DNA of 64,000 nt from Salinirubellus salinus (GTDB lineage Archaea; Halobacteriota; Halobacteria; Halobacteriales; Haloarculaceae). Each line of letters opens with the position of its first letter. Position 1 is the first letter of the stretch. A program made the translations under genes and the position numbers. Shown here one piece after another: positions 1 to 64,000 of this stretch. The notes beneath the pieces were generated by a model that saw nothing but the letters and a program-made list of their open reading frames with translations, did not search any database and was not told the origin of the DNA. The stretch spans positions 1,736,001 through 1,800,000 of the forward strand of contig NZ_CP104003.1 of NCBI RefSeq assembly GCF_025231485.1. Direction: 5' to 3'.

Positions 1-2
1 AG

Positions 3-1841
3 ACGGGTGCGGCCGTCCGGGCCACGCAAGCCGACGAGGCCCACGACGACGCCGAGCGCGCCCGGTTCTGGAAGCTCCGGAAGTCGGGGCTCCCCATCCT
101 CCTCTCGCGGACGAGCGACGCGAAACACATCTCGTTCATCGAGGACACCGCCGTCCCGCCCGAGGCGCTGCCGGGGTTCGTCACGGAGTTCCGCGAGGTG
201 CTGGAGGCCAACGGCACCTCCGCCTCGTTCTACGCCCACGCGGGGCCCGGCTGTCTCCACGTCCGCCCGCTCGTGGACACGAAGACCGTGGAAGGCATCG
301 CGCAGATGGAGGCCATCGCCGACGGCGTGACCGACCTCGTCGTCGAGTACGGCGGGAGCGTCTCGGGCGAGCACGGCGACGGCCGCGCCCGGAGCCAGTG
401 GAACCGGAAACTGTACGGCGACCACGTCTTCGAGCTGTTCGTCGACCTGAAGCGGGCGTTCGACCCCGACGGTATCCTGAACCCCGGACAGGTCTGCGGC
501 GACGTCTCGATGACCGAGCACCTCCGGTTCGACGACGAGTACGACCTCGACCTCGGGTTCGAGCCGGCGCTGCACTGGGAGAACGAGAACGGGATGGCCG
601 GGATGGTCGAACTCTGTCACGGCTGCGGGGGCTGTACCGGCCCGCAGCACACGACCGGTGGCGTGATGTGTCCGACCTACCGCGCGACGGAGGAGGAGAT
701 CCAGTCGACCCGTGGCCGGGCGAACATGCTCCGGCAGGCGATGAGCGGGACGCTCGACGCCGAGAGCACCGACCCCGAGTTCCTCCGGGAGGTGCTCGAC
801 CTCTGTGTTGGATGCAAGGGGTGTGCCCACGACTGCCCGAGTCAGGTCGACCTCGCCAAGATGAAGGTGGAGGTCGAACACGCCCACCACCAGGAGTCCG
901 GGTCGACCCGCCGCGAGCGGCTGTTCGCGAACGTCCACACCCTCTCGAAGGTCGGGTCGGCGCTCGCGCCGCTCTCGAACGTCGTCCAGTCGCTCCCGGG
1001 GAGTGGGTGGCTGGCTGAGCGGACGCTCGGCATCGCCCGCGAGCGGTCGCTCCCTCACTTCGAGCGCGAGACGTTCCGCGACTGGTTCGCCGCACGCGAG
1101 GGCGGCCTGCCCGAGCGCGAGGCGACCCGACGGGCGGTGCTCGTCCCCGACACCTACAACGACTACTCGAACCCCGCGGTGTTGCGGGCGGCCGTCCAGG
1201 TGCTGGAGGCGGCCGGCGTCCACGTCGACGTCCCGGACACCGGCCCCACCGGCCGGGCCGCCCACTCACAGGGGTTCCTCGACGTGGCGAAGGAGCGGGC
1301 GACCGCGACGGTGGGCGAACTCGCCCCCCGCGTGGAGGACGGCTGGGACGTGGTCGTCGTCGAACCGTCCGACGCCGTGATGCTCCAGTCGGACTACAGG
1401 GACCTCCTCTCGGGGACGGCCGTCGACCTGCTCTCGGAGTACACCTACGGCGTCTGTGAGTACCTCGACCACCACGACCTGACGGCCGGCGTCGACTGGC
1501 GCTCCGACACGTCCGCCGGGTCGCTCACCTACCACGGCCACTGCCACCAGAAGGCCACGCGGAAGGACCACCACGCCGTCGCCGTCCTCCGCGGGGCCGG
1601 CTTCGAGGTGGACCCGCTCGACTCCTCCTGTTGCGGGATGGCGGGGTCGTTCGGCTACGAGGCCGAGCACTACTCGATGTCGAAGGCGGTCGCCGAACAG
1701 TTGTTCGAACTGGTGGACGCGAGTCCGGGCGACCGCGTCGTCGCACCGGGGGCGTCCTGCCGGACGCAGCTGGGTGACCGCGAGGGGAGCGAGTCGCCGC
1801 CGCACCCGGTGCAGGTGCTGGCCGAGGCGCTCGCCGACTAG
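3..1841 (+). CDS. FAD / 4Fe-4S hydroxy-acid (D-lactate or glycolate type) dehydrogenase, C-terminal part
   Basis: About 612 residues of a large flavin plus iron-sulfur oxidoreductase; the start lies left of the window and base 3 is the first in-frame codon. The tail of an FAD-linked oxidase domain carries HGDGR at 372-386. A ferredoxin-like part follows with CHGCGGC (615-635) and CVGCKGCAHDC (804-836), then a GlpC/GlcF-like CCG domain with SSCCGMAG (1623-1646). The first CCG half has no cysteines and reads VPDTGPTGRAA near 1230-1262. Fusions of this family oxidise D-lactate or glycolate at the membrane and pass electrons to quinone. Which substrate applies cannot be read from the sequence. 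A second, FMN-type hydroxy-acid oxidase lies at 19743. Confidence 0.85.
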   Translation, partial: TGAAVRATQADEAHDDAERARFWKLRKSGLPILLSRTSDAKHISFIEDTAVPPEALPGFVTEFREVLEANGTSASFYAHAGPGCLHVRPLVDTKTVEGIAQMEAIADGVTDLVVEYGGSVSGEHGDGRARSQWNRKLYGDHVFELFVDLKRAFDPDGILNPGQVCGDVSMTEHLRFDDEYDLDLGFEPALHWENENGMAGMVELCHGCGGCTGPQHTTGGVMCPTYRATEEEIQSTRGRANMLRQAMSGTLDAESTDPEFLREVLDLCVGCKGCAHDCPSQVDLAKMKVEVEHAHHQESGSTRRERLFANVHTLSKVGSALAPLSNVVQSLPGSGWLAERTLGIARERSLPHFERETFRDWFAAREGGLPEREATRRAVLVPDTYNDYSNPAVLRAAVQVLEAAGVHVDVPDTGPTGRAAHSQGFLDVAKERATATVGELAPRVEDGWDVVVVEPSDAVMLQSDYRDLLSGTAVDLLSEYTYGVCEYLDHHDLTAGVDWRSDTSAGSLTYHGHCHQKATRKDHHAVAVLRGAGFEVDPLDSSCCGMAGSFGYEAEHYSMSKAVAEQLFELVDASPGDRVVAPGASCRTQLGDREGSESPPHPVQVLAEALAD

Positions 1842-1923
1842 CCGCTCGTGACGGGTTTCGAGGGGGCTCGCGGCCCACAGCCGACGGCGAGCGAGCGACT
1901 CGCCATCGGTGCGTGCCACAGGG

Positions 1924-1933
1924 ATTTTATAAC
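1924..1933 (+). promoter_or_regulatory. TATA box of the membrane winged-helix gene
   Basis: The A/T run ATTTTATAAC stands out from GC-rich surroundings and ends 23 bases before the ATG at 1956. That spacing puts transcription start at or next to the start codon, as in leaderless haloarchaeal mRNAs. Confidence 0.6.
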
Positions 1934-1955
1934 GCGCCGGGAGAGGTAGCAACAG

Positions 1956-3242
1956 ATGCGACCGGACCGTCCCACGCGTGCAATGGCCCTCTCCCTCGCC
2001 CTCGCGAGCCTCCTCGTCGTCGGCGTGGGTGCGCCGCTGCTCACGCTCGGTGCGCCCACCGTCGCCGCGGGGGCACCGGCCGCGGGGACACAACCCGCGA
2101 CGGCCGACCGCCCCGGCCCCGAGAGCGTCGCCGAGGCCCAGCAGGAGTTCGACCGGACCGCGTTCCTCGTCACGGTCTACGGGAACGGCACCGCGCGGTG
2201 GACGTTCCGCTTCGAGCGGACGCTCTCGAACGAGACCGAGCGACAGGACTTCGAGACGTTCGCCGACCGGTTCGACAGCGAGGAGACGGCACTCTACACG
2301 GACTTCGTCAACCGCTCGGAGCGACTCGTCAGCGCGGGGACGAACGCCACCGACCGGGAGATGGCCGCCGAGGCGTTCCAGCGCGACGCACGGGTGAGCG
2401 AACTCGGCAACGAGGGTATCGTCGAGATGTCGTTCCGCTGGGTCGGGTTCGCCACCGTCGAGGGCGACCGGGTCGTCGTCGGCGACGTGTTCGAGGGCGG
2501 TCTCTACATCCGGGCCGACCAGCGACTCGTGTTCACCCGCGGGCCGGGCGTCGTGTTCGAGGAGGCCTCCCCCTCGCCGGAGTCGATCGCCGGCGAGTCG
2601 CTGGCCGAGAGCGATTCGGTGACCTGGCGGGGCGAGCGGACGTTCGCCGACGAGCGCCCGCGGGTGGTGCTCGCGCAACCCTCGGCGTCGACGGGGACCG
2701 CCACGGCGACCACCTCGCCCGGCACGGGCGGTGGCCCGGCGGACACGGCGACCACGCCCGGCGCCGGTGGTGGCGGCGGTGGCCTCGGGATGCTCCCGCT
2801 GGTCGGCCTGCTGGCTGTCCTGTTGCTGGGCGTCGGGGGGGCCGTCGCCTACCGCTCGGGCGCGCTCGGCGGCGGCGACGCCGGCGCGGCCAGCGCGACG
2901 ATTACGGGGGACGACGGCGACGGCGACGGCGGGGCCGCGGCGGCCGCAGCCGGTGCCGCCGGCGAGGCCGACCCCGAGCCCGAACCGGCGGTCACCGACG
3001 CGGAACTCCTCTCGGACGAGGAGCGCGTGATGCGCTTGCTGGACGAGAACGGCGGCCGCATGAAGCAGGTGAACATCGTCGACGAGACCGACTGGTCGAA
3101 GTCGAAGGTGTCGATGCTCCTCTCGGAGATGGAGGAGGCCGGCGAGATCTCGAAGCTCCGGGTGGGCCGCGAGAACATCATCTCGAAGAAGGGGATGGAA
3201 CCCGACGCGGCGCGCTCGCCGTTCGAGGACGAGGACGCCTGA
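1956..3242 (+). CDS. Secreted-domain, membrane-anchored winged-helix regulator
   Basis: 428 residues. An N-terminal signal segment (about 1-37) is followed by an exported Glu-rich domain (about 50-250), a Thr/Ser/Gly linker, one membrane segment (about 274-296, LLAVLLLGVGG) and a cytoplasmic C-terminal winged-helix domain (about 346-415, with KQVNIVDETDWSKSKVSMLL as the recognition half). This domain order is a known haloarchaeal type (DUF7345/DUF7343-like), thought to couple an outside signal to DNA binding; the ligand and targets are unknown. A TATA box ends 23 bases upstream, so the mRNA is probably leaderless. It stands alone, with no operon partner. Confidence 0.8.
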   Translation: MRPDRPTRAMALSLALASLLVVGVGAPLLTLGAPTVAAGAPAAGTQPATADRPGPESVAEAQQEFDRTAFLVTVYGNGTARWTFRFERTLSNETERQDFETFADRFDSEETALYTDFVNRSERLVSAGTNATDREMAAEAFQRDARVSELGNEGIVEMSFRWVGFATVEGDRVVVGDVFEGGLYIRADQRLVFTRGPGVVFEEASPSPESIAGESLAESDSVTWRGERTFADERPRVVLAQPSASTGTATATTSPGTGGGPADTATTPGAGGGGGGLGMLPLVGLLAVLLLGVGGAVAYRSGALGGGDAGAASATITGDDGDGDGGAAAAAAGAAGEADPEPEPAVTDAELLSDEERVMRLLDENGGRMKQVNIVDETDWSKSKVSMLLSEMEEAGEISKLRVGRENIISKKGMEPDAARSPFEDEDA

Positions 3243-3335
3243 GTCCCGGCGACTGCCCGGTACCCCACGTTCACGCGGCCGAGACGGTTGCGCAACTCTC
3301 AACTGTTAGCACACCCCACTGCTATCGAGACCTAT

Positions 3336-3671
3336 ATGCCCACCATCGAAGCCGACGCCATCTCGGGCGACACCGTCGAGTCTCTGGAGGCAGTCGAGGG
3401 GTCGGGAGCCGGAATCCGGCCCGTCCTCGACCGCTACGCGGCCTTCGTCGAGGCGGTGACGGGGTTCACCCCGAGCGACGACCTCACCGCCGACGACTGT
3501 TACCGCATCGGGAACCGTATCGAGGCGTTCGTCGAGGAGCGCCATCGGGCGGGCGAGTGGGACGAGACGGTCGTCGAGGGGTACCCGGTGGTCGAGTCGC
3601 GGTCCGAGGTCCTCGCGCTCGCACGGCTCTTCCGCCGGTGTCACGAGGAGCGGGTCGAGGAGCGTCACTGA
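3336..3671 (+). CDS. Conserved haloarchaeal hypothetical protein, 111 aa
   Basis: Soluble acidic protein with no recognised domain. I start it at ATG 3336 (MPTIEADAIS) because the residues before it are not acidic and would overlap the promoter region. The product looks all-helical with a Glu/Arg-rich C-terminus (ARLFRRCHEERVEERH). It lies 93 bases after the winged-helix gene and converges with the CHAD gene. Base composition at third codon positions matches neighbouring real genes. Function unknown. Confidence 0.6.
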   Translation: MPTIEADAISGDTVESLEAVEGSGAGIRPVLDRYAAFVEAVTGFTPSDDLTADDCYRIGNRIEAFVEERHRAGEWDETVVEGYPVVESRSEVLALARLFRRCHEERVEERH

Positions 3672-3698
3672 ACGGTTCGAGCGGGGACCGACGCCGCC

Positions 3699-4607
3699 TC
3701 AGCGCTCGGGGTCGTACTCGTGGGCGGCTCGCCAGTAGGTGCCGACACGGTCGACCAGTCGGTCGGGTTTCTCGGTGAAGACGCGTTCGCCCAGCGCCCG
3801 CCCCTCGCGGTGGTACTCGGCCCGCCGGCCGAGACAGACCCGTTCGAGGGACTCGCGGACCGCCGGGTCGAACAGTTCCTCGTCTGCCAGCAGCATCGTG
3901 AACTCCGCGAGGTCGTTCGCGTCGCCGACGACGTCGGAGAGATCCTTGAGCGCCGAGCGACGGGCCTTCATCGGCCCGACCCACACCTGCCGGAGCAGGC
4001 GACAGTGATAGCGGTGGTACTTGACCCGCTTTCGCCACTCGTGGAACCGCTCGAACTCGGGGTCCTCGTACGCTTCGGCCATCCGGTTGCGCCCCCGCTT
4101 GTACGACTTGCGGAGCCCCCCGGCCACCGCGTCGTAGCCCTCGGTGGCGATGGGGAGGGTGTCGACGCGCTCGCGTCCTTCGAGCAGGTCCCGTCGCACC
4201 GCCGCCAGCCGCGCCTTGACGTCCTGTTCGCGGGCCAGCTCGTCCCGGCGCTCGACGAGCGTCTCGCGCACCTCGGCGAGCGTCCCCTCGTCCAGCGCCC
4301 CGTGTTCGATGGCCGCCGGCTCGACGTGGTCGTCGAACGTCTCGATGGCGGCGTGAGCGTCCCTGATATCGGAGACGCGACGGCCGGCGTCACGGTAGTG
4401 CGCGTTCTCCTCGCTGTAGGTCGAGAGCACCGGTCGCACCAGCCGCATCGCCGCCCGGATCTCCTTGCACCGCTTTCGGACCTCGTGGACGGTCTCGTGC
4501 ACGTCGGCGTCCCCGTCGATCTCCGCGAGACCGGCCTCGACCTTCCCGTCGACGATCCGCTCGATACCCGAGGAGACCGTCTCGTCGGTCTGCAGGGTGT
4601 ACTCCAT
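3699..4607 (-). CDS. CHAD domain protein
   Basis: 302 residues, almost entirely one CHAD domain. The characteristic basic, His-containing helices are visible: VHETVHEVRKRCKEIRAAMR near residues 36-56 and FHEWRKRVKYHRYHCRLLR near 186-204. CHAD domains bind inorganic polyphosphate through these His/Arg/Lys faces, and often partner with CYTH (triphosphate tunnel) domains. I chose the ATG at 4607 (MEYTLQTD) over upstream starts because upstream residues are not acidic and a CTAAAGT-like TATA lies 25-31 bases before it. The divergent neighbour at 4717 looks like a degenerate CYTH protein, and a PPK2 gene lies at 11672. Confidence 0.9.
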   Translation of the reverse strand: MEYTLQTDETVSSGIERIVDGKVEAGLAEIDGDADVHETVHEVRKRCKEIRAAMRLVRPVLSTYSEENAHYRDAGRRVSDIRDAHAAIETFDDHVEPAAIEHGALDEGTLAEVRETLVERRDELAREQDVKARLAAVRRDLLEGRERVDTLPIATEGYDAVAGGLRKSYKRGRNRMAEAYEDPEFERFHEWRKRVKYHRYHCRLLRQVWVGPMKARRSALKDLSDVVGDANDLAEFTMLLADEELFDPAVRESLERVCLGRRAEYHREGRALGERVFTEKPDRLVDRVGTYWRAAHEYDPER

Positions 4608-4716
4608 CCGCGACAAGACTCGGGGCGGACGCACTTTAGTCCACGCCCCACGCGTGCCGAGCCGAGGGGGTGTCTCTCGCACCTAGCTTGATGCCCGTCG
4701 CTCGCGGGCGTCCGGT

Positions 4717-5367
4717 ATGTCACAGCCCACGGAGACGAACGCACTCGAGGTCCGCTGGTTCGGCGACGGGCCCCCGCCGGAGCCGCTCCGGGAGTGGTTC
4801 GGTCGCCTCGGTGACGCCGACGCCGGGTCCCGGACCGATCTGTACCTCGCGCCCACCGACGCCGCGCTCAACCTCAAGCTCCGCGACGAGGGCGACGGGT
4901 TCGTCGAGGTGAAACGGCGACTGGGGGCGCCGGTCTCGCGCACGGTCGGGGGCGAGGTCGACGGGCACGTCGAGCAGTGGTACAAGTGGAGTTTCTCGCT
5001 CGACGAGCGTGCTGCCCTCCGAGCGCGGGACCCGACGGGTCTCTGGGTTCCGGTCCAGAAGTCGCGACTCCTCCACAGGCTCGACGGCGACGACGCATCC
5101 GCGTCGGGGGTGGCCGGTCCGACGGCACACGTCGAACTCACGGCGGTGACCACGCCGACCGCCAACGCCTGGACCGTCGGCGTCGAGGTGGCCGGGCCGG
5201 CGGCCGAGCTCGAACCGGCGTTCGACGCCGCCGTCGCCACGGTGTTCGCCGAGCCGTGCCCGGCCGCCCTCACCGAGGCCCGGTCGGTCGGCTACGCCGC
5301 GTGGCTCGACGCGGAACCCACGCAGGCCGGGGCCGACCCAGCGGTGCTCGTCCCCTCGCGCCGCTGA
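4717..5367 (+). CDS. CYTH-like (triphosphate tunnel) protein, divergent from CHAD gene
   Basis: 216 residues with no unambiguous signature, but the order of elements resembles the CYTH fold: a first strand ALEVRWFG, strands around LNLKLRDEGDGFVEVKRRLG (about 50-70), a basic stretch VPVQKSRLLHRL, an acidic strand pair VELTAVTTPTANAWTVGVEV, then C-terminal helices. The strict N-terminal ExExK of active CYTH enzymes is not present, so catalysis is doubtful. It is transcribed away from the CHAD gene across a 109-base spacer. CYTH and CHAD often occur together in polyphosphate or triphosphate metabolism, which supports the call. The alternative is an unrelated haloarchaeal family. Confidence 0.5.
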   Translation: MSQPTETNALEVRWFGDGPPPEPLREWFGRLGDADAGSRTDLYLAPTDAALNLKLRDEGDGFVEVKRRLGAPVSRTVGGEVDGHVEQWYKWSFSLDERAALRARDPTGLWVPVQKSRLLHRLDGDDASASGVAGPTAHVELTAVTTPTANAWTVGVEVAGPAAELEPAFDAAVATVFAEPCPAALTEARSVGYAAWLDAEPTQAGADPAVLVPSRR

Positions 5368-5406
5368 GGAGGGACGGCGGGCGGTACGGCGACCGCCGGT
5401 GTGGGC

Positions 5407-7926
5407 TCAGTTCCCGTCGCCTCCGCCACCCCGGACCGTCGTCGACGACGAGGCCGACCCGGACTCGCGGCCGGAGCGCCGAGTCGACGACTCGCTCGTC
5501 CGCTCGCCGTCTTCGGTGTCGGTCGCGTTCTGCGCCTCGGTCACGGTGTAGGTGAGCGTGACCGGGTCGTCGAGGCTGTAGGGCACGCCGTCGCGGTCGA
5601 CGGCGTACGCCGGGCCGAGCGTGATGGTGTTGTTGCCGGTTCGAGGCGTCTCGTCGCCGAACCGCCGGGCCTCCACGCGGAGGGTGGCGATGGTGAACGA
5701 GCCGTTGGGCGAGGAGACGATCTCGAGCGACTCGGCGTGTGCACTCGACCGGTCACCGCCCATCCCGCCGCCGCCGCTGGCCGAGCGGTAGTCGAGCGTC
5801 CGCGCGAGGTCGAGGTTCAGCGAGACGGACGGCGGGCCGGTCCGGTTGGCCTCGACGCGGAACGCGCGCAGGCCGGCGTCCGCACCGGCGAGCGTGAGGT
5901 TCGTCGACGCCGAGCCGTCGGCCGGGAGCGTCAGCGTCTCGTTCCTCGGGACGACGCGCACGTCGCGCTCCTCGTGGATCACGACCACCTGGTCGGTGGC
6001 GGGTTCGGTCGCGTCGAACGTCTCGTCGGCAGTCACCGTCACGCGGTAGAGGCCGGCCGGCAGCGCACTCGCGTTCAGGGTGAGGTTCCGGTCGCCGTCG
6101 GCCGGCATCGCCACGGTGCCGTAGGGCCGGCCGTCGAACGTCCCGACGCTCTGCATCCCCCCGAACTGCGGGTCGGCCGCGAGCGCCGCCCGGAGTTCGG
6201 CGGGCGTCGGACTGGAGCCGTTCAGTCGCGTCAGGCCGACGCGTGCGGTGAACGACTCGCCCTCGGCGTCGATGGCCGCCTCGACGACGCCCTCGCCGTC
6301 GAACGTCTCGACGACGCGGTCGTCGAAGCCCGGCCCGTCGCTCGGCCCGGGTCGGGGGCGGTGGTCGGGTCGGTAGTCGAACCGGAGCCGGCGGTCACGC
6401 ACCTCGAACGCGACGGCCGACTCGTTGCCGGTGATGCCGACCGTCGACCCGTTCTCGAGACCGACCCAGAAGTTCGGGGCCGTCCGCACGGCGTAGCGGC
6501 CCGACTCCAGCGTCGCCGTCTCGAACGTGACCGACCCGTTCGCCGTCGTCAGCCGACGGACGAGTCGGGGCTCGTCGAACTCGGTGTACTCCCCGGGGAG
6601 TCGCAGGAGTCCGAACGTCGTCCCGCCGGGCGCGTCGAGTCGGAGGTTCTGGCCGCGGTAGGCGGTCTGGTTCGTCGTCACGCCCGCGTGCGCTTCGAGG
6701 GGGGCCGCCGCCGGCGACGGGACCGTCGTCTCGCTCACCGTACCGCTGACGGTTATCTCGAACGTCTCGGGCGTCGACCCCGTCCGGTTGTAGCGAGTGC
6801 CGTAGAGTCGGACCGTGCCGTCCTCGAGCAGGCGGGGGACGGCGCCGAACCGCTCGCCCTCGACGCTGGCCGTCCCCACGGCACCCGTCGGGGTGACGTG
6901 CGTGAGGCGCGTCCCGCGCTCGCCGAACTCCCCGTTCAGGTCGTGGACCGCGAGCAGGCCCTCGCCGGTGTCGACGGCCGCCCGCGCTCGGACCCGCGGT
7001 TCGGCCGGGTACGTCCGACTCCAGCGGACCGCGCCGTCGGCGTCGACGCGCGCGGCCCACGGGTCGACCTCGCCGAACCCACGGACGCCCGCGTCACCGA
7101 TCAGCAGCGCACCACCGTCGTCGGTCGCCGTCACGCCGGCGACGCGGCGCTCGTGGAAGCCGCCGAGCGTCACGTTCAGCTCGACGCTCCCGTTCGGCGC
7201 CACGCCGAGCACCCAGCCCTGGTCGTAGCCGAACTGGCCGCCGACCAGGTAGCCGCCGTCGTCGGTGGCGGCGAGCGACCGGGGCCGGCCACCCTCGTAG
7301 GTCCGGTTCCACGCCACCGTCCCGTCGGGAGTGACCCGGAGCAGACTCGTCGCCCGGTCACGCGTCCCGGTCGGACGGGCGAGGACCACGCCACCGTCCG
7401 GTGCGGCCACGAGGCCGCCGCGCTCGGCGAACGTGGCGTTGCCGAGCGACTCGGTCCAGACGACGGAGCCGTTCGTGTCGAGGCGGAGGAGTCGCTCCTG
7501 CGGTCGCTCGGTCGGGGGCGTCGACGCCGACCGGACCGGCCCGACGGTCTCGACGACGTAGATGGCCTCGTCCGTCGCGGCGACCGACCGCCCGACCCGG
7601 GATGCGTTGGCCGCCTCGTACGACCGCTGCCAGACGACCGACCCGTTCCGGTCGACCCGGGTGACGGTGAGGTTCGGGGCCTCGGGTGCCGTCCCGCCGA
7701 CGAGGTACGTCCCGCCGTCGGGGGCCGGCGCCACGTCGAGGATGGCACCGGTACCGGGCACCGTCTCGGTGTGGTTGCTCGCGTCCGTGGCGACTGACAG
7801 CGCGGGCGAGGCGTCGCTCGCAGGCGCGTCGGCGTTCACGCTCGCCCCGACCGGGAGTCCGGTCAACGGGGCGAGAACCATCAGTACGACTGCTATCGCT
7901 ACCGCGGGGACCAACCGCTTGTGCAT
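5407..7926 (-). CDS. Large secreted beta-propeller-like surface protein
   Basis: 839 residues. A signal peptide (about 1-28) is followed by a series of propeller-type repeats over about 60-360 with phrases such as APDGGTYLVGG, ATDDGGYLVGG and ATDDGGALLIGD. The middle and end hold Ig-like beta domains (ALPAGLYRVTVTAD), and the C-terminus is a Ser/Arg/Gly-rich tail. Many Asn-X-Ser/Thr sites suggest S-layer type glycosylation. No PGF-CTERM or lipobox anchor is visible, so it may be released or bound non-covalently. A TATA box (7951-7960) lies over the last codons of the upstream gene on the same strand, suggesting its own promoter. Function unknown. Confidence 0.75.
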   Translation of the reverse strand: MHKRLVPAVAIAVVLMVLAPLTGLPVGASVNADAPASDASPALSVATDASNHTETVPGTGAILDVAPAPDGGTYLVGGTAPEAPNLTVTRVDRNGSVVWQRSYEAANASRVGRSVAATDEAIYVVETVGPVRSASTPPTERPQERLLRLDTNGSVVWTESLGNATFAERGGLVAAPDGGVVLARPTGTRDRATSLLRVTPDGTVAWNRTYEGGRPRSLAATDDGGYLVGGQFGYDQGWVLGVAPNGSVELNVTLGGFHERRVAGVTATDDGGALLIGDAGVRGFGEVDPWAARVDADGAVRWSRTYPAEPRVRARAAVDTGEGLLAVHDLNGEFGERGTRLTHVTPTGAVGTASVEGERFGAVPRLLEDGTVRLYGTRYNRTGSTPETFEITVSGTVSETTVPSPAAAPLEAHAGVTTNQTAYRGQNLRLDAPGGTTFGLLRLPGEYTEFDEPRLVRRLTTANGSVTFETATLESGRYAVRTAPNFWVGLENGSTVGITGNESAVAFEVRDRRLRFDYRPDHRPRPGPSDGPGFDDRVVETFDGEGVVEAAIDAEGESFTARVGLTRLNGSSPTPAELRAALAADPQFGGMQSVGTFDGRPYGTVAMPADGDRNLTLNASALPAGLYRVTVTADETFDATEPATDQVVVIHEERDVRVVPRNETLTLPADGSASTNLTLAGADAGLRAFRVEANRTGPPSVSLNLDLARTLDYRSASGGGGMGGDRSSAHAESLEIVSSPNGSFTIATLRVEARRFGDETPRTGNNTITLGPAYAVDRDGVPYSLDDPVTLTYTVTEAQNATDTEDGERTSESSTRRSGRESGSASSSTTVRGGGGDGN

Positions 7927-7950
7927 ACGTCACGAGACTGTAGGATACCG

Positions 7951-7960
7951 AACTTATCAG
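7951..7960 (-). promoter_or_regulatory. TATA box overlapping the end of the upstream gene
   Basis: On the minus strand this reads CTGATAAGTT, 25-34 bases before the ATG at 7926. It overlaps the stop codon of the gene at 7957-9009, so the surface-protein gene can be transcribed separately. Confidence 0.5.
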
Positions 7961-9009
7961 TTGCGGTCGCCCGTCCCGTGTGCACGTCGCCCGAAGGGGG
8001 TCGTCCCGTCGTCGGGCCGGGGGTCGAGGAACCGAGCCGGTGCCACCGCGGCCACGAGGACGACCGCGGGAGCGACGACGAACCCCGCCCACGTCACGAG
8101 CGCCGTGACCCCGACGAGGGCGAGCCCGACGCGCGTGCCGAGCGTCGGGCGGAGGCCGTCACGCAGTCGCCAGGCCACCCACCCGCCGCCGACGAGGGGG
8201 ACGACCACGAACGCCGCCGTGACGAGCGCCCCCGGCGTCAGCCCGGTCTTCGAGAGCGCGAGCCCCATCTGGAGGGCGGCGCTCACGCCCGTCCCGACGA
8301 CGAGGAGCGCCGCGACCCCGACCCACCTGGCGAAGGGGCGCGCGAGCCCGGTGGCTCGACGACGCCACGCCAGCGCCACCCCCCCGAGGAGCGTCACGGC
8401 CCACGGTCCGTAGACGAGGACGGGCGACTGGCCCTCCCAGAGGTGGGTCTGGACGAGGTCGAACGGGACGGTGAGATACTCGACCAGCGAGAACTGCTCG
8501 CGGTAGCCGAGCGCCACCCCCACCTGTCCGGCACGATCCGCCGGCTCGTAGACGGCGAGGAGGTACGTGGTGTCGCGCGTGACCGGCTGGTCGAGGTCGG
8601 CCGTGTGGTAGTTGGCCGACGGCCCGAACGGTTCGTAGCTGGGCGATCCGGGCCGCTCGCCGGGGACGACCGTCGCCCCCATGCCGTCGGGGACGACGAC
8701 GCCATCGGGGACCGCGTCTGCCCCCTCGATGGCGGGACTCATCAGGACGAACCCCGGCGTGAACCCCGACGCCGACGGGGTGAACGTGCCCACCCGGAGT
8801 CGCTCACCGGCCGCCAGCGAGAACCGGTAGTACCGGACCTCGCCGGGCGCGAGGCGGTCGTAGAACGACCACGACTTGGCGGCGTCCGGGACGTCGACGG
8901 CCCGCTCTGGCGTCGTGTTGCCCTCAGGGAACGTCGGGACGTGGGCGAGCGCCGGCGTCGCCAGCAACAGGAGTGCGACGAGCGCGATCGTCACCCGGGT
9001 CGTGTGCAT
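7957..9009 (-). CDS. Membrane protein with exported N-terminal domain
   Basis: 350 residues. A signal peptide ends at about residue 22 (ATPALA). An exported domain (about 23-190) has a beta-rich pattern with RYYRFSLAAGERLRVG, like PPC-type or carbohydrate-binding modules that cap secreted enzymes. Four or more hydrophobic helices follow (VYGPWAVTLLGGVALAW, WVGVAALLVVGTGVSAAL, LVTAAFVVVPLVGGGWVAW, LVGVTALVTWAGFVVAPAV), then a short basic tail. I do not recognise the family. It lies directly upstream of the surface-protein gene on the same strand with a 30-base gap, so the two may be co-transcribed. Confidence 0.7.
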   Translation of the reverse strand: MHTTRVTIALVALLLLATPALAHVPTFPEGNTTPERAVDVPDAAKSWSFYDRLAPGEVRYYRFSLAAGERLRVGTFTPSASGFTPGFVLMSPAIEGADAVPDGVVVPDGMGATVVPGERPGSPSYEPFGPSANYHTADLDQPVTRDTTYLLAVYEPADRAGQVGVALGYREQFSLVEYLTVPFDLVQTHLWEGQSPVLVYGPWAVTLLGGVALAWRRRATGLARPFARWVGVAALLVVGTGVSAALQMGLALSKTGLTPGALVTAAFVVVPLVGGGWVAWRLRDGLRPTLGTRVGLALVGVTALVTWAGFVVAPAVVLVAAVAPARFLDPRPDDGTTPFGRRAHGTGDRN

Positions 9010-9127
9010 CGGCCTCTAGACGTCGGCACGCTGGATAACTGCTCGTCCCACCGCGGACCCACCACTCGGGTGACAGTGTGGTCCGCTCACGTGCCGATTC
9101 GACACACAGCGCCGGGAAAGCGCAACC

Positions 9128-9134
9128 GTTAAAC
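9128..9134 (+). promoter_or_regulatory. TATA-like box of tRNA-Glu
   Basis: GTTAAAC lies 26-32 bases before the first base of the tRNA, the usual distance for an archaeal TATA box. Confidence 0.45.
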
Positions 9135-9159
9135 GTCAATCCCCGCTACGTTCAGATGC

Positions 9160-9237
<78 letters not shown>

Positions 9238-9280
9238 CATTTTACCAAATAGAAGCTGCACAGAGCAGTATGTGACGCCT

Positions 9281-9307
9281 CAGATGGCTGGAATAGATTT
9301 CCATCTG
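9281..9307 (-). terminator. Hairpin downstream of the HNH gene
   Basis: CAGATGG (9281-9287) and CCATCTG (9301-9307) form a perfect 7-base-pair stem with a 13-base A/T-rich loop. It lies right after the HNH stop codon, in an unusually A/T-rich stretch between that gene and the tRNA. It could end HNH transcription; the role is inferred from position only. Confidence 0.35.
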
Positions 9308-9310
9308 TAC

Positions 9311-10054
9311 TCAGTCAGTGTTACTGAATAGTTCATCGTCGCCACAATTCTCCACCACGTAATGACAGGGTCGACAGAGTGTGACGAGATTATCGAGTAA
9401 GTGCGCGTCGACAGGATACTCGAACGTCCGAACAGGGGTGATGTGGTGAACTTCGAGCGGCTGTTCTGCATCTTCAGCGGCGATACCACACCGTTGACAA
9501 GTGTGGTCGTCACGCTCGAGAGCGGCCCGGCGCGCCGCGATCCAGCCGGTCGTGTAGTACTCTGACGGGGCGACCTTCGAGCTGTGACGGCGTTTGTGGT
9601 CCTCGACGAGCCAGTTGTCGTAGCACTCACGATCGCAGTAGACCCGCTGCTGCCCCTCCGCCTTCGAGCGGTAAACCGCTAATTTCGCACCACAGAATGT
9701 ACAGTCCACCGTCCGTTTTCCCGATTCGTCCCGCCGCCGCGGCCTACACGTCACCGACGGGTCGGCCACGCACGTCGGACAGTAGAGACCGGACTTCTCG
9801 GAGGGGTAGTAGAGAAACGTCGCCCCGCACTCGATGCACTCGGTCTCGGTGTTGCCACGGTTCCAGTCGGCCACGCCGCCCGTGTCGTAGCAGTCGGCGC
9901 AGTAGACGCGTGCCGAATCGGGGTCGTAGAACGGCATCTCGCACGTCGCACAGGTGCAGTTCGCGAGCGGTTCGTCGTGGACTTTGGTGTGGTGCTGGCG
10001 CATCCCGGCGAGAGTCTCGAACGTCCGGTCACAGCTCGGGCAGGGGTGAGTCAT
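9311..10054 (-). CDS. HNH endonuclease with several zinc fingers
   Basis: 247 residues. The N-terminus has a C2H2 finger (CPSCDRTFETLAGMRQHH, about 4-25). Three further CxxC pairs follow: CATCEMPF with CADC, CIECGATF with CPTC, and CTFCGAKL with CDREC. The C-terminal HNH nuclease core is CQRCGI ... LEVHHITPV ... LDNLVTLCRPCH (about 180-235) with its two CxxC zinc ligands. Such proteins bind and cut DNA; in haloarchaea they are often linked to mobile DNA, though many are single conserved genes. Its place 76 bases from a tRNA, with local A/T enrichment and a gene desert upstream, fits a mobile or integrated origin. A TATA-like CGTTTATGA lies 32-40 bases before the ATG. Confidence 0.85.
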   Translation of the reverse strand: MTHPCPSCDRTFETLAGMRQHHTKVHDEPLANCTCATCEMPFYDPDSARVYCADCYDTGGVADWNRGNTETECIECGATFLYYPSEKSGLYCPTCVADPSVTCRPRRRDESGKRTVDCTFCGAKLAVYRSKAEGQQRVYCDRECYDNWLVEDHKRRHSSKVAPSEYYTTGWIAARRAALERDDHTCQRCGIAAEDAEQPLEVHHITPVRTFEYPVDAHLLDNLVTLCRPCHYVVENCGDDELFSNTD

Positions 10055-11671
10055 CGGTATCGACCCCGGGTGGTCTCGCTATCGCTCATAAACGTGTGCG
10101 TCGTGAGCGGGGACGGGTGCGCTCGGAGCGGGGTGGTCGGGGAGGCGAGTCGCCGACTGCGGTATCGCTGGTGAGAGACCCGAGTTCGCCCAGTTTCTGG
10201 TGGGGCGTTACGTGCTCGAGCCCCAGACGTCGAGAGGGGTAGTTGCTGATCGTGGCTGACTGGTGTGTTCGGGTACGTCATACTCGACTGGCGGGGGGCA
10301 CGCTATCGCATGCGCCCCACACCGCCTCGGGGCGGATAGACCGGGGGTCGAAGTCGCCAACGCGAACCGTGCGGCTTCGTCGGGGACCCGGAGTCAGCGA
10401 AGAGCGTCGCCGAGGCGACCGGTCGACGTGCGAGTACGTTGCCTGAGCAGCGCGCTACCGTCGAGGGAACGGTGTTCACGAACGAGGTCGGCTTCAGGTG
10501 GAACTCGACTGTGCAGGGGTCACCGATCGAGCACGACGAGCCGCCGGACGGACGGCGAGTTCGGGGGGCGTACCAACCCGAGCGCGCCCCGAAGCCGTGG
10601 AGGGTCGACACTCGGCGTGGGGCACGGAGGGCGTCCGAGCGCTCCAATCACTCCCGCTCGAGGCACCGTTCGGCCGGACATCCGGCGGACACGCCCGGAA
10701 AAACGGTCCTGATGGACGAATCCGAGTGTCCGGTCGGGCTACCCTCTGGCTGGATGGAGTGGAACGAACGGGTCGAGGTGACACGATGGGCGATACTCAG
10801 ACATCCAGATTCCTGCCTGAGGAACCCGATAGCGACGTGGTTCGACGAGTTCCGAGTCAGTCGTCGAGCGTCGTGTCACCGCTCGTCGAGCGGACCACCA
10901 GTTCCCTGCTGTCGATGGGCAGTTCTCGGACGCGCTTGCCCGGGGGTTCGGGTCGAGTGTCCGGAGGTGAGACGCACCCAGAGCGGCCAAGACGGTTCAC
11001 ACGGGTCGCTGGAGCCGTATCGTCATCTGTTCGAGGAGGTGTCCGGACACTCAGCCAGAACGGCTCTCGCGGCCGTGTCCGCGGGTTTCGAGCTGATCCG
11101 GCGTAGAACGGCGGACACTCGGATACTCGGGACGTCTGTTTATGCACCGAGGTACGTTCTGAGTGTCCGACCTGTTCGTAGAGGTGATAGTATGGTACCC
11201 CGTACGGTTCGGCACTGAGGCCGGGGTCGTCGTGACTGGCCACGGTGCGATGGGCTCCAGTCGAATCGATGGTCACCGATCGTGATCAGGTCACTAGACA
11301 CTCGTCACCGAGCGGGGCGGCCCGCCGCGGCGTCAGGTTCGGTCGTCGGTCGCTCGGAGGGCCGCGGGCGCACCCACGCGAAGCGACAGCTGTTCCGTGG
11401 CGTGCCCGGGGCTGGGGCTACCGATACGCTCCACGAGGCACGGGTCGGGGGCGACGACTGGCTTGTCAGTGGACGCCTCGGACGGGCGGGGCCTGCGAGG
11501 CTGGCGTGGCGCCGTTCGGCCACGGCCGTGTGGTGTCTCCTCGACCTCGTGGGGGCCGGGTGCGTGAGTCCGGTACCTCGGTGTGGTCCAGTTTGGCGAC
11601 CACTCGCCGTGGTCCCGCACGCGCGGCGTCACGACCCGAACCTCATCGACGATCGATGGGGGAAGGTGCAG
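10055..11671. other. 1.6 kb without a convincing gene, beside tRNA-Glu / HNH
   Basis: Several open frames run through here on both strands, but their products are basic, rich in Ser/Arg/Pro and lack the acidic bias and third-position GC pattern of the real genes on either side. No frame gives a recognisable domain. The stretch holds five exact copies of a 9-mer (see separate entry), a TATA-like GTTTATGC at 11138-11145, and an 8-codon ORF at 11192-11218. It may be a decayed island, a regulatory region, or DNA coding for RNA. I see no RNase P or SRP RNA signatures. Confidence 0.55.
10724..11169. repeat. Cluster of GAGTGTCCG / CGGACACTC 9-mers
   Basis: Exact copies occur at 10724-10732 (+), 10955-10963 (+), 11044-11052 (-), 11112-11120 (-) and 11161-11169 (+). 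The third sits inside a perfect 12-base palindrome GTGTCCGGACAC (11039-11050). Near matches with the CGACACTCG or CGGACA core lie at 10606, 10675, 10685, 11074 and 11297. Five copies in under 450 bases is far above chance for a 9-mer. Spacing is irregular, so this is not a tandem repeat or CRISPR; it resembles a set of binding sites. Confidence 0.65.
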
Positions 11672-12562
11672 TCAGGAGCGCTCCACGTCGCTCGCCGGGG
11701 GGTTCGACCCGTACAGCGCGGGGACCCAGTTCTGGCTGTCGATGGCCGGGCGCTCGTAGTTCGGGTCCGTCTGCCGCTCGGGGAGCTGGGTCGGCTCGGG
11801 CATGGTGTCTTCGTAGTCGATCTGTGAGAGGAGGTGACTGATGCAGTTGAGCCGGGCGTGTTTCTTCACGTCGGCGTTGATGACGTACCACGGCGAGTCC
11901 GCCGTGTCTGTGTGGGTGAACATCGCGTCCTTCGCGCGGGAGTACTCGACCCAGCGTTCCCGGGCCTCGAGGTCGATCGGACTGAGTTTCCAGCGTCGTT
12001 TCGGGTCGTTGCTCCGCTTCTGGAAGCGTCGCTCCTGTTCCTCGTCGCTGATGGAGAACCAGTACTTGAGGAGGATGATCCCCGAGCGCTGCAACATCCG
12101 CTCGAACTCGGGGGCACTCCGGAGGAACTCCCGGTACTCATCGTCGGTGCAGAAGTCCATCACCCGTTCGACGGTGGCGCGGTTGTACCACGAGCGGTCG
12201 AACAGGACCATCTCGCCTGCGGCGGGGAGGTGCTCGACGTAGCGCTGGAAGTACCACTGGGTCTGCTCGCGTTCGGTGGGCTTGTCGAGCGCGACGACCT
12301 TCACCACCCGCGAGCTCGTCCGACGGGTGATGCGGTGGATCGTCCCACCCTTGCCGGCCGCGTCTCGGCCGTCGAAACACACGACGACGCGGAGGCCCTG
12401 CTCTCTGACCCACATCTGGAGTCTGACGAGCTCCTCCTGCAGCCGCTCGAGTTCGCGCTTGTAGTACTTCTTCTTGATCTTGCCACTGTCCTTGTAGAGG
12501 TCGTCCTCGTCGGCGGTGTGCAACACGGACTCCTCGGCCGGCAATACGGGGTGTTCGGTCAT
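11672..12562 (-). CDS. ppk2: Polyphosphate kinase 2 family protein
   Basis: 296 residues, a single PPK2 domain of normal length. The P-loop-like FDGRDAAGKGGTIHRI lies near residues 59-74, followed by the conserved FDRSWYNRATVE (about 120-131), which contributes the lid and polyphosphate contacts, and KYWFSISDEEQERRF. PPK2 enzymes transfer phosphate between polyphosphate and nucleoside di- or monophosphates, usually making GTP or ATP from polyphosphate. I set the start at ATG 12562 (MTEHPVLPAE) because upstream residues are not acidic. The gene stands alone; the CHAD and CYTH-like genes at 3.7-5.4 kb are possible functional partners. Confidence 0.92.
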   Translation of the reverse strand: MTEHPVLPAEESVLHTADEDDLYKDSGKIKKKYYKRELERLQEELVRLQMWVREQGLRVVVCFDGRDAAGKGGTIHRITRRTSSRVVKVVALDKPTEREQTQWYFQRYVEHLPAAGEMVLFDRSWYNRATVERVMDFCTDDEYREFLRSAPEFERMLQRSGIILLKYWFSISDEEQERRFQKRSNDPKRRWKLSPIDLEARERWVEYSRAKDAMFTHTDTADSPWYVINADVKKHARLNCISHLLSQIDYEDTMPEPTQLPERQTDPNYERPAIDSQNWVPALYGSNPPASDVERS

Positions 12563-13011
12563 CGACCTCGCCTCGCGTGGGTACGGCGAGGCCGCATCGA
12601 GCCATCCATAGCGCGTGGTCAGTGGGCAGGGTAGATAACCGTCACCTCGCAGTGAAGCTCGATTTCGCGGGGGAACTCCGTGAACCGGTCGCCGCTCACG
12701 TCGACAGCGACCGCAGCCGTCGGCACCGGTGGCGCCACGGACGAACGGCACCGTGCTGGTCGGCTGTGAGGTGCGTACTGTCTCGTGGGAGCCGCTCGGA
12801 CCGGGTCGGCGGCCGCATAGAGGAGACGGGCCACCCCTCCGGTACACCCGTGACGGTCTCCTCGGCGGTCACGGTCCGCAGAGGGTCGATTCACCATCGA
12901 AATGCGACGCAGAGCCCGGTACTCGCGTCGTGGTGGAACTCACACGTACGACGGCGTGAGCACCCACTCGCGTGACCGCGAGTGCCACGAGCCGTGTGAG
13001 CCTTCGGCCAC
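12563..13011. other. 449 bases between ppk2 and the transducer gene
   Basis: No credible ORF. The only structure found is an 8-base-pair inverted repeat near the end of the transducer gene (separate entry) and a CCTCGCC/GGCGAGG pair (about 12566-12592) in the ppk2 upstream region. The rest is unremarkable. Confidence 0.5.
12965..12984 (-). terminator. Perfect hairpin after the transducer gene
   Basis: CACTCGCG and CGCGAGTG flank the loop TGAC, a perfect 8-base-pair stem. It starts 28 bases beyond the transducer stop codon on the minus strand and could protect or end that mRNA. No T-run follows, so a terminator role is only suggested. Confidence 0.35.
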
Positions 13012-14952
13012 TCAGTCGGCCGGCTGGACGCTCCCGCCTGCGTCACCGTCAGCCTCGCCGCGCACGCTGAAGCGAGCGAGGAGCTGCTGGAGTCGGTCGG
13101 CCCGCTCGTTGAGCCCACTCACGGTCGTGCTGACCTCGCCGACGGTGGCAGTCTGCTCCTCGGCGGCGGCGGAGACGCTGGCGGCCCTGTCGGCGCTCTC
13201 GACGCCGATGTCCGAGACGTCGTTCACCCGCGCGACGACCTCCTCGGCGGTCGTCGCCTGGTCGTCGGTCGCCTGGCTGATCTCCCGGATGCCAGCGTTG
13301 GCCTCGGCGGCGTGTTCACGGACCGTCGTGAACGCCTCGGTCACCTCCGAGACAGCTGCGACCCCCTCCTCCATGTGGTGGGTCGCCTCGCGGGCCTCCT
13401 CGACGGTCTCGGCGGTCTGGGTCTGGGTCTCGGTCACGAGCTGTTCGATCTCGCTGGCGGACGCCTGTGTCTCCTCGGCCAGCTGCTTGACCTCCTCGGC
13501 GACGACGGCGAACCCGTCGCCTGCGGCGCCGCCGTCGGCCCCCTGACCAGCACGGGCGGCCTCGATGTTCGCGTTGAGCGCGAGTAGGTTCGTCTGTTGG
13601 GCAATCTCGCCGATGAAGCCGGTTATCTCACCGATGTCGGCCATCTTCGCGTCGAGGCGCTCGATGTTCGCGACGGTGGTGTCCAGCGCCGTCTCGACGG
13701 TGTGGACGTTCTCGATGGCCGTCTCGGCGGTCTCGACACTCTCGTCGGCGACCGTGGCGGTCTCGTCGGCGGTGTTCGCGACCGTGTCGGCCGACGCCGC
13801 GATCTCCTCGACCGTCGCCGAGAGGTCGGTCATCTCGTCGACCGCTCGCCGGAGCATCTCGCGTTGCTCGTCGGTCCCGTCGGCGATCTCCTGGACGGAG
13901 TGGCTGACGTCCTCGCTGGCCCGCTCGATCTCCGTGACGCTGGTGTCGACGACGTCGCTCTCGGCCGCGACCTCGCGTGCGAACGACTGTATCTCGCGCA
14001 TCGTCCGGTCGGTCTCGGCCACCATCTCGTTGAACGCGGCCGCGACCTTCGACATCGCCTCGCTCTCGGCGTCCTCGTCGAGTCGAACGGTCAGGTCGCC
14101 GTCGGCCGCCCGTGCCATCGCGGCGCTGTAGGTCTGGGCGCGCGTCTCCAGCCGCTCGTTCAGTTCCTCGACCGCCGCCCGCTGCTCGCGGGCGTCGGCC
14201 TGCGCGGCCTCGGCCTCGGCGCGGGCCTGCTGGACCTCCGCTTTCTGCCGTTCGAGGTCGTCTATTTCCGCACGCTTGGCCTCCACCTCGGCGAGTTGCT
14301 CTTCGACCCGTTCGCGCGACTGTTCCGTGGAGATCCACTGGGTGACCAGTCCGACGGCACCGGCCAAGACGAACACCGCGTGGATACCCCCCCAGACGAA
14401 CGGTCGCTCCTGTGCAGCGACGTGGTTGTAGACGTGCGCGGGGTCGACGACACCGAAGATGCCGTGTGAGATGGCGACGAAGGCGATACCCAGCACGAAC
14501 GGCAGCCAGTCCTCGTACAGCGCGAGGAACACGGTCGCGACGAAGAAGTGAAAGTGCGCCTCGATGAACCCGCCCGAGAACGCCACGAGCGTCATCGAAC
14601 AGAGCACGAGCGCGAACGACGCCAGCCCGGTCCGCAGCCGCCGGCCGAGCCGCGGGACCAGCGCGAACCCGGCCACCGCGGCGACGAGTCCGGGCTGTGC
14701 GAGGACCCGCCAGAACGGCGTCTCCGGGAAGGTCGCGCCGGTCACGAGTGTGTCGGTCCCGGAGTACAGCCCCAGCGCCACTAGCACCGGGACGTGGGCG
14801 AACACCGCGAGGACGATGTTTCGGTGCCGTCTCGCCCACACCCCCTCGGAGATGGTGTCCCCGCTCGGGATGTACCGGAGGAGTTCCCCCAGTGACGACA
14901 GCTGCTCGGTACCACGCACGTTCGGTGTGTTTCCGTCGACCGCTCCGGCCAT
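13012..14952 (-). CDS. Methyl-accepting chemotaxis-type transducer with 6-TM input domain
   Basis: 646 residues. Five or six hydrophobic helices occupy about 45-205. They include the motif [19 protein letters not shown], seen in the membrane input domains of bacterial and archaeal MCPs and GGDEF proteins. A coiled-coil linker (about 210-275) leads to a HAMP-like segment ([13 protein letters not shown]) and a methyl-accepting domain with the conserved hairpin tip [20 protein letters not shown] and [15 protein letters not shown]. It should signal to CheA/CheW elsewhere on the chromosome. No che genes are adjacent. The stimulus is unknown; the His pair in the membrane could bind metal or haem, which is speculation. 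Confidence 0.9.
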
Positions 14953-15128
14953 ACACCGACCATTCGTGTCGTAAAAATAAGCACTACGGCCACATTATCT
15001 GGTTTGAGAATTCCACGGGGCGCGATTGGGGTACCGGACGGGAGTGAACTGCACGACTGACAGCCACCGATTGCGGCAACCCTCCCCGCAACTCCCGCGG
15101 CTATCCACCCACGCCACCAGGAGTCGGT

Positions 15129-15992
15129 ATGCACCGGGGCGCCCCGCTCTGTCTCTTCGTCCTCCTCGCACTCGCGGGGTGCGGGGCCGTCCTCCCGGGT
15201 GGTGGTCCGAGCGCCGCGACGACGCCGACGGCCACCCCCGCACCGGTTCCGGTCGACGACGGCGAGACACGCACGCTCCCGCCGGGTGTCGGGCCTGAGC
15301 GCGTCGACGCTGCGCGCCTCGCCGAGGTAACCGCCCGGAGCGTCCGCGGCGAGACCATCCGGTTCCAGTTCGACCAGCGTGAGGCCCGCCCGGAGTTCTC
15401 GCTCGGGACGGTGTACGTCGGGCCACGCCTGACCGTCGAGGCCGTGGCCGCGGACCGCTACACCGTCCGGGTCGAGGAGGTGAACGAGCGTGGCGGTGGG
15501 CTCTCCATCGAGACCTTCGAGAACGCCACGTACGTCACGCCCGACGGGACCTACCGGTACGATGGAGAGAACGTCACGGTCGCCGGGGCCGAGGACGCGT
15601 ACGGGCGGCCGTCGCGGCTGGCCGCCACGTACGTCGAGACGTACCTGGACGTGGAGACGGTGGAAGTCCGCCGCCTCGGGAACGGGAGCGTGGTCGTCGA
15701 GGGCGAGGGCGGGCAGGCGGTGAACGGGACGGACTACTCGGTCCGGGCGGTCGTCGGCCCCGACGGGGTGGTCCGGTCGTTCGAGGGCATCTACACCCGC
15801 GACGGTCGGGTGCAGTTCGCCACGTTCTCGCTGTCGCCCCGGGATGCGTTCCAGCCGCCCGAGTGGTACCGGGCGGCGACCGTCACCGCGAGTCCGACGG
15901 CCACGGCGGCGACGGCGGTACCGGCCACGACGGCGACCGGTGACGGGAACGAGAACGCGAACGGGACGGTGACCCCGACCCCGACGCCGTGA
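15129..15992 (+). CDS. Lipoprotein, DUF7537-like
   Basis: 287 residues. A short signal peptide ends in the lipobox LAGC (Cys at about residue 18), so the mature protein should be lipid-anchored outside the cell. A Thr/Pro/Ala linker leads to a beta-rich domain of about 180 residues, with repeated strand patterns such as YTVRVEEVNERGG, ETFENATYVTPDGTYRYDG and VNGTDYSVRAVVGPDG. It ends in a low-complexity Thr/Ala/Pro tail. The arrangement matches a common haloarchaeal lipoprotein family of unknown job. A single gene that converges with the small membrane protein gene at 16014. Confidence 0.75.
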   Translation: MHRGAPLCLFVLLALAGCGAVLPGGGPSAATTPTATPAPVPVDDGETRTLPPGVGPERVDAARLAEVTARSVRGETIRFQFDQREARPEFSLGTVYVGPRLTVEAVAADRYTVRVEEVNERGGGLSIETFENATYVTPDGTYRYDGENVTVAGAEDAYGRPSRLAATYVETYLDVETVEVRRLGNGSVVVEGEGGQAVNGTDYSVRAVVGPDGVVRSFEGIYTRDGRVQFATFSLSPRDAFQPPEWYRAATVTASPTATAATAVPATTATGDGNENANGTVTPTPTP

Positions 15993-16013
15993 CCGTGCGG
16001 CGGGCGGCCGTCG

Positions 16014-16238
16014 TCAGGTGAGTTCCGCGAGGAAGAGCAGCACGCTGGGGGCGACCAGCAGCACGACGCCGACGAGCAGCAGGAGCGCCGGGAGCACGAG
16101 CAGTCCCGCGTCGGTCAGGAGCCACATCCCCAGGCCGGCGAGCAGGAACAGCACCCCGAGGAGCCGGAGGAGCCACGTGAACGCGCCTTCCAGTTCGGAG
16201 TCCGCGACCAGTTCGGCGGCTTCGAGCGCTTCTTCCAT
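16014..16238 (-). CDS. Small two-helix membrane protein, 74 aa
   Basis: An acidic N-terminal amphipathic part (MEEALEAAELVADSELEG) precedes two close hydrophobic helices (TWLLRLLGVLFLLAGLGMWL and LLVLPALLLLVGVVLLVA). The start at ATG 16238 is preferred because residues encoded further upstream are atypical. It is transcribed divergently from the ZIP transporter gene. No family recognised; small membrane proteins of this type are common in haloarchaea. Confidence 0.6.
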   Translation of the reverse strand: MEEALEAAELVADSELEGAFTWLLRLLGVLFLLAGLGMWLLTDAGLLVLPALLLLVGVVLLVAPSVLLFLAELT

Positions 16239-16403
16239 GGGCGTGTGCGGACTCGCCAGCCCCGTCAATCCTGTGGCCGTGGGCGCGTCGGAATCGGTGC
16301 GGAGGGGGCGAATCGAGTGGCGACCGTCGGTGCTCAAGGTTCAAGTCGACGGGTATCGACTCGCCACCACGATGCGTACATCGGAGCCGCCGACGGGGGT
16401 GTC

Positions 16404-17249
16404 GTGGTGGTAGTCGTCGGTGCAGTGACGGACTCGTTCGTCCGACTGGTCGGGACCGACCCCGTCGTCCAGGGGCTGGTCGGCGGTATCGTCATCGCCG
16501 CGCTGAACCTCGTCGGCGCGTCGCTCGTCTTCGTCGTCCGCGATCCCTCGGACCGGCTGCTCGACGCCGCGCTCGGGTTCGCCGCCGGCGTGATGCTCGC
16601 GGCCTCGTTCACGAGCCTCATCATCCCCGGCATCGAGCAGTACTCGGGCGGCGACCCGATACCGGTGCTGGTGGGGCTGGCGCTCGGGGCGCTGTTCCTC
16701 GACCGGGCGGACGGCCTCGTCCCGCACGCCCACTACCTCGTCACGGGCGAGCGCCGCTCGGACGCGGCGAACCCGAGCGAGTCACTCCCCGTGAGCGAGG
16801 AGCGACTGGCGGGCGTCGTGCTGTTCGTCCTCGCCATCACGCTCCACAACATGCCCGAGGGACTCGCGGTGGGCGTCGGCTTCGGCAGCGGTGACCTCGG
16901 GACCGCCATCCCCCTGATGCTGGCCATCGGCATCCAGAACATCCCCGAGGGCCTCGCGGTGTCGGTCGCGGCAGTGAACGCCGGACTGGACCGGCGGTCG
17001 TACGCCGCGTTCGCCGGCATCCGGTCGGGGCTGGTGGAGATACCGCTGGCCGTCCTCGGCGCGTACGCGGTCCAGACCGTCTCCGTGCTCCTCCCGTACG
17101 CGATGGGGTTCGCCGCCGGTGCGATGCTGTTCGTCATCAGCGACGAGATCGTGCCCGAGACCCACACCCGTGGCCACGAGCGGGTCGCCACGCTCGGGAC
17201 GATGCTCGGCGTCGTCGTGATGCTCTATCTCGACATCTCGCTGGGGTAG
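16404..17249 (+). CDS. ZIP family metal transporter
   Basis: About 281 residues from a GTG near 16404; the exact start is uncertain because GTG codons also occur at 16407 and 16425 and no clear TATA box is seen. Eight membrane helices are expected. The two ZIP signature helices are present: HNMPEGLAVGVGFGSG and QNIPEGLAVSVAAVN, which carry the His/Asn/Glu metal-site residues. ZIP proteins import divalent metals, chiefly zinc, sometimes iron or manganese. A short His-poor loop (ERRSDAANPSESLPVSEERL) joins the two halves. No regulator is adjacent. Confidence 0.9.
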   Translation: MVVVVGAVTDSFVRLVGTDPVVQGLVGGIVIAALNLVGASLVFVVRDPSDRLLDAALGFAAGVMLAASFTSLIIPGIEQYSGGDPIPVLVGLALGALFLDRADGLVPHAHYLVTGERRSDAANPSESLPVSEERLAGVVLFVLAITLHNMPEGLAVGVGFGSGDLGTAIPLMLAIGIQNIPEGLAVSVAAVNAGLDRRSYAAFAGIRSGLVEIPLAVLGAYAVQTVSVLLPYAMGFAAGAMLFVISDEIVPETHTRGHERVATLGTMLGVVVMLYLDISLG

Positions 17250-17278
17250 TCGACCGGCGTCTGCGGCCACGCCCCCGT

Positions 17279-17815
17279 CTACGCCCCGTCCGTCTCATCC
17301 GGGGGTTCGGCGTCGCTCGGGCCACCCAGCGGGAACGCGACGTGACCGGCCCCACGCTGGAGCCCCTCGACGAGCGACCCGAGGACGGTCGTCGTCACCT
17401 GCTCGGCCAGCTGGAGTCCCCGGAGTGGCCCGAACACGAACAGGCCGAACAGGCTCCGGACCGGGTGCGAGACCGCCTCGCGGGTGTACTCCGGCGTGTC
17501 GACCGCGAGGTGCCTGACCGGCCGGTAGCGGGGGTTGTGCCGGTCGAGTTCGACCGTCCAGTGGTCGGCGTACTCGCGTATCTGGACGTGCGGTCCGCGC
17601 TCGTCCTCGCGGTAGACACGCCACGCGCCCTTGTGGACCGAGAGGGGGACGTTGGCGCGACGCAGCGGGATGTCCGGCAACGACGGCTCGGCCCACTTCG
17701 GGACCGTCACCTCGCCGTCCGGCAGGGCGTAACGGACCGTCGCGAGCGCGGCGGGCCACGACTCCGCCTCGAGCGTCGGGCGCGAGTCCGACCGGGACCG
17801 GGTGTTCGACTCCAC
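17279..17815 (-). CDS. Haloarchaeal hypothetical protein, 178 aa
   Basis: A soluble, Arg- and Glu-rich protein. It starts at GTG 17815 (MESNTRSRSD), 21 bases downstream of a TATA-like CGACTTATCGGG, as in a leaderless mRNA. Visible features are PDGEVTVPKWAEPSLPDIP, HVQIREYADHWTVELDRHNP and a more hydrophobic segment RSLFGLFVFGPLRGLQLAEQ near 125-145 that may sit on the membrane. I do not recognise the family. It is divergent from the MutS-like gene, with a 104-base shared upstream region. Confidence 0.65.
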   Translation of the reverse strand: MESNTRSRSDSRPTLEAESWPAALATVRYALPDGEVTVPKWAEPSLPDIPLRRANVPLSVHKGAWRVYREDERGPHVQIREYADHWTVELDRHNPRYRPVRHLAVDTPEYTREAVSHPVRSLFGLFVFGPLRGLQLAEQVTTTVLGSLVEGLQRGAGHVAFPLGGPSDAEPPDETDGA

Positions 17816-17919
17816 ACCCGAGGTAGGCGGCCGGACCCGATAAGTCGCCGCCCGGCGGGGGCCAACCACGACGGGGCGTGACAGCACGCTTAACCCGTCG
17901 CCGGGACACCCACCGACGA

Positions 17920-19677
17920 ATGCGACTGGAGGACTACTGGGGCGTCGGGCCGAAGACGGCCGCGCTGTTGCGCGAGGAACTCGGCGAGCCGGCGGCCATC
18001 GAGGCCATCGAGTCGGTCGACGGACGGACGCTTGCCGCGGCGGGGCTCTCTCGCGGGCGCGCGACTCGCATCCTGCGGCGGGCCGCCGGGGGCGAGGGAC
18101 TCGACCTGCTGGCCACGCGCGACGCACGGGCGGTCTACCGTGACCTCGTCGGGCTGATGGAGGAGTACGCGGTGACCGACCACGCGGCCGACCGGGTGCG
18201 CGTGCTGACGCCGCTCGCGGACGAGACGCGCGTCGTCGAGCGACTCGACCGGACCGAGCGCGCCGTCGAGTCGTGGGAGCGACTGGACGAGTCGACCCGC
18301 GAAGCCGTCCTCGCGGCGTTCGAGGAGCACGACTCGACCGGTGGGGAGGCCGACGCGGTGGAGACGGCGCTCGCGCTCCTCGAGACGGGTGTCGGCGACG
18401 AAGGTGGCGTGTTCGACCCGCTCTCTGACCTCGACGCGGGCCGACTGGCCGAGGCGGCCACCGCGCTCCGGGCGCTCCCCGACGCGGATGGCCGAGTCGG
18501 CGAGGGAGCCGACGACCGACTCGACGGGCTCCGGGCGTCGCTCGGTGCCGTCGAGGACCTGCGGGCCGACGCCGGCGGCGTCGCCGAGGCCGTCCGCGAG
18601 AGCGCGCGGGACGCGAGCGAGTTCCGCGACGCGTTCCGCTCGCACGTCACGCGCGAGACGGGCGTGGAGGGCGAACTCGTCCGCGAGACGATGCCGAGCG
18701 AGGCGCGAGCCGCGGACACGTTCGTCACCGAGGCCCTGCGCGGGCTCGCGGCGGGCCTGCGCGAGCAGGTGGACGAACGCGAGGCCGAGGTCCGGAACCG
18801 GCTGGCCGGGGCGGTCGAGGACGGCCGCGAGGACGTCGACCGGGCCGTCGAGGTGGTCGACGACCTCGCGTTCGAACTCTCGCTGGCCCGGTTCGCCGTG
18901 GCGTTCGGCCTGCGGCGGCCCGAGCTGGTGGACCGGGGCGGCGTCCTCGCCGTTCGGGGGGCGCGCAACCTCGAACTCGTGGACCGGGGCGAGTCGGTCC
19001 AGCCCGTCGCGTACGGTCTCGGTGACCACACGCTCGACATCGACGCCCCACGCGAGGACCGGGTCGCCGTGCTGACCGGGGCGAACTCGGGCGGGAAGAC
19101 GACGCTGCTGGAGACGCTCGCGGGTGTCGCCCTGCTGGCCCACATGGGGCTCCCGGTGCCAGCCGAGGAAGCGCAGGTGTCGCTCGTCGACCGCCTCGTG
19201 TTCCACCGCCGGCACGCCTCGTTCAACGCCGGCGTCCTCGAGTCGACCCTGCGGTCGGTGGTCCCCCCGGTGACCGAGTCCGGGCGGACGCTCCTGCTCG
19301 TCGACGAGTTCGAGGCCATCACCGAACCCGGGAGCGCGGCGAACCTGCTCCACGGCCTGCTGACGCTGGCCGTCGAACGCGAGGCGCTCGGGGTGTTCGT
19401 CACCCACCTCGCAGAGGACCTCGAACCGCTGCCGGACACCGCCCGGACCGACGGCATCTTCGCGGAGGGGCTGACCCCAGACCTCGAACTCGAGGTCGAC
19501 TACCAGCCCCGGTTCGGGACGCTCGGGCGCTCGACGCCGGAGTTCATCGTCTCCCGTCTCGTCGCGGAGTCGACGGACGCCAGCGAGCGCGCCGGGTTCG
19601 AGGTGCTCGCGCGGGCCGTCGGACAGGAGGCCGTCCAGCGGACGCTGGCGGACGCGCGGTGGAGCGAGTCCGAGTGA
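17920..19677 (+). CDS. MutS-like ATPase with N-terminal helix-hairpin-helix
   Basis: 585 residues. Residues 1-50 form a helix-hairpin-helix unit (YWGVGPKTAALLREELG, AAGLSRGRATRILRRA). A long, acidic helical region (60-330) takes the place of the MutS lever and clamp. The C-terminal MutS ATPase has Walker A TGANSGGKTTLLETL (about 386-400), a Q-loop-like VSLVDRLVFHRRHASFNAG, Walker B LLLVDEFEAI and a conserved His in VFVTHLAEDL. It lacks the mismatch-reading N-terminal domain, so it matches the archaeal MutS5-like group, whose role in repair or recombination is not settled. TATA-like CGCTTAACCC lies 24-33 bases before the ATG. Confidence 0.88.
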   Translation: MRLEDYWGVGPKTAALLREELGEPAAIEAIESVDGRTLAAAGLSRGRATRILRRAAGGEGLDLLATRDARAVYRDLVGLMEEYAVTDHAADRVRVLTPLADETRVVERLDRTERAVESWERLDESTREAVLAAFEEHDSTGGEADAVETALALLETGVGDEGGVFDPLSDLDAGRLAEAATALRALPDADGRVGEGADDRLDGLRASLGAVEDLRADAGGVAEAVRESARDASEFRDAFRSHVTRETGVEGELVRETMPSEARAADTFVTEALRGLAAGLREQVDEREAEVRNRLAGAVEDGREDVDRAVEVVDDLAFELSLARFAVAFGLRRPELVDRGGVLAVRGARNLELVDRGESVQPVAYGLGDHTLDIDAPREDRVAVLTGANSGGKTTLLETLAGVALLAHMGLPVPAEEAQVSLVDRLVFHRRHASFNAGVLESTLRSVVPPVTESGRTLLLVDEFEAITEPGSAANLLHGLLTLAVEREALGVFVTHLAEDLEPLPDTARTDGIFAEGLTPDLELEVDYQPRFGTLGRSTPEFIVSRLVAESTDASERAGFEVLARAVGQEAVQRTLADARWSESE

Positions 19678-19742
19678 GGTGGGAGTCCGAGTAGGTGACG
19701 GCCGGCGGGGGGCTTTTTGCTCCGTGCTGACGACGCCCACAC

Positions 19743-20927
19743 ATGAGCAGCGAGGAGAACCCGGGGAACGCACGCCAGCGGGAGATATTCGTCAACGGCG
19801 CGGCCGGCATCGAGCCGGAGGTACCGGTCACGTTCGAGGAACTGGAGGAGGCCGCACTGTCGGTGATGGCCCCGGAGGCGGCCGACTACGTCGCCGGCGG
19901 GGCCGGCTCCGAGAACACGGTCGCACGCAACGGTGCCGCGTTCGACCGCTGGCGCATCGTCCCCCGCTTCCTCCGGGACGTCGCCGAGCGCGACCTCTCG
20001 GTCGAACTGTTCGGCGAGCGGTACGACCACCCGCTCCTGCTCGCACCCATCGGCATCCAGAGCATCTGCCACGAGGAGGGTGAGCTGGCGACGGCACGGG
20101 GGGCGGAGGACGCCGGCGTCCCGTTCGTCGTCTCATCGGTCTCGTCGTTCACGATGGAGCAGGTGGCCGAGGCGATGCCGGAGACGCGCAAGTGGTTCCA
20201 GCTCTACTGGTCCTCGGAACGCGAGGTGGCGCGGTCGTTCGTCGAGCGCGCCGAGGAAGCGGGCTACGAGGCCATCGTCGTCACGGTGGACACACCCGTG
20301 CCGGGCTGGAAGGAGCGTGACCTCTCGCGGGGCTACCTCCCACAGCTCGTCGACGGCGAGGGGATGGCGAACTACACGAGCGACGACGCGTTCTGCGACC
20401 TGCTGGACGCCCCACCCGAGGAGAACGAGTTCGCGACGGTCCAGACGTTCTTCGACGTGTTCGGCAACCCCTCGCTGACCTGGTCCGACATCGAGTGGCT
20501 CCGCACGAAGACGGACCTCCCCATCGTCGTGAAGGGGCTGCTCCACCCCGAGGACGCCCGCGAGGCCGTCGAGCGGGGCGCGGACGGCGTGATCGTCTCG
20601 AACCACGGCGGTCGACAGGTCGACGGTGCCATCTCGGCCATCGAGGCCCTGCCGCGGATCCGGGACACCCTCGGCGACGACGTGACGGTCCTGTTCGACT
20701 CCGGCATCCGGCGGGGTGCGGAGGTGCTGAAGGCGCTCGCCCTCGGCGCGGACGCGGTCTGTCTCGGCCGGCCGTACGTCTACGGCCTCGCGGTCGACGG
20801 CGAGAACGGTGTCCGGGAGGTGTGCCGGAACGTCCTCGCGGACCTCGACCTGACGATGGGCCTCTGCGGCCGGACGCGCGCCGCGGGCCTCGACCGCTCG
20901 CTCCTGCTCGACGAACGGAACCTCTGA
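19743..20927 (+). CDS. FMN-dependent alpha-hydroxy-acid oxidase / L-lactate dehydrogenase family
   Basis: 394 residues, full family length. FMN-binding TIM barrel motifs are present: HPLLLAPIGIQ, FQLYWSSE, the substrate-site lysine in PIVVKGLLHPEDA, the active-site SNHGGRQVDG, and the phosphate loop DSGIRRGAEVLKALALGADA. The family oxidises L-lactate, glycolate or similar 2-hydroxy acids; lactate 2-monooxygenase is the closest-sounding subgroup because of the long N-terminus. Reduced flavin is reoxidised by oxygen or a respiratory acceptor. It follows the MutS-like gene by 65 bases. The dehydrogenase at the left edge suggests both lactate stereoisomers may be used, which is inference. Confidence 0.9.
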   Translation: MSSEENPGNARQREIFVNGAAGIEPEVPVTFEELEEAALSVMAPEAADYVAGGAGSENTVARNGAAFDRWRIVPRFLRDVAERDLSVELFGERYDHPLLLAPIGIQSICHEEGELATARGAEDAGVPFVVSSVSSFTMEQVAEAMPETRKWFQLYWSSEREVARSFVERAEEAGYEAIVVTVDTPVPGWKERDLSRGYLPQLVDGEGMANYTSDDAFCDLLDAPPEENEFATVQTFFDVFGNPSLTWSDIEWLRTKTDLPIVVKGLLHPEDAREAVERGADGVIVSNHGGRQVDGAISAIEALPRIRDTLGDDVTVLFDSGIRRGAEVLKALALGADAVCLGRPYVYGLAVDGENGVREVCRNVLADLDLTMGLCGRTRAAGLDRSLLLDERNL

Positions 20928-21078
20928 CAGGTCCGGTCGGTGAGAGGTCGAGACCAGCGCGAGATTCCCAACGCGTATCACGGAGGTTCTCGGGATTCTC
21001 CGGGCGCATGACCGTGGTGTGCCATAGCGTGTCAAAACGGCGAAAGAACTAATGTGTCACCCTCGATAGCGAAAGGTA

Positions 21079-21096
21079 CGCTCGTTCACACGAGCG
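21079..21096 (+). promoter_or_regulatory. Hairpin in front of the 40-codon ORF
   Basis: CGCTCGT and ACGAGCG enclose loop TCAC, a perfect 7-base-pair stem. GGTGA follows directly (21096-21100) and ATG comes at 21107. The stem touches the ribosome-binding-like site, so it could control translation. Confidence 0.4.
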
Positions 21097-21106
21097 GTGA
21101 CCCACC

Positions 21107-21229
21107 ATGACCGCACTCCCGAACCCGATGGCCGCTGTGTCCTACAGCGGTGCGTCCACCATCCAGAAGTGGGCGTTCGGGCCGGAGTGCGTTGATGGGA
21201 CTCACCTTCGCACCCGGCCCGCCGCGTAA
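21107..21229 (+). CDS. Possible 40-residue small protein
   Basis: A short ORF begins MTALPNPMAAVSYSG and ends TRPAA. Support comes from position: a GGTGA element 6 bases upstream, a hairpin before it and a strong hairpin 35 bases after its stop. Against it: the composition is only weakly haloarchaeal (few Asp/Glu), and I recognise no family. The region could instead code for a structured RNA. Treat as tentative. Confidence 0.3.
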   Translation: MTALPNPMAAVSYSGASTIQKWAFGPECVDGTHLRTRPAA

Positions 21230-21264
21230 CGCTCGTCACGCGACGGACCGGGGTTCTCTACCCA

Positions 21265-21300
21265 CCCCGGAGCGTCAGGCTTCGACCGCCCGCTCCGGGG
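21265..21300 (+). terminator. Strong 10-base-pair hairpin
   Basis: CCCCGGAGCG (21265-21274) and CGCTCCGGGG (21291-21300) are perfect reverse complements with a 16-base loop. A second overlapping pairing, CCGGGG (21248-21253) with CCCCGG (21265-21270), competes for the same bases. The two alternatives could switch, or one could end the upstream small transcript. Confidence 0.45.
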
Positions 21301-21552
21301 GGTGTGTTCCCCATTCCTCGCGTCGAGCTACGTGGCACCGGCCGGTGTGCCGCCCGCCCCGTGTCGTCCGCGTGGCGTCCCCGACGCCACGGTCACGGTC
21401 GTCGACTTCGCCGGCGACCGACGGCACGTGAACAGCCCTCGCCAGCCCCCTCCCGGACAGCGGCGGCGCTGTCCGCCAGGCGACCACACCGCTCCCCGCG
21501 GTTCCAGACGAACCGCACGGCCCACGGCGCGTTCGACTCGCGCAGGGAGCCT

Positions 21553-21837
21553 ATGTCAGTCCAGCGAACCCCGCAACGGGTCCGAGCGGAAGTCGAGCTG
21601 CGCGTCCCCCGCGGTGCGATGGGTGACCTCGAGCAGGGCGTCCACGACGTCCTCTCGAAGGTCGACGCCGTCGGCTGCGTCGAGCGAGCCGAGGTCCGGG
21701 ACGTCCGGCCCACCTCGTTCGACATCCACGTCACCGTCGCGGCGGCCCTCGAAGTCAGGGCCGAGCGCGCGGACGTGCGCGAGACGCTGCTCGACGGCTT
21801 CGGCATCGAACGACTCGAACACGTCGAGTACGGTTGA
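21553..21837 (+). CDS. Conserved small haloarchaeal protein, 94 aa
   Basis: Starts MSVQRTPQRVRAEVELRVP. It has an alternating beta-alpha-beta pattern: VRAEVELRVP, a helix GDLEQGVHDVLSKVD, VERAEVRDVRPTSFDIHVTV, then a helix and LEHVEYG. This looks like a ferredoxin-like fold domain, as in small regulatory or dimer domains. I believe similar small proteins occur in many haloarchaea, but no function is known to me. The start is chosen by protein pattern; upstream codons in the same frame are not credible. The gene downstream at 21932 codes for a membrane peptide. Confidence 0.65.
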   Translation: MSVQRTPQRVRAEVELRVPRGAMGDLEQGVHDVLSKVDAVGCVERAEVRDVRPTSFDIHVTVAAALEVRAERADVRETLLDGFGIERLEHVEYG

Positions 21838-21931
21838 GGCGGGCGCGTGGTCGCGGCGTGTGAGGTCCCTCCCGACGGGGGTCTCGCACACGGCCGTCCG
21901 ATTCGGTCCCCGCCCTTCCGGCACCTGCCGG

Positions 21932-22138
21932 ATGAGTACCGTGTTACGAGACCCACAGACCCGACGCACAGCAGAGAGATACCGACCGCGCCGCGCCCCG
22001 CCGCTGGCCGTCACCGCGGCGGTGGCGGCCGTCCCGCCGCTGGCAGTCGTGGTGGCGACCTACCCGGTCGTCGCCGCGGCGCTGGCGCTGACCGCGACCG
22101 TCCTCGTGGCCGCCCGACGGCGGCCCGAACGGGCGTGA
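21932..22138 (+). CDS. Small membrane protein, 68 aa
   Basis: A basic N-terminus (MSTVLRDPQTRRTAERYRPR) precedes two hydrophobic stretches (LAVTAAVAAVPPLAVVVATY and VVAAALALTATVLVAA) and a short basic tail (RRRPERA). The positive ends suggest a hairpin in the membrane with both ends inside. It lies 94 bases after the 94-residue gene on the same strand. No family recognised. Confidence 0.5.
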   Translation: MSTVLRDPQTRRTAERYRPRRAPPLAVTAAVAAVPPLAVVVATYPVVAAALALTATVLVAARRRPERA

Positions 22139-22306
22139 TGACCTGGGCGATTCCCCCCGGGGCGTTCCGACGGCGCGACGCGGTCGACCCGAAGTGCGGG
22201 TGCTGGTGCACCCTCCGTGTGGTTCGATCCCGCACGCACTCCTCGTTCGTGTCGCCGGCCCGCCCCGAGCTCCGCGTCGACAGTCGCGCAGGCGGCCGGT
22301 TCCGCA

Positions 22307-22324
22307 CCGTGTGAACACGTGTGG
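22307..22324 (+). promoter_or_regulatory. CGTGTG direct repeat upstream of tfb
   Basis: CGTGTG occurs at 22308-22313 and 22318-22323, ten bases apart, so both copies face the same side of the helix. The second overlaps the palindrome ACACGTGT. It lies about 40 bases before the tfb TATA box. A regulator site is possible; evidence is sequence symmetry only. Confidence 0.25.
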
Positions 22325-22361
22325 AAGCCGGCAAGGCTTGCTCGAACGCGTGACACAAAGG

Positions 22362-22370
22362 TTTTATATA
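22362..22370 (+). promoter_or_regulatory. TATA box of tfb
   Basis: TTTTATATA, preceded by an A-rich ACACAAAGG stretch that suits a BRE, lies 27-35 bases before the ATG at 22397. It is the strongest TATA box in the window. Confidence 0.7.
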
Positions 22371-22396
22371 TGCTCTCGCACGTCCACAAAAGTGTA

Positions 22397-23350
22397 ATGG
22401 AAGGCCCGACACGCCAGCGAGAGCGGAGTCTCGAAACCGAGGAGCAGTCCGAGGAGGAGACGACAGGCTGTCCGGAGTGCGAGTCCGAGAACCTCGTCCA
22501 GAGCGGCGAGGGGGAACTCGTATGTGACGAGTGCGGTCTGATCCTGGAGGAGGAACACATCGACCGCGGACCGGAGTGGCGGGCGTTCAACCACACCGAA
22601 CGACAGAACAAGTCCCGCGTGGGCGCGCCGACCACGCAGACGATGCACGACAAGGGGCTGACCACCCAGATCGACTGGAAGGACAAGGACGCCTACGGCC
22701 GCTCCATCTCCTCCGAGAAGCGGTCGCAGATGCACCGTCTCCGCAAGTGGCAGGAGCGCATCCGCACCAAGGACGCCGGCGAACGCAACCTCCAGTTCGC
22801 CCTCTCGGAGATCGACCGGATGGCCTCGGCACTCGGTGTGCCCCGATCGGTCCGCGAGGTCGCCTCCGTCATCTACCGGCGCGCGCTGAAGGAGGACCTC
22901 ATCCGCGGGCGTTCCATCGAGGGCGTCGCCACCTCCGCACTGTACGCGGCCTGCCGGCAGGAGGGCATCCCACGCTCGCTCGACGAGGTGGCCGAGGTGG
23001 CCCGCGTCGAGCAGAAGGAGATCGGTCGCACGTATCGCTACATCGCACAGGAACTCTCGCTCGGGCTGGAGCCGGTCGACCCGGTCCAGTACGTCCCGCG
23101 GTTCTGTTCGGAACTCGGCCTCTCGGAGGAGGTCGAGCAGAAGACCCGCGAGATCATCAAGGTCACCGCCGAGAAGGGGATGCTGTCGGGCAAGTCCCCC
23201 ACCGGCTACGCCGCCGCCGCCATCTACGCCGCCTCGCTCCTCTGCAACGAGAAGAAGACCCAGCGCGAGGTCGCCGACGTCGCGCAGGTCACCGAGGTCA
23301 CCATCCGCAACCGCTACCAGGAGCAGATCGAAGCGCTCGGCATCCACTGA
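22397..23350 (+). CDS. tfb: Transcription initiation factor IIB (TFB)
   Basis: 317 residues, normal for archaeal TFB. An N-terminal zinc ribbon has CPEC (25-28) and CDEC (43-46), then the B-finger region [15 protein letters not shown]. Two cyclin-like repeats follow (about 125-215 and 220-315), the second ending in the recognition helix [21 protein letters not shown] recruits RNA polymerase to TBP-bound promoters. Haloarchaea carry several TFB paralogues that direct different gene sets; which one this is cannot be told here. The strong TATA box and possible upstream CGTGTG elements suggest vigorous, perhaps controlled, expression. Single gene. Confidence 0.97.
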
Positions 23351-23429
23351 CTCGGTAGCCCGGCCCCGTTTAACTACACCCGTTCTCTCGCGGCCGTAGC
23401 GTTATGCCGACAGCGCCACATATAGCGGT

Positions 23430-25019
23430 ATGACAGTCAGCGAGTCTTCGAGCGACGTCGCGGTCGAGGCCGTCACCAAGGAACACCGGACGGTCCGCGG
23501 CCTGACCGGCCTGGTCACGCAGGCGGACGAGCGCGAGCAGATGACCATCGAGGAGCCGTACACGGGCGACCCCATCGGGGCCATCCCGCTCTGTGACGCG
23601 GCGGACGTGGACCTCGCCGTCGAGCGAGCGAGGGAGGCACAGCAGGCGTGGGCCGAGCGCGCGCCAGCCGAGCGGGCCGAGGTGCTCACGCGGTTCCGGA
23701 AGCTCGTCCTCGACCGCCGCGAGAAACTGATGGACATCGTCCAGCTGGAGACGGGCAAGGCCCGGCGGACGGCGTTCGAGGAGATACAGGTCGTGGCGAT
23801 GACGGCCGGCTACTACTCCCACCGCGCCGAGCAGTTCCTCGCCAGCGAGAAGCGCAAGGGCGCCATCCCCGGCGCGACGGAGACGCGCGTCCACCACCAC
23901 CCCGTCGGCGTGGCCGGACTCATCACGCCGTGGAACTTCCCGTTCGAACTCGCGCTCTCGGACGCCCTGCCCGCGCTGCTGGCGGGCAACGCCGTCGTCA
24001 TCAACCCGGCCGAGCAGACCAGCCACGTCGCGCTCTACGGCAAGCGCCTGCTGGAGGAGGCTGGCCTCCCCGCCGACCTGTTCCAGGTCGTCACCGGCCA
24101 CGGCCCGACCATCGGCGAGCCGCTCATCAAGGCGGTCGACTACGTCGGCTTCACCGGGTCGACGGCGACGGGCCGTATCGTCGCCGAGCAGGCCGGCAAG
24201 CACCTGAAGAAGGCCTCGCTCGAACTGGGCGGCAAGAACCCCGCCATCGTCTTCGAGGACGCGGACTTCGACCGCGCCATCCCCGGCCTGATCAACGGCG
24301 CGTACTCGAACACCGGGCAGCTGTGCATCTCCATCGAGCGCATCTACGTCCACGAGTCGCGCTACGAGGAGTTCGTCGACCGGTTCGTCGCCGCCACCGA
24401 GGACGTCGAACTCGGCGCGACGTACGACTTCGGCCCGGACGTCGGCTCGCTCGTCTCGAAGGAGCAACTGGAGAAGGTCGTCGCTCACGTCGCGGACGCG
24501 AAGTCGCGGGGCGCCACCGTCCACACCGGCGGCGAGGCGCGTCCGGACGTCGGCCCGTACTTCTACGAGCCGACGGTGCTGACCGACGTCGAACTGGACA
24601 TGGACCTCTGCTGTGAGGAGACGTTCGGGCCGGTCGTCGCCATCTACCCGTTCTCGGACACCGAGGAGGCCATCGCGAAGGCCAACGACACTGACTACGG
24701 GCTGAACGGCTCCGTCTGGACCGAGGACGCCGAGTTCGGCCGCGAGGTGGCCCAGCAGATCAGGGCTGGCACCGTCAACGTCAACGACGCCTACGGCCCG
24801 ACCTACGCCTCCATCGACGCGCCGATGGGCGGAATGAAAGACTCCGGCATCGGCCGGCGCCACGGCCGCGAGGGCATCCTCAAGTACACCGAGGCGCAGA
24901 CCGTCGCCGTCCAGAAGGGACAGGGGATGGCCCCGCCCGACGGCGTGCCGTTCTGGCTCTACGCGAAACTGACGACGGGAGCACTACGCCTGATGGACAA
25001 GATCCCCGGCCTGCGGTAG
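23430..25019 (+). CDS. Aldehyde dehydrogenase, succinate-semialdehyde type
   Basis: 529 residues. The full NAD(P)-aldehyde dehydrogenase set is visible: TPWNFPFE, the cofactor loop GFTGSTATGR, the general-base glutamate in LELGGKNP, the catalytic cysteine in NTGQLCISIER and EETFGPV. PMGGMKDSGIGRRHG near the end is typical of succinate-semialdehyde dehydrogenases, but the N-terminal extension (about 35 residues) makes the exact substrate uncertain. The enzyme would oxidise an aldehyde to an acid with NAD(P). It stands 79 bases after tfb and ahead of a SRPBCC gene; no amino-transferase partner is nearby. Confidence 0.9.
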   Translation: MTVSESSSDVAVEAVTKEHRTVRGLTGLVTQADEREQMTIEEPYTGDPIGAIPLCDAADVDLAVERAREAQQAWAERAPAERAEVLTRFRKLVLDRREKLMDIVQLETGKARRTAFEEIQVVAMTAGYYSHRAEQFLASEKRKGAIPGATETRVHHHPVGVAGLITPWNFPFELALSDALPALLAGNAVVINPAEQTSHVALYGKRLLEEAGLPADLFQVVTGHGPTIGEPLIKAVDYVGFTGSTATGRIVAEQAGKHLKKASLELGGKNPAIVFEDADFDRAIPGLINGAYSNTGQLCISIERIYVHESRYEEFVDRFVAATEDVELGATYDFGPDVGSLVSKEQLEKVVAHVADAKSRGATVHTGGEARPDVGPYFYEPTVLTDVELDMDLCCEETFGPVVAIYPFSDTEEAIAKANDTDYGLNGSVWTEDAEFGREVAQQIRAGTVNVNDAYGPTYASIDAPMGGMKDSGIGRRHGREGILKYTEAQTVAVQKGQGMAPPDGVPFWLYAKLTTGALRLMDKIPGLR

Positions 25020-25090
25020 GCCGAGCCCCACCGCCCGTTTCGCCGTCGGCCAATCGACCTTCTTCTCGCCGTGGCGCGTACCCGGTCTCG

Positions 25091-25612
25091 ATGACGGGCG
25101 ACGACACTGGCAGGAGTCTCGAACTGACGACGATACTCGACGCCCAACCGGAGCGGGTCTGGGCGGCCGTCCGGACCCCCGCCCTCCTCGAGCACGTCGC
25201 CGCGCCGCTGTTCACCTTCGACCCGGTCGACCCACCGGCGTTCCCGGAGACGTGGGGCGAGGACGAGTACCTCGTCGCGATGCGACTGTTCGGGGTTCTC
25301 CCGCTCGGCCGACAGTGGGTCCGGACCGAGCGTCTCGCGGCCCGTGAGACGCCCGGCGAGCAGTTCTACCAGCTCCGCGACGACGGGAGCGGGACGCTCG
25401 CGTCGACCTGGGACCACCGCATCACGCTCCGCGAGACGGCCGACGGCGTGACCGCGTACACGGACGAGGTGCGTGTCGAGGCAGGGGTGCTGACGCCGCT
25501 GGTCTGGCTGTTCGCGAACGGCTTCTACCGACACCGTCAGCGCCGCTGGCGGCGGCTGGTGGCGCGGTGGGCGGCGGAGGCGAGCGACACGGACTCGGTC
25601 AGGGTCGAGTAG
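25091..25612 (+). CDS. SRPBCC-fold protein, 173 aa
   Basis: Begins with an acidic leader and then the SRPBCC entry strand and helix LELTTILDAQPERVWAAV. WDHRITLRETADGVTAYTDE forms the antiparallel sheet and a long C-terminal helix ends FYRHRQRRWRRLVARW. Such START-like folds bind hydrophobic ligands in a central cavity; the ligand is unknown. It follows the aldehyde dehydrogenase by 71 bases and converges with the methyltransferase gene. Confidence 0.75.
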   Translation: MTGDDTGRSLELTTILDAQPERVWAAVRTPALLEHVAAPLFTFDPVDPPAFPETWGEDEYLVAMRLFGVLPLGRQWVRTERLAARETPGEQFYQLRDDGSGTLASTWDHRITLRETADGVTAYTDEVRVEAGVLTPLVWLFANGFYRHRQRRWRRLVARWAAEASDTDSVRVE

Positions 25613-25633
25613 GGCCTCCCGGTCCGGCCCTGT

Positions 25634-26503
25634 TCACGCCCGACAGACCGCGAGCATGTGCGCCGAGTGGTCGACGACGTACCGGTCCTCGCGCAAGACG
25701 TCGAGCGTCTCCCGGACCACCGCGCGGTGCTCGTCGGTCAGGTCGTCGAGGTGGTCGCGGCGCTGGGAGAACGGTCCCTCCAGCGCCGCGAGCGTCTCGA
25801 CGCGCAGGCCGCCCGCCTCGAGGAGCGACTCGAACTCGTCGACCCGAAAGAGGTGCATCTGCTGGACGGTCGGGTCGCGGCCGTACCGTTCGAGCAGCGC
25901 CTCGTCGTAGTCGCCGGTGCGCGCGAGGTCCGCGAGCAGTTCGGTGTCGTCATCGGCCTCGGGGACCCGTCCGGCGTGGCGCAGCATCCGGGTGACGCTC
26001 GCCATGAGTCCCATCACGGAGACGAAGACGGGCGCGCCGTCGGCGGTGACCCGTCGGAGTTCGCGGACCGCCTGCTCGCGGTCGGCCGTCTCGAGGACGT
26101 GCGAGAGCGGGCCACCGAGACACAGCGTGGCGTCGAACGCGTCGTCGGGTGCCGGGAGCGCGGACACGTCGCCGCGGCCGACCGTCACCCGGTCGCCGAC
26201 CCCCCGTTCGTGGGCCTTCTCGCGGGCGAGTGCCGCCTGCCGCTCCGAGAGGTCGAGCAGCGTCACCTCGTGGCCGCGCTCGGCCAGCCACACCGCGTAG
26301 CGACCCGCACCCCCGCCCGCGTCGAGGACGTGGCCCGTGGCCGGGAGATGCCGGTCGAGGTACTCGACGGTGGCCTCCCACTCCAGCCGGTGGTGGAAGT
26401 CCCGGTCGAGGCGCTCCCACTCGCGCTCGCCGTACTGGTCGTAGAACGTGGCCACGTCGAGGGGGACGTCGCCCGTGGCCTCGGGCGTCGCGTCGTCGCG
26501 CAT
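25634..26503 (-). CDS. Class I SAM-dependent methyltransferase
   Basis: 289 residues. Motif I is VLDAGGGAGRYAVWLAERG (about 57-75), followed by the acidic SAM ribose ligand in VTLLDLSERQ. The motif ALPAPDDAFDATLCLGGPLS carries the post-I and motif II region. The rest includes a helical C-terminal half and ends in VVDHSAHMLAVCRA. It would methylate a small molecule; the substrate is unknown. ATG 26503 is used because upstream codons give Arg-rich, atypical sequence. Divergent from the DUF123 gene. Confidence 0.85.
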   Translation of the reverse strand: MRDDATPEATGDVPLDVATFYDQYGEREWERLDRDFHHRLEWEATVEYLDRHLPATGHVLDAGGGAGRYAVWLAERGHEVTLLDLSERQAALAREKAHERGVGDRVTVGRGDVSALPAPDDAFDATLCLGGPLSHVLETADREQAVRELRRVTADGAPVFVSVMGLMASVTRMLRHAGRVPEADDDTELLADLARTGDYDEALLERYGRDPTVQQMHLFRVDEFESLLEAGGLRVETLAALEGPFSQRRDHLDDLTDEHRAVVRETLDVLREDRYVVDHSAHMLAVCRA

Positions 26504-26595
26504 ACACGAGGGCGCCACCCGCGAGTACCTGTATCCTCGGGTCCGACGGGTCGGTCTGTCACACCTTCTTGGGGTTCGCGCCCGTCGGTCCGACC

Positions 26596-27009
26596 GTGCC
26601 GCGAGGGACGTACACGCTGGTGCTGGAACTGACTGCCGACGCCTCGGTCGAGGTGGGCGCCCTCGGCGAGTGCGCGTTCGAGGCGGGCCACTACGCCTAC
26701 ACCGGGAGCGCGTTCGGGGCCGGTGGGCTCTCGCGCGTCGACCGGCACCGCGACCTCGTGACCGGGGCGCGGGAGGTACGCCACTGGCACGTCGACTACC
26801 TGCTCTGTCACCCGGCGACACGGCTTCGGGAGGTGGTGACGACGGAGGGAGCGGACGTGGAGTGTGCCGTCGCCCGGCGTCTCCCAGACGGTCCCGTCGG
26901 AGGGTTCGGGTCGTCGGACTGTGACTGCGAGAGCCACCTCGCGACGCTCGGGGAGGCCCCCATCGAGACGGTCCGGACGGCGCACGAGCGCGCACGTCGC
27001 GACGACTAG
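26596..27009 (+). CDS. DUF123 / GIY-YIG-type protein
   Basis: 137 residues from GTG 26596. The domain begins GTYTLVLELTADASVEVGAL, with HYAYTGSAFGAGGLSRVDRH, HWHVDYLL and the Cys-rich FGSSDCDCESHL near the end, all typical of DUF123. This family, related to GIY-YIG nucleases, is often found next to or fused with endonuclease III; no such gene is adjacent here. Its enzymatic role is unproven. The stop codon shares the palindrome CTAG (27006-27009) with the convergent DMT transporter gene. Confidence 0.85.
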   Translation: MPRGTYTLVLELTADASVEVGALGECAFEAGHYAYTGSAFGAGGLSRVDRHRDLVTGAREVRHWHVDYLLCHPATRLREVVTTEGADVECAVARRLPDGPVGGFGSSDCDCESHLATLGEAPIETVRTAHERARRDD

Positions 27010-27965
27010 TCCGGGGTGGGGTCGCCCACCGGGTCCTCCGGGTCGGGGGGCTCAGCCTCGCGAGCACGGGTGGTGACGTAGATGCCGCCGAGGACCACCG
27101 CGCCGCCCGCGAGCGTGAGGAGGTCGGGGACCTCGGAGAGCAGGACGACGGCGAGCAGGGTGCTCCCGACGGGTTCGCCCAGCAGCGAGACGCTCACCAC
27201 GGAGGCTTCGAGGTGCCCGAGCGCCCAGTTGAACACGGTGTGGCCGAAGATGCCGGGGCCGACGGCCATCCCGAGGAACAGGAGCCACTCCTCCGTCGGG
27301 TAGTCGAACAGGGTCGGGCCGAGCGCTCGGCCGGCGGCGAGGGCGTCGCCGAGGACGAACGCGAACAGCGCGACCGCACAGACACCGTAGACGACGACCA
27401 CGTACGGGACCAGCGGGACGCGCTGGCGGAGCGAGCGGCCTGCGAGGTAGTACGCCGCGACCATCACCGCCCCGACCACCGCGAGTGCGTTCCCGTAGAG
27501 CGGGCGTGAGGCCGCACCCCCGCCCTCGGCCGCGGACATCAACACCATCCCGACGAGCGCGACGGCGATGCCGGCGGCTTTCGTCCGGCCGACGCGCTCG
27601 TCCAGCAGGAGGGTGGCCCCCACGGCGACGAACACGGGCTGTGACTGGACGAGCGTGACACTCGCGGCGACGGTGGTCCAGCGCAGCGACTCGAACCACG
27701 TCGCGAAGTGGAGCGCCAGCGCCAGTCCCGAGCCCCCCGCCACGAGCAGGTCGCGCGCCGAGAGCGACCGGAGTGCCGTGCCGTAGCGGGTGAACGCGAA
27801 CGGTGCGAGCAGCAGGGTCGTGAACAACACGCGGTAGAACGCCTTGACGATCGAGGGTGCGCCGCTCCAGCGGACGAGGATGGCACTCGTCGACACTGCG
27901 AGGACGGCGACGACGAGCGCCGCCAGCGGAGGGACCGACGCCTCGGCCCGGTCGACGAGGTTCAC
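27006..27965 (-). CDS. DMT superfamily (EamA) transporter
   Basis: 319 residues with ten predicted membrane helices in two EamA repeats (about 15-145 and 160-300). The first repeat includes FATWFESLRWTTVAASVTLV, the second PGIFGHTVFNWALGHLEASV and GEPVGSTLLAVVLLSE. Members export or import small metabolites such as amino acids or nucleotide precursors; the substrate is unknown. Start GTG 27965 gives MNLVDRAE with the first helix soon after. It ends in a Pro/Asp-rich tail. It is convergent with the DUF123 gene, sharing the CTAG stop. Confidence 0.9.
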   Translation of the reverse strand: MNLVDRAEASVPPLAALVVAVLAVSTSAILVRWSGAPSIVKAFYRVLFTTLLLAPFAFTRYGTALRSLSARDLLVAGGSGLALALHFATWFESLRWTTVAASVTLVQSQPVFVAVGATLLLDERVGRTKAAGIAVALVGMVLMSAAEGGGAASRPLYGNALAVVGAVMVAAYYLAGRSLRQRVPLVPYVVVVYGVCAVALFAFVLGDALAAGRALGPTLFDYPTEEWLLFLGMAVGPGIFGHTVFNWALGHLEASVVSVSLLGEPVGSTLLAVVLLSEVPDLLTLAGGAVVLGGIYVTTRAREAEPPDPEDPVGDPTPD

Positions 27966-28069
27966 GCTCTGGGGTACGACGGGAGGTGCTTACCGGTGTC
28001 GGTCGCGCGGGACCGGAAGGTCCGCGAGTTGCGCGAACGGCGGCGCCGTGAGCGCGGCGGACACACGGA

Positions 28070-28094
28070 CTCTCCGAGGGTTCAAGTCGGAGAG
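28070..28094. repeat. Perfect hairpin with T-loop-like loop
   Basis: CTCTCCGA (28070-28077) and TCGGAGAG (28087-28094) form a perfect 8-base-pair stem around loop GGGTTCAAG. It lies between the mini-flavoprotein gene (ends 28193, minus strand) and the DMT gene start (27965). It may end or stabilise the flavoprotein mRNA. It resembles a tRNA T-loop, but no tRNA folds around it. Confidence 0.5.
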
Positions 28095-28192
28095 CGGGAC
28101 CAGACGGCCCGTGACCTGAACACGGGGCGCGTCGGTCACGGCTGGAGTGTGGCACGCCGACGCGCCGTTAACCCACGTGCCACCTGTTCGCC

Positions 28193-28780
28193 CTACTCGT
28201 CGCCCTCGTCGGTGAGCAACTCGCCCACCGCTTCGGCGTCGGCCGGCACGTCGAAGTCGTGGTAGTGGTCGCCGCGCTCCTTCGAGAGGACGTTCAGCGC
28301 CGCGGCCGCCCCGTCGCCCGCGGAGATGACGGCCTGCCACTCCTCGGCGCGGACCATCGCCCCCGTCGCGTAGGCGTCCTCGACGCTCGTCTCCATGGTC
28401 ACGTCGACAGCCACGAGGTCGCCGTCGAACGCACAGCCCAGTGCTTCGGCGAGGTCACGGTTCGCGCCCGTCGCCAGCACCAGGTAGGCCGACTCGTGGG
28501 TCTCGCCGTCGACGGTGACGGCGAACCCGTCGTCGGTCCGCTCGACGCTCGTGACCTCTGCCTCGTGGCGCTCGACGCCGAACGAGTCGACCTGTGCGCG
28601 CGCCGTCTCGAGGAACGCGCTCCCGTCGACCGAGCCGATGCCGAGGTAGTTGAACAGGTGGGCCTTGTGCATCCAGGTACCGTCGGTGTCGAACACCGTC
28701 GTGGAGAGGCCGTTCTTCGCGGTGAACAGGGCGGCCGAGAGGCCGGCGGGACCGCCGCCGACCACGATGACGTCGGACAT
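28193..28780 (-). CDS. Thioredoxin-reductase-like mini-flavoprotein
   Basis: 195 residues from ATG 28780 (MSDVIVVGGGPAGLSAALFT; alternative ATGs at 28783 and 28789). The FAD Rossmann motif GGGPAGLSAA starts the protein, SAYLVLATGANRDLAEAL is the second FAD contact and DAYATGAMVR ... SAGDGAAAALNVLSKERG resembles the C-terminal FAD motif of thioredoxin reductases. It is far shorter than the usual 310-330 residues: the NADPH-binding domain and redox CxxC are missing. It may act as a flavin-only oxidoreductase or with a partner. The gene is followed by a hairpin at 28070. Confidence 0.8.
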   Translation of the reverse strand: MSDVIVVGGGPAGLSAALFTAKNGLSTTVFDTDGTWMHKAHLFNYLGIGSVDGSAFLETARAQVDSFGVERHEAEVTSVERTDDGFAVTVDGETHESAYLVLATGANRDLAEALGCAFDGDLVAVDVTMETSVEDAYATGAMVRAEEWQAVISAGDGAAAALNVLSKERGDHYHDFDVPADAEAVGELLTDEGDE

Positions 28781-28854
28781 CATCCCCATCGTACGCTACG
28801 GAGTGACAAAAGCCCAGGAGTGACACACACGTCACCAGCTGTCCGTTCGGGCGG

Positions 28855-29331
28855 CTACTCGAGGAGTTGCTTCGTCTTCCGGTGGCGATACCGGAACATC
28901 GGCTCGAAGCCCACCCAGTTGCCCAGCGGTCCCAGCGCCCCGCCCACGACGGGGAGGCTGTACTCAACCCGGTCGGCGACGATGGTCGCCCCGTCGTCGG
29001 CGAAGAAGCGGTGGGTGTGTACCCACTCGGGGAACGGTCCACCCTCCATCTCGTCGCGGAAGTAGGCGCTCCCCTCGCGTTCCTCGCGCTCGGTGATGAC
29101 GGAGGTCCACGTCTGTCGCGGGCCGACGCCGCCCGGCTGCATCGCCATGTCGATGCGGCTCCCCGGCTCGAGCACATCGGGGTCGGCCTCGCCGTCGGGG
29201 CCGGTGACGCCCTCGACCTCGAGGTTCATGAACGTCGGCGTGAGCGCCTCCAGTCCCGAGACCTGCGAGTGGAACGCCCACACCTCGTCGAACGGGGCGT
29301 CGACACGGGTCTCCCGCGTGTAAATCGGCAT
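28855..29331 (-). CDS. SRPBCC-family protein, 158 aa
   Basis: Starts MPIYTRETRVDAPFDEVWAF, the typical SRPBCC first strand and helix, followed by QTWTSVITEREEREGSAYF, WVHTHRFFADDGATIVADRV and a last helix with FRYRHRKTKQLLE. It belongs to the group once named cell-division-inhibitor-like because of a distant SulA-neighbour similarity; the real ligand is unknown. Preceded on the same strand by a 2-helix membrane protein gene (gap 68 bases), so it may be part of a small operon with the Lrp-type regulator at 29667. Confidence 0.75.
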   Translation of the reverse strand: MPIYTRETRVDAPFDEVWAFHSQVSGLEALTPTFMNLEVEGVTGPDGEADPDVLEPGSRIDMAMQPGGVGPRQTWTSVITEREEREGSAYFRDEMEGGPFPEWVHTHRFFADDGATIVADRVEYSLPVVGGALGPLGNWVGFEPMFRYRHRKTKQLLE

Positions 29332-29399
29332 ACCACACGTAGGTCCGGGACGGTGAAAACGGCGCGGGTCCCGGTAGCGTTCGGGGGCGGTCGGCCCGG

Positions 29400-29660
29400 T
29401 CAGTCGGCGTAGACCAGTCGGTCCACCACGGGGTCGATGGTGACGATGGAGCCGAGCCACAGCACCGCGAGAGCGATGGTGCCGAGCCACGCCGTCGTCG
29501 GGAAGATCGGCCCGGCGCTGGCGAGGAAGAGGGACAGCGTGAGGAGGACGAGGGCGAGCGCCACGACGTCGTTCGCGAGCGCCCAGATGGCGTGCGCCTT
29601 CTCGCCGGCGGTGGCGTCGTGCCACCCCCGGCGCATCTCGTAGAGGATGTCGACGATCAC
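29400..29660 (-). CDS. Two-helix membrane protein, 86 aa
   Basis: Starts at GTG 29660 (MIVDILYEMRRGWHDATAGE), six bases after the stop of the Lrp-type gene, so it is probably co-transcribed and translationally coupled. Two hydrophobic segments follow: LANDVVALALVLLTLSLFLA and AWLGTIALAVLWLGSIVTI. No family recognised. Its close link with the regulator suggests a shared role, which is inference. Confidence 0.6.
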   Translation of the reverse strand: MIVDILYEMRRGWHDATAGEKAHAIWALANDVVALALVLLTLSLFLASAGPIFPTTAWLGTIALAVLWLGSIVTIDPVVDRLVYAD

Positions 29661-29666
29661 ACTCGC

Positions 29667-30095
29667 TCACTTCAGCCGTTCCTGCAGGAACGAGGGGTGG
29701 GCAGCCTCCACGCCGTCGATGGAGAGGATGTCCTCGGAGATGACCCGACCGACGGCGTCCCCGTCGGCAGCCCGGACCTCGGCCATCAGCATGTGGTCGC
29801 CGCTGGAGGTGTAGAGCTCCTCGACGGCGTCCAGTTCCTTCAGCGCCCGCGTCGCCTCGACGTAGCGCTCGCTGGCCACGTCGATACCGACGAGGGCGAT
29901 GGACCTCGAGGAGAGTTTCTTCGGGTCGACGTCGGCGGTGTAGCCGACGATGACTCCGTCCGTCTCCAGTTTGTCGATGTACTTCCGGACCGTCGGCTTG
30001 GAGACCCCGACTCGTTCGGCTATCTCGGCGTAGGAGGCCTGTGCGTCGTCCTCCAGTACCGAGAGGATTCGGTCCTCCGTCGACCCCGCGCTCAT
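29667..30095 (-). CDS. Lrp/AsnC family transcription regulator
   Basis: 142 residues. N-terminal winged helix-turn-helix with SYAEIAERVGVSKPTVRKYI (about 21-40) and C-terminal RAM/effector domain (about 65-140) with ALVGIDVASERYVEATRALK and SSGDHMLMAEVRA. Lrp-type proteins form octamers of dimers and respond to amino acids. The gene is divergent from ilvD with a 301-base spacer, so control of branched-chain amino-acid synthesis is a reasonable guess. A TATA box (CATATTTTTTC on the minus strand) lies 22-32 bases before the ATG. Confidence 0.92.
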   Translation of the reverse strand: MSAGSTEDRILSVLEDDAQASYAEIAERVGVSKPTVRKYIDKLETDGVIVGYTADVDPKKLSSRSIALVGIDVASERYVEATRALKELDAVEELYTSSGDHMLMAEVRAADGDAVGRVISEDILSIDGVEAAHPSFLQERLK

Positions 30096-30396
30096 GGAAG
30101 TCGCTTTGTCGGGACGGAAAAAATATGTTGCGAATCGTAAACCCGGGTGGAACGGGCCGGAGACCCCGTCCTCCGTGGCGACGAGCGGCGTGCGAACCAC
30201 GGCACACAGGGGTCGGCTGGGGAGGCACGAGGGTGCTGCGGGGCGGGGCTGTTCAGTCGGGCCGTGATATCCGCGCGCGTGCCGGTTCACCCCGCCGGAC
30301 GACCGCTCGCTCGCCACACCACGGGAGACCCGAGAACTTCCCAACAATATCCGCCCGACGCACGGCGTTTAAGCCGCCCCACCCCCTCGCCCCGGT
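30096..30396. promoter_or_regulatory. Divergent control region between lrp-type gene and ilvD
   Basis: 301 bases without an ORF. On the minus side a TATA-like CATATTTTTTC (30117-30127) serves the regulator. On the plus side TTTAAG (30368-30373) lies 24-29 bases before the ilvD ATG. TGTTGCGAATCGTAAA (30125-30140) lies close to the regulator TATA box and could be a binding site; this is a guess. The middle part, 30150-30330, shows nothing distinct. Confidence 0.5.
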
Positions 30397-32148
30397 ATGA
30401 GCCAGCAGGAGCCACCCGAACGCGACGACGCTCCCGACCCGTCGGAGAAGCCGGACCGTCTCCCCTCGAAGGAGGTCACCGAAGGGCCCGAACGCGCCCC
30501 ACACCGCGCGATGTTCCGCGCGATGGGGTTCGACGACGCCGACCTCGCCTCGCCGATGGTCGGTATCGCCAACCCCGCGGCCGACATCACGCCGTGTAAC
30601 GTCCACCTCGACGACGTGGCCGACGCGGCCATCGAGGGCGTCGAGAACGCCGGCGGGATGCCCATCGAGTTCGGCACCATCACCATCTCCGACGCCATCT
30701 CGATGGGGACCGAGGGGATGAAGGCCTCGCTCATCTCGCGCGAGGTCATCGCCGACAGCGTCGAGCTGGTCGCCTTCGGCGAGCGGATGGACGCCCTCGT
30801 CACCGTCGCCGGCTGTGACAAGAACCTCCCCGGGATGATGATGGCGGCCATCCGGACCGACCTCCCCACGGTGTTCCTCTACGGCGGGTCCATCATGCCC
30901 GGCGAGCACGAGGGCCGCGAGGTGACCATCCAGAACGTCTTCGAGGGCGTCGGCTCCGTCGCCTACGGCGACATGACCGAGGAGGAGCTGGACGACCTCG
31001 AACGCCACGCCTGCCCCGGTGCCGGCTCCTGTGGCGGGATGTTCACCGCGAACACGATGGCCTCCATCTCGGAGGCCCTCGGGCTGGCCCCGCTCGGGAG
31101 TGCGTCCCCGCCAGCCGAGGACCCCTCGCGCTACGACACCGCGCGCGAGGCGGGCGAACTCGTCCTCGACGCCGTCGAACACGACCGCAAGCCCAGCGAC
31201 GTGCTCTCCCGGGAGTCGTTCGAGAACGCCATCGCCCTGCAGGTCGCCATCGGTGGGTCGACCAACGGCGTCCTGCACCTCCTCGCACTCGCGGCCGAGG
31301 CGGGCATCGACCTCGACATCGAGGACTTCGACGAGATATCGAAGCGGACGCCGAAACTGGCGAACCTCCAGCCCGGCGGCACCCGCGTGATGAACGACCT
31401 CCACGAGATCGGCGGCGTGCCCGTGGTGTTGCGGCGGATGCTCGACGCCGGCCTGATACACGGCGACGCGATGACAGTGACGGGCCGCACCATCGCCGAG
31501 GAACTGGAGCACCTGGACCTGCCCGACGACGACGAGATCGAGGCGGACTTCCTCTACACCGTCGAGGAACCGCTCCACGAGGAGGGCGCCATCAAGATCC
31601 TCACCGGCAACCTCGCGCCCGACGGCGCGGTCCTGAAGGTCACCGGCGAGGACCAGTTCCACCACGAGGGGCCGGCACGCGTCTTCGAGAGCGAGGAAGA
31701 CGCGATGCAGTACGTCCAGGAGGGTCACATCGAGAGCGGCGACGTCATCGTCATCCGCAACGAGGGGCCGCAGGGCGGCCCGGGGATGCGCGAGATGCTC
31801 GGCGTGACGGCGGCAGTCGTCGGTGCCGGCCACGAGGACGACGTGGCGATGATAACCGACGGTCGGTTCTCCGGTGCGACCCGTGGCCCGATGGTCGGCC
31901 ACGCCGCGCCCGAGGCGTTCGTCGGCGGCCCCATCGCCGCGCTGGAGGACGGTGACGTGGTGACCGTCGACATCCCGTCGCGTGACATCTCGGTCGGCCT
32001 GACCGACGAGGAACTCGAGACACGGCTGGCCGACTGGGAGCCGCCGGCGCCGAACTACTCGTCGGGCGTGCTGGCGAAGTACGGACTGGCGTTCGACTCG
32101 GCGGCGAACGGGGCCGTGACGAACCCCGGCGTGAAGCGGGACGACTGA
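30397..32148 (+). CDS. ilvD: Dihydroxy-acid dehydratase
   Basis: 583 residues, full length. The family Fe-S ligand cysteines are present in [20 protein letters not shown] and [17 protein letters not shown]-terminal motifs [20 protein letters not shown] and [10 protein letters not shown] complete the active site. It dehydrates 2,3-dihydroxy-isovalerate and 2,3-dihydroxy-3-methylvalerate to the 2-oxo acids in valine and isoleucine synthesis, in the cytoplasm. The other ilv genes are not adjacent. A TATA box 24-29 bases upstream suggests a leaderless mRNA. The divergent Lrp-type gene may regulate it. Confidence 0.97.
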
Positions 32149-32201
32149 ACGGTCGTCCGCCAGCCCCCCGTTTATCATCTCGTACCGACACTAGAGGGAG
32201 C

Positions 32202-33134
32202 GTGACCCCTCCCTCCGCCCCGGCGGCCGACTCCGACACCCTCCTCGCCGACCTGCAGGCCACCCGCTCGCTGACCGTCCAGTGGACGCTCGTCGGCTCC
32301 CTCGGGTTCCTCCTCTCGTTCGGCGTGTTCGCGCTGCTGTACGAACTGCTCGTCGGGGGGCCGCTCAGCCTCCGTCTCGGCCTCGACGTGCCGTGGTGGC
32401 ACCCCGGACTCGACCTGCTGGCGCTCCTGCTCGCCGGGACGCTGATACTCGTCCCTCACGAGTGGCTCCACGGGCTCGCCATCCGCTACTACGGCGGAAA
32501 GCCCCGCTACGGCGTGGGCGTTTCGCACTTCGTCGTGCCCTACGCGTACGCGACGACCGACCACCGCTTCGAGCGGAACCAGTTCGCCGTCGTCCTGCTG
32601 GCGCCGCTCGTCGGCATCAGTCTCGTCGGTGTCCCCCTGATGGTCCTGACCGGGTGGGGCTGGCTCGTCCTCCCGCTCGCGGCGAACGCCGGCGGCGCCG
32701 TCGTCGACTGCTGGATGCTCCTGACGGTGCTCGGCTACCCCGCCCACGTCACCGTCGAGGACCACGAGACGGGCGTCCGCATCCTCGGCCACCCCGGCGA
32801 CAGTCCACGACCGCTCTCGGTCGGCGGCCTCGTCTGGGACGCGCTGGTCGGGTCGGCGAGCGCCACCGTCGGCCTCCTCGTGCTGTTCGCCGTCCTCGGG
32901 CCGTGGCTGCTCTCGGCGCTGGGTGTCACCTCGCTCGTCTTCGGCACCCGCGGCACCCCGACGTTCCTGTTCGCGTTCGAAAGCACGGCCACGAGCGTCT
33001 CGTTCGGGTTCGGACCGGGGGTACTGGTGCTAGGTGCGGCCGCCGGGCTCGGCTACGCGTTCGTCCGGTCGCGGCGCCGCCAGCGCCGGGTGCGGGCCGA
33101 GGCGAACGACGCCGACGTGCACTCGGAGTCGTAG
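32202..33134 (+). CDS. DUF3267 membrane protein with zinc-protease-like HExxH motif
   Basis: 310 residues from GTG 32202. About six membrane helices. The second is followed by VPHEWLHGLAIRYYGGKPRY, an HExxH zinc-binding signature, as in DUF3267 and M50-type membrane proteases. A second conserved block is ANAGGAVVDCWMLLTVLGY. The family is thought to be a divergent membrane metalloprotease group; activity is unproven. It follows ilvD by 53 bases on the same strand, but a functional link is not obvious. The C-terminus is basic (RSRRRQRRVRAEAN). Confidence 0.8.
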   Translation: MTPPSAPAADSDTLLADLQATRSLTVQWTLVGSLGFLLSFGVFALLYELLVGGPLSLRLGLDVPWWHPGLDLLALLLAGTLILVPHEWLHGLAIRYYGGKPRYGVGVSHFVVPYAYATTDHRFERNQFAVVLLAPLVGISLVGVPLMVLTGWGWLVLPLAANAGGAVVDCWMLLTVLGYPAHVTVEDHETGVRILGHPGDSPRPLSVGGLVWDALVGSASATVGLLVLFAVLGPWLLSALGVTSLVFGTRGTPTFLFAFESTATSVSFGFGPGVLVLGAAAGLGYAFVRSRRRQRRVRAEANDADVHSES

Positions 33135-33253
33135 CCCCGACCACCGCGCCGGTTGCCGGTTTCGGTAAGGGTCGCGCGCACACGCGCGAGGGATTCTTGT
33201 GCCTCCGGCCCCTATCTCGAGATACGTTCGGCACACCGCCGAGACACACCCAT

Positions 33254-35098
33254 ATGACTCAGGAACTCCCCCCGCACGAGAGCCACGACTCTCACGAGCA
33301 GACCCCCGACTACGAGACGGTCAGCGTGCCCGTCCTCGTGATCGGTGCAGGGGCCGCGGGCGCCCGGACGGCCATCGAACTGGCCGAGCGCGGCGTCGAG
33401 ACGCTCGTGGTCGGCAAGCGCGACCACGGTGACGCCCACACGACGTGGGCCGCCGGCGGCGTCAACGGCGCGCTCGGGAGCCTGGACCCCGAGGACGACT
33501 GGACCATCCACGCCGCGGACACGCTGAAGGAGGGCCACTTCCTCAACGACCCCGTCGCCGTCGAGACGGTGACCGAGGCGATGCCCGACCGCCTCCGCGA
33601 ACTCGACGAGTGGGGGATGGCCTTCGACAGGACCGAGGACGGCGAGATCGCCCAGCGCTACTTCGGCGCCCAGTCGTTCCGCCGGACCGCCTTCGTCGGC
33701 GACCGGACCGGCGAGGCGATGCTCGACACGCTCGTCGCGAAGGCCCAGTCGCTCTCCATCCCGTACCGCGAGAACGTGCTCGTCACCGAACTCCTGAGCG
33801 ACGGCCAGCGGGTGTACGGGGCCGTCGCCGTGGACCTCGAGGACGGCCACTTCGTCCTGTTCGAGACGGACTACGTCGTCCTGGCGGCCGGGGGCGCCTC
33901 GGCGCTCTACGGCCGGCACTCCTCGCGCGACGACGAGAACACGGCCGACGGGCCGGCGCTCGCCTACGAGGCCGGCGCGGAGCTGATGGACCTCGAGTTC
34001 GTCCAGTTCCACCCGACCGGGATGATGGGCGACCGCTACGGCGAGGAGTGGGACGGCCGCCTCGTCACCGAAGCCGTCCGTGGCGAGGGGGGCCGCCTCT
34101 ACAACGCAGCCGTCTCCGCGAGCGAAGCGAGCGGAGGCTCGGGAGAACGGGGTTCTCCCGGTGGGGAGCGGTTCATGGAGCGCTACAGCCCCGACCAGAT
34201 GGAGCTCGACGCCCGCGACGTCGTCGCCCGCGCCATCGCGCAGGAGGTCCGCGAGGGCCGGGGCACCGAGAACGGCGGCGTCTACCTCGACATCAGCCAC
34301 CGGGACGCAGACTACGTCCGCGAGCGGCTGCCGAAGATGTACGAGCGGTTCCAGTCGCTCGGCGTCGACATCACCGAGGAACCGATGGAGGTGGCACCGA
34401 CCGCGCACTACACGATGGGCGGCGTCGACATCGACTGGGAGACGGGTGCGACCCGTGTCGACCGCCTGTTCGCCGTCGGTGAGACGGTGGCGGGCGTCCA
34501 CGGCGCGAACCGACTGGGGGGCAACTCCCTCGCGGAGACGGTGGCGATGGGCAAGGTGGTCGGCGAGACGGTCGCCGACCGCGACCCCGGCAGCTCCGAA
34601 CTGCCCGCCTCGATGCGGGCGTACGCCGAGCGGTCGATGGCGTCGCTCCGGGAACTGGCCGCGAGCGACGGCGACGTCGCGCCGGCGGAACTCGTCGAGG
34701 AACTCCGTCGCGTGATGGACGAGCACGCCGGCATCCTCCGGGACGCCGAGAGCCTCCGCGTGGGACTCGACCGACTGGCCGGCTTGCGCGAGCGGACCGC
34801 CGACCTGCGACTGGACGGCGACCGGACGAGCGAGTCGTTCGAACTCGCGGTCGACCTCTCGTTCCTCCTGACCGTCGCCGAGTGCGTCCTGCGCGGGGCG
34901 CTCCTGCGTGAGGAGTCACGCGGTGCCCACAGCCGCACCGACTTCCCCGAGATGGACCCCGAGTGGCGGCGGAACCTCCTGTTCCACCGGACGGAGACGG
35001 GGATGGCCCACCGGAGCCGTGGCGTCGCCGAACCCAGTGAGACCGTTCGCGAGGCACTGGACGCCGGCTACGAGCTGGACTACCACCACCTCGAGTAG
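33254..35098 (+). CDS. FAD-binding fumarate reductase / L-aspartate oxidase family flavoprotein
   Basis: 614 residues. The N-terminal FAD motif is VLVIGAGAAGARTAIELAER and the flavin-attachment type loop reads AHTTWAAGGVNGALG. Substrate-side motifs include VQFHPTGM, HYTMGGVDID, and GANRLGGNSLAETVAMGK. The C-terminal helical domain (about 480-614) is complete. No membrane-anchor or iron-sulfur subunit gene is next to it, so it is not part of a classic sdh operon; a soluble oxidase or fumarate reductase role is likely. Residues 287-306 contain a Gly/Ser-rich insertion with a palindrome (separate entry) that is unlike the rest of the protein. Confidence 0.85.
   Translation: MTQELPPHESHDSHEQTPDYETVSVPVLVIGAGAAGARTAIELAERGVETLVVGKRDHGDAHTTWAAGGVNGALGSLDPEDDWTIHAADTLKEGHFLNDPVAVETVTEAMPDRLRELDEWGMAFDRTEDGEIAQRYFGAQSFRRTAFVGDRTGEAMLDTLVAKAQSLSIPYRENVLVTELLSDGQRVYGAVAVDLEDGHFVLFETDYVVLAAGGASALYGRHSSRDDENTADGPALAYEAGAELMDLEFVQFHPTGMMGDRYGEEWDGRLVTEAVRGEGGRLYNAAVSASEASGGSGERGSPGGERFMERYSPDQMELDARDVVARAIAQEVREGRGTENGGVYLDISHRDADYVRERLPKMYERFQSLGVDITEEPMEVAPTAHYTMGGVDIDWETGATRVDRLFAVGETVAGVHGANRLGGNSLAETVAMGKVVGETVADRDPGSSELPASMRAYAERSMASLRELAASDGDVAPAELVEELRRVMDEHAGILRDAESLRVGLDRLAGLRERTADLRLDGDRTSESFELAVDLSFLLTVAECVLRGALLREESRGAHSRTDFPEMDPEWRRNLLFHRTETGMAHRSRGVAEPSETVREALDAGYELDYHHLE
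34113..34166 (+). repeat. In-frame palindromic insertion in the FAD oxidoreductase gene
   Basis: The DNA reads GCGAGCGAAGCGAGCGGAGG (34118-34137), with GCGAGC repeated, then GGGAGAAC-GGG-GTTCTCCC (34141-34159), a perfect 8-base-pair hairpin. It adds about 18 residues (SASEASGGSGERGSPGGE) between conserved blocks YNAAV and RFMERYSPDQ, without breaking the frame. Low-complexity units rich in CGAGCGAAGCGAGC are frequent in haloarchaeal genomes, so this may be a small mobile or recurrent element. Boundaries are estimated. Confidence 0.6.
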
Positions 35099-35164
35099 CG
35101 CGTCGGGGGCCCGCTCGTTTTCCGGCTTGCCAACCGCTTACCGGTCGGCGCGCCTCTCTCCGGT

Positions 35165-35926
35165 GTGAGAGCCGAGCACCACCGTGACACCGCTATCGAG
35201 GCGCTGGCCGACCGTGACTACCGGGCGGCCGGCGACGCCTACACGCGCGCTGGCCGGGCTGCCCTCGCGGACCCACGCGGTGCGGACGGTCCGGACCCGT
35301 TCGCCCCCGACGAGAAGGGGTGGGTCGGCCGCGGCCTGCAGTACCTCTGTGTCGCCGCCGTCGCCTACCGCGTCGCCGGTCTCGACTCGCGGGCCACCTA
35401 CCGGGCCGTCGAGGGGGCGGCCGCGGCCCGCGACCTGCGGACCGTCTGGGCCGAGCCCGTCCAGCGGGCGTGCCTGACGGAGTTCGTCGGCGACTTCCAC
35501 GTCGCGGGCGGCCTGGGCGGTGCGAGCGACGTGTACGCGGACGCGGCTGAGCGCTACGAAGCGGCCGCGCCAGACGACCCGATGACGTGGGCGACGACGC
35601 CGCTGTTCGAGGCGGCGAACACCGTGATACAACAGGTCGCGCGTGGGCCCGCGAACGGCGAGATAGCCGTCCAGTGGGACGACCTGCACGGGGCGGACCC
35701 GAACGACCCGGGGCCGTACCTCGCACACCGCGCGACCTACAAGGCGCGGCGGTTCTCGTCGCTGGTGGCGACGGTCGTCGACGAGGGCTCCCTCGCCGCC
35801 CCACGGGGGACGACGGAGTACGACAACGCGACGTACCGGTGTCCGTCGTGCGAGTCAACGGACGTGAACTGGACGGGTGGGTCGGTGCTGTGTCTGCGGT
35901 GTTCGGCGCGCGTGGCGGAGCGCTAG
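35165..35926 (+). CDS. Haloarchaeal protein with C-terminal zinc ribbon, 253 aa
   Basis: Starts at GTG 35165 (MRAEHHRDTAIEALADRDYR). The first 190 residues look like helical, TPR-like pairs (YRAAGDAYTRAGRAAL, DVYADAAERYEAAAPDD). The end has CPSCESTDVNWTGGSVLCLRC, a zinc ribbon. I do not recognise the family. The stop codon is a shared CTAG with the convergent small zinc-ribbon gene at 35923. The two zinc-ribbon genes side by side may be a conserved neighbourhood, which is inference. Confidence 0.65.
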   Translation: MRAEHHRDTAIEALADRDYRAAGDAYTRAGRAALADPRGADGPDPFAPDEKGWVGRGLQYLCVAAVAYRVAGLDSRATYRAVEGAAAARDLRTVWAEPVQRACLTEFVGDFHVAGGLGGASDVYADAAERYEAAAPDDPMTWATTPLFEAANTVIQQVARGPANGEIAVQWDDLHGADPNDPGPYLAHRATYKARRFSSLVATVVDEGSLAAPRGTTEYDNATYRCPSCESTDVNWTGGSVLCLRCSARVAER

Positions 35927-36150
35927 ACCGACTCGACGAGGACGGCCTCCGAGCCACAGAGTAGACACTGGCCGGGGTGGCTGATGGCGACCACCTGCCG
36001 GCCACATCGGAGGCAGTGACAGAGTTCCCGTGGCGTCTCGCCCGCCTCGAGTTCCTCGACGATCTCGTCGGTCTGTGGCGGCACCGCAGCCGTCGGGCCG
36101 GCGGGGACGAACCGCGCCGCGCGGGCCGACAGGTCGGGGTCGTCGGTCAC
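35923..36150 (-). CDS. Small zinc-ribbon protein, 75 aa
   Basis: Starts at GTG 36150 (MTDDPDLSARAARFVPAG). A C-terminal zinc ribbon has CHCLRCGRQVVA and CLLCGSEAVLV, with an additional Cys just before the first pair. Such haloarchaeal ribbon proteins often bind nucleic acid or other proteins; no role known. The last four bases overlap the convergent gene at CTAG 35923-35926. Starts at upstream ATGs would add Arg/Thr-rich sequence and are less likely. Confidence 0.65.
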   Translation of the reverse strand: MTDDPDLSARAARFVPAGPTAAVPPQTDEIVEELEAGETPRELCHCLRCGRQVVAISHPGQCLLCGSEAVLVESV

Positions 36151-36253
36151 GTTCGTGATTCGTGTCGCGCGCCTAAGTGTCTCGTGGCCCCGGAACCCCC
36201 GGCGGGTTGCGCCGACCGCAGGAGGGAAAGCCACCGGTCGCCTCGCTCACTCC

Positions 36254-37216
36254 ATGTCCGACCGACTCCGCGCGAGACTGGGGGACGCCGCCGCCCGAGC
36301 GGGCGTCGTCGCCCCGGACCTCGAGCCGTGGGCGGTCGAGGCCCGGTGGGCCGACGAGCGCTCGCGGTTCCTCGAGGTCGACGGCGCGCGGGTCCACTAC
36401 CGGGACGAGGGGAGCGCGACGGCCTCGCCGTCAGGTCGTCCAGTCGCCGGTGTCACCGGCGACTCGCCGACACTCCTCCTCGTCCACGGGACGTTCGCGT
36501 CGCTCCACACGTGGGACCCGTGGGTCGACCGACTCACCGACGAGTACCGCGTCGTCCGCGTGGACCTGCCGGGCCACGGCCTGACCGGGCCGCACGCCGG
36601 TGGTTACCGGATGGCCGACCTCGTGGCGTTCCTCGAACGGGTCCGGGCGGCACTCGGGCTGGAGGCGGTGGTCGTCGCCGGCAACTCGCGGGGCGGCGAG
36701 GTGGCGTGGCGCTACGCGCTCGATTACCCCGACCGGGTGGCCGCACTCGTCCTCCTCGATTCGATGGGGTACCCGGTCCCCTCGCGGCCGGCCGTCGTCG
36801 AGGCGGCCACCAACCCCGCGCTCCAGCGGGCCTTCCGCTGGGTGACGCCGAAGTCGCTCGTCCGGCGCACGCTCTCGCAGGTGTACCACGACCCGACGGC
36901 GTGGGACGAGACGACCGTCGAGCGCTACCACGACCTGCTCCGGCGCGAGGGGAACCGCGAGGCGCTCGTCGCCATCGTGGAACGCGACCTCGACCCGACC
37001 CACCGCCACGGGGAACTGGCCGACCTCACGGTGCCGACGCTCGTCCAGTGGGGCACACACGACGCGTGGATCCCGGCGAGCGTCGGCGAGAAGTTCGCCC
37101 ACGACGTGCCCGGCGCCGTCTACCGGACCTATCCCGCCGGCCACGTCCCGATGGAGGAGACGCCCGGGGCCACCGCGAGCGACCTGCGGGCGTTCCTCGG
37201 TTCTCACGTCAGATAA
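36254..37216 (+). CDS. Alpha/beta hydrolase
   Basis: 320 residues. The oxyanion-region motif is LLLVHGTFASLHTW, the nucleophile elbow is VVAGNSRGGEVAWRY (G-N-S-R-G), the acid lies near QWGTHDAWIP and the catalytic histidine is in YPAGHVPMEE. All four elements are present, so it should be active. Substrate unknown; haloarchaeal relatives include esterases and haloperoxidase-like hydrolases. It begins with an acidic leader of about 50 residues. It is a single gene between zinc-ribbon and small membrane genes. Confidence 0.88.
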   Translation: MSDRLRARLGDAAARAGVVAPDLEPWAVEARWADERSRFLEVDGARVHYRDEGSATASPSGRPVAGVTGDSPTLLLVHGTFASLHTWDPWVDRLTDEYRVVRVDLPGHGLTGPHAGGYRMADLVAFLERVRAALGLEAVVVAGNSRGGEVAWRYALDYPDRVAALVLLDSMGYPVPSRPAVVEAATNPALQRAFRWVTPKSLVRRTLSQVYHDPTAWDETTVERYHDLLRREGNREALVAIVERDLDPTHRHGELADLTVPTLVQWGTHDAWIPASVGEKFAHDVPGAVYRTYPAGHVPMEETPGATASDLRAFLGSHVR

Positions 37217-37229
37217 TCTGGAGCGCACC

Positions 37230-37238
37230 CTTATGTAC
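37230..37238 (+). promoter_or_regulatory. TATA box of the 43-aa membrane peptide gene
   Basis: CTTATGTAC lies 22-30 bases before the ATG at 37260, the leaderless spacing. This supports the small ORF as a real gene. Confidence 0.55.
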
Positions 37239-37259
37239 CGGCCCCGGTTCTCGCGAGCT

Positions 37260-37391
37260 ATGAACTCGGACGAACAGTTCGCCCGCCGCATCGACACCAC
37301 CGCTCTCCCGCCAGTCGCCGAGTACCTCCTGCTCGCGGCGTCGACGCTGCTGCTGGCGGCGGCGGCGAGCATGGTGCTGTTACCCGCGTGA
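37260..37391 (+). CDS. Small membrane peptide, 43 aa
   Basis: Reads MNSDEQFARRIDTTALPPVA and then one hydrophobic helix (about 21-41), ending ASMVLLPA. An acidic soluble start, a single helix, a TATA box at leaderless distance and a stop only one base before the next gene (37393) support it. It is short and has no recognised family. It is likely co-transcribed with the DUF5658 gene; together they may form a membrane pair. Confidence 0.55.
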   Translation: MNSDEQFARRIDTTALPPVAEYLLLAASTLLLAAAASMVLLPA

Positions 37392-37392
37392 C

Positions 37393-37713
37393 GTGGTGGA
37401 CCTCCCGTCACAGCTCGCGGACGCCGAAGGGACAGTCTGGGTCGTCGCCGTCCTCGCCTACGGCGCCGGCGACACGCTCACCACCTGGGTCGGCCTGCGC
37501 TCGGGGCGGGGAGCGGAGGCTGGGCCGCTGGCCGCGCCCCTCGTCGAGACCTACGGCATCCTCGGGCTCGTCGGCCTGAAGGTGGTCACCCTCGCCCTGT
37601 TCTACCTCACCTGGCGGGTCGCCCGTCCGCCAGCGCGGGTGGCGGTGCCGCTGGCCGTCGCCCTCGTCGGCGTCGGCGTCACCGCGTGGAACCTCGCCGT
37701 CGTCTCCGCGTAG
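37393..37713 (+). CDS. DUF5658-like membrane protein, 106 aa
   Basis: Starts at GTG 37393 (MVDLPSQLADAEGTVWVVAV), immediately after the small peptide gene's stop. Three hydrophobic segments: VWVVAVLAYGAGDTLTTWVG, YGILGLVGLKVVTLALFYLT and VAVPLAVALVGVGVTAWNLA. The D-x-x-T-T motif in the first helix is typical of DUF5658. No function known. Co-transcription with the 43-residue gene is likely. Confidence 0.65.
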   Translation: MVDLPSQLADAEGTVWVVAVLAYGAGDTLTTWVGLRSGRGAEAGPLAAPLVETYGILGLVGLKVVTLALFYLTWRVARPPARVAVPLAVALVGVGVTAWNLAVVSA

Positions 37714-37729
37714 CCGGCCGACGACGACC

Positions 37730-38194
37730 TCACCGCGAGGACTGGTACAGGAGCACCGTCACCGCGACGGCCGCGAACAGGTCCGGCAGGAACGCGAACC
37801 CACCGATACCGAGCCCGAGCAGCGCCCGCCGGAAGCCGAGCGCCAGCCACACGAGCGGCGAGGACGACAGCGCGTACAGCAGGAGGGCGAGGCTGAACAG
37901 CAACAGCGACCGGGTGAACGGGTTGGGCAGGTCCCGATAGAGCGAGACGTAGGTGGCCACGAGCGCCAGCAGCGTGACGACGGTGTAGGTGGAGACGAAC
38001 AGTTTCAGCCGGACGAACGTCTCGATGCGGGGGCTCTGCCCGATGCGGGTCCGCGCGAGGACGAGCGAGAGCACGGCGGTGACGAACAGCGCCACGAGCA
38101 GGGCGGCGCCGGCGACGAGGACAGTCCGCTTCAGCGCGTCCCGAGCGGGGTCCGTACCCGCGTCCTCCGGTAGGGACGCCGATTCCTCACTCAT
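37730..38194 (-). CDS. Multi-helix membrane protein, 154 aa
   Basis: Starts at ATG 38194 (MSEESASLPEDAGTDPARDA); the start overlaps the last eight bases of the winged-helix gene, so translation is coupled. Four hydrophobic helices: LVAGAALLVALFVTAVLSL, LFVSTYTVVTLLALVATYV, LLLFSLALLLYALSSSPLVW, and a last helix IGGFAFLPDLFAAVAVTVLL. It resembles the membrane partners encoded after winged-helix genes in other haloarchaea. Likely a two-gene sensor unit with 38187. Confidence 0.65.
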   Translation of the reverse strand: MSEESASLPEDAGTDPARDALKRTVLVAGAALLVALFVTAVLSLVLARTRIGQSPRIETFVRLKLFVSTYTVVTLLALVATYVSLYRDLPNPFTRSLLLFSLALLLYALSSSPLVWLALGFRRALLGLGIGGFAFLPDLFAAVAVTVLLYQSSR

Positions 38195-38510
38195 CGGCGT
38201 CACCTCCCTGGGCACCCGCAGCGGTCACGTCCTCGAGGTTCGCCTTGCGGGCCACCTCGTCGAGCACGTCGCGGTTCGACTCCATCGCGTCCGTCAGGAA
38301 GTAGGTCTTGCCGTAGCCGTCACCCATCGTCATCAGTACCCCGTTCTCGGCGAGCAGTTCGAGGTGGTGCTGGACCGTCTTGTAGTCGAGGTCGAGCGCC
38401 TCGGAGAGCTGGTGGGTGTTCATCGGTGTCTCGTCGAGCGTGCGGACGATGCGCAGGCGGTTCCGGCCGCCGCGTGAGCCACCGATGAGCCACCAGAGCA
38501 CCCGTCGCAT
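38187..38510 (-). CDS. Winged-helix regulator, 107 aa
   Basis: N-terminus MRRVLWWLIGGSRGGRNRLR, then an ArsR-like winged helix: IVRTLDETPMNTHQLSEAL, DLDYKTVQHHLELLAENGVL (recognition helix and turn) and MGDGYGKTYFLTDAM. The protein would bind DNA as a dimer. The coupled membrane protein gene downstream suggests it reports a membrane signal, or is anchored by it. Targets unknown. Confidence 0.8.
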   Translation of the reverse strand: MRRVLWWLIGGSRGGRNRLRIVRTLDETPMNTHQLSEALDLDYKTVQHHLELLAENGVLMTMGDGYGKTYFLTDAMESNRDVLDEVARKANLEDVTAAGAQGGDADE

Positions 38511-38616
38511 CCGTCGGTCGATTGCTCGGGAGGGGTGATAAACGGGGGGTGCCGTGGGTCGGTCGAGTCGTTGCGGGCCGGAACGTCAGCGGGGATGGGG
38601 GCGGCGTCGAGGGGCG

Positions 38617-39396
38617 TCAGGGACGCGGGGCCGGACCGCGTGGCCGGTCAGCGCGGTCACGTGGTGCGTCCTCTGGGATCGCACCGTACTCCTGCAGGAG
38701 GTCGAGGACCGCCGCGCGGATCTCGACGCGGAACGCGCCGTCCTCGCGCATCTCCTCGACCGTCGCGCGAACCTCGACCGCCTGTTCGTCGGTCAGGTCG
38801 AACCGGTGCTGGAGGGCCGCGACTCGGCCGTCGAGCAGGGCGTCGCGTATCTCTGCGTCGGTGTAGCCGTACGCGCGGAGCTGGTCGAGCACGGCGGTCC
38901 GCACCTCGGCGGGGTAGGCACCCTCGGCGCGGGCTTCGGTGGCCGTCGCGCGGAGTTCGGCGCGCTGTTCGTCGGTCAGGTCGAGCGCGTCGGCGAACGC
39001 GCCGAGGCCGACCCGCCACCCGTCGTGGGCCTGCCGGCGGTCACGCCGGTCCTGCAGGCGCTCGCGGTCCGCGCGCAGGTCGGCAGGGTCGACCCCGGAG
39101 GCGACGAGCTGGCCGGCGACAGCCTGTCTGACCTCGGCCCGCGAAGCGCCGTCCGCGTGCATCCGGCGCACGAGCGACTCGAGTTCGGCGACCTGCGCGT
39201 CGGTCAGGTCGTAGCGCGTCTGCAGTCGGTCGAGTATCCGGTCGAGCGCCGGCTGGTCGCCGGTGTCGTCGGTGGGTGTCGCCTCGGTCTGCGCGGCGGT
39301 GGTCTGGTCCTGTGCTGGGAGGGCGGTGGCCGCACTCGCCAGTCCCCCCGTGAGGAGGAGCGTGGCGAGCACGACAGCGATGCTGGTTCGGTTCAT
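38617..39396 (-). CDS. Secreted protein with three Spy/CpxP-like helical repeats
   Basis: 259 residues. A signal peptide (about 1-27) precedes three helical repeats of roughly 55-60 residues. Each has an LTDAQ/LTDEQ start and an EVR/EIR-x-AV-x-Q/DLL end: YDLTDAQVAELESLVRRMH then AEVRQAVAGQLVASG; LDLTDEQRAELRATATEAR then AEVRTAVLDQLRAYG; FDLTDEQAVEVRATVEEMR then VEIRAAVLDLLQEYG. LTxxQ helical repeats recall the periplasmic Spy/CpxP chaperone fold, though no homology is claimed. It ends in an Arg/Pro-rich tail. Function unknown. Confidence 0.7.
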   Translation of the reverse strand: MNRTSIAVVLATLLLTGGLASAATALPAQDQTTAAQTEATPTDDTGDQPALDRILDRLQTRYDLTDAQVAELESLVRRMHADGASRAEVRQAVAGQLVASGVDPADLRADRERLQDRRDRRQAHDGWRVGLGAFADALDLTDEQRAELRATATEARAEGAYPAEVRTAVLDQLRAYGYTDAEIRDALLDGRVAALQHRFDLTDEQAVEVRATVEEMREDGAFRVEIRAAVLDLLQEYGAIPEDAPRDRADRPRGPAPRP

Positions 39397-39573
39397 GCCG
39401 CAGGCCACCGGAGGCGAGTTCCGCACAAGAGCGTGTGCCGAGGTCCGGCCGGGGTCGACCCGAGGTCCGTCCAAGGTCAGGCCCAGATTCACCCGAAGTC
39501 GGGTCGCGGTGTCCAACTCCGAGCGGCGGTGCGCGGGGGTCGGATTGATACCCGAGGGCGGTGAGTGACCGGT

Positions 39574-40698
39574 ATGACCGTCGACCCCGCGGCCGTGCTG
39601 GACCGCGAGCCGGACGACCCCGTGCAGGTGCTGGACCCGGACGGCGAGGTGGTCGCACCCGACCTCCTGCCCGCACTCTCGGAGGAGGCGTTGCTCGACA
39701 TCTACCTCGACATGCGCACCACCCGCCGGTTCGACGAGCGGATGGTGAGCCTCCAGCGGCAGGGCCGCATCGGCACCTACTCGCCCGCCGCGGGACAGGA
39801 AGCCTCGCAGGTGGCGACCACGCACGCCCTCCGCGAGGACGACCCCGTCAGTTACCAGTACCGCGAGCACGGCGCCGTCGTCTCGCGTGGCTTCCCCGAC
39901 GAGTACGTCCTCTACTGGGCGGGCTACGAGGCCGGGAACGCGGCGCTCTGGGACAGCCACGTCTTCCCGTTGAACATCTCCATCGCCGGGCACATCCCGC
40001 ACGCGACGGGGCTGGCGTGGGCCGCCGACCTGAAGGGTGACGACGCAGTCGTCGCCTGTCACTTCGGCGATGGCGCCACCTCGGAGGGTGACTTCCACGA
40101 GGGGCTCAACTTCGCCGGCGTCTTCGACACGCCGTCCGTGTTCGTCTGTCATAACAACGGCTGGGCCATCTCCATCCCGCGCGAGGACCAGACCCGGAGT
40201 GCGACCATCGCGCAGAAGGCCACCGCCTACGGCTTCGACGGGATACAGGTCGACGGGATGGACCCGCTGGCGTGCTACGTGGCGATGGACGCGGCGGCCC
40301 GGAACGCCCGCGGCGAGACCGACGACGAACGCCCCCGACCGGTCCTCCTCGAGACGCTGGAGTACCGCTACGGCGCCCACACCACCGCGGACGACCCGGA
40401 CGCCTACCGCGACGACGACGAAGTCGAGCAGTGGCGCGAGAAGGACCCCATCGACCGCCTCGAGGCGTACCTGCGCGACCGTGGCCTGCTGGACGACGAG
40501 CGCGTCGAGGCGCTGGGCGAGACGGCCGAGACGCGCGTGGCCGACGCCGTCGACGCGCTCGCGGACGTCACCGCCGACCCGGACGAGATGTTCGCCGACG
40601 CCTACGCCGAGTTGCCCCCGCGGATGCGCGACCAGCGCGAGTACCTGCGTGCGCTCCGCGAGCGCCACGGCGACGGCGTGCTCCTGCGAGAGGAGTAG
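39574..40698 (+). CDS. 2-oxoacid dehydrogenase E1 component, alpha subunit
   Basis: 374 residues from ATG 39574 (a GTG nine bases upstream is possible). The TPP motif is present as [20 protein letters not shown] and ends [35 protein letters not shown] and [20 protein letters not shown] are typical of pyruvate or branched-chain E1-alpha. The phosphorylation loop of eukaryotic E1 is represented by TTADDPDAY. The enzyme needs an E1-beta partner plus E2 and E3, but none is adjacent, so partners must be encoded elsewhere. Substrate is not decided. Confidence 0.9.
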
Positions 40699-40791
40699 GC
40701 ACACGGCCTCGACCCCCGCGCCGTGGGCGACTGTTTTCAGCCCTGAGAATCGGCGGGGAACGTTGATGTGTGTCCTCCCGAGCCAAGCAGT

Positions 40792-41481
40792 ATGCGCGTA
40801 CCAACCGGGGTCGCAGGGTTCGACGAGATCGTCGAGGGAGGACTCCCTTCGGGACGACTGACGGTCGTCAGCGGGCCGCCGGGCAGCGGGAAGACGACGT
40901 TCACCGCACAGTTCGTAGCCGAGGGACTCCGGCGCAACGAGCCGTCGATGTACGTCACGATGCACGAGACACAGCGCCAGCTGGTCGAGGACATGTCCCG
41001 GTACTCCTTCGGCTTCGAGACGCTGGCCCGGTCCGAGCAGTTCCACTTCGCCCACCTCGCGGACAGTTCGGGGGCGCTGAACGGGAACGGCGCGACCAAA
41101 CCCTCGGTGAGCACGCTGACGAACAAGCTCGTCGCGCTGGCGAACTCGCGTGACGTGGAGCGACTCGTCGTCGACTCCACGATGCTCCTGCGTCACATGT
41201 TCGGCACCGACGAGGGCGTCACCCGGTTCGTCAACGCCCTCCGGTCGGTCGACGCGACCACCCTCCTCGTGAGCGAGATGACCGACCCCACCGCCTACGC
41301 CGACGAGCACTACCTCGCCCACGGCGTCGTCTTCTTCCACAACTACCTCGAGGGCGACGGGATGCACCGCGGCGTGCAGGTGCTCAAGATGCGCGGGACG
41401 GCCATCGACGCCGACATCCGGCCCATCGAGTTCACCGACGCCGGCCTCTCGGTGGACGGTGAACGCACGGCCGTGGCGTGA
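40792..41481 (+). CDS. RecA/KaiC-like ATPase (RAD55 family)
   Basis: 229 residues from ATG 40792. Walker A is SGPPGSGKTT (residues 27-36) after the family's opening VPTGVAGFDEIVEGGLPSGR. Walker B is RLVVDST near 125-131. The later RGVQVLKMRG is conserved in these proteins. RAD55-like ATPases of haloarchaea are thought to be signal-linked or regulatory ATPases rather than recombinases. The next gene starts within its stop codon (TGATG), so the two are translationally coupled. Confidence 0.85.
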   Translation: MRVPTGVAGFDEIVEGGLPSGRLTVVSGPPGSGKTTFTAQFVAEGLRRNEPSMYVTMHETQRQLVEDMSRYSFGFETLARSEQFHFAHLADSSGALNGNGATKPSVSTLTNKLVALANSRDVERLVVDSTMLLRHMFGTDEGVTRFVNALRSVDATTLLVSEMTDPTAYADEHYLAHGVVFFHNYLEGDGMHRGVQVLKMRGTAIDADIRPIEFTDAGLSVDGERTAVA

Positions 41482-41912
41482 TGTACCGCGACCGGTTCGG
41501 GACGAACTGGGAGCGCCTCTCGGTCGACGAGGCCATCCGCCGGGCGTTCGCACTCGGGGCCGCGAGCGAACTCGGCGAGGGCGTCGACGGCGAACGCGAG
41601 CGACTACAGGGCGTGGCCGAGACGCCCGCCGACCGCCGGATGCTCGACCTCGCGTTCGACGAGGGGCGGGCCCGCGCCCGCGGCCGACGTGGCGCCGACG
41701 AGTCAACGTGGGCGGCCGTCGTCTCCGGCGACCACGAGTTCGCCACGGCGCTCGACCCGCCACGCCACGAGCGTGGGGCGCGCGTCCCGCGGGGCGTCCC
41801 GGAGGCCGTCGGCAAGTTCCCCCTGCTCGACGAACCCGGCGACGGCCTCGAGAAGCACCGCCTCCCGGGACTGCTCGGGCGGCGCTCGAAGCGGGACGGC
41901 GACGAGGACTGA
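41481..41912 (+). CDS. Uncharacterised protein coupled to the RecA-like ATPase, 143 aa
   Basis: Starts MYRDRFGTNWERLSVDEAIR, with its ATG overlapping the TGA of the ATPase by one base. Soluble and helical, with FALGAASELGEG, DRRMLDLAFDEGRARARG and a C-terminal Arg/Pro-rich part (LDPPRHERGARVPRGVPEAV, LLGRRSKRDGDED). I do not recognise the family. The coupling to the ATPase suggests a partner role. Confidence 0.65.
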   Translation: MYRDRFGTNWERLSVDEAIRRAFALGAASELGEGVDGERERLQGVAETPADRRMLDLAFDEGRARARGRRGADESTWAAVVSGDHEFATALDPPRHERGARVPRGVPEAVGKFPLLDEPGDGLEKHRLPGLLGRRSKRDGDED

Positions 41913-41975
41913 GCCGACTCGAACGAATCACACGCGACCGACGGAGCGAAGTCCCTCGCGTGTCGACGGCCGGGT

Positions 41976-42617
41976 ATGTACGACGGCGTCATCTTCGACA
42001 ACGACGGCGTCCTGGTCCCCGCCTGTGCGTTCTCGGTGTTCCGCGAGGCGGCCCACCGGACGTTCGACTCCTTCGGCGTCGACCCCGCGGCCGAGGAGGT
42101 ACGGGACGTTGCGGCCGTGGCCGACCCCGACCGCGTCCGCGAGATCTGTGCCACCCACGGACTGGACCCCGACACCTTCTGGGCGCGGCGCGACCGGAAC
42201 AACCACCTCGCCCAGCGACGCGAGGTGGCCGCGGGCCGGAAGGTGCCCTACGAGGACACCGGGGTGGCGCTCTCGCTCGACGTGCCGACCGGTATCGTCT
42301 CCTCGAACCAGCACGAGACCATCGAGTTCCTCGTCGACCGGTTCGGCTGGGAGTTCGGGACCTACTACGGCCGCGAGCACACACTGGCCGGCGTCGAGCG
42401 CAAGAAGCCGAACACGCACTACGTCGACCGCGCGATGGACGACCTCGCCGTGTCGAACCCACTGTTCGTCGGCGACTCCGAGTCAGACGTGCGCGTCGCC
42501 GAGAACGCCGGCCTCGACTCCGTCTTCCTCCGGCGCGAGCACCGGGCGGGCTACGACCTCTCGGTCGACCCCACGTACGAACTCGGCGCGCTGGCCGACC
42601 TCCCGTCGCTCCTCTAG
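41976..42617 (+). CDS. HAD-superfamily hydrolase
   Basis: 213 residues. Motif I is FDNDGVLVP with the nucleophile Asp, motif II is IVSSNQHETIEFLVD and motif III/IV are KKPNTHYVD (with a conserved Lys) and LFVGDSESDVRVAENAGLDS. A helical cap domain (about 15-90) fits the phosphoglycolate-phosphatase-like group. Substrate unknown. The stop codon shares CTAG (42614-42617) with the small convergent gene. A single gene. Confidence 0.9.
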   Translation: MYDGVIFDNDGVLVPACAFSVFREAAHRTFDSFGVDPAAEEVRDVAAVADPDRVREICATHGLDPDTFWARRDRNNHLAQRREVAAGRKVPYEDTGVALSLDVPTGIVSSNQHETIEFLVDRFGWEFGTYYGREHTLAGVERKKPNTHYVDRAMDDLAVSNPLFVGDSESDVRVAENAGLDSVFLRREHRAGYDLSVDPTYELGALADLPSLL

Positions 42618-42784
42618 AGCGCGAGGCCCACCAGTCCGAGCGTGACCGAGAGCGCGAGCAAGGTCAACAGCGCGCCGCCGAGCTGTCCCACCAGTGCACC
42701 GCCCGTGGCCGAGGCCGCCGCCACTCCCGTCGTCCCATCTGCCGCCACACCTGCCACCGGGTCCGGGGCGGTGTCGAACGGCAT
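42614..42784 (-). CDS. Small membrane protein, 56 aa
   Basis: ATG 42784 gives MPFDTAPDPVAGVAADGTTG, followed by one or two hydrophobic segments (SATGGALVGQLGGALLTLLA, LSVTLGLVGLAL). A GAAATAAATG TATA-like element lies 17-26 bases upstream, somewhat close but strong in base content. It shares the CTAG stop with the HAD gene. No family recognised. Confidence 0.5.
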   Translation of the reverse strand: MPFDTAPDPVAGVAADGTTGVAAASATGGALVGQLGGALLTLLALSVTLGLVGLAL

Positions 42785-42971
42785 CGTGACCCACACCGAC
42801 CATTTATTTCAACCTTCTTCAGACGCATAATTATCAGAGCGGCTCGTCTCGGGCCGACGGAAGGTTCGAGTCGGGCTGTCACTCGGGCGGCGATATCGGC
42901 GGCGCTCCCCCCGGACGAGGGTGGCGACGAGAGCCGAGGGTTCATGACGGGGCCGTCCTACTCGCCACCAT

Positions 42972-43325
42972 ATGGAGACGCTCGAGACGGCGACGCCGTT
43001 CCAGCGCTACGTGGTGCTGGCCGTGTTCGCCCACGAGGAACGCGAGGAGACGCCGGCCCAGACGTTCGACGTACGGGACTTCTGCGTCGAGCACCTGTCG
43101 TCACTCGAGGGGAACCCCTTCGAGGGCGGCGTCTCTCGGGAGTCGATCATCCGGGCGCTCTCGTCGCTCGAGGAGGAGGGGGTGCTCGAGAGCGAGGTCG
43201 TCGACGCCTCCCCCGTCGGCAAGGGACGCCCCGCCTACCGCCTCGCGGTCGACACCGAGACGGTCGAGGAGTCGCTGCTCGACGACGACCTGTTCGCGCC
43301 GCTGGTCCGGTCGCTGAGCGACTGA
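42972..43325 (+). CDS. Winged-helix DNA-binding protein, 117 aa
   Basis: A leading helix METLETATPFQRYVVLAVFA, then ETPAQTFDVRDFCVEHLSSL, VSRESIIRALSSLEEEGVLE (recognition helix and wing) and KGRPAYRLAVDTE. PadR/PhiH-like haloarchaeal regulators have this layout. It would bind DNA as a dimer. One base separates its stop from the convergent CBS gene. Targets unknown. Confidence 0.75.
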   Translation: METLETATPFQRYVVLAVFAHEEREETPAQTFDVRDFCVEHLSSLEGNPFEGGVSRESIIRALSSLEEEGVLESEVVDASPVGKGRPAYRLAVDTETVEESLLDDDLFAPLVRSLSD

Positions 43326-43326
43326 C

Positions 43327-43749
43327 TCAGCGCTCCCACTCGCGGCGCCGGTCCATCGACCGCACCAGTTCGCGGTGGATGTCCCCCTGCGCGGCCGCGA
43401 GGTCGCTGACGCTCACGATGCCGTGTACCGCCAGCCCGTCACGGACCAGCAGGCGCTTGACCCCGTGACGCCTGAACGCTTCGGCGAGTCGCTCGACGGA
43501 CGTATCCGGCCCCACCGGCTCGACGGGCGAGGACATCGCCGCGCGGACCGGAACACGCTCCAGCGGCGCGCCCGCCTCGAGCGCCGCCCGGACGGTGTCC
43601 GTCGTCGTCACGATGCCGACCGGCGTGCCGTCGTCGGTGACGACGACGCTCCCCACGCCCGCCCGGAGCATCGCCTGCGCGGCGTCGGCGAGGCTGGCGC
43701 CCACCCCGACGGTCACGAGGTCGGCCGTGAGCAGGTCGGCGACGCGCAT
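43327..43749 (-). CDS. CBS domain pair protein
   Basis: 140 residues holding two CBS domains: about 5-60 (LLTADLVTVGVGASLADAAQ, SVVVTDDGTPVGIVTTTD) and 65-125 (AAMSSPVEPVGPDTSVERLA, LLVRDGLAVHGIVSVSDLAA). CBS pairs bind adenosine nucleotides and regulate partner proteins. No catalytic domain is fused. The gene lies ten bases before the zinc-ribbon gene in coordinate order and is co-oriented with it, so they may be co-transcribed (43759 first). Confidence 0.85.
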   Translation of the reverse strand: MRVADLLTADLVTVGVGASLADAAQAMLRAGVGSVVVTDDGTPVGIVTTTDTVRAALEAGAPLERVPVRAAMSSPVEPVGPDTSVERLAEAFRRHGVKRLLVRDGLAVHGIVSVSDLAAAQGDIHRELVRSMDRRREWER

Positions 43750-43758
43750 CGGCGGCGG

Positions 43759-44187
43759 TCAGCGACCGAACAACGACCGGACGGTCCCGAGTACGCGTCC
43801 GACGAGGGTCCCGCGGCCGTCGTCGCCCCGTCGACGCACGGTGCGCCGCTGGCCGGCCGGCGGCGCCTCGGGCGCCGACTCGGCCGCCGGGGCCGCCGGC
43901 TCCGAAGCCGTCTCGGCGTCCGCCTCCACCTCCGCTTCGGCCTCGCCTGCCGCCGCCGGGTCGGCTTCCGCTTCGGCTTCCACCGTCGCGTTCGGCCCCG
44001 CAGTCGCACAGTACGGGCAGTCCTCGCCGTAGTGTGGCAGGCCACAGTCGGCACACGTCACCCGTTCGCGGCCCGGCGCGGCCCGCGCGTCCGACAGACC
44101 GGGCGCACCACAGTACGGGCAGGACTCGTTCGTGTCGCTGTAGAAGGGGAGCGCACACCCAGTACAGGCCGTCCTCGCTCGACTCAT
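43759..44187 (-). CDS. Double zinc-ribbon protein with acidic linker
   Basis: 142 residues. Two zinc-ribbon units: CTGCALPFYSDTNESCPYC (about 8-26) and CADCGLPHYGEDCPYC (about 45-60). A long Ala/Glu-rich linker follows, then a basic C-terminus (RRTVRRRGDDGRGTLVGR) that could contact nucleic acid or membrane. The function is unknown. Start at ATG 44187; a CTTATGCTCG TATA-like element lies about 25 bases upstream. Confidence 0.7.
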   Translation of the reverse strand: MSRARTACTGCALPFYSDTNESCPYCGAPGLSDARAAPGRERVTCADCGLPHYGEDCPYCATAGPNATVEAEAEADPAAAGEAEAEVEADAETASEPAAPAAESAPEAPPAGQRRTVRRRGDDGRGTLVGRVLGTVRSLFGR

Positions 44188-44263
44188 GCACCGTGGTACC
44201 ACGACACGAGCATAAGTGTTCGTTCGCCCGGAGCGTCGAGAGCCCCACTCGTCGGCCGTCGCC

Positions 44264-44283
44264 GGTCGGGTCGGGTCGGGTCG
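44264..44283. repeat. Four tandem GGTCG units
   Basis: GGTCG repeats four times without interruption between the UspA and zinc-ribbon genes. It is short and may be simple low-complexity DNA. Confidence 0.5.
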
Positions 44284-44337
44284 GCGGCGTCGGCCGCCCG
44301 GGTGGGACTCCAGCGACGGCGACGGGGACTCGCCCGT

Positions 44338-44769
44338 CTACTCCTCGTCTGCGAGGCCGACGGTGAGGACCGGCGCGTCGGAGCGAGCGATGACCTTCTG
44401 CGAGACGCTGCCGACCATCGACTCCCGGTAGTTCCGGCGGCGCGTCCCCATCACCACGAGGTCGACGTCGTTCGCCTCGGCGTACGCGAGTATCTCGTCT
44501 GCCGGGTCACCGCGCGCGGTGGCCGTCACCGTCTCGACGTCCGCCGCCGCGAACCGGTCGGTGGCCGACGTGGTGGCCGACGCCCCCTCGCTCTCCAGTT
44601 CCGCGAGGACGTCGTCGCGCATCCGCTCGTCGAGCGTGAGGAAGGCCCGGTCGTCCACGACGTAGAGGAGGTGGACCGTCGCCCCGCGCTGGGACGCGAT
44701 GTCGAGTGCGTGGTCGTAGACGCGGTCCATCGACTCCCCGTCCGTCGGGACGAGTATCCGGTCGTACAT
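44338..44769 (-). CDS. Universal stress protein (UspA family)
   Basis: 143 residues from ATG 44769 (MYDRILVPTDGESMDRVYDH). The nucleotide-binding signature G-2x-G-9x-G-S/T is partly visible: MGTRRRNYRESMVGSVSQKV, followed by SDAPVLTVG at the end. Usp proteins bind ATP or AMP and respond to stress; haloarchaea carry many. A single gene. Confidence 0.88.
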   Translation of the reverse strand: MYDRILVPTDGESMDRVYDHALDIASQRGATVHLLYVVDDRAFLTLDERMRDDVLAELESEGASATTSATDRFAAADVETVTATARGDPADEILAYAEANDVDLVVMGTRRRNYRESMVGSVSQKVIARSDAPVLTVGLADEE

Positions 44770-44835
44770 ACGCGAGTGTGGGTCGCTCCCGGACAAGAGT
44801 CGGTCGGTTCCGGCGCGTCTGCCCGCGGCCGTCGC

Positions 44836-46176
44836 CTACTCCGCCCGCGAGATGGTCGCGTCGACCCCGTCGCCCGGTCGGAGCGTCGGCGTCACCAGCA
44901 GGTCGCTGAGCGCGTCGCGGGGGACGTCTACGTCGAAATCCTTCGTCAGCGTCGCCAGCGCCACCCGCGCGCCGTTGATGGCGAACCCGCGCCCGATGCA
45001 GGCGTGCGGGCCACTGGCGAACGCGAAGTACGGCCCCTTGTCGCCCGGACCGCGGTCGTCCCAGCGCGACGGGTCGAACTGCGCCGGGTTCTCGAAGAAC
45101 CGCTCGTCGCGGTGGACGGACCACTGCGGCAGGAACACGATGGAGCCGTCGTCCACGGCGTACCCACCGAGTGTCTGGTCGCCATCGGCGCGCCGGATGA
45201 CCGCCCACGCGGGCGGGTAGAGGCGGAGCGCCTCGGTGAACACCTGTCCGGTGTAGGTGAGTTTCTGCGCGTGCTCGTGGCCCGGGTCGTCGTCGCCGAT
45301 GACCTCGCGGGCCTCGGCGCGCACCTTCTCGCGCACCTCGGGGTGCCACGACATGAGCGCCTGCGTGTAGGTGGTGCTGAGCGCCGTCGTCTCGTGGCCG
45401 GCGATGAGGAAGGTGACCACCTGATCACGCAGGTGGTTCTCGGGCCAGTCGGCGTGTTGCTCCGCGAGCATGAGGAAGTCGAGCATGTCGCTGGGGTTCT
45501 CCGGGTCGTGGTCGGCGCGCTTGGTCTCCAGTATCTCCTCGCCCATCGTCTTCAGCCCCTCGCCCACCGTCTGCGCCCGGTCCGAGAGCGGAAGCGGGAG
45601 CCACTCGGGCGTGATGGCGGTCGCCGATATCTCGAACTCCGCGCCAGCCTGTCGCATGAGGCGGTGCATCCGGGCGGCCCCCTCGGCGCCGATGTCCGTC
45701 CCGAACAGCGCCTCGGTGGCGGCCCGGACGGTGACGGTGGTCATGTCCCGGTGGAGGTCACGGTCCGTGTCGCCCGACTCGACGGCGTCGGCCCACTCCC
45801 CGCGGAGTCGGGCGGTCTGCTCGCCGACGCGGTCGACGTACGTCCGCAGAGGGTCGCTCCCGAACCCGGGGGCGATGGTCTCGCGCTGTCGCTGCCAGAG
45901 GTCGCCCTCGGTCTGGACGAGGCCGTTCTCCGCGATGAGCGCCGCGGCGCCGCTGGCCGGCACGCGCGAGAAGTCGTCGATGCGGTCCATCGCCTCGTGA
46001 CAGAGGTCCGGGTTCGTGACGACGACGATGGAGGGGCCACCCGGTACCGACACCTCGGCGGCGTCGGGGTACCGGGACTGGATGCCTTCGAGGAACCGGA
46101 GAGGGGTCCGCGTGAACCGCAGCGCGTTGACGATGCCCGCCTCGGGCGGGTTGGGGAGCCGCTGGCCCTGACTCAT
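44836..46176 (-). CDS. Cytochrome P450
   Basis: 446 residues, full length. I-helix oxygen motif is FLIAGHETTALSTTY, ExxR is in VFTEALRLYPPAW, the PERF-like region reads FDPSRWDDRGPGDKGPY and the haem ligand is the Cys in FASGPHACIGRGFA. The C-helix WQRQRE motif is present. It would hydroxylate a substrate using electrons from a ferredoxin or similar; no redox partner is adjacent. Substrate unknown; the class resembles fatty-acid or carotenoid/terpene hydroxylases. A second P450 begins at 63277. Confidence 0.95.
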   Translation of the reverse strand: MSQGQRLPNPPEAGIVNALRFTRTPLRFLEGIQSRYPDAAEVSVPGGPSIVVVTNPDLCHEAMDRIDDFSRVPASGAAALIAENGLVQTEGDLWQRQRETIAPGFGSDPLRTYVDRVGEQTARLRGEWADAVESGDTDRDLHRDMTTVTVRAATEALFGTDIGAEGAARMHRLMRQAGAEFEISATAITPEWLPLPLSDRAQTVGEGLKTMGEEILETKRADHDPENPSDMLDFLMLAEQHADWPENHLRDQVVTFLIAGHETTALSTTYTQALMSWHPEVREKVRAEAREVIGDDDPGHEHAQKLTYTGQVFTEALRLYPPAWAVIRRADGDQTLGGYAVDDGSIVFLPQWSVHRDERFFENPAQFDPSRWDDRGPGDKGPYFAFASGPHACIGRGFAINGARVALATLTKDFDVDVPRDALSDLLVTPTLRPGDGVDATISRAE

Positions 46177-46285
46177 GTCACGTGTTACGGGTCCGCAGGC
46201 TTTCGGTTTTCGGACGGCGACGCCCTCGCCGGTTTCGCGGGCGCGTCGCCGCCGTGCTCAAGCCCACGGCGGCCCTCCACCCGGT

Positions 46286-46672
46286 ATGGGCGTCTCCGAC
46301 GAGATCGAGCGACTCCTCACCAGCGAACCGCTGCTGGCCCACCTCGCCACCTGTCGCGACGGGCGGCCACACGTCGCCCCGCTCTGGTACACCTACGACG
46401 ACGGCGTCGTCGAGGTGGTGACCACGGGCCGGAAACTGGCGAACCTCCGCGAGAACCCCTACGTCTCGCTCTCGGTGGAGCAGAGCACGGCCGGGGACCC
46501 GGCGTGGACGGTCACCCTGCGCGGCCGGGCCACCGTCGTCGAGGACGAGGCGCAGTTCCGCGAGGCCAACCGCCGCATCAACCGGAAGTACGGCGCCGGC
46601 GACGAGGCCTGGGAGGGCAACACCCTCGTCCGCATCGAGGTGGGATCGGCGAGTCACCGGGTCTACGACTGA
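46286..46672 (+). CDS. PPOX-like split-barrel flavin/F420-binding protein
   Basis: 128 residues from ATG 46286. Features: LTSEPLLAHLATCRDGRPHV, PLWYTYDDGVVEVVTTGRKL, NLRENPYVSLSVE and VTLRGRATVVEDEAQFREAN, which match the pyridoxamine-phosphate-oxidase-like split barrel. In haloarchaea such proteins usually bind FMN, F420 or haem and act on small reducible molecules. The cofactor cannot be told. Single gene, divergent from P450. Confidence 0.82.
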   Translation: MGVSDEIERLLTSEPLLAHLATCRDGRPHVAPLWYTYDDGVVEVVTTGRKLANLRENPYVSLSVEQSTAGDPAWTVTLRGRATVVEDEAQFREANRRINRKYGAGDEAWEGNTLVRIEVGSASHRVYD

Positions 46673-46688
46673 CCCGAGCGCCGACCGC

Positions 46689-47150
46689 TCAGCCCCCGGT
46701 CGAGCGCTCGGCCAGTTCCGACACCGTCCCCGCCGCACGCAGGTCGCCGACGGTACAGTACCACGCCCCACGCACCCCGTTGCGGTCGTTCTCCACCGGC
46801 GCGTCCAGCGGCACGAGGTCGCCGAGTTCGAACACGAGGACCGTCCGCTCGTCGCTGAACGGGTCTATCAGGGCCTCCCAGTCGGCTTCGTCCATCGGAC
46901 CGGCCTCCCCCCGTCGCTGCTCGGTCCGGTCGGTCACGCGGGCGTAGTGCGTGACGGCGGAGACGGGCGCAGTCCGGTAGAACGCTAGGTACTCGAACCG
47001 CGTGCGGGTCCGGTCGTACGAGCGGGGTGCGGGGTAGAACCCCGCGCGACAGCGCTCGAACGTCGCCGGCTGGGTGGCGACGACACAGACCCGCGCGTCG
47101 GGGGGCGCGTCGTCGTCGGGTGCGTCGCTCGCGTATCGGTCGAGGTCCAC
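46689..47150 (-). CDS. Haloarchaeal hypothetical protein, 153 aa
   Basis: Starts at GTG 47150 (MDLDRYASDAPDDDAPPDAR). Mixed alpha/beta pattern with VCVVATQPATFERCRAGFYP, RFEYLAFYRTAPVSAVTHYA and RTVLVFELGDLVPLDAPVEN. It resembles small EVE/PUA-like proteins only loosely, so I assign no function. It converges with the PPOX-like gene. Confidence 0.65.
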   Translation of the reverse strand: MDLDRYASDAPDDDAPPDARVCVVATQPATFERCRAGFYPAPRSYDRTRTRFEYLAFYRTAPVSAVTHYARVTDRTEQRRGEAGPMDEADWEALIDPFSDERTVLVFELGDLVPLDAPVENDRNGVRGAWYCTVGDLRAAGTVSELAERSTGG

Positions 47151-47286
47151 ACCAGCCCTAGTGGCGGCGTCGACAAGAACCGCTGCCCAGCGGCGTGGGT
47201 TGCCTCGAGCGCACCACCGGTGCGCGCCCTCGGCGATGAGCGCACGCCAAGTGAACAGTCACGCGTTCGGGAGTGTCACGATAGCC

Positions 47287-48123
47287 ATGGACCCCACCAT
47301 CCACCCCACGACCGTGTTGTTCGTCGACGACGAGGCGGGTATCCGTGACATCGCGACCCGCACGCTCGGCGAGTCGCACCCGCACCTCGACCTGACGACC
47401 CTGGCGTCGCCGGAGGCGGCGTTCGAGCACATGGAGCACGGCGACGTCGACTGCGTCGTCACCGACTACGCGATGCCGGAGATGGACGGTCTGGACTTCC
47501 TGGAGGCCATCCGCCGGACCGACCCGGACCTCCCCGTCGTCTTCTTCACGGGCCGGGGGGACGAGGTGGTCGCCAGTGAGGCGATCACCGCCGGCGTCAC
47601 GGACTACATCCTGAAGGAACCGGGGACGAGGGCGTTCGAGATGGTGGGGGCGCGGGTGGACAACCTCGTCCGGGTCCGACGGGCCGAGCGCCGGGCACGG
47701 GAGACCGACCGGCGTGTCCGGGAACTGCTCGACCGGATCTCCGACGCCGTCCTCTCGCTCGACGAGGACGGTCGCGTCACCTACCTCAACGAGGGCGCCG
47801 AGCGGCTCTTCGGGTCGTTCGACGACCTCGAGGGGGCCGACCTCCCGTCACTCCTCGACGGGGGGTTCGAGCGACTCGTCGAGGAGGCCCGGACCAGCGG
47901 CCTGAGTCGCTCGCAGGAGTTCGAACTCGACGAGGGCGACCGCTCGGTGGCCGTGACCGCCTATCCGAGCGACGACGGGATGTCGGTGTTCGTCCAGGAC
48001 CTGACGCCGCTGCAGTCACGGGAGGCAGAGATAGAGCGACTCCGCGTGCGACTGGGCGACTCGGAGTCGAAGTTCCGGACGCTCAAGACGAAGCTCTCGC
48101 GCCCGGTGCCGCCGAACCGCTGA
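47287..48123 (+). CDS. Response regulator with PAS domain and coiled coil
   Basis: 278 residues. Receiver domain 1-125: VLFVDDEAGIRDIATR with acidic pocket, phospho-acceptor Asp in VVTDYAMPEMDGLDF, and switch residues FFTGRGD and YILKEPG. A PAS domain follows (about 145-235: DAVLSLDEDGRVTYLNEGAE, VAVTAYPSDDGMSVFVQDLT), then a helical tail. There is no DNA-binding or kinase output. Haloarchaeal receiver-PAS proteins take part in phosphorelays whose histidine kinase is usually encoded elsewhere. Confidence 0.88.
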   Translation: MDPTIHPTTVLFVDDEAGIRDIATRTLGESHPHLDLTTLASPEAAFEHMEHGDVDCVVTDYAMPEMDGLDFLEAIRRTDPDLPVVFFTGRGDEVVASEAITAGVTDYILKEPGTRAFEMVGARVDNLVRVRRAERRARETDRRVRELLDRISDAVLSLDEDGRVTYLNEGAERLFGSFDDLEGADLPSLLDGGFERLVEEARTSGLSRSQEFELDEGDRSVAVTAYPSDDGMSVFVQDLTPLQSREAEIERLRVRLGDSESKFRTLKTKLSRPVPPNR

Positions 48124-48148
48124 GCGGGGCGACGCGCCGAGGGGCCGC

Positions 48149-49660
48149 TCAGTAGACGGCGTCGACCACGTCGTCCGCGAGGTCATCGAACGCCTCGAGG
48201 TAGGCCGTCCGCTCGGCGTGCAGGTCGGCCAGTCGCTCCTCGTAGTCCTCGACGTTGTCGGCGACGCCGAACGCCCCGATGTCGATGCCCGGCACCTCGC
48301 TGGGGACGGTCAGCCCCGTCGCCGCGTCCGCCTCCCACGAGACGGTACCGCGGGCGAGTTCGCGCAGGATGGTGACCGACTCCTCGACGCCGATGTCGCG
48401 GGCGCCGACGGTGCCGGTGTTGAGCAGGAAACAGTCCACGTCCAGCGACTCGATGAGGTCGCGGAAGCGGTTGCCCTCCTCGCCCTCGCTCCCGACGATG
48501 AAGGGGTTGGTGCCGACGACCCGGATGGACTCGCCGGCCGCGGACGGGTCGCCCGCCGAGGTCTGGATGGACTCGCCGAGCATGAACGCCGCCGCCGCCT
48601 CGGCCGAGGAGAGTTTCGTGACCGGCGGCATCGCCGGGTTCCGCGTGATGAAGAACACCTGGTCGACCCGGTCGAGGTCGATGTCCTCGCCGGCCGAGTC
48701 GAGACACTCGCGGAGGATGACCGCGCGCCCGTTCGTGGTGTGCCGGTCGGAGTCGAAGTCGACGGCGCCGTCGGCGGCCACGTCCACGTTCTCCAGCACC
48801 GCCGTCTCGTGCGTGACGGCGTCGTACATCGAGGGCTGTTCCTCGCGGTCGAGGCCGATGGTCTTGACGTAGAGGCCGTTGCCCTCGCTGCCGGCGACGG
48901 TGCCGTCGGGCAGGAGCGCACACACGTCGTCCTGCAGCATCGTCGCGCTCTCCTCGCCCTCCAGCCACAGCCCGTGGGCGGTGAGCGTGGACTTGCCCGT
49001 CGCCGAGAGACCGAGGAACAGCTGGCCCACGTCACGGGTGTCGCCGTCGTCGGCCAGCGTCACGCGCTTGCTGCCGGCGTGCAGACCGAGGCCGCCGGCG
49101 GCCTTCGTCCGCTGCATGAACAGTCGGAGGAACGACTTCTTCGCCTCGCCGGTGTAGTCGCTGCCGAGGACGGCCGTGATGCCGGGCTCGACGAGCGTGC
49201 GGATGGCGATCTCGTCGTGGTCGGGGAGCTGGACGGTGACGAAGTCCGGTTCGCCCGGCCCGTCGCAGGGCTCGAACAGTCGCGTGAGCGAGAGCGCGAT
49301 GCGGGCCTGCTCGGCCGGGACGTAGTACCGACAGCGGTAGGTGTGGTCCGCGTGGCGGCCCATCTGTCGGTCGACACAGACGAACTCGCGGTCCGGGTCG
49401 CGCACGGCGTCGAGCGCCGTGTCGACGTGCGCGTAGTCCTCGCGTCCGAACGACCAGTCGACGTCGTTGCGGGTGCGGTCTGCCTGTCGGGACTGCTGTT
49501 CGCTGACGTACGACGGCGACCCGAACTCCGTGGTCGTCTCGAGGTGCGCCGAGAGTTCACGGAGCTCCTCGGCCGGCGGGTCGTATCGCACGTTCTCGGC
49601 CTCCACCGGGTCGGGGAGGCTGGTGTCCAGCGAGTGGGCTGTCGGCCCGGTGTCAGACAT
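48149..49660 (-). CDS. pckA: Phosphoenolpyruvate carboxykinase (ATP)
   Basis: 503 residues from ATG 49660. The kinase-1a loop is LFLGLSATGKSTLTAHG and the metal/kinase-2 region reads MLQDDVCALLPDGTVAGSEG. GNGLYVKTIGLDREEQPSMY and ENVDVAADGAVDFDSDRHTT are family regions. The enzyme converts oxaloacetate and ATP to phosphoenolpyruvate and CO2 for gluconeogenesis in the cytosol. TATA-like GGCTTTATCC is 26-35 bases upstream. The lactate-type oxidoreductases in this window fit growth on organic acids. Confidence 0.95.
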   Translation of the reverse strand: MSDTGPTAHSLDTSLPDPVEAENVRYDPPAEELRELSAHLETTTEFGSPSYVSEQQSRQADRTRNDVDWSFGREDYAHVDTALDAVRDPDREFVCVDRQMGRHADHTYRCRYYVPAEQARIALSLTRLFEPCDGPGEPDFVTVQLPDHDEIAIRTLVEPGITAVLGSDYTGEAKKSFLRLFMQRTKAAGGLGLHAGSKRVTLADDGDTRDVGQLFLGLSATGKSTLTAHGLWLEGEESATMLQDDVCALLPDGTVAGSEGNGLYVKTIGLDREEQPSMYDAVTHETAVLENVDVAADGAVDFDSDRHTTNGRAVILRECLDSAGEDIDLDRVDQVFFITRNPAMPPVTKLSSAEAAAAFMLGESIQTSAGDPSAAGESIRVVGTNPFIVGSEGEEGNRFRDLIESLDVDCFLLNTGTVGARDIGVEESVTILRELARGTVSWEADAATGLTVPSEVPGIDIGAFGVADNVEDYEERLADLHAERTAYLEAFDDLADDVVDAVY

Positions 49661-49685
49661 CTTGTGAAGTGGCTGGTGACGGACC

Positions 49686-49695
49686 GGATAAAGCC
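49686..49695 (-). promoter_or_regulatory. TATA box of pckA
   Basis: Minus-strand GGCTTTATCC, 26-35 bases before the pckA ATG. The plus-strand side of this 179-base divergent region serves the spermidine-synthase-like gene. Confidence 0.5.
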
Positions 49696-49839
49696 TTCCC
49701 ACTTCGGCCTGCCGAGGGTGCAAAAGTTGCCGTACGGGGGCGCTAACGCGTCTCACGCGGTGGGAGACCGTCACCGCGAGCACCCCCGAGACCCGCCGCA
49801 GTCCCACAGTTCATACGCCCGTGGCCCGACGAGGCGGGT

Positions 49840-51429
49840 ATGCGCAGTCCCCTCCCCGACCCGGACACCCTCCCGCTCTCCCGGCCCGAGGTGGCGGTGT
49901 TCGTCTCCGGCGTGACGAGCATGGGGCTGGAGATACTCGCCGGACGGATGATCGCCCCGCAGTTCGGCTCCAGCATCTACACGTGGGGGAGCATCATCGG
50001 CGTGTTCCTCGCGGCGCTCTCGTACGGCTACTGGCGCGGCGGCAAGAAGGCGACGCTCGCGACCGACGCCCGGATGGCCCGTGTGTTCCTGCTGACGGCC
50101 GTCTACGTCGCGCTCCTCCTGTTCGCCGGCGACCTGCTCCTCCGCTCGATGTCGGGGGTCCCGCTGCCGAGTCGGTTCGCCTCGCTCCCCGCCATCACGC
50201 TCCTGTTCGGGCCGCCGACGTACCTGCTCGGGTACATCAGCCCCTACGCCGCCGAACTCTCGACGAAGACGGGGCTGGGCGAGGCGTCCGGGCACGTCTA
50301 CGCGCTCGGGACCGTCGGCTCCATCGTCGGCGCGTTCGGCACCACGTTCTTCCTCGTGCCCGAACTCGGTATCGACGGTATCGCACTCGTCTTCGGCCTG
50401 CTCTCGGTGGCGACGGCGCTCTGGGTCGGCTACGAGGAGTTCGGCCGGCGACAGGTGGCCGCCGTCGGCGTCGTGGCCCTCCTCCTCCTCGTCGCCGTCG
50501 CCGGCCCCGCCCTCGGCGTCACCGTCGAGGGGCGCACCGTCTACGAGACCCAGACCCCCTACCAGCAGTTGCGGGTGAGCGACCTCGGTGACACGCGCAC
50601 GCTCTACCTCGACGGCCAGCGACACTCCGCGATGGACCTCGACGACCCGTACCGACACGTCTTCGACTACACGCGCTACTTCCACCTCCCCTTCCTCGTC
50701 GCCGACGACCCGGACGACATCGAGCGGGTGCTGTTCGTCGGCGGCGGTGGGTTCTCCGGTCCGAAGCGGTTCGTCCACGAGTACCCGAACGTCACCGTCG
50801 ACGTGGTCGAGATCGACCCCGAGGTGATCCGGGTGGCCGAGGAGTACTTCGCCGTCGAGGAGTCAGAACGTCTCAACATCTACCGAGCAGACGGCCGCGA
50901 GTTCCTCCGGGAGACCGACACGGAGTACGACCTCGTCGTACTGGACGCCTACCGGAAGGACAAGGTCCCGTTCGAGATGACGACGGTGGAGTTCATGCAG
51001 CTCGCGAGCGACCGGCTCGACGAGGACGGCATCCTCTTCGCCAACCTCATCTCCTCGCCGGACGGCGCCGCCTCGGACTTCTACCGCGCCGAGTACAAGA
51101 CGATGCACCGGGTGTTCCCGACGGTCTACACGTTCCCGACGGTGGACGCGAACGTCGTCCAGAACGTGGAGGTGGTTGCGACGAAAGACCGGACCCGCCT
51201 CACCGAGCAGCAGTTGCTCGACCGGAACGCCGCCCGCGACGTCGGTATCGACCTCGAACGCGAGGTGCGCTACTACCGTGAGCCGCCGCGGACCGAGGAC
51301 GTGCCGGTGTTGCGCGACGACCGGGCGCCCGTGGACTCGCTGCTCGACCCGATGGTCGGCCAGCGCTACGTGGTGAGCGAGGCGAACGAGACGGAGACGC
51401 CGGCCGCGGTGCGGCCCGTGGCCGACTGA
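49840..51429 (+). CDS. Membrane-fused spermidine-synthase-like protein
   Basis: 529 residues. An N-terminal membrane half (about 20-230) has seven or so helices, starting VAVFVSGVTSMGLEILAGRM. A C-terminal Rossmann methyltransferase-like half has VLFVGGGGFSGPKRFVHEYP, DVVEIDPEVIRVAEEYF and DLVVLDAYRKDKVPFEMTT, as in spermidine synthases. Such fusions are widespread but their products are uncertain. Polyamine transfer is possible. Divergent from pckA. Confidence 0.85.
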   Translation: MRSPLPDPDTLPLSRPEVAVFVSGVTSMGLEILAGRMIAPQFGSSIYTWGSIIGVFLAALSYGYWRGGKKATLATDARMARVFLLTAVYVALLLFAGDLLLRSMSGVPLPSRFASLPAITLLFGPPTYLLGYISPYAAELSTKTGLGEASGHVYALGTVGSIVGAFGTTFFLVPELGIDGIALVFGLLSVATALWVGYEEFGRRQVAAVGVVALLLLVAVAGPALGVTVEGRTVYETQTPYQQLRVSDLGDTRTLYLDGQRHSAMDLDDPYRHVFDYTRYFHLPFLVADDPDDIERVLFVGGGGFSGPKRFVHEYPNVTVDVVEIDPEVIRVAEEYFAVEESERLNIYRADGREFLRETDTEYDLVVLDAYRKDKVPFEMTTVEFMQLASDRLDEDGILFANLISSPDGAASDFYRAEYKTMHRVFPTVYTFPTVDANVVQNVEVVATKDRTRLTEQQLLDRNAARDVGIDLEREVRYYREPPRTEDVPVLRDDRAPVDSLLDPMVGQRYVVSEANETETPAAVRPVAD

Positions 51430-51438
51430 GGGGTTCGG

Positions 51439-53013
51439 CTACCGACTCGAGATGGTGTTCACCGCCGGCACGAGGTTCGTCTCCCGTTTCGCCGCCGTCG
51501 AGAGCGAGTCGGCGTCGACCAGGTGGACCAGCGGACAGTCCATCGGGACGACCAGACAGCGGACGGCCACCTCGTCGTCTGCGGGTGGGCCGTCCCGGGC
51601 GACCACGACGGGTTCGCCCGCCGGTTTCCGACCGGAGACGTCCGCCACCGCCAGTTCGACGAGTCGGTCCAGCCCCTCACCGCGACGGAGGCCCGGCGGG
51701 AGGAACGCCAGCGCCGACTCGTCGAGCACCCCGTCGAACACCAGCGAGCCGTGCCGACTCCGCTCGCGCGACAGCCCCCGACCGATGCGCTCGTGGGTCA
51801 CCGACCGGTCGCTCGGGGGGACGGCGACCACCTCGTTGGGCGCCTCCGAGACCAGCACCGTACACGAGTCACGCCAGAGCGCGCCCTCGTCGATGGTCCA
51901 GCCGCCGGCGTAGAGGTACTCTCCCTCGTGGCGGACCCGGCCGAGGTAGAGGGTCGCGGGCATCGGGCACGGAGCCCCCGGCGGCGTCGCCAACACCGGC
52001 CCGACGACCGGTGGGGTCACCCCGACCCCGTCGACCACGGTCGCCTCACCCCACCCGTCCAGGGAACCGCGGGCGAAGCCGTCGCGGTCGGAGAGGGTGT
52101 ACCACCCCGGGCGAGTCGACCCACCGTCGCCACCCGACCCGCCGCTGACGCCGGTGAAGAGTTCCGGCACGCCGATTATCGTCGCGTTGTTGGCGTTCCC
52201 GTTCTCACCGTACCCGAGGGCGCGCATCTGTGCCGCCGGGTCGTAGCGGTCGGCCCCCGATTCGTCCGTGAGCGTGGCCGAGAGCCCCGGCCCCCGACGC
52301 CACGCGAAGCGCCGTCCAGCCGAGTCGGTCGCCTCGGTCGCGGTGTCGCCGGTCAGGTAGGCCACGACCCGCCGCGGCGTGATGTCGCCGACGAGCGCCC
52401 CGCCACCGCCCGGGACGCGGGCGTCGGGCAGGGCGAGGACGAACCGCTCACCGACGAGCGGGTCGCCTTCGAGGTACTCGTACAGCGCGTCGAGGTCGTC
52501 ACCGTCCACCTCGTCGGGAGCCCAGAGCGGTTGCGTGCGGTTCGACCGCGAGGAGTTGTGGTTCTGCGCGGGGGCCGCGTCCTCCTCGCTCCCGTCACCC
52601 AGCCCGTCACCGTCGGCGTCTGTGTCGGACGCCCGCGACCGCGGTTTGTTCGAGCGCGTGGAGTTGTAGTCCTGCACCTGCAGGGTGCTGGTCGTCACCC
52701 ACCCCTCGAGTTCGACGGTCCCGCCGACACCCGCCACCTCGCCCGCGACGGTGACGGGGACGTGCGTGACGGTGGGCGGCGAGGAGCGGTGGATCCACCC
52801 GCTCGTCCCGGCGTCGGTGTCGTCACGCGCCCGCTCCGACACCGTCCCGTCGCCGGTGTAGGACGCCGCCGGTGACGCCCTGAGGTCCGTCGTCGCACCC
52901 AAGACGCTGGTGAGACAGCCGCTCGCGCCGGTGAGGCCGAGGAGGCCCACGCCCGCGAGGAATCGACGCCTGTTCGTTCGTTGCCGTCCGGTTGCCGTGT
53001 CTCTCGTATTCAT
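51439..53013 (-). CDS. Tat-exported lipoprotein with Ca-binding-like repeats
   Basis: 524 residues. The N-terminus NRRRFLAGVGLLGLTGASGC holds a twin-arginine signal ending in a lipobox Cys (about residue 33). Two similar segments, QDYNSTRSNKPRSRASD and QNHNSSRSNRTQPLW, flank DTDADGDGLGDGSEED, which resembles a thrombospondin type 3 calcium loop. The rest is acidic with Gly-rich stretches such as GVSGGSGGDGGSTRPGW. Unknown function; surface-attached. Confidence 0.7.
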   Translation of the reverse strand: MNTRDTATGRQRTNRRRFLAGVGLLGLTGASGCLTSVLGATTDLRASPAASYTGDGTVSERARDDTDAGTSGWIHRSSPPTVTHVPVTVAGEVAGVGGTVELEGWVTTSTLQVQDYNSTRSNKPRSRASDTDADGDGLGDGSEEDAAPAQNHNSSRSNRTQPLWAPDEVDGDDLDALYEYLEGDPLVGERFVLALPDARVPGGGGALVGDITPRRVVAYLTGDTATEATDSAGRRFAWRRGPGLSATLTDESGADRYDPAAQMRALGYGENGNANNATIIGVPELFTGVSGGSGGDGGSTRPGWYTLSDRDGFARGSLDGWGEATVVDGVGVTPPVVGPVLATPPGAPCPMPATLYLGRVRHEGEYLYAGGWTIDEGALWRDSCTVLVSEAPNEVVAVPPSDRSVTHERIGRGLSRERSRHGSLVFDGVLDESALAFLPPGLRRGEGLDRLVELAVADVSGRKPAGEPVVVARDGPPADDEVAVRCLVVPMDCPLVHLVDADSLSTAAKRETNLVPAVNTISSR

Positions 53014-53137
53014 CTCGATTATTCCCGAACGGACGTGTACGTCTATCCGGTGTGTTAGCTCCCCTCTCGACCACGAGGAGATAACCTTTCCGTGGGCTGG
53101 AATCTAGTCCACGGCGCCAGCGGACCCGCCGGACGAC

Positions 53138-54466
53138 TCAGGCCGACGGGGCGTCGTCGGGCTCGTACACCCGGACCGTCGAGATCCGGGTGCCGTCGAC
53201 GGCCGTCACCTCCACGACGTGGCCGGCCGCTTCGACGTGGTCGCCGGGCTCCGGGACGCGGTCGAGTCGCTCCAGCACCATCCCGCCGATGGTCTCGACC
53301 TCGTCGCTCTCGAACGCGGTCCCGAGCGCCTCGTTGACCACCGAGAGCGGGACCGCGCCGTCCACGTCGTGGCCGCCGAGCTCGTGGTCCCGGATCGACG
53401 GCTCGCGCTCGTCGGCGTCGAACTCGTCACGGAGGTCCCCGACGACCGCCTCGACGACGTCCTCGACGGTCGCGATGCCCTCGAACGCACCCCACTCGTC
53501 GATCACCCCGGCCATCTGCTGTTGCTCGTCCCGGAACTGCAACAGGAGGTCGCTGATGGCCGTCGTCTCCGGGACGACGAGTATCTCCCGGGCGAGTTCG
53601 CCTGCCGTCGGTGGTTCCTCGGCGTCGGCCTCGGTCGCACGGAGCACGTCCTTCACGTCGACGAAGCCGACCACCTCCTCGCCGTCGCCGGGCTCGACCA
53701 CGGGATAGCGCGTGTGCTCGGCCTCGAGGACGGTCGTCCGGAGCGCCGCCAGCGACGTGTCGACGGGGACGCTCACCACGTCCGGTCGCGGGACCATCAC
53801 CTCCCGGACGATGGTGTCGTCGAGGTCGAACACGCGCTCGATCATCTCCACCTCGGCCAGGTCGACGTGGCCCGCCTCACCCGAGCGTGCCAGCACGCGG
53901 CGTATCTCGCGCTCCTCGAGCGTCTCGTCCGTCTCGGAGGCCGGCGGGATGCCCAGCAGCCGGGTGAACGCGTTGGCCGTCCCGTTGAAGACGACGAGGC
54001 CGGGGTAGAACAGGTAGTAGAAGAGCTTCATCGGCGGCGCGACGACCAGCGAGAGCTTCTCGGCCTCCGCGATGGCGATGGTCTTCGGGGCGAGTTCGCC
54101 GAAGACCACGTGGAGGAACGTGATCGTGCCGAAGCCGATGGCGAACGCTACCAGGTGGAGGAGGTTCGACGGGAGCACTGGCCCGAGGACGGGCTCGACG
54201 AGCGACGCGACGGCCGGCTCCCCGACCCAGCCCAGCCCGAGCGAGGCGATGGTGATGCCGAGCTGCGTGACCGCGAGGTAGTCGTCGAGGTTCCCCATCA
54301 CGTCCTGGAGCACGCCAGAGCCGGCACGGCCCTCGGCCGCGAGCTGTTCGACCGACGTCGAGCGGATGCGGACGAAGGCGAACTCCGCAGCGACGAAGAA
54401 GCCGTTCAGTACCACGAGGAACAGGGCGAGGACGAGCTGGCCCGCCGAGAGGGCGACGTTCACCAT
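53138..54466 (-). CDS. CNNM/CorC family (hemolysin-like) membrane protein
   Basis: 442 residues from ATG 54466. A CNNM transmembrane domain (about 1-190; LALFLVVLNGFFVAAEFAFV, VVFGELAPKTIAIAEAEKL) is followed by two CBS domains (about 210-330: VMVPRPDVVSVPVDTSLAAL, GFVDVKDVLRAT), then a CorC_HlyC C-terminal domain (about 350-435). This architecture is known for magnesium/cobalt efflux or transport regulation. The bacterial name hemolysin does not imply toxicity. Confidence 0.92.
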   Translation of the reverse strand: MVNVALSAGQLVLALFLVVLNGFFVAAEFAFVRIRSTSVEQLAAEGRAGSGVLQDVMGNLDDYLAVTQLGITIASLGLGWVGEPAVASLVEPVLGPVLPSNLLHLVAFAIGFGTITFLHVVFGELAPKTIAIAEAEKLSLVVAPPMKLFYYLFYPGLVVFNGTANAFTRLLGIPPASETDETLEEREIRRVLARSGEAGHVDLAEVEMIERVFDLDDTIVREVMVPRPDVVSVPVDTSLAALRTTVLEAEHTRYPVVEPGDGEEVVGFVDVKDVLRATEADAEEPPTAGELAREILVVPETTAISDLLLQFRDEQQQMAGVIDEWGAFEGIATVEDVVEAVVGDLRDEFDADEREPSIRDHELGGHDVDGAVPLSVVNEALGTAFESDEVETIGGMVLERLDRVPEPGDHVEAAGHVVEVTAVDGTRISTVRVYEPDDAPSA

Positions 54467-54643
54467 CGGCGTGCCTCCGGGCCTCGACCGAACGGGGGTG
54501 ACGTGACCATACCCGCCCCTCTCGGCGCACCCACTAAAGTAGTCCAGAGACGTCGTGGACACGGGTCGCCGGTGACGTCTGGCGGCCCGGCCTCGACCGA
54601 CGCCGCGGGTGAACTACATACGCCTCGCGACCGTAGGGTCGGT

Positions 54644-55039
54644 ATGGCCCTGACCGACACACCGGAGGAGCGGAACCGCATCGTCCAGATCGTACTGGCC
54701 GGCATCGTCGGACTCGCGGCTGTCCGAGCGTACCGGCGCGGCAACCGAGTCGGAGGTGTCCTCGGGGCGCTCGGGGCGGTCGCGCTCGGCTACACCGCCC
54801 TGTCCGACTCCGAGCGCGAGGCGGCGACGGTCGAGGTCGACGACGTTCGGGCGCCCGCGAGCGCGGACGCGAGCACGGAGCCGGCGACCGAGAGCGAGCC
54901 GGCGGCCGAGACGGCGACGGTGGCCGAGGCGAAGCTCCGCTGTGCGGCCTGTGGCGAGCCCATCGTCCCCGGCCAGCGCCGCGGCCCCGACGAGCACGAC
55001 CGGACGGTCCACGAGGCCTGCCTGCAGGCGGCGGCCTGA
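54644..55039 (+). CDS. Small membrane protein with C-terminal CxxC
   Basis: 131 residues from ATG 54644. One or two hydrophobic segments near the N-terminus (RIVQIVLAGIVGLAAVRAYR, GVLGALGAVALGYTAL), an acidic linker, and a C-terminal LRCAACGEPIVPGQRRGPDE with a His and Cys further on (RTVHEACLQAAA), probably a zinc-binding knuckle. It is a single gene, divergent from the CNNM gene. Function unknown. Confidence 0.65.
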   Translation: MALTDTPEERNRIVQIVLAGIVGLAAVRAYRRGNRVGGVLGALGAVALGYTALSDSEREAATVEVDDVRAPASADASTEPATESEPAAETATVAEAKLRCAACGEPIVPGQRRGPDEHDRTVHEACLQAAA

Positions 55040-55095
55040 GCGGTCGACCGACGCCGACCTGCGCCCGCCTCGTTCCCGTACTCGCGCCCGACCGC

Positions 55096-55398
55096 TCAGA
55101 CCCGCGACTGCCAGGCCTCGTGTCCCTCGATCTCCTCGCAGACCCGCTCGCCGTCTTCCTCGCTCCGTAGGCCGAGCGCGTCCACCATCCGTACCCGGGT
55201 CTGTCGGTCGGCGACCCGTTCGCTCTCCTCCTCGTGCCGTCGCTCGAAGTTGAAGTCCGGCGCCCGCGTCTTCCCGAGGAGGTCGGTCCCCCCAGTGCTC
55301 TCGACGGCGACGGGGACCACGCCGTACTCGGCCAGCACCCGCACCACGTCCGCTCGGTCCTGTTCGATCGCGTCCTTGAGGTCGGCCTGGAGACCCAT
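55096..55398 (-). CDS. Haloarchaeal hypothetical protein, 100 aa
   Basis: Begins MGLQADLKDAIEQDRADVVR, with VLAEYGVVPVAVESTGGTDL and PDFNFERRHEEESERVADRQ, an acidic helical protein. No recognised domain. The start at ATG 55398 gives typical haloarchaeal acidity. Convergent with the previous gene and divergent from the haem-protein gene. Confidence 0.6.
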   Translation of the reverse strand: MGLQADLKDAIEQDRADVVRVLAEYGVVPVAVESTGGTDLLGKTRAPDFNFERRHEEESERVADRQTRVRMVDALGLRSEEDGERVCEEIEGHEAWQSRV

Positions 55399-55532
55399 GG
55401 TCGGTCGACACGTTCGTGACTCCCGCTATTCAATGTTGCCTGCACACACACCACACAGTCCGTCCGGTCCACGTGGGCCCCCGACGCCGGCCGGCCGTAG
55501 AGTGAAGTCGCCCCCGGCGAAGGTTCGGTCGA

Positions 55533-56786
55533 GTGCCCGTGACCGACGACTGGCGGCCGGCCGAGACGACGAAGGAGCTCCGCACGCAGGTGGCCCACGA
55601 CGGTGAGCGCGTCCACTTCCGGTTCCGCTGGGACCAGCCGGACCCCGGCGGCTGGATACACGACGTGCTCGTCTACCACGAGGGGGCGTGGCGGCAGTTC
55701 GCCGACCCCTCGCCGTGGGTGAGCGGCGACCCCGAACACACCGGGTTCTACGAGGACCGCCTCAGTTTCTTCCTCGACGACGGTTCTGTCCGTGGGTTCG
55801 AGGCGTTCGCGGGCTGGCTCACCACCCACGAGGGGCTGCGCTCGCTCCCGAGCGAGGTGTCCGCCGAGGCCGTCGAAGCCCACCCCCACTACGGCGAGCG
55901 ACTGGGGAAGTCAGACCTCCGGAAGTTCCTCCCGCAGGCGTGTGCCGGCGAGTGGTGGGCGGGCGACTGGCGCGCGGTGCGGCCCCCCGAGGAACTCCGG
56001 GCGATGAAGGAGCGCGGGGAGTTCCTCGACCTGCCGATGTGGCGTGCGCACCGCTCTGACCCGGTTGGGTACGGGACGGACGCCCACGTCCTCGACTACC
56101 GGCACGCCGACGCGGGGCGTAAGACCTACACGAGCCAGTCGTGGGACCCCGAGACCGGTCCCGAACTGATGTTCGACCCGGAGGTGGTCGAGGGAGGTGC
56201 GCTCGACCACGCCGCGCTGCGGGCCGGCGAGTTCCCCGAGCAGGGGGCCGGGACCTACGCGCTCACGCCGGACGTGACGGTGCCGTTCGACCCGAGCGTC
56301 GCCGAGTGGGAGGGCGCTGCGATCCCACGACGACCGCTCCGCGAGCCGACCGGGAGCGCCGCCGACTGGACCGCCTCGGGCACGTGGACCGGCGACGAGT
56401 GGGTCGTCGAGATGTCACGGGCGTTGTCGACCGACCACCCGCTCGACACCACGCAACTGGAGCCTGGCGAGACCTACCTGTGGGCGCCGGCGGTCCACCA
56501 CGGTGCCGGTAAGCGCTGGCACTGGGTGGGATACACGCACCGTCTCGGTATCGGCGTGGAACCGGAGCCGCCGACCGCCGGCCCGGCGCCGCTGGTCGCT
56601 CGGGAGGTGGCGCGCGCCCCGACGCCCGCGGCCGTGGACTGGGACGCCCTGCCGACCCACACGACGCCGCTGGTGTTCCCCGGCGTCCAGTCGTGGACCG
56701 ACCTCGTCTCGGGAGCGAACGCCGAGGCGGTCCGGACCCTCGAGACGACGATGTGGGAGTTGCACGGCCGGGACGCTGAGCAGTGA
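55533..56786 (+). CDS. Ethylbenzene-dehydrogenase-gamma-like (EB_dh) haem protein
   Basis: 417 residues from GTG 55533 (a second GTG at 55539 is possible). VHFRFRWDQPDPGG, WLTTHEGLRSLP, HVLDYRHADAGRKTYTSQSW and the later WVVEMSRALSTDHPLDTTQL match the EB_dh fold, an eight-stranded sandwich that binds haem b in ethylbenzene dehydrogenase and related nitrate or DMS dehydrogenases. No molybdopterin or Fe-S subunit gene is next to it and there is no export signal, so it stands alone. Role unknown; possibly electron transfer or haem sensing. Confidence 0.8.
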   Translation: MPVTDDWRPAETTKELRTQVAHDGERVHFRFRWDQPDPGGWIHDVLVYHEGAWRQFADPSPWVSGDPEHTGFYEDRLSFFLDDGSVRGFEAFAGWLTTHEGLRSLPSEVSAEAVEAHPHYGERLGKSDLRKFLPQACAGEWWAGDWRAVRPPEELRAMKERGEFLDLPMWRAHRSDPVGYGTDAHVLDYRHADAGRKTYTSQSWDPETGPELMFDPEVVEGGALDHAALRAGEFPEQGAGTYALTPDVTVPFDPSVAEWEGAAIPRRPLREPTGSAADWTASGTWTGDEWVVEMSRALSTDHPLDTTQLEPGETYLWAPAVHHGAGKRWHWVGYTHRLGIGVEPEPPTAGPAPLVAREVARAPTPAAVDWDALPTHTTPLVFPGVQSWTDLVSGANAEAVRTLETTMWELHGRDAEQ

Positions 56787-56849
56787 GCGGCCGAGGGTGG
56801 GGTCGCGAGCGTCAGCCCCCCGCCGCCGTCGCCACCGCCCGACCCCACC

Positions 56850-58160
56850 TCACGGGTTTTCGGCGCCGGGGACGCGGTCGCTCACGGGCCGCCCGCCACG
56901 CTCCGTGCGGCGGTACCACCCGTAGGCGAGGCGAGTGACGGCGCCGAGTCCGAGCAGGAGGACGAGGCCGTCGAGCACGGGGCCCACCGTCGGGAGGAGC
57001 GCCAGCAGTCCGACGAGGAGCGAGCCGACCAGCAGTCCGGCCCAGCGGTTCTCGGCCGGCCAGAACTCCACGTCGCCACCCGCGTCCACGTAGGCGAGGA
57101 GCCGTGGGATCACGCCGAGGAGCCACATCCCGACCGTGAACCGACCGTAGACGGCGCCGACCCAGCCGAGGACGAGGTAGACCCCGGTGCCCGCGATGGC
57201 CACGGGGATACCGAAGAGGCTCAACCCGAACAGCAGGAGCAAGAGCGGAGCGAGGAGCACGACGACGAGACCCGCCCCGCCGGTCCGCAACGGTTCGTTC
57301 ACGCCGACGGCGGCCACCTGTCGCGAGACCCGGGGGAAGAGGCCGACGAGCACCAGCCCGAGGAGGAGCGTCGCGAGGATCCAGTAGACGTCCAGGAACG
57401 AGAGCCCCAGCCGTCGCCACGGGTTCAACTGGAGCGGCAGGGCCGTCTGGTCTCCACGCGTCACGGTGTCGACCGACCCGCCGAACCCGGCGGCTGCGAC
57501 CGGTCCGCGCGACGCCGTGTCGCGGTCCGCGCTGCCCGTCGCGTCGAGGCCAGCGGCGGCCGGGGGCGTCGCCGACAGCCCCTCGTCGGTGAGGTACCGC
57601 TCGAAACTGAGGAGCGCACGCGAGGCGTCCACGGTGCCGACGACCCGGCCACGGATGGAGAACTCGCCGTCGGTGTCGGTGAGATTGACGTCGAACGTGC
57701 CACCAGCGTCGGTCACCCCGGAGCGCGTGTCGACCGTCGCGTTGCCGGTGGCGACCACCTCGAAGAACCCGGCACGGAGCACGGCGTCGCCCAACAGGGA
57801 CGCGCGGAGCACGAACTCGCTGACCTGCAGGACGGTACCGTCGCCGGGACCCCGGAGCATGGGGTCGGTCGGCGCACCGCCCCACGCCTCCCCGGCCGAC
57901 GGCACGGTGGTCGAATCGGAGGCCGTCACCGCGTCGACCACGCCGACGCCCCCCGCGAGGACGACCACCGCGACCACCGCGACGACCAGCAGCCGCCGCC
58001 CCGTGGGTCTGCTCCGCGCCGCGACTCGTCGTGGACGCCGATCACTCGACGTCGCGTCGCACGCCCTGCCGGCGTCGCGAGGCGGCTGTCCAGCAGCACC
58101 GCGGTGGGTCGTCACCTCGGGTGGTCGGTCGGACTCGGTGGGGGTGGGGTCGTCGGTCAT
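56850..58160 (-). CDS. Membrane protein with large exported domain
   Basis: 436 residues. A long basic N-terminus (about 1-55) is followed by one helix (LLVVAVVAVVVLAGGVGVVD), an exported beta-rich domain (about 90-250: VSEFVLRASLLGDAVLRAGF, GTFDVNLTDTDGEFSIRGRV), and four membrane helices. The later part resembles membrane regions found near bactofilin-like proteins, but I do not claim that. Function unknown. Confidence 0.65.
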   Translation of the reverse strand: MTDDPTPTESDRPPEVTTHRGAAGQPPRDAGRACDATSSDRRPRRVAARSRPTGRRLLVVAVVAVVVLAGGVGVVDAVTASDSTTVPSAGEAWGGAPTDPMLRGPGDGTVLQVSEFVLRASLLGDAVLRAGFFEVVATGNATVDTRSGVTDAGGTFDVNLTDTDGEFSIRGRVVGTVDASRALLSFERYLTDEGLSATPPAAAGLDATGSADRDTASRGPVAAAGFGGSVDTVTRGDQTALPLQLNPWRRLGLSFLDVYWILATLLLGLVLVGLFPRVSRQVAAVGVNEPLRTGGAGLVVVLLAPLLLLLFGLSLFGIPVAIAGTGVYLVLGWVGAVYGRFTVGMWLLGVIPRLLAYVDAGGDVEFWPAENRWAGLLVGSLLVGLLALLPTVGPVLDGLVLLLGLGAVTRLAYGWYRRTERGGRPVSDRVPGAENP

Positions 58161-58590
58161 GAATCTGCTCCTCGCGGCGTCGAGTACGGGAGTGGCGGGC
58201 CGGTACGTGGACTGCTCGTCGTGGCTGGCTTGCCCGGGAGACCCGATTGTAATGGCGCTCCTATGTGGGCTCGGAGGAGAGACGGCGTCGGAAGTATCGG
58301 GCTACTGCACCCTCGCTCGCCGGGCGCCCGACCGGAGCCCGGAGCACCGAGCCGGCGAGTAGGGGCGGGTTACTCCGGTGAGGAGTGGCCTCGGCACTCA
58401 TAGGGCTCGTCACCACCGGCTGCCTACACCGGCTCGGCCCGGTCGCTCGTCATCGGCCACCGGGAGTTCGCCACGCCGGATGAAGAAGCCTGCGCGACGT
58501 GGCCCGGTCGCCTCGGGACCCGGTGCCGGCTCACCCACCCGGTCGGGGGTGGGCGGTCGGTTGAGGGACCTCCCGCTCGCCGGGGGCGAC
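58161..58590. other. 430 bases between the membrane protein and the ABC operon end
   Basis: No credible ORF; frames here give Arg/Pro-rich products. It contains a weak ACTCC/GGAGT inverted repeat (about 58372-58386). Nothing else is distinct. Confidence 0.5.
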
Positions 58591-59403
58591 TCAGGTGTCG
58601 GTCGCCAGTCGGTCCAGTCCGGCGAGCGCGCCAGCCAGCAGGACGAGCAGGACCACCACGGCGAGGAGGATAGTCGAGACGACGCTCACCAGCGGGTCGA
58701 GGCTCTGTCGCAGGGAGTTCCACGCCTGGACGGGGACGGTTCGGGTGTCCGGGCCCGAGAGGAACAGCGCCATGACGAACTCCTGCAGGCTGACGATGAA
58801 GGCGACGAGCGCGGCGACGACCAGCCCCGCCCGAACCTCGGGGACGACGACCGTCCGGAAGGCGTAGACCCGCGAGGCACCCAGGTCGAGCGCAGCCTCG
58901 TGGAGTCGCCAGTCGAAGCGGGCGAACGTCGACTGCATCACGGAGAAGGTGAGCGGGGTCGCCCAGAGCGAGTGAGCCAGCACGAGCGCGAGGTAGCTCT
59001 GCTGGAGGCCGAACGCGCTGAAGAACGTGAGTAGGGTGACGCCGATGACCACGCCGGGGACGAGCAGTGGGAGGAGCGCGAGGCCGACCAGCCCCGAGTG
59101 GAGCCGGCCGTCGTACCCACGCAGACCCAGCGCCGCGGTCGTCCCGACGACCATCGAGAGGGTGCTGGTACCGGCCGCGACGAGGAGGCTGTTGAACAGC
59201 GACCGGAGCCACGTCGGCGAGGCGAGCAGTTCGTCGAACCACCGGACCGAGAGGTCGGTCGGGGGGAAGACGACGGCGCTGGAGGTGTCGAACGCCGTCG
59301 CGACGACGATCCCCAGCGGGAGGACGAGCATGGCGAACAGGGTCGCGACGACGACGCGGAACGCCCAGCTGCGGACCGCGCTCGCCTCAGCCAAGCAACT
59401 CAC
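58591..59403 (-). CDS. ABC transporter permease (second)
   Basis: 270 residues from GTG 59403. Six helices and the permease loop EAALDLGASRVYAFRTVVVP near residues 167-186. LLVPGVVIGVTLLTFFSAFG and ALLPL are typical PotC/ThiP-like elements. It overlaps the end of the first permease gene by 17 bases, so translation is coupled. Last gene of the four-gene importer operon. Confidence 0.92.
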   Translation of the reverse strand: MSCLAEASAVRSWAFRVVVATLFAMLVLPLGIVVATAFDTSSAVVFPPTDLSVRWFDELLASPTWLRSLFNSLLVAAGTSTLSMVVGTTAALGLRGYDGRLHSGLVGLALLPLLVPGVVIGVTLLTFFSAFGLQQSYLALVLAHSLWATPLTFSVMQSTFARFDWRLHEAALDLGASRVYAFRTVVVPEVRAGLVVAALVAFIVSLQEFVMALFLSGPDTRTVPVQAWNSLRQSLDPLVSVVSTILLAVVVLLVLLAGALAGLDRLATDT

Positions 59404-60283
59404 CTCCGTCGCCGAGTCGCCAGAGCCCGACGAGCAGCGTCGCCAGCACGACGGCGACGGTGACCACAGCGAGGGCGGCGGCGGCGGGCCAGTCGAACTC
59501 CGTCAGCAGGAGCTGCGAGACGAGGATGGCGTTCGTCTGTTCGCTCCCCGAGCCGACGAGCAGGGGTGCGGGGTAGGCACCGACGGACCACGTGAAGCTC
59601 ACGATGCCCGCCACCGCCACCCCGGGCCGGGCGTGCGGGAGTACCACCTCGCGGAAGACGTGTGGGCCGGCCGCACCGAGGTCGCGCGCCGCCTCGACGA
59701 GGCGGTCGTCGAGCGTCGACAGCACCGCGTACACCGACAGGATGGCGTAGGGGACGACGATGTACAGTTGTGCGAGGACGGCCCCCGCGAGGTTGTCGAC
59801 CAGCAGGAGCGGTTCGGCGAGGAGGCCGAGACCCGTGAGGAGGTCGTTCAGCACCCCCCGCGGCGAGAAGACGAGGACGACCGCGAACAGTTTGACGACG
59901 ATGGTGGTGAACAGCGAGAGGACCGCGCCGGCGAGGAGCGTGGTCCGTGCCCATCCCGTGGCCCGCCACGCGGCGTAGGCGTAGACGACGGCCACCGCCA
60001 CCGCGAGGAGCGTGACGAGGACGGCGAAGCCGAGCGTGAACGCGAATATCTCGTGGACGAGCGACGTCTCGACGACGTACTCGTAGCCCGCGGTCGACCA
60101 CGACCCCTCGACGAACGCCCCGCCGGTCGTCCGGTCGGCCAGACTCAACCGTACCAGGTAGCCCATCGGGACGAGGAACACCAGGCCGTCGAGGACGAGC
60201 AGCGGGACGAGCAGGGCGACGGTCCGCCACCGCGGCGAGAGCGAGGCGAACGGGCGCGTCGGGCGGGCGTCGCTCAGCGACAT
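59387..60283 (-). CDS. ABC transporter permease (first)
   Basis: 298 residues from ATG 60283, with six helices. The EAA loop is VEAARDLGAAGPHVFREVVL near 194-213. It overlaps the ATPase gene by ten bases and the next permease by 17. Together the two form the membrane channel of a PotB/PotC-like importer. Confidence 0.92.
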   Translation of the reverse strand: MSLSDARPTRPFASLSPRWRTVALLVPLLVLDGLVFLVPMGYLVRLSLADRTTGGAFVEGSWSTAGYEYVVETSLVHEIFAFTLGFAVLVTLLAVAVAVVYAYAAWRATGWARTTLLAGAVLSLFTTIVVKLFAVVLVFSPRGVLNDLLTGLGLLAEPLLLVDNLAGAVLAQLYIVVPYAILSVYAVLSTLDDRLVEAARDLGAAGPHVFREVVLPHARPGVAVAGIVSFTWSVGAYPAPLLVGSGSEQTNAILVSQLLLTEFDWPAAAALAVVTVAVVLATLLVGLWRLGDGGELLG

Positions 60284-61398
60284 CGGGCCCCCGACGCGTC
60301 GAAGTAGAGCGCGTCGCTCGGCGTGAACCGGACCGCCAGTCGGTCGCCGGGCTCGACGTTCGGCGCCGAGGCGACCGACGGCTCGACGAACAGGTCCGCG
60401 TCGCCCGCCGACAGCCTGACCCGCAGGTCGGCACCGCGGTAAACGGTCTCCTCGACGGTGGCGACGACCGAGACGGCCGACTCACCGCCGTCGCCGGCAG
60501 TCTGGGGCGTCATCTCGCGTTCGGCCTCGGCGGCGGGGGCGAACGCGAGGCGTTCGGGGCGCAACGAGACCGTCACCGCGTCGTCGGGCTCGAGTCCCGA
60601 TCCGTCGACCGGGGCGTCGAACGCGACACCGAACGGGGTCGACAGCGTGGGCGCCCGCCCGTCGGTGACGGTACACTCGACGAAGTTGGTCGTCCCGAGG
60701 AAGGACTCGACGAAGCGGTCGGTCGGGTCGTCGTAGACCGTCTCGGGTGTGTCGACCTGGACCAGTTCGCCGCCGTCCATCACGCCGAGTCGGTCGCCGA
60801 GCGTGAACGCCTCGTCCTGGTCGTGCGTCACGTAGAGCATCGTCGTCCCGACGCGGTCGTGGATGCGTTTGAGTTCGAGTTGCATCGTCTCGCGGAGGCG
60901 ACGGTCGAGACTCGACAGCGGTTCGTCCAGCAGGAGGAGGTCCGGGTCGACCACGAGCGAGCGGGCCAGCGCGACGCGCTGTTTCTGCCCACCGCTCAAC
61001 TGCCCCGGTCGCGAGTCCTCGTAGCCGTCCATCTCGACCAGTTCGAGCGTCTCCCGCGCGCGAGCCTCGCGCTCCGCGGCGTCGACACCGGCCACCCGGA
61101 GCCCGAACTCGACGTTCTCCTGCACGCTCTGCTGCGGGAACAGCGCCCAGTCCTGGAACACCATCGAGGTGTCGCGCTCGTTCGGTGGCAGGTCGGTGAC
61201 GTCGACACCGTCGAGTAGCACGCGACCCCCCGTGGGGGTCTCGAACCCCGATATCGCGCGGAGGACCGTCGACTTCCCGGAACCGCTGGGGCCGAGCAGG
61301 CAGCAGAGTTCCCCCTCCGCGACCCGCAGCGAGACGCCGTCGACGGCCGTCAGGTCACCGTAGGAGACGGTGAGCCCGTCGAGTTCGAGCATCGCCAT
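60274..61398 (-). CDS. ABC transporter ATP-binding protein, PotA/UgpC type
   Basis: 374 residues. Walker A GPSGSGKST (36-44), signature LSGGQKQRVALARS, Walker B LLLLDEPLSSLD, switch His in YVTHDQDEAF. The C-terminal TOBE-like regulatory domain (about 240-374) is present. ATG 61398 is four bases after the binding-protein stop; ATG 61392 is also possible. It drives the importer formed by the two permeases. Substrate undetermined; the closest families handle polyamines, iron or thiamine. Confidence 0.93.
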   Translation of the reverse strand: MAMLELDGLTVSYGDLTAVDGVSLRVAEGELCCLLGPSGSGKSTVLRAISGFETPTGGRVLLDGVDVTDLPPNERDTSMVFQDWALFPQQSVQENVEFGLRVAGVDAAEREARARETLELVEMDGYEDSRPGQLSGGQKQRVALARSLVVDPDLLLLDEPLSSLDRRLRETMQLELKRIHDRVGTTMLYVTHDQDEAFTLGDRLGVMDGGELVQVDTPETVYDDPTDRFVESFLGTTNFVECTVTDGRAPTLSTPFGVAFDAPVDGSGLEPDDAVTVSLRPERLAFAPAAEAEREMTPQTAGDGGESAVSVVATVEETVYRGADLRVRLSAGDADLFVEPSVASAPNVEPGDRLAVRFTPSDALYFDASGARCR

Positions 61399-61402
61399 CG
61401 AG

Positions 61403-62500
61403 TCAGTTGTCCTGGACGAACGCCCGGAATCGTTCGTTCATCTCGCTGGAGAACTCGGCCACACCGGCGAAGTTCTGGAACGCCACGTCCTGCAGTTCCT
61501 CGTTCGTCGTCGGCAGGTTCTCGGCGGTCACGTCGGGGTAGCTGGTCTCCTCGTGCGAGAAGCCGAGATTGAACGCTTCCGCGTAGGTCGTCTGGACCGC
61601 CGGGTCGAGCAGGAAGTCGACGAACTCCGTCGCCATCGCCTCCCGTGAGGTGCCGCGGACGAGCTGGTAGTAGTCGACGTAGCCCGTGGTCGGCTCCGGC
61701 ACCGTGACGCCGATGGGGTACTCGTCGGTATCGCGGGCCTTCCGCAGTCCGTAGGCGAAGAAGTAGTGCCCCACGTCCGCCAGCCCCTCGGAGAGCGCGG
61801 TCCAGAGCTGCTGGGTACCCTGGTAGAAGGTGGAGACCGGGAGGCGCTCTACCACGTCGAACAGCGCGTCCATGTACTGCCGGTCGTAGACCTCGCCGGC
61901 CAGCGGTTCCTCGTCCTGCAGTAACGCGGCCATCATGAACAGTTTGAGCCAGAAGTCACTCGGCAGCGCGACGGCCTCCGCCTCGGAGGACTGGAGGTCT
62001 GCCCACGACTCGGGCGTCCACGAGACGGTATCCTCGTTGTAGACGTAGGCGTGCGCGCCGTAGGCGACCGGGACGCCGACCTCGGCCATCTGGTACTGGC
62101 GGAGGTTGGACTTGATACCGCCCGCGTTGGAGAGGTCGTCGTACGCGACCGGGACCCAGAGGTCGTCCTGCTGGCCGCGGTAGTTGGTCCGGCCGACGCC
62201 GACGGTCACGTCGAACGGCGGGTCGTCGGCCGGTGACTGGCGGATCTTCGAGAGGATGCCCTGCCAGTTGCCGGTGACCTCGAGTGTGTTGCCCGTCCGG
62301 TCCTCGTACAGGGGCTTGATCCGTTCGCGGAACACCGTCTCGTTCGTCCCGCTCCAGACGGAGACCCGGAGCGTCTCCCCGCCCGCGGAGCCGAACACGC
62401 TCGAACAGCCACTCAGTGCCGCCGTCGTCGCCGCCCCACCGGCGGCGAGGAGACCGCGTCGACTGACCGTACGAGACCGCGCCGCGTCTCGGTCTGTCAT
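61403..62500 (-). CDS. Tat-exported ABC substrate-binding lipoprotein
   Basis: 365 residues. SRRGLLAAGGAATTAALSGC is a twin-arginine signal with a lipobox Cys (about residue 32). The two-lobe binding fold begins LRVSVWSGTNETVFRERIKP and includes VGVPVAYGAHAYVYNEDTVS and YPIGVTVPEPTTGYVDYYQL. Its own promoter TATA lies at 62524-62532. The ligand is unknown. First gene of the importer operon. Confidence 0.92.
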   Translation of the reverse strand: MTDRDAARSRTVSRRGLLAAGGAATTAALSGCSSVFGSAGGETLRVSVWSGTNETVFRERIKPLYEDRTGNTLEVTGNWQGILSKIRQSPADDPPFDVTVGVGRTNYRGQQDDLWVPVAYDDLSNAGGIKSNLRQYQMAEVGVPVAYGAHAYVYNEDTVSWTPESWADLQSSEAEAVALPSDFWLKLFMMAALLQDEEPLAGEVYDRQYMDALFDVVERLPVSTFYQGTQQLWTALSEGLADVGHYFFAYGLRKARDTDEYPIGVTVPEPTTGYVDYYQLVRGTSREAMATEFVDFLLDPAVQTTYAEAFNLGFSHEETSYPDVTAENLPTTNEELQDVAFQNFAGVAEFSSEMNERFRAFVQDN

Positions 62501-62523
62501 CAGCCGTCTGTAGGGGCGAGCGC

Positions 62524-62532
62524 GACTAAAAC
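62524..62532 (-). promoter_or_regulatory. TATA box of the ABC importer operon
   Basis: Minus-strand GTTTTAGTC, 24-32 bases before the binding-protein ATG, within the 49-base gap behind the upstream hydrolase gene. Confidence 0.55.
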
Positions 62533-62549
62533 GGCGGGAAAGCGGCACC

Positions 62550-63056
62550 CTAGCCGCCGGCAGCGTCGGGGTCGGGGCGCACCGACAGCGCCCACGCCCG
62601 GCGGAGCGAGGGGAGCACCGCGAGCACCCCCGCGGCGAGGAGTACGAGGTTCGCGCCCGGGTGTCGGGCGGCCACGAGCGCCAGCGTGTACTCGGTGGCG
62701 ACCAGCGGCGCGAACGGGCGGATCCCCATGGGCGTGAGGACGTCGCCGAGCAGGTGACCGAGGACGCTCAGGACGCCCAGCAGTGAGGCGAACCGGGCAG
62801 CGTCGTGCCCGGGGCGTCGGCTGGAGAGCCGCCACACCAGCCAGAGCACGGCACCGAGACAGAGCGCGGCCCACACGGTGTGGGTCGGACCCCGGTGTGC
62901 GAGCGGGAGGTACAGGTCGATATCGGGGAGTGCGGCGAGGAGGAGCATCGTCACCGTCCCGCCGAGGGCACGGCCGGGGTGGCCGGTCCGGCACAGCACG
63001 TACGCGAGGGGAGCGAACAGGAGCAGGGCGACGCCGATGTGTCCCGCCAGATACAT
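62550..63056 (-). CDS. Membrane-bound metal-dependent hydrolase (YdjM/DUF457 type)
   Basis: 168 residues from ATG 63056 (MYLAGHIGVALLLFAPLAYV). Four helices. The metal-site motifs are visible: AGHIGVAL, ALPDIDLYLPLAHRGPTHTV and LGHLLGDVLTP, which carry the conserved His and Asp residues of the YdjM/LexA-regulated family. Substrate unknown, perhaps lipids. A perfect inverted repeat precedes its TATA box. Confidence 0.9.
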   Translation of the reverse strand: MYLAGHIGVALLLFAPLAYVLCRTGHPGRALGGTVTMLLLAALPDIDLYLPLAHRGPTHTVWAALCLGAVLWLVWRLSSRRPGHDAARFASLLGVLSVLGHLLGDVLTPMGIRPFAPLVATEYTLALVAARHPGANLVLLAAGVLAVLPSLRRAWALSVRPDPDAAGG

Positions 63057-63081
63057 TCTCGTCCAGAGGAGTCGGGGGAGC

Positions 63082-63090
63082 CACGATAAT
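63082..63090 (-). promoter_or_regulatory. TATA box of the membrane hydrolase gene
   Basis: Minus strand AATTATCGT, about 26-34 bases before the ATG at 63056, immediately next to the palindrome at 63091-63107. Confidence 0.5.
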
Positions 63091-63107
63091 TGTACGGTGG
63101 CCGTACA
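63091..63107. promoter_or_regulatory. Perfect inverted repeat TGTACGG-TGG-CCGTACA, likely operator
   Basis: A 7-base-pair perfect palindrome with a 3-base spacer abuts the TATA box of the membrane hydrolase on its upstream side, where TFB would contact BRE. A dimeric regulator bound here would block or help TFB. The P450 gene starts 170 bases away on the other strand and could share control. Confidence 0.6.
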
Positions 63108-63244
63108 GAAACTGAAGCCACTCACCGGCGAGGAAGTTTCTCCGCGAGGCCGTGAGCCGAACCCGCCGAGGACGGTGGTCCGGACCGCCGAGGGGTCCCG
63201 CGCGTCGTCCGGGGCCCCCCGTGCACTCCCCGGAATGTAGCGGC

Positions 63245-63254
63245 AATATTTACG
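63245..63254 (+). promoter_or_regulatory. TATA box of the right-end P450 gene
   Basis: AATATTTACG lies 23-32 bases before the ATG at 63277, the leaderless spacing. Confidence 0.6.
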
Positions 63255-63276
63255 TGGCGACTGCTAACAGTCACGG

Positions 63277-64000
63277 ATGGCATACCCGTACCCGGACGGC
63301 ACGCCCGGCGAACCATCGCTCCGGGGGGTGCTGGAACTGGTCCCCGACCTGGTGAGCAGTGACCCGACGGCGGTGGCCGTGAAGCTCCGTGACAGACACG
63401 GCTACGTGGTCCGCATCCCAGGGCTCCACCCCGCGCTCGACGCTGGCGTCTACCTCGTCACCCACCCCGACGACGTCCAGCGCATCCTCCAGACCGCGCC
63501 GAACGATTTCGGCCCGCTGGACGTGCCCGGCGCCCACGACTTCGGGAAGGTGGTGGAGAACAGCATCGTCAGCCTGAGTGCCGAGGACGGCAGTGACGCG
63601 TGGACCCAGCGGACCCGGATGCTCCACCCGGAGTTCACCGAGCGGGCGATGTACCGGCACGTCCCCGCGATGGTCGAGGAGACGCTCGCGTCGCTCGCGG
63701 CGTTCACGAACCCGGCCGCCGAGTCCGTGGGGTCGGCGGGGAGTCGCGTGCACACGCCGGACGGGGCGGTCTCGCTCCTGCCGGCGATGCGACGGCTCTC
63801 GCTCCGACTGCTCGGCGTCTCGCTGTTCGGGGCGGACGTCCGGGCCCACGAGGCGCAGGTCATCGACGCCGTCGACACGCTCCGGGCGGCGTTCAAGCGC
63901 CGGCAGGTGAACGTCGTCACCGGCCGTCTCACCCGCCACCTGCCCGAGGAGTTGCACTTGCCGGCGTTCCTCGGCGACCGGGTCGGCGACCCCCACATCC
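63277..64000 (+). CDS. Cytochrome P450, N-terminal part (cut by the window end)
   Basis: About 241 residues are visible, in a frame open to the end of the window. MAYPYPDGTPGEPSLRG opens the protein. LVTHPDDVQRILQTAPNDFG, WTQRTRMLHPEFTERAMYRH (C-helix, W-x-x-x-R type) and AMRRLSLRLLGVSLFGADVR match the first half of P450s such as the complete one at 44836. The haem-binding cysteine region lies outside. A TATA box is 23-32 bases upstream. Confidence 0.85.
   Translation, partial: MAYPYPDGTPGEPSLRGVLELVPDLVSSDPTAVAVKLRDRHGYVVRIPGLHPALDAGVYLVTHPDDVQRILQTAPNDFGPLDVPGAHDFGKVVENSIVSLSAEDGSDAWTQRTRMLHPEFTERAMYRHVPAMVEETLASLAAFTNPAAESVGSAGSRVHTPDGAVSLLPAMRRLSLRLLGVSLFGADVRAHEAQVIDAVDTLRAAFKRRQVNVVTGRLTRHLPEELHLPAFLGDRVGDPHI

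Follow-up and report, generated by a model that had tools for sequence, protein, structure and literature searches.

We found that five exact copies of the nine-base word GAGTGTCCG are packed into 446 bases (10724-11169) of a non-coding gap between an HNH endonuclease gene and a polyphosphate kinase 2 (PPK2) gene of Salinirubellus salinus, and that this is the sole cluster of the word in the genome. Tentatively, and with confidence somewhat short of even, we read the cluster as a lineage-specific multi-site array for one predicted sequence-specific DNA-binding protein, lying on DNA that was probably acquired; for now, the feature is well defined and specific to the lineage, yet uninterpreted. 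The window, i.e., the whole 64-kb stretch of DNA that was analyzed, holds no further copy of the word, and the five copies, the 12-base palindrome GTGTCCGGACAC, and the near matches described in the initial annotation were all recovered, the near matches being three GTGTCCG cores and the one-mismatch copy GAGTATCCG [Table 1]. GTGTCCG is common to the cores and the full GAGTGTCCG is present in five of them, while the flanks are little alike; because the core is constant and the flanks differ, the copies are better read as candidate binding sites than as products of a recent duplication. The sites occur in both orientations and their spacing is irregular.

Table 1. Positions in the window of the repeat cluster, its potential hairpins, and the neighboring genes.
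Feature	Position	Strand	Remarks
tRNA-Glu (CTC)	9160..9235	+	borders lower-GC stretch
HNH endonuclease gene	9311..10054	-	downstream of gap; Pfam HNH 3.5e-9; GC3 0.75
Gap without coding signal	10055..11671	.	1617 bases; holds cluster
Potential hairpin 1	10668..10739	+	14-pair closing stem including G-U pairs, inner branches; copy 1 in right arm
GTGTCCG core	10686..10692	-	without GA
GAGTGTCCG copy 1	10724..10732	+	extended form ATCCGAGTGTCCG at 10720-10732; 13-base inverted match to 11112-11124
Potential hairpin 2	10946..11061	.	copies 2 and 3 in arms, 20 nt, 85% complementary
GAGTGTCCG copy 2	10955..10963	+	exact match
GTGTCCG core	11039..11045	+	left half of 12-base palindrome
Palindrome GTGTCCGGACAC	11039-11050		12 bases
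GAGTGTCCG copy 3	11044..11052	-	overlaps right half of palindrome GTGTCCGGACAC
GTGTCCG core	11075..11081	+	without GA
Potential hairpin 3	11110..11172	.	copies 4 and 5 in arms
GAGTGTCCG copy 4	11112..11120	-	adjoins one-mismatch copy GAGTATCCG; period-8 tandem unit
GAGTATCCG	11120-11128	-	one-mismatch copy of GAGTGTCCG
GAGTGTCCG copy 5	11161..11169	+	exact match
PPK2 gene	11672..12565	-	3' end borders gap; PF03976 1.7e-103

The initial annotation had estimated that about 0.5 copies would be expected per 64 kb, a figure which assumes equal base frequencies; dinucleotide shuffles of the window (70.7% GC) give 2.65. Because five or more copies were reached in 16 of 100 such shuffles, the total of five is unremarkable and the clustering is the remarkable part. 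The two contigs of the genome (4,376,714 bases, 4.38 Mb) contain 60 copies of the word, a density of about 0.9 per 64 kb, and no other pair of these copies lies within 446 bases; this contradicts the alternative raised in the initial annotation, a word found throughout the genome as densely as here. These genome-wide statements are based on pattern searches and a 400-kb sample. A Poisson estimate from the 55 other copies predicts about 2e-9 clusters for GAGTGTCCG, and about 3e-4 when all 131,000 words are assumed to be as common as GAGTGTCCG. In 1000 dinucleotide-shuffled versions of the gap, the top count of any 9-mer in 446 bases was four in one version and never five, and the 7-mer core is equally extreme, with 7 non-overlapping copies against at most 6 in 1000 gap shuffles. 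In 464 kb of real sequence, we detected 14 further 9-mer clusters at a handful of places, all of them runs of a single word whose copies are a multiple of three bases apart, a pattern seen in repetitive coding DNA; the GAGTGTCCG cluster, in contrast, is not three-spaced, has both orientations, and consists of a rare word. Compared with other intergenic DNA of the same genome, the gap contains 8 GTGTCCG against 0.41 expected and 7 GAGTGTC against 0.46. General intergenic enrichment of the word was rejected as a cause, since other gaps of more than 500 bases hold at most one GTGTCCG. The clustering of one short word in this non-coding DNA is non-random, as it would be in a multi-site array.

A coding explanation of the cluster was also rejected. 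Codon scores (trained on genes of the same window) stay below zero in all six frames of the gap, compared with +0.4 to +0.9 for the neighboring PPK2 frame; none of the ORFs that overlap the cluster shows the haloarchaeal GC3 pattern, and a Pfam search of the gap returned nothing above the cut-off, with no transposase or integrase. Elsewhere in the genome, 15 of the 25 other GAGTGTCCG copies that were examined sit in ORFs with a coding GC pattern (probable genes), and some of the coding copies would read Glu-Cys-Pro in frame, as in zinc-binding motifs. The N-terminus of the HNH protein has a weak, sub-threshold similarity to C2H2 fingers. Homologues of this protein in other haloarchaea are preceded by short gaps of 59-219 bases, in which no 8- or 9-mer recurs; for this reason we do not propose the HNH protein as the binder, and the cluster was rejected as a conserved partner of the HNH gene. 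It was likewise rejected as a conserved partner of PPK2, whose relatives in two family genomes lack the cluster, the next open frame downstream being 33 or 325 bases away. PPK2 is present in 3 of 116 family genomes including S. salinus, i.e., only 2 of the other 115 have any match. The PPK2 frame beside the gap is open to 12847, and 12565 is a provisional start. The genome carries two PPK2 genes, at 11672-12565 of the window and at G000:C1 2386090-2386926, which are 67% identical.

After the 3' end of tRNA-Glu, the GC content falls to 47-68% up to about position 10,500, and the HNH gene has a GC3 well below the ~0.9 of its neighbors. The segment 9236-10054 (47-65% GC), which holds this gene of atypical composition, is likely acquired DNA with no visible att duplication, and the composition, the scarcity of PPK2, and the absence of convincing relatives suggest that the gap and the HNH region together were acquired beside tRNA-Glu. 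We only infer integration at the tRNA gene, because no duplication of its 3' end was found in the window, even with mismatches allowed. For the gap DNA, searches of 38 relatives, 391 other genomes of the order, plasmids, and phages gave no convincing counterpart; in this comparison the genus is represented by one genome, that of S. salinus itself. The DNA matches in relatives are weak (about 22-89 nt, E 1e-5 to 1e-3 per genome), and we treated them as chance, many falling in the same GTCGAGCG-rich stretch. Within its own genome the region matches only itself. Since no conservation in relatives was found, the comparison gives no evidence of selection on the array. Of 392 genomes of the order, that of S. 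salinus alone has an exact inverted pair of GAGTGTCCG in the orientation of copies 4 and 5 at a distance of 20-50 bases; in viral contigs, inverted 9-mer pairs were set aside as ten scattered stretches of 37-69% GC in contexts unlike the window. A genome search for GAGTGTCCG followed by its complement within 0-30 bases found nothing, and the literature that was searched held nothing relevant on either the 9-mer or the palindrome. Another region of the genome (L083, G000:C1 2100001-2120000) includes several kilobases in which the GC content is 43-58% and coding-like ORFs are few, and is probably an acquired island.

A second region with the same words adjoins a TnpB-like gene, which was identified from sequence and not from a family search. 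In this locus (L029, G000:C1 1828661-1831669), a 738-base intergenic gap (1468-2205 of the locus, about 1,830,128-1,830,865) contains 4 GTGTCCG against 0.2 expected and 4 GAGTGT, and is also enriched in ATCCGAG words. Its inverted pair GGGACACTC / GAGTGTTCG consists of one-mismatch sites and resembles copies 4 and 5 of the window. Because the locus was found through its one exact GAGTGTCCG copy, the enrichment is no more than suggestive; it would fit a binder shared with the window cluster.

In the array that we tentatively favor, a putative protein would recognize the core GTGTCCG, usually within GAGTGTCCG, and the single sites and inverted pairs, including the palindrome GTGTCCGGACAC, would be occupied together, conceivably in a cooperative manner, such that a nucleoprotein complex could assemble on the non-coding DNA. 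The array DNA probably arrived with the HNH-gene region next to tRNA-Glu, and its candidate purposes are control of a local transcript or service as an element's end, resolution, or partition site. We favor this reading because the cluster is the only one in the genome, because GTGTCCG and GAGTGTC are in excess, and because no gap shuffle reproduces it. The absence of a coding explanation, which sets the cluster apart from the three-spaced clusters and from 15 of the 25 other copies, and the possibility of a binder shared with the TnpB-side region argue in the same direction. The lack of conservation seen in relatives, the irregular spacing, the distance of the sites from the HNH start, and the lack of upstream repeats in the HNH homologues speak against it. 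Archaeal regulators usually act close to the start, and the exact copies, at least 670 bases upstream of the HNH start, are far from that. If the cluster is protein-bound, it is a defined multi-site haloarchaeal target with a simple testable core, and a route to its binder, which may itself be part of acquired DNA.

The initial annotation had offered either a binding region or the remains of a repeated element, a view that is partly supported, with evidence on both sides and none that is decisive. We consider it somewhat unlikely that a mobile or repeated element decayed beside the tRNA gene and left the copies as remnants with no present function. Such an element would leave short inverted and direct duplications from its ends or from past rearrangements, and the region does contain a perfect 13-base inverted pair (10720-10732 and 11112-11124) and, around some copies, longer imperfect duplications, one of 27 nt (70%) and one of 20 nt (85%). 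The drop in GC that begins at the 3' end of tRNA-Glu, the atypical GC3 of the HNH gene, the scarcity of PPK2 in the family, and the lack of a convincing relative elsewhere are further points in its favor, which have to be set against a gap without transposase or integrase, the missing second genomic copy, the missing duplicate of the tRNA end in the window, and the absence of a target-site duplication around the 13-base pair (judged by eye). Neutral decay does not predict that a 9-mer stays exact five times despite diverged flanks. If the copies are debris, they show only that a short word can mimic a regulatory array by descent.

Folding raises the possibility of a structured non-coding RNA, transcribed from the + strand over 10668-11172 and with the repeated sequence in its stems, which we regard as improbable. 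The fold of the 521-nt region is more stable than that of its shuffles (z -2.9 on the + strand and -2.4 on the - strand) and ranks second on the + strand against 25 intergenic stretches outside the gap. The three potential hairpins, which were picked after the fold was seen, have z values on the + and - strands of -3.96 and -1.85 (hairpin 1, -40 kcal/mol), -3.61 and -3.32 (hairpin 2), and -4.70 and -3.88 (hairpin 3), and the G-U pairs of hairpin 1 and its much weaker - strand fold count in favor of an RNA. When only the sequence outside the motif copies is shuffled, however, z falls to -1.7 on the + strand, where 7 of 160 shuffles fold equally well, and to -0.5 on the - strand, where 51 of 160 do; because most of the excess stability disappears, the repeats are the main signal, and the leftover + strand signal is weak. 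Rfam covariance models gave no match over the cluster, no homologue was found, and the region is not filed under a known RNA family. A roughly 500-nt lineage-specific RNA, or a DNA element of protein-bound hairpins, with GAGTGTCCG stems, acquisition together with HNH, and a weaker counterpart on the TnpB side, is in our estimate quite improbable. It is very improbable that copies 4 and 5 form an operator pair which flanks the TATA-like TTTATG at 11139-11144 and controls a short transcript toward higher coordinates: site 4 ends 18 bases before TTTATG, site 5 begins 16 bases after it, and 34 bases upstream of the HNH start there is a comparable TTTATG (- strand, 10088-10093), but no coding frame follows, a single six-base match is weak evidence, and copies 1 to 3 are left unexplained. 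Coincidence among many possible words, for which about 131,000 canonical 9-mers were open to choice, is the least probable reading. Order-4 Markov versions of the full window were a harsher control than the shuffles, and one in 60 of them contained such a cluster, whatever the word; nevertheless, it is mainly common words that should cluster by chance, whereas GAGTGTCCG is rare, and neither the cluster nor its 7-mer core was matched in the 1000 gap shuffles.

Iterons, centromere-like parS/SegB regions, and multi-site operators are multi-site arrays for DNA-binding proteins. The cluster resembles them in that a short non- or half-palindromic word is repeated in both orientations over a few hundred non-coding bases, and differs in its irregular spacing and in that no adjoining partition, rep, or regulator gene was identified. 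With haloarchaeal ORB origins it shares intergenic repeats with inverted pairs; no Orc1/Cdc6 domain occurs among the proteins scanned in the first 32 kb of the window and no rep gene was recognized nearby, and we did not file the cluster as an ORB-type origin, from which it is set apart by the missing orc1/cdc6; according to the initial annotation, its repeat also differs from known ORB repeats. REP elements are dispersed at many loci. The intergenic location, inverted arrangement, and hairpin potential of the cluster are reminiscent of REP/BIME elements, from which it differs in occupying one locus, with weak similarity to just one other region; being single copy, with only a self-match in its own genome, it was not assigned to a REP/MITE family. 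The 58- and 29-base intergenic repeats of halovirus HF2 are reported to carry AT-rich promoter motifs, and are another case of short repeats in haloarchaeal non-coding DNA, proposed there to act in expression (PMC8707807). Those repeats lie in viral intergenic regions, whereas a GC-rich 9-base word is found here at one chromosomal locus.

Elsewhere in the window, a 626-base gap (20930-21555, + strand) that separates an FMN-dependent dehydrogenase gene from the predicted gene after it gave the strongest fold of the gaps tested, with z -5.1 on the + strand for 20930-21555 and, for 20940-21460, -5.5 and -3.8 on the two strands. This gap has no Rfam match, its matches in family genomes are short and weak and fall mostly in the last third, and it is a possible candidate for a novel structured RNA. 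The segment 58387-58458 (- strand) matches the C/D-box guide RNA sR-tMet (Rfam RF02163) with 79 bits.
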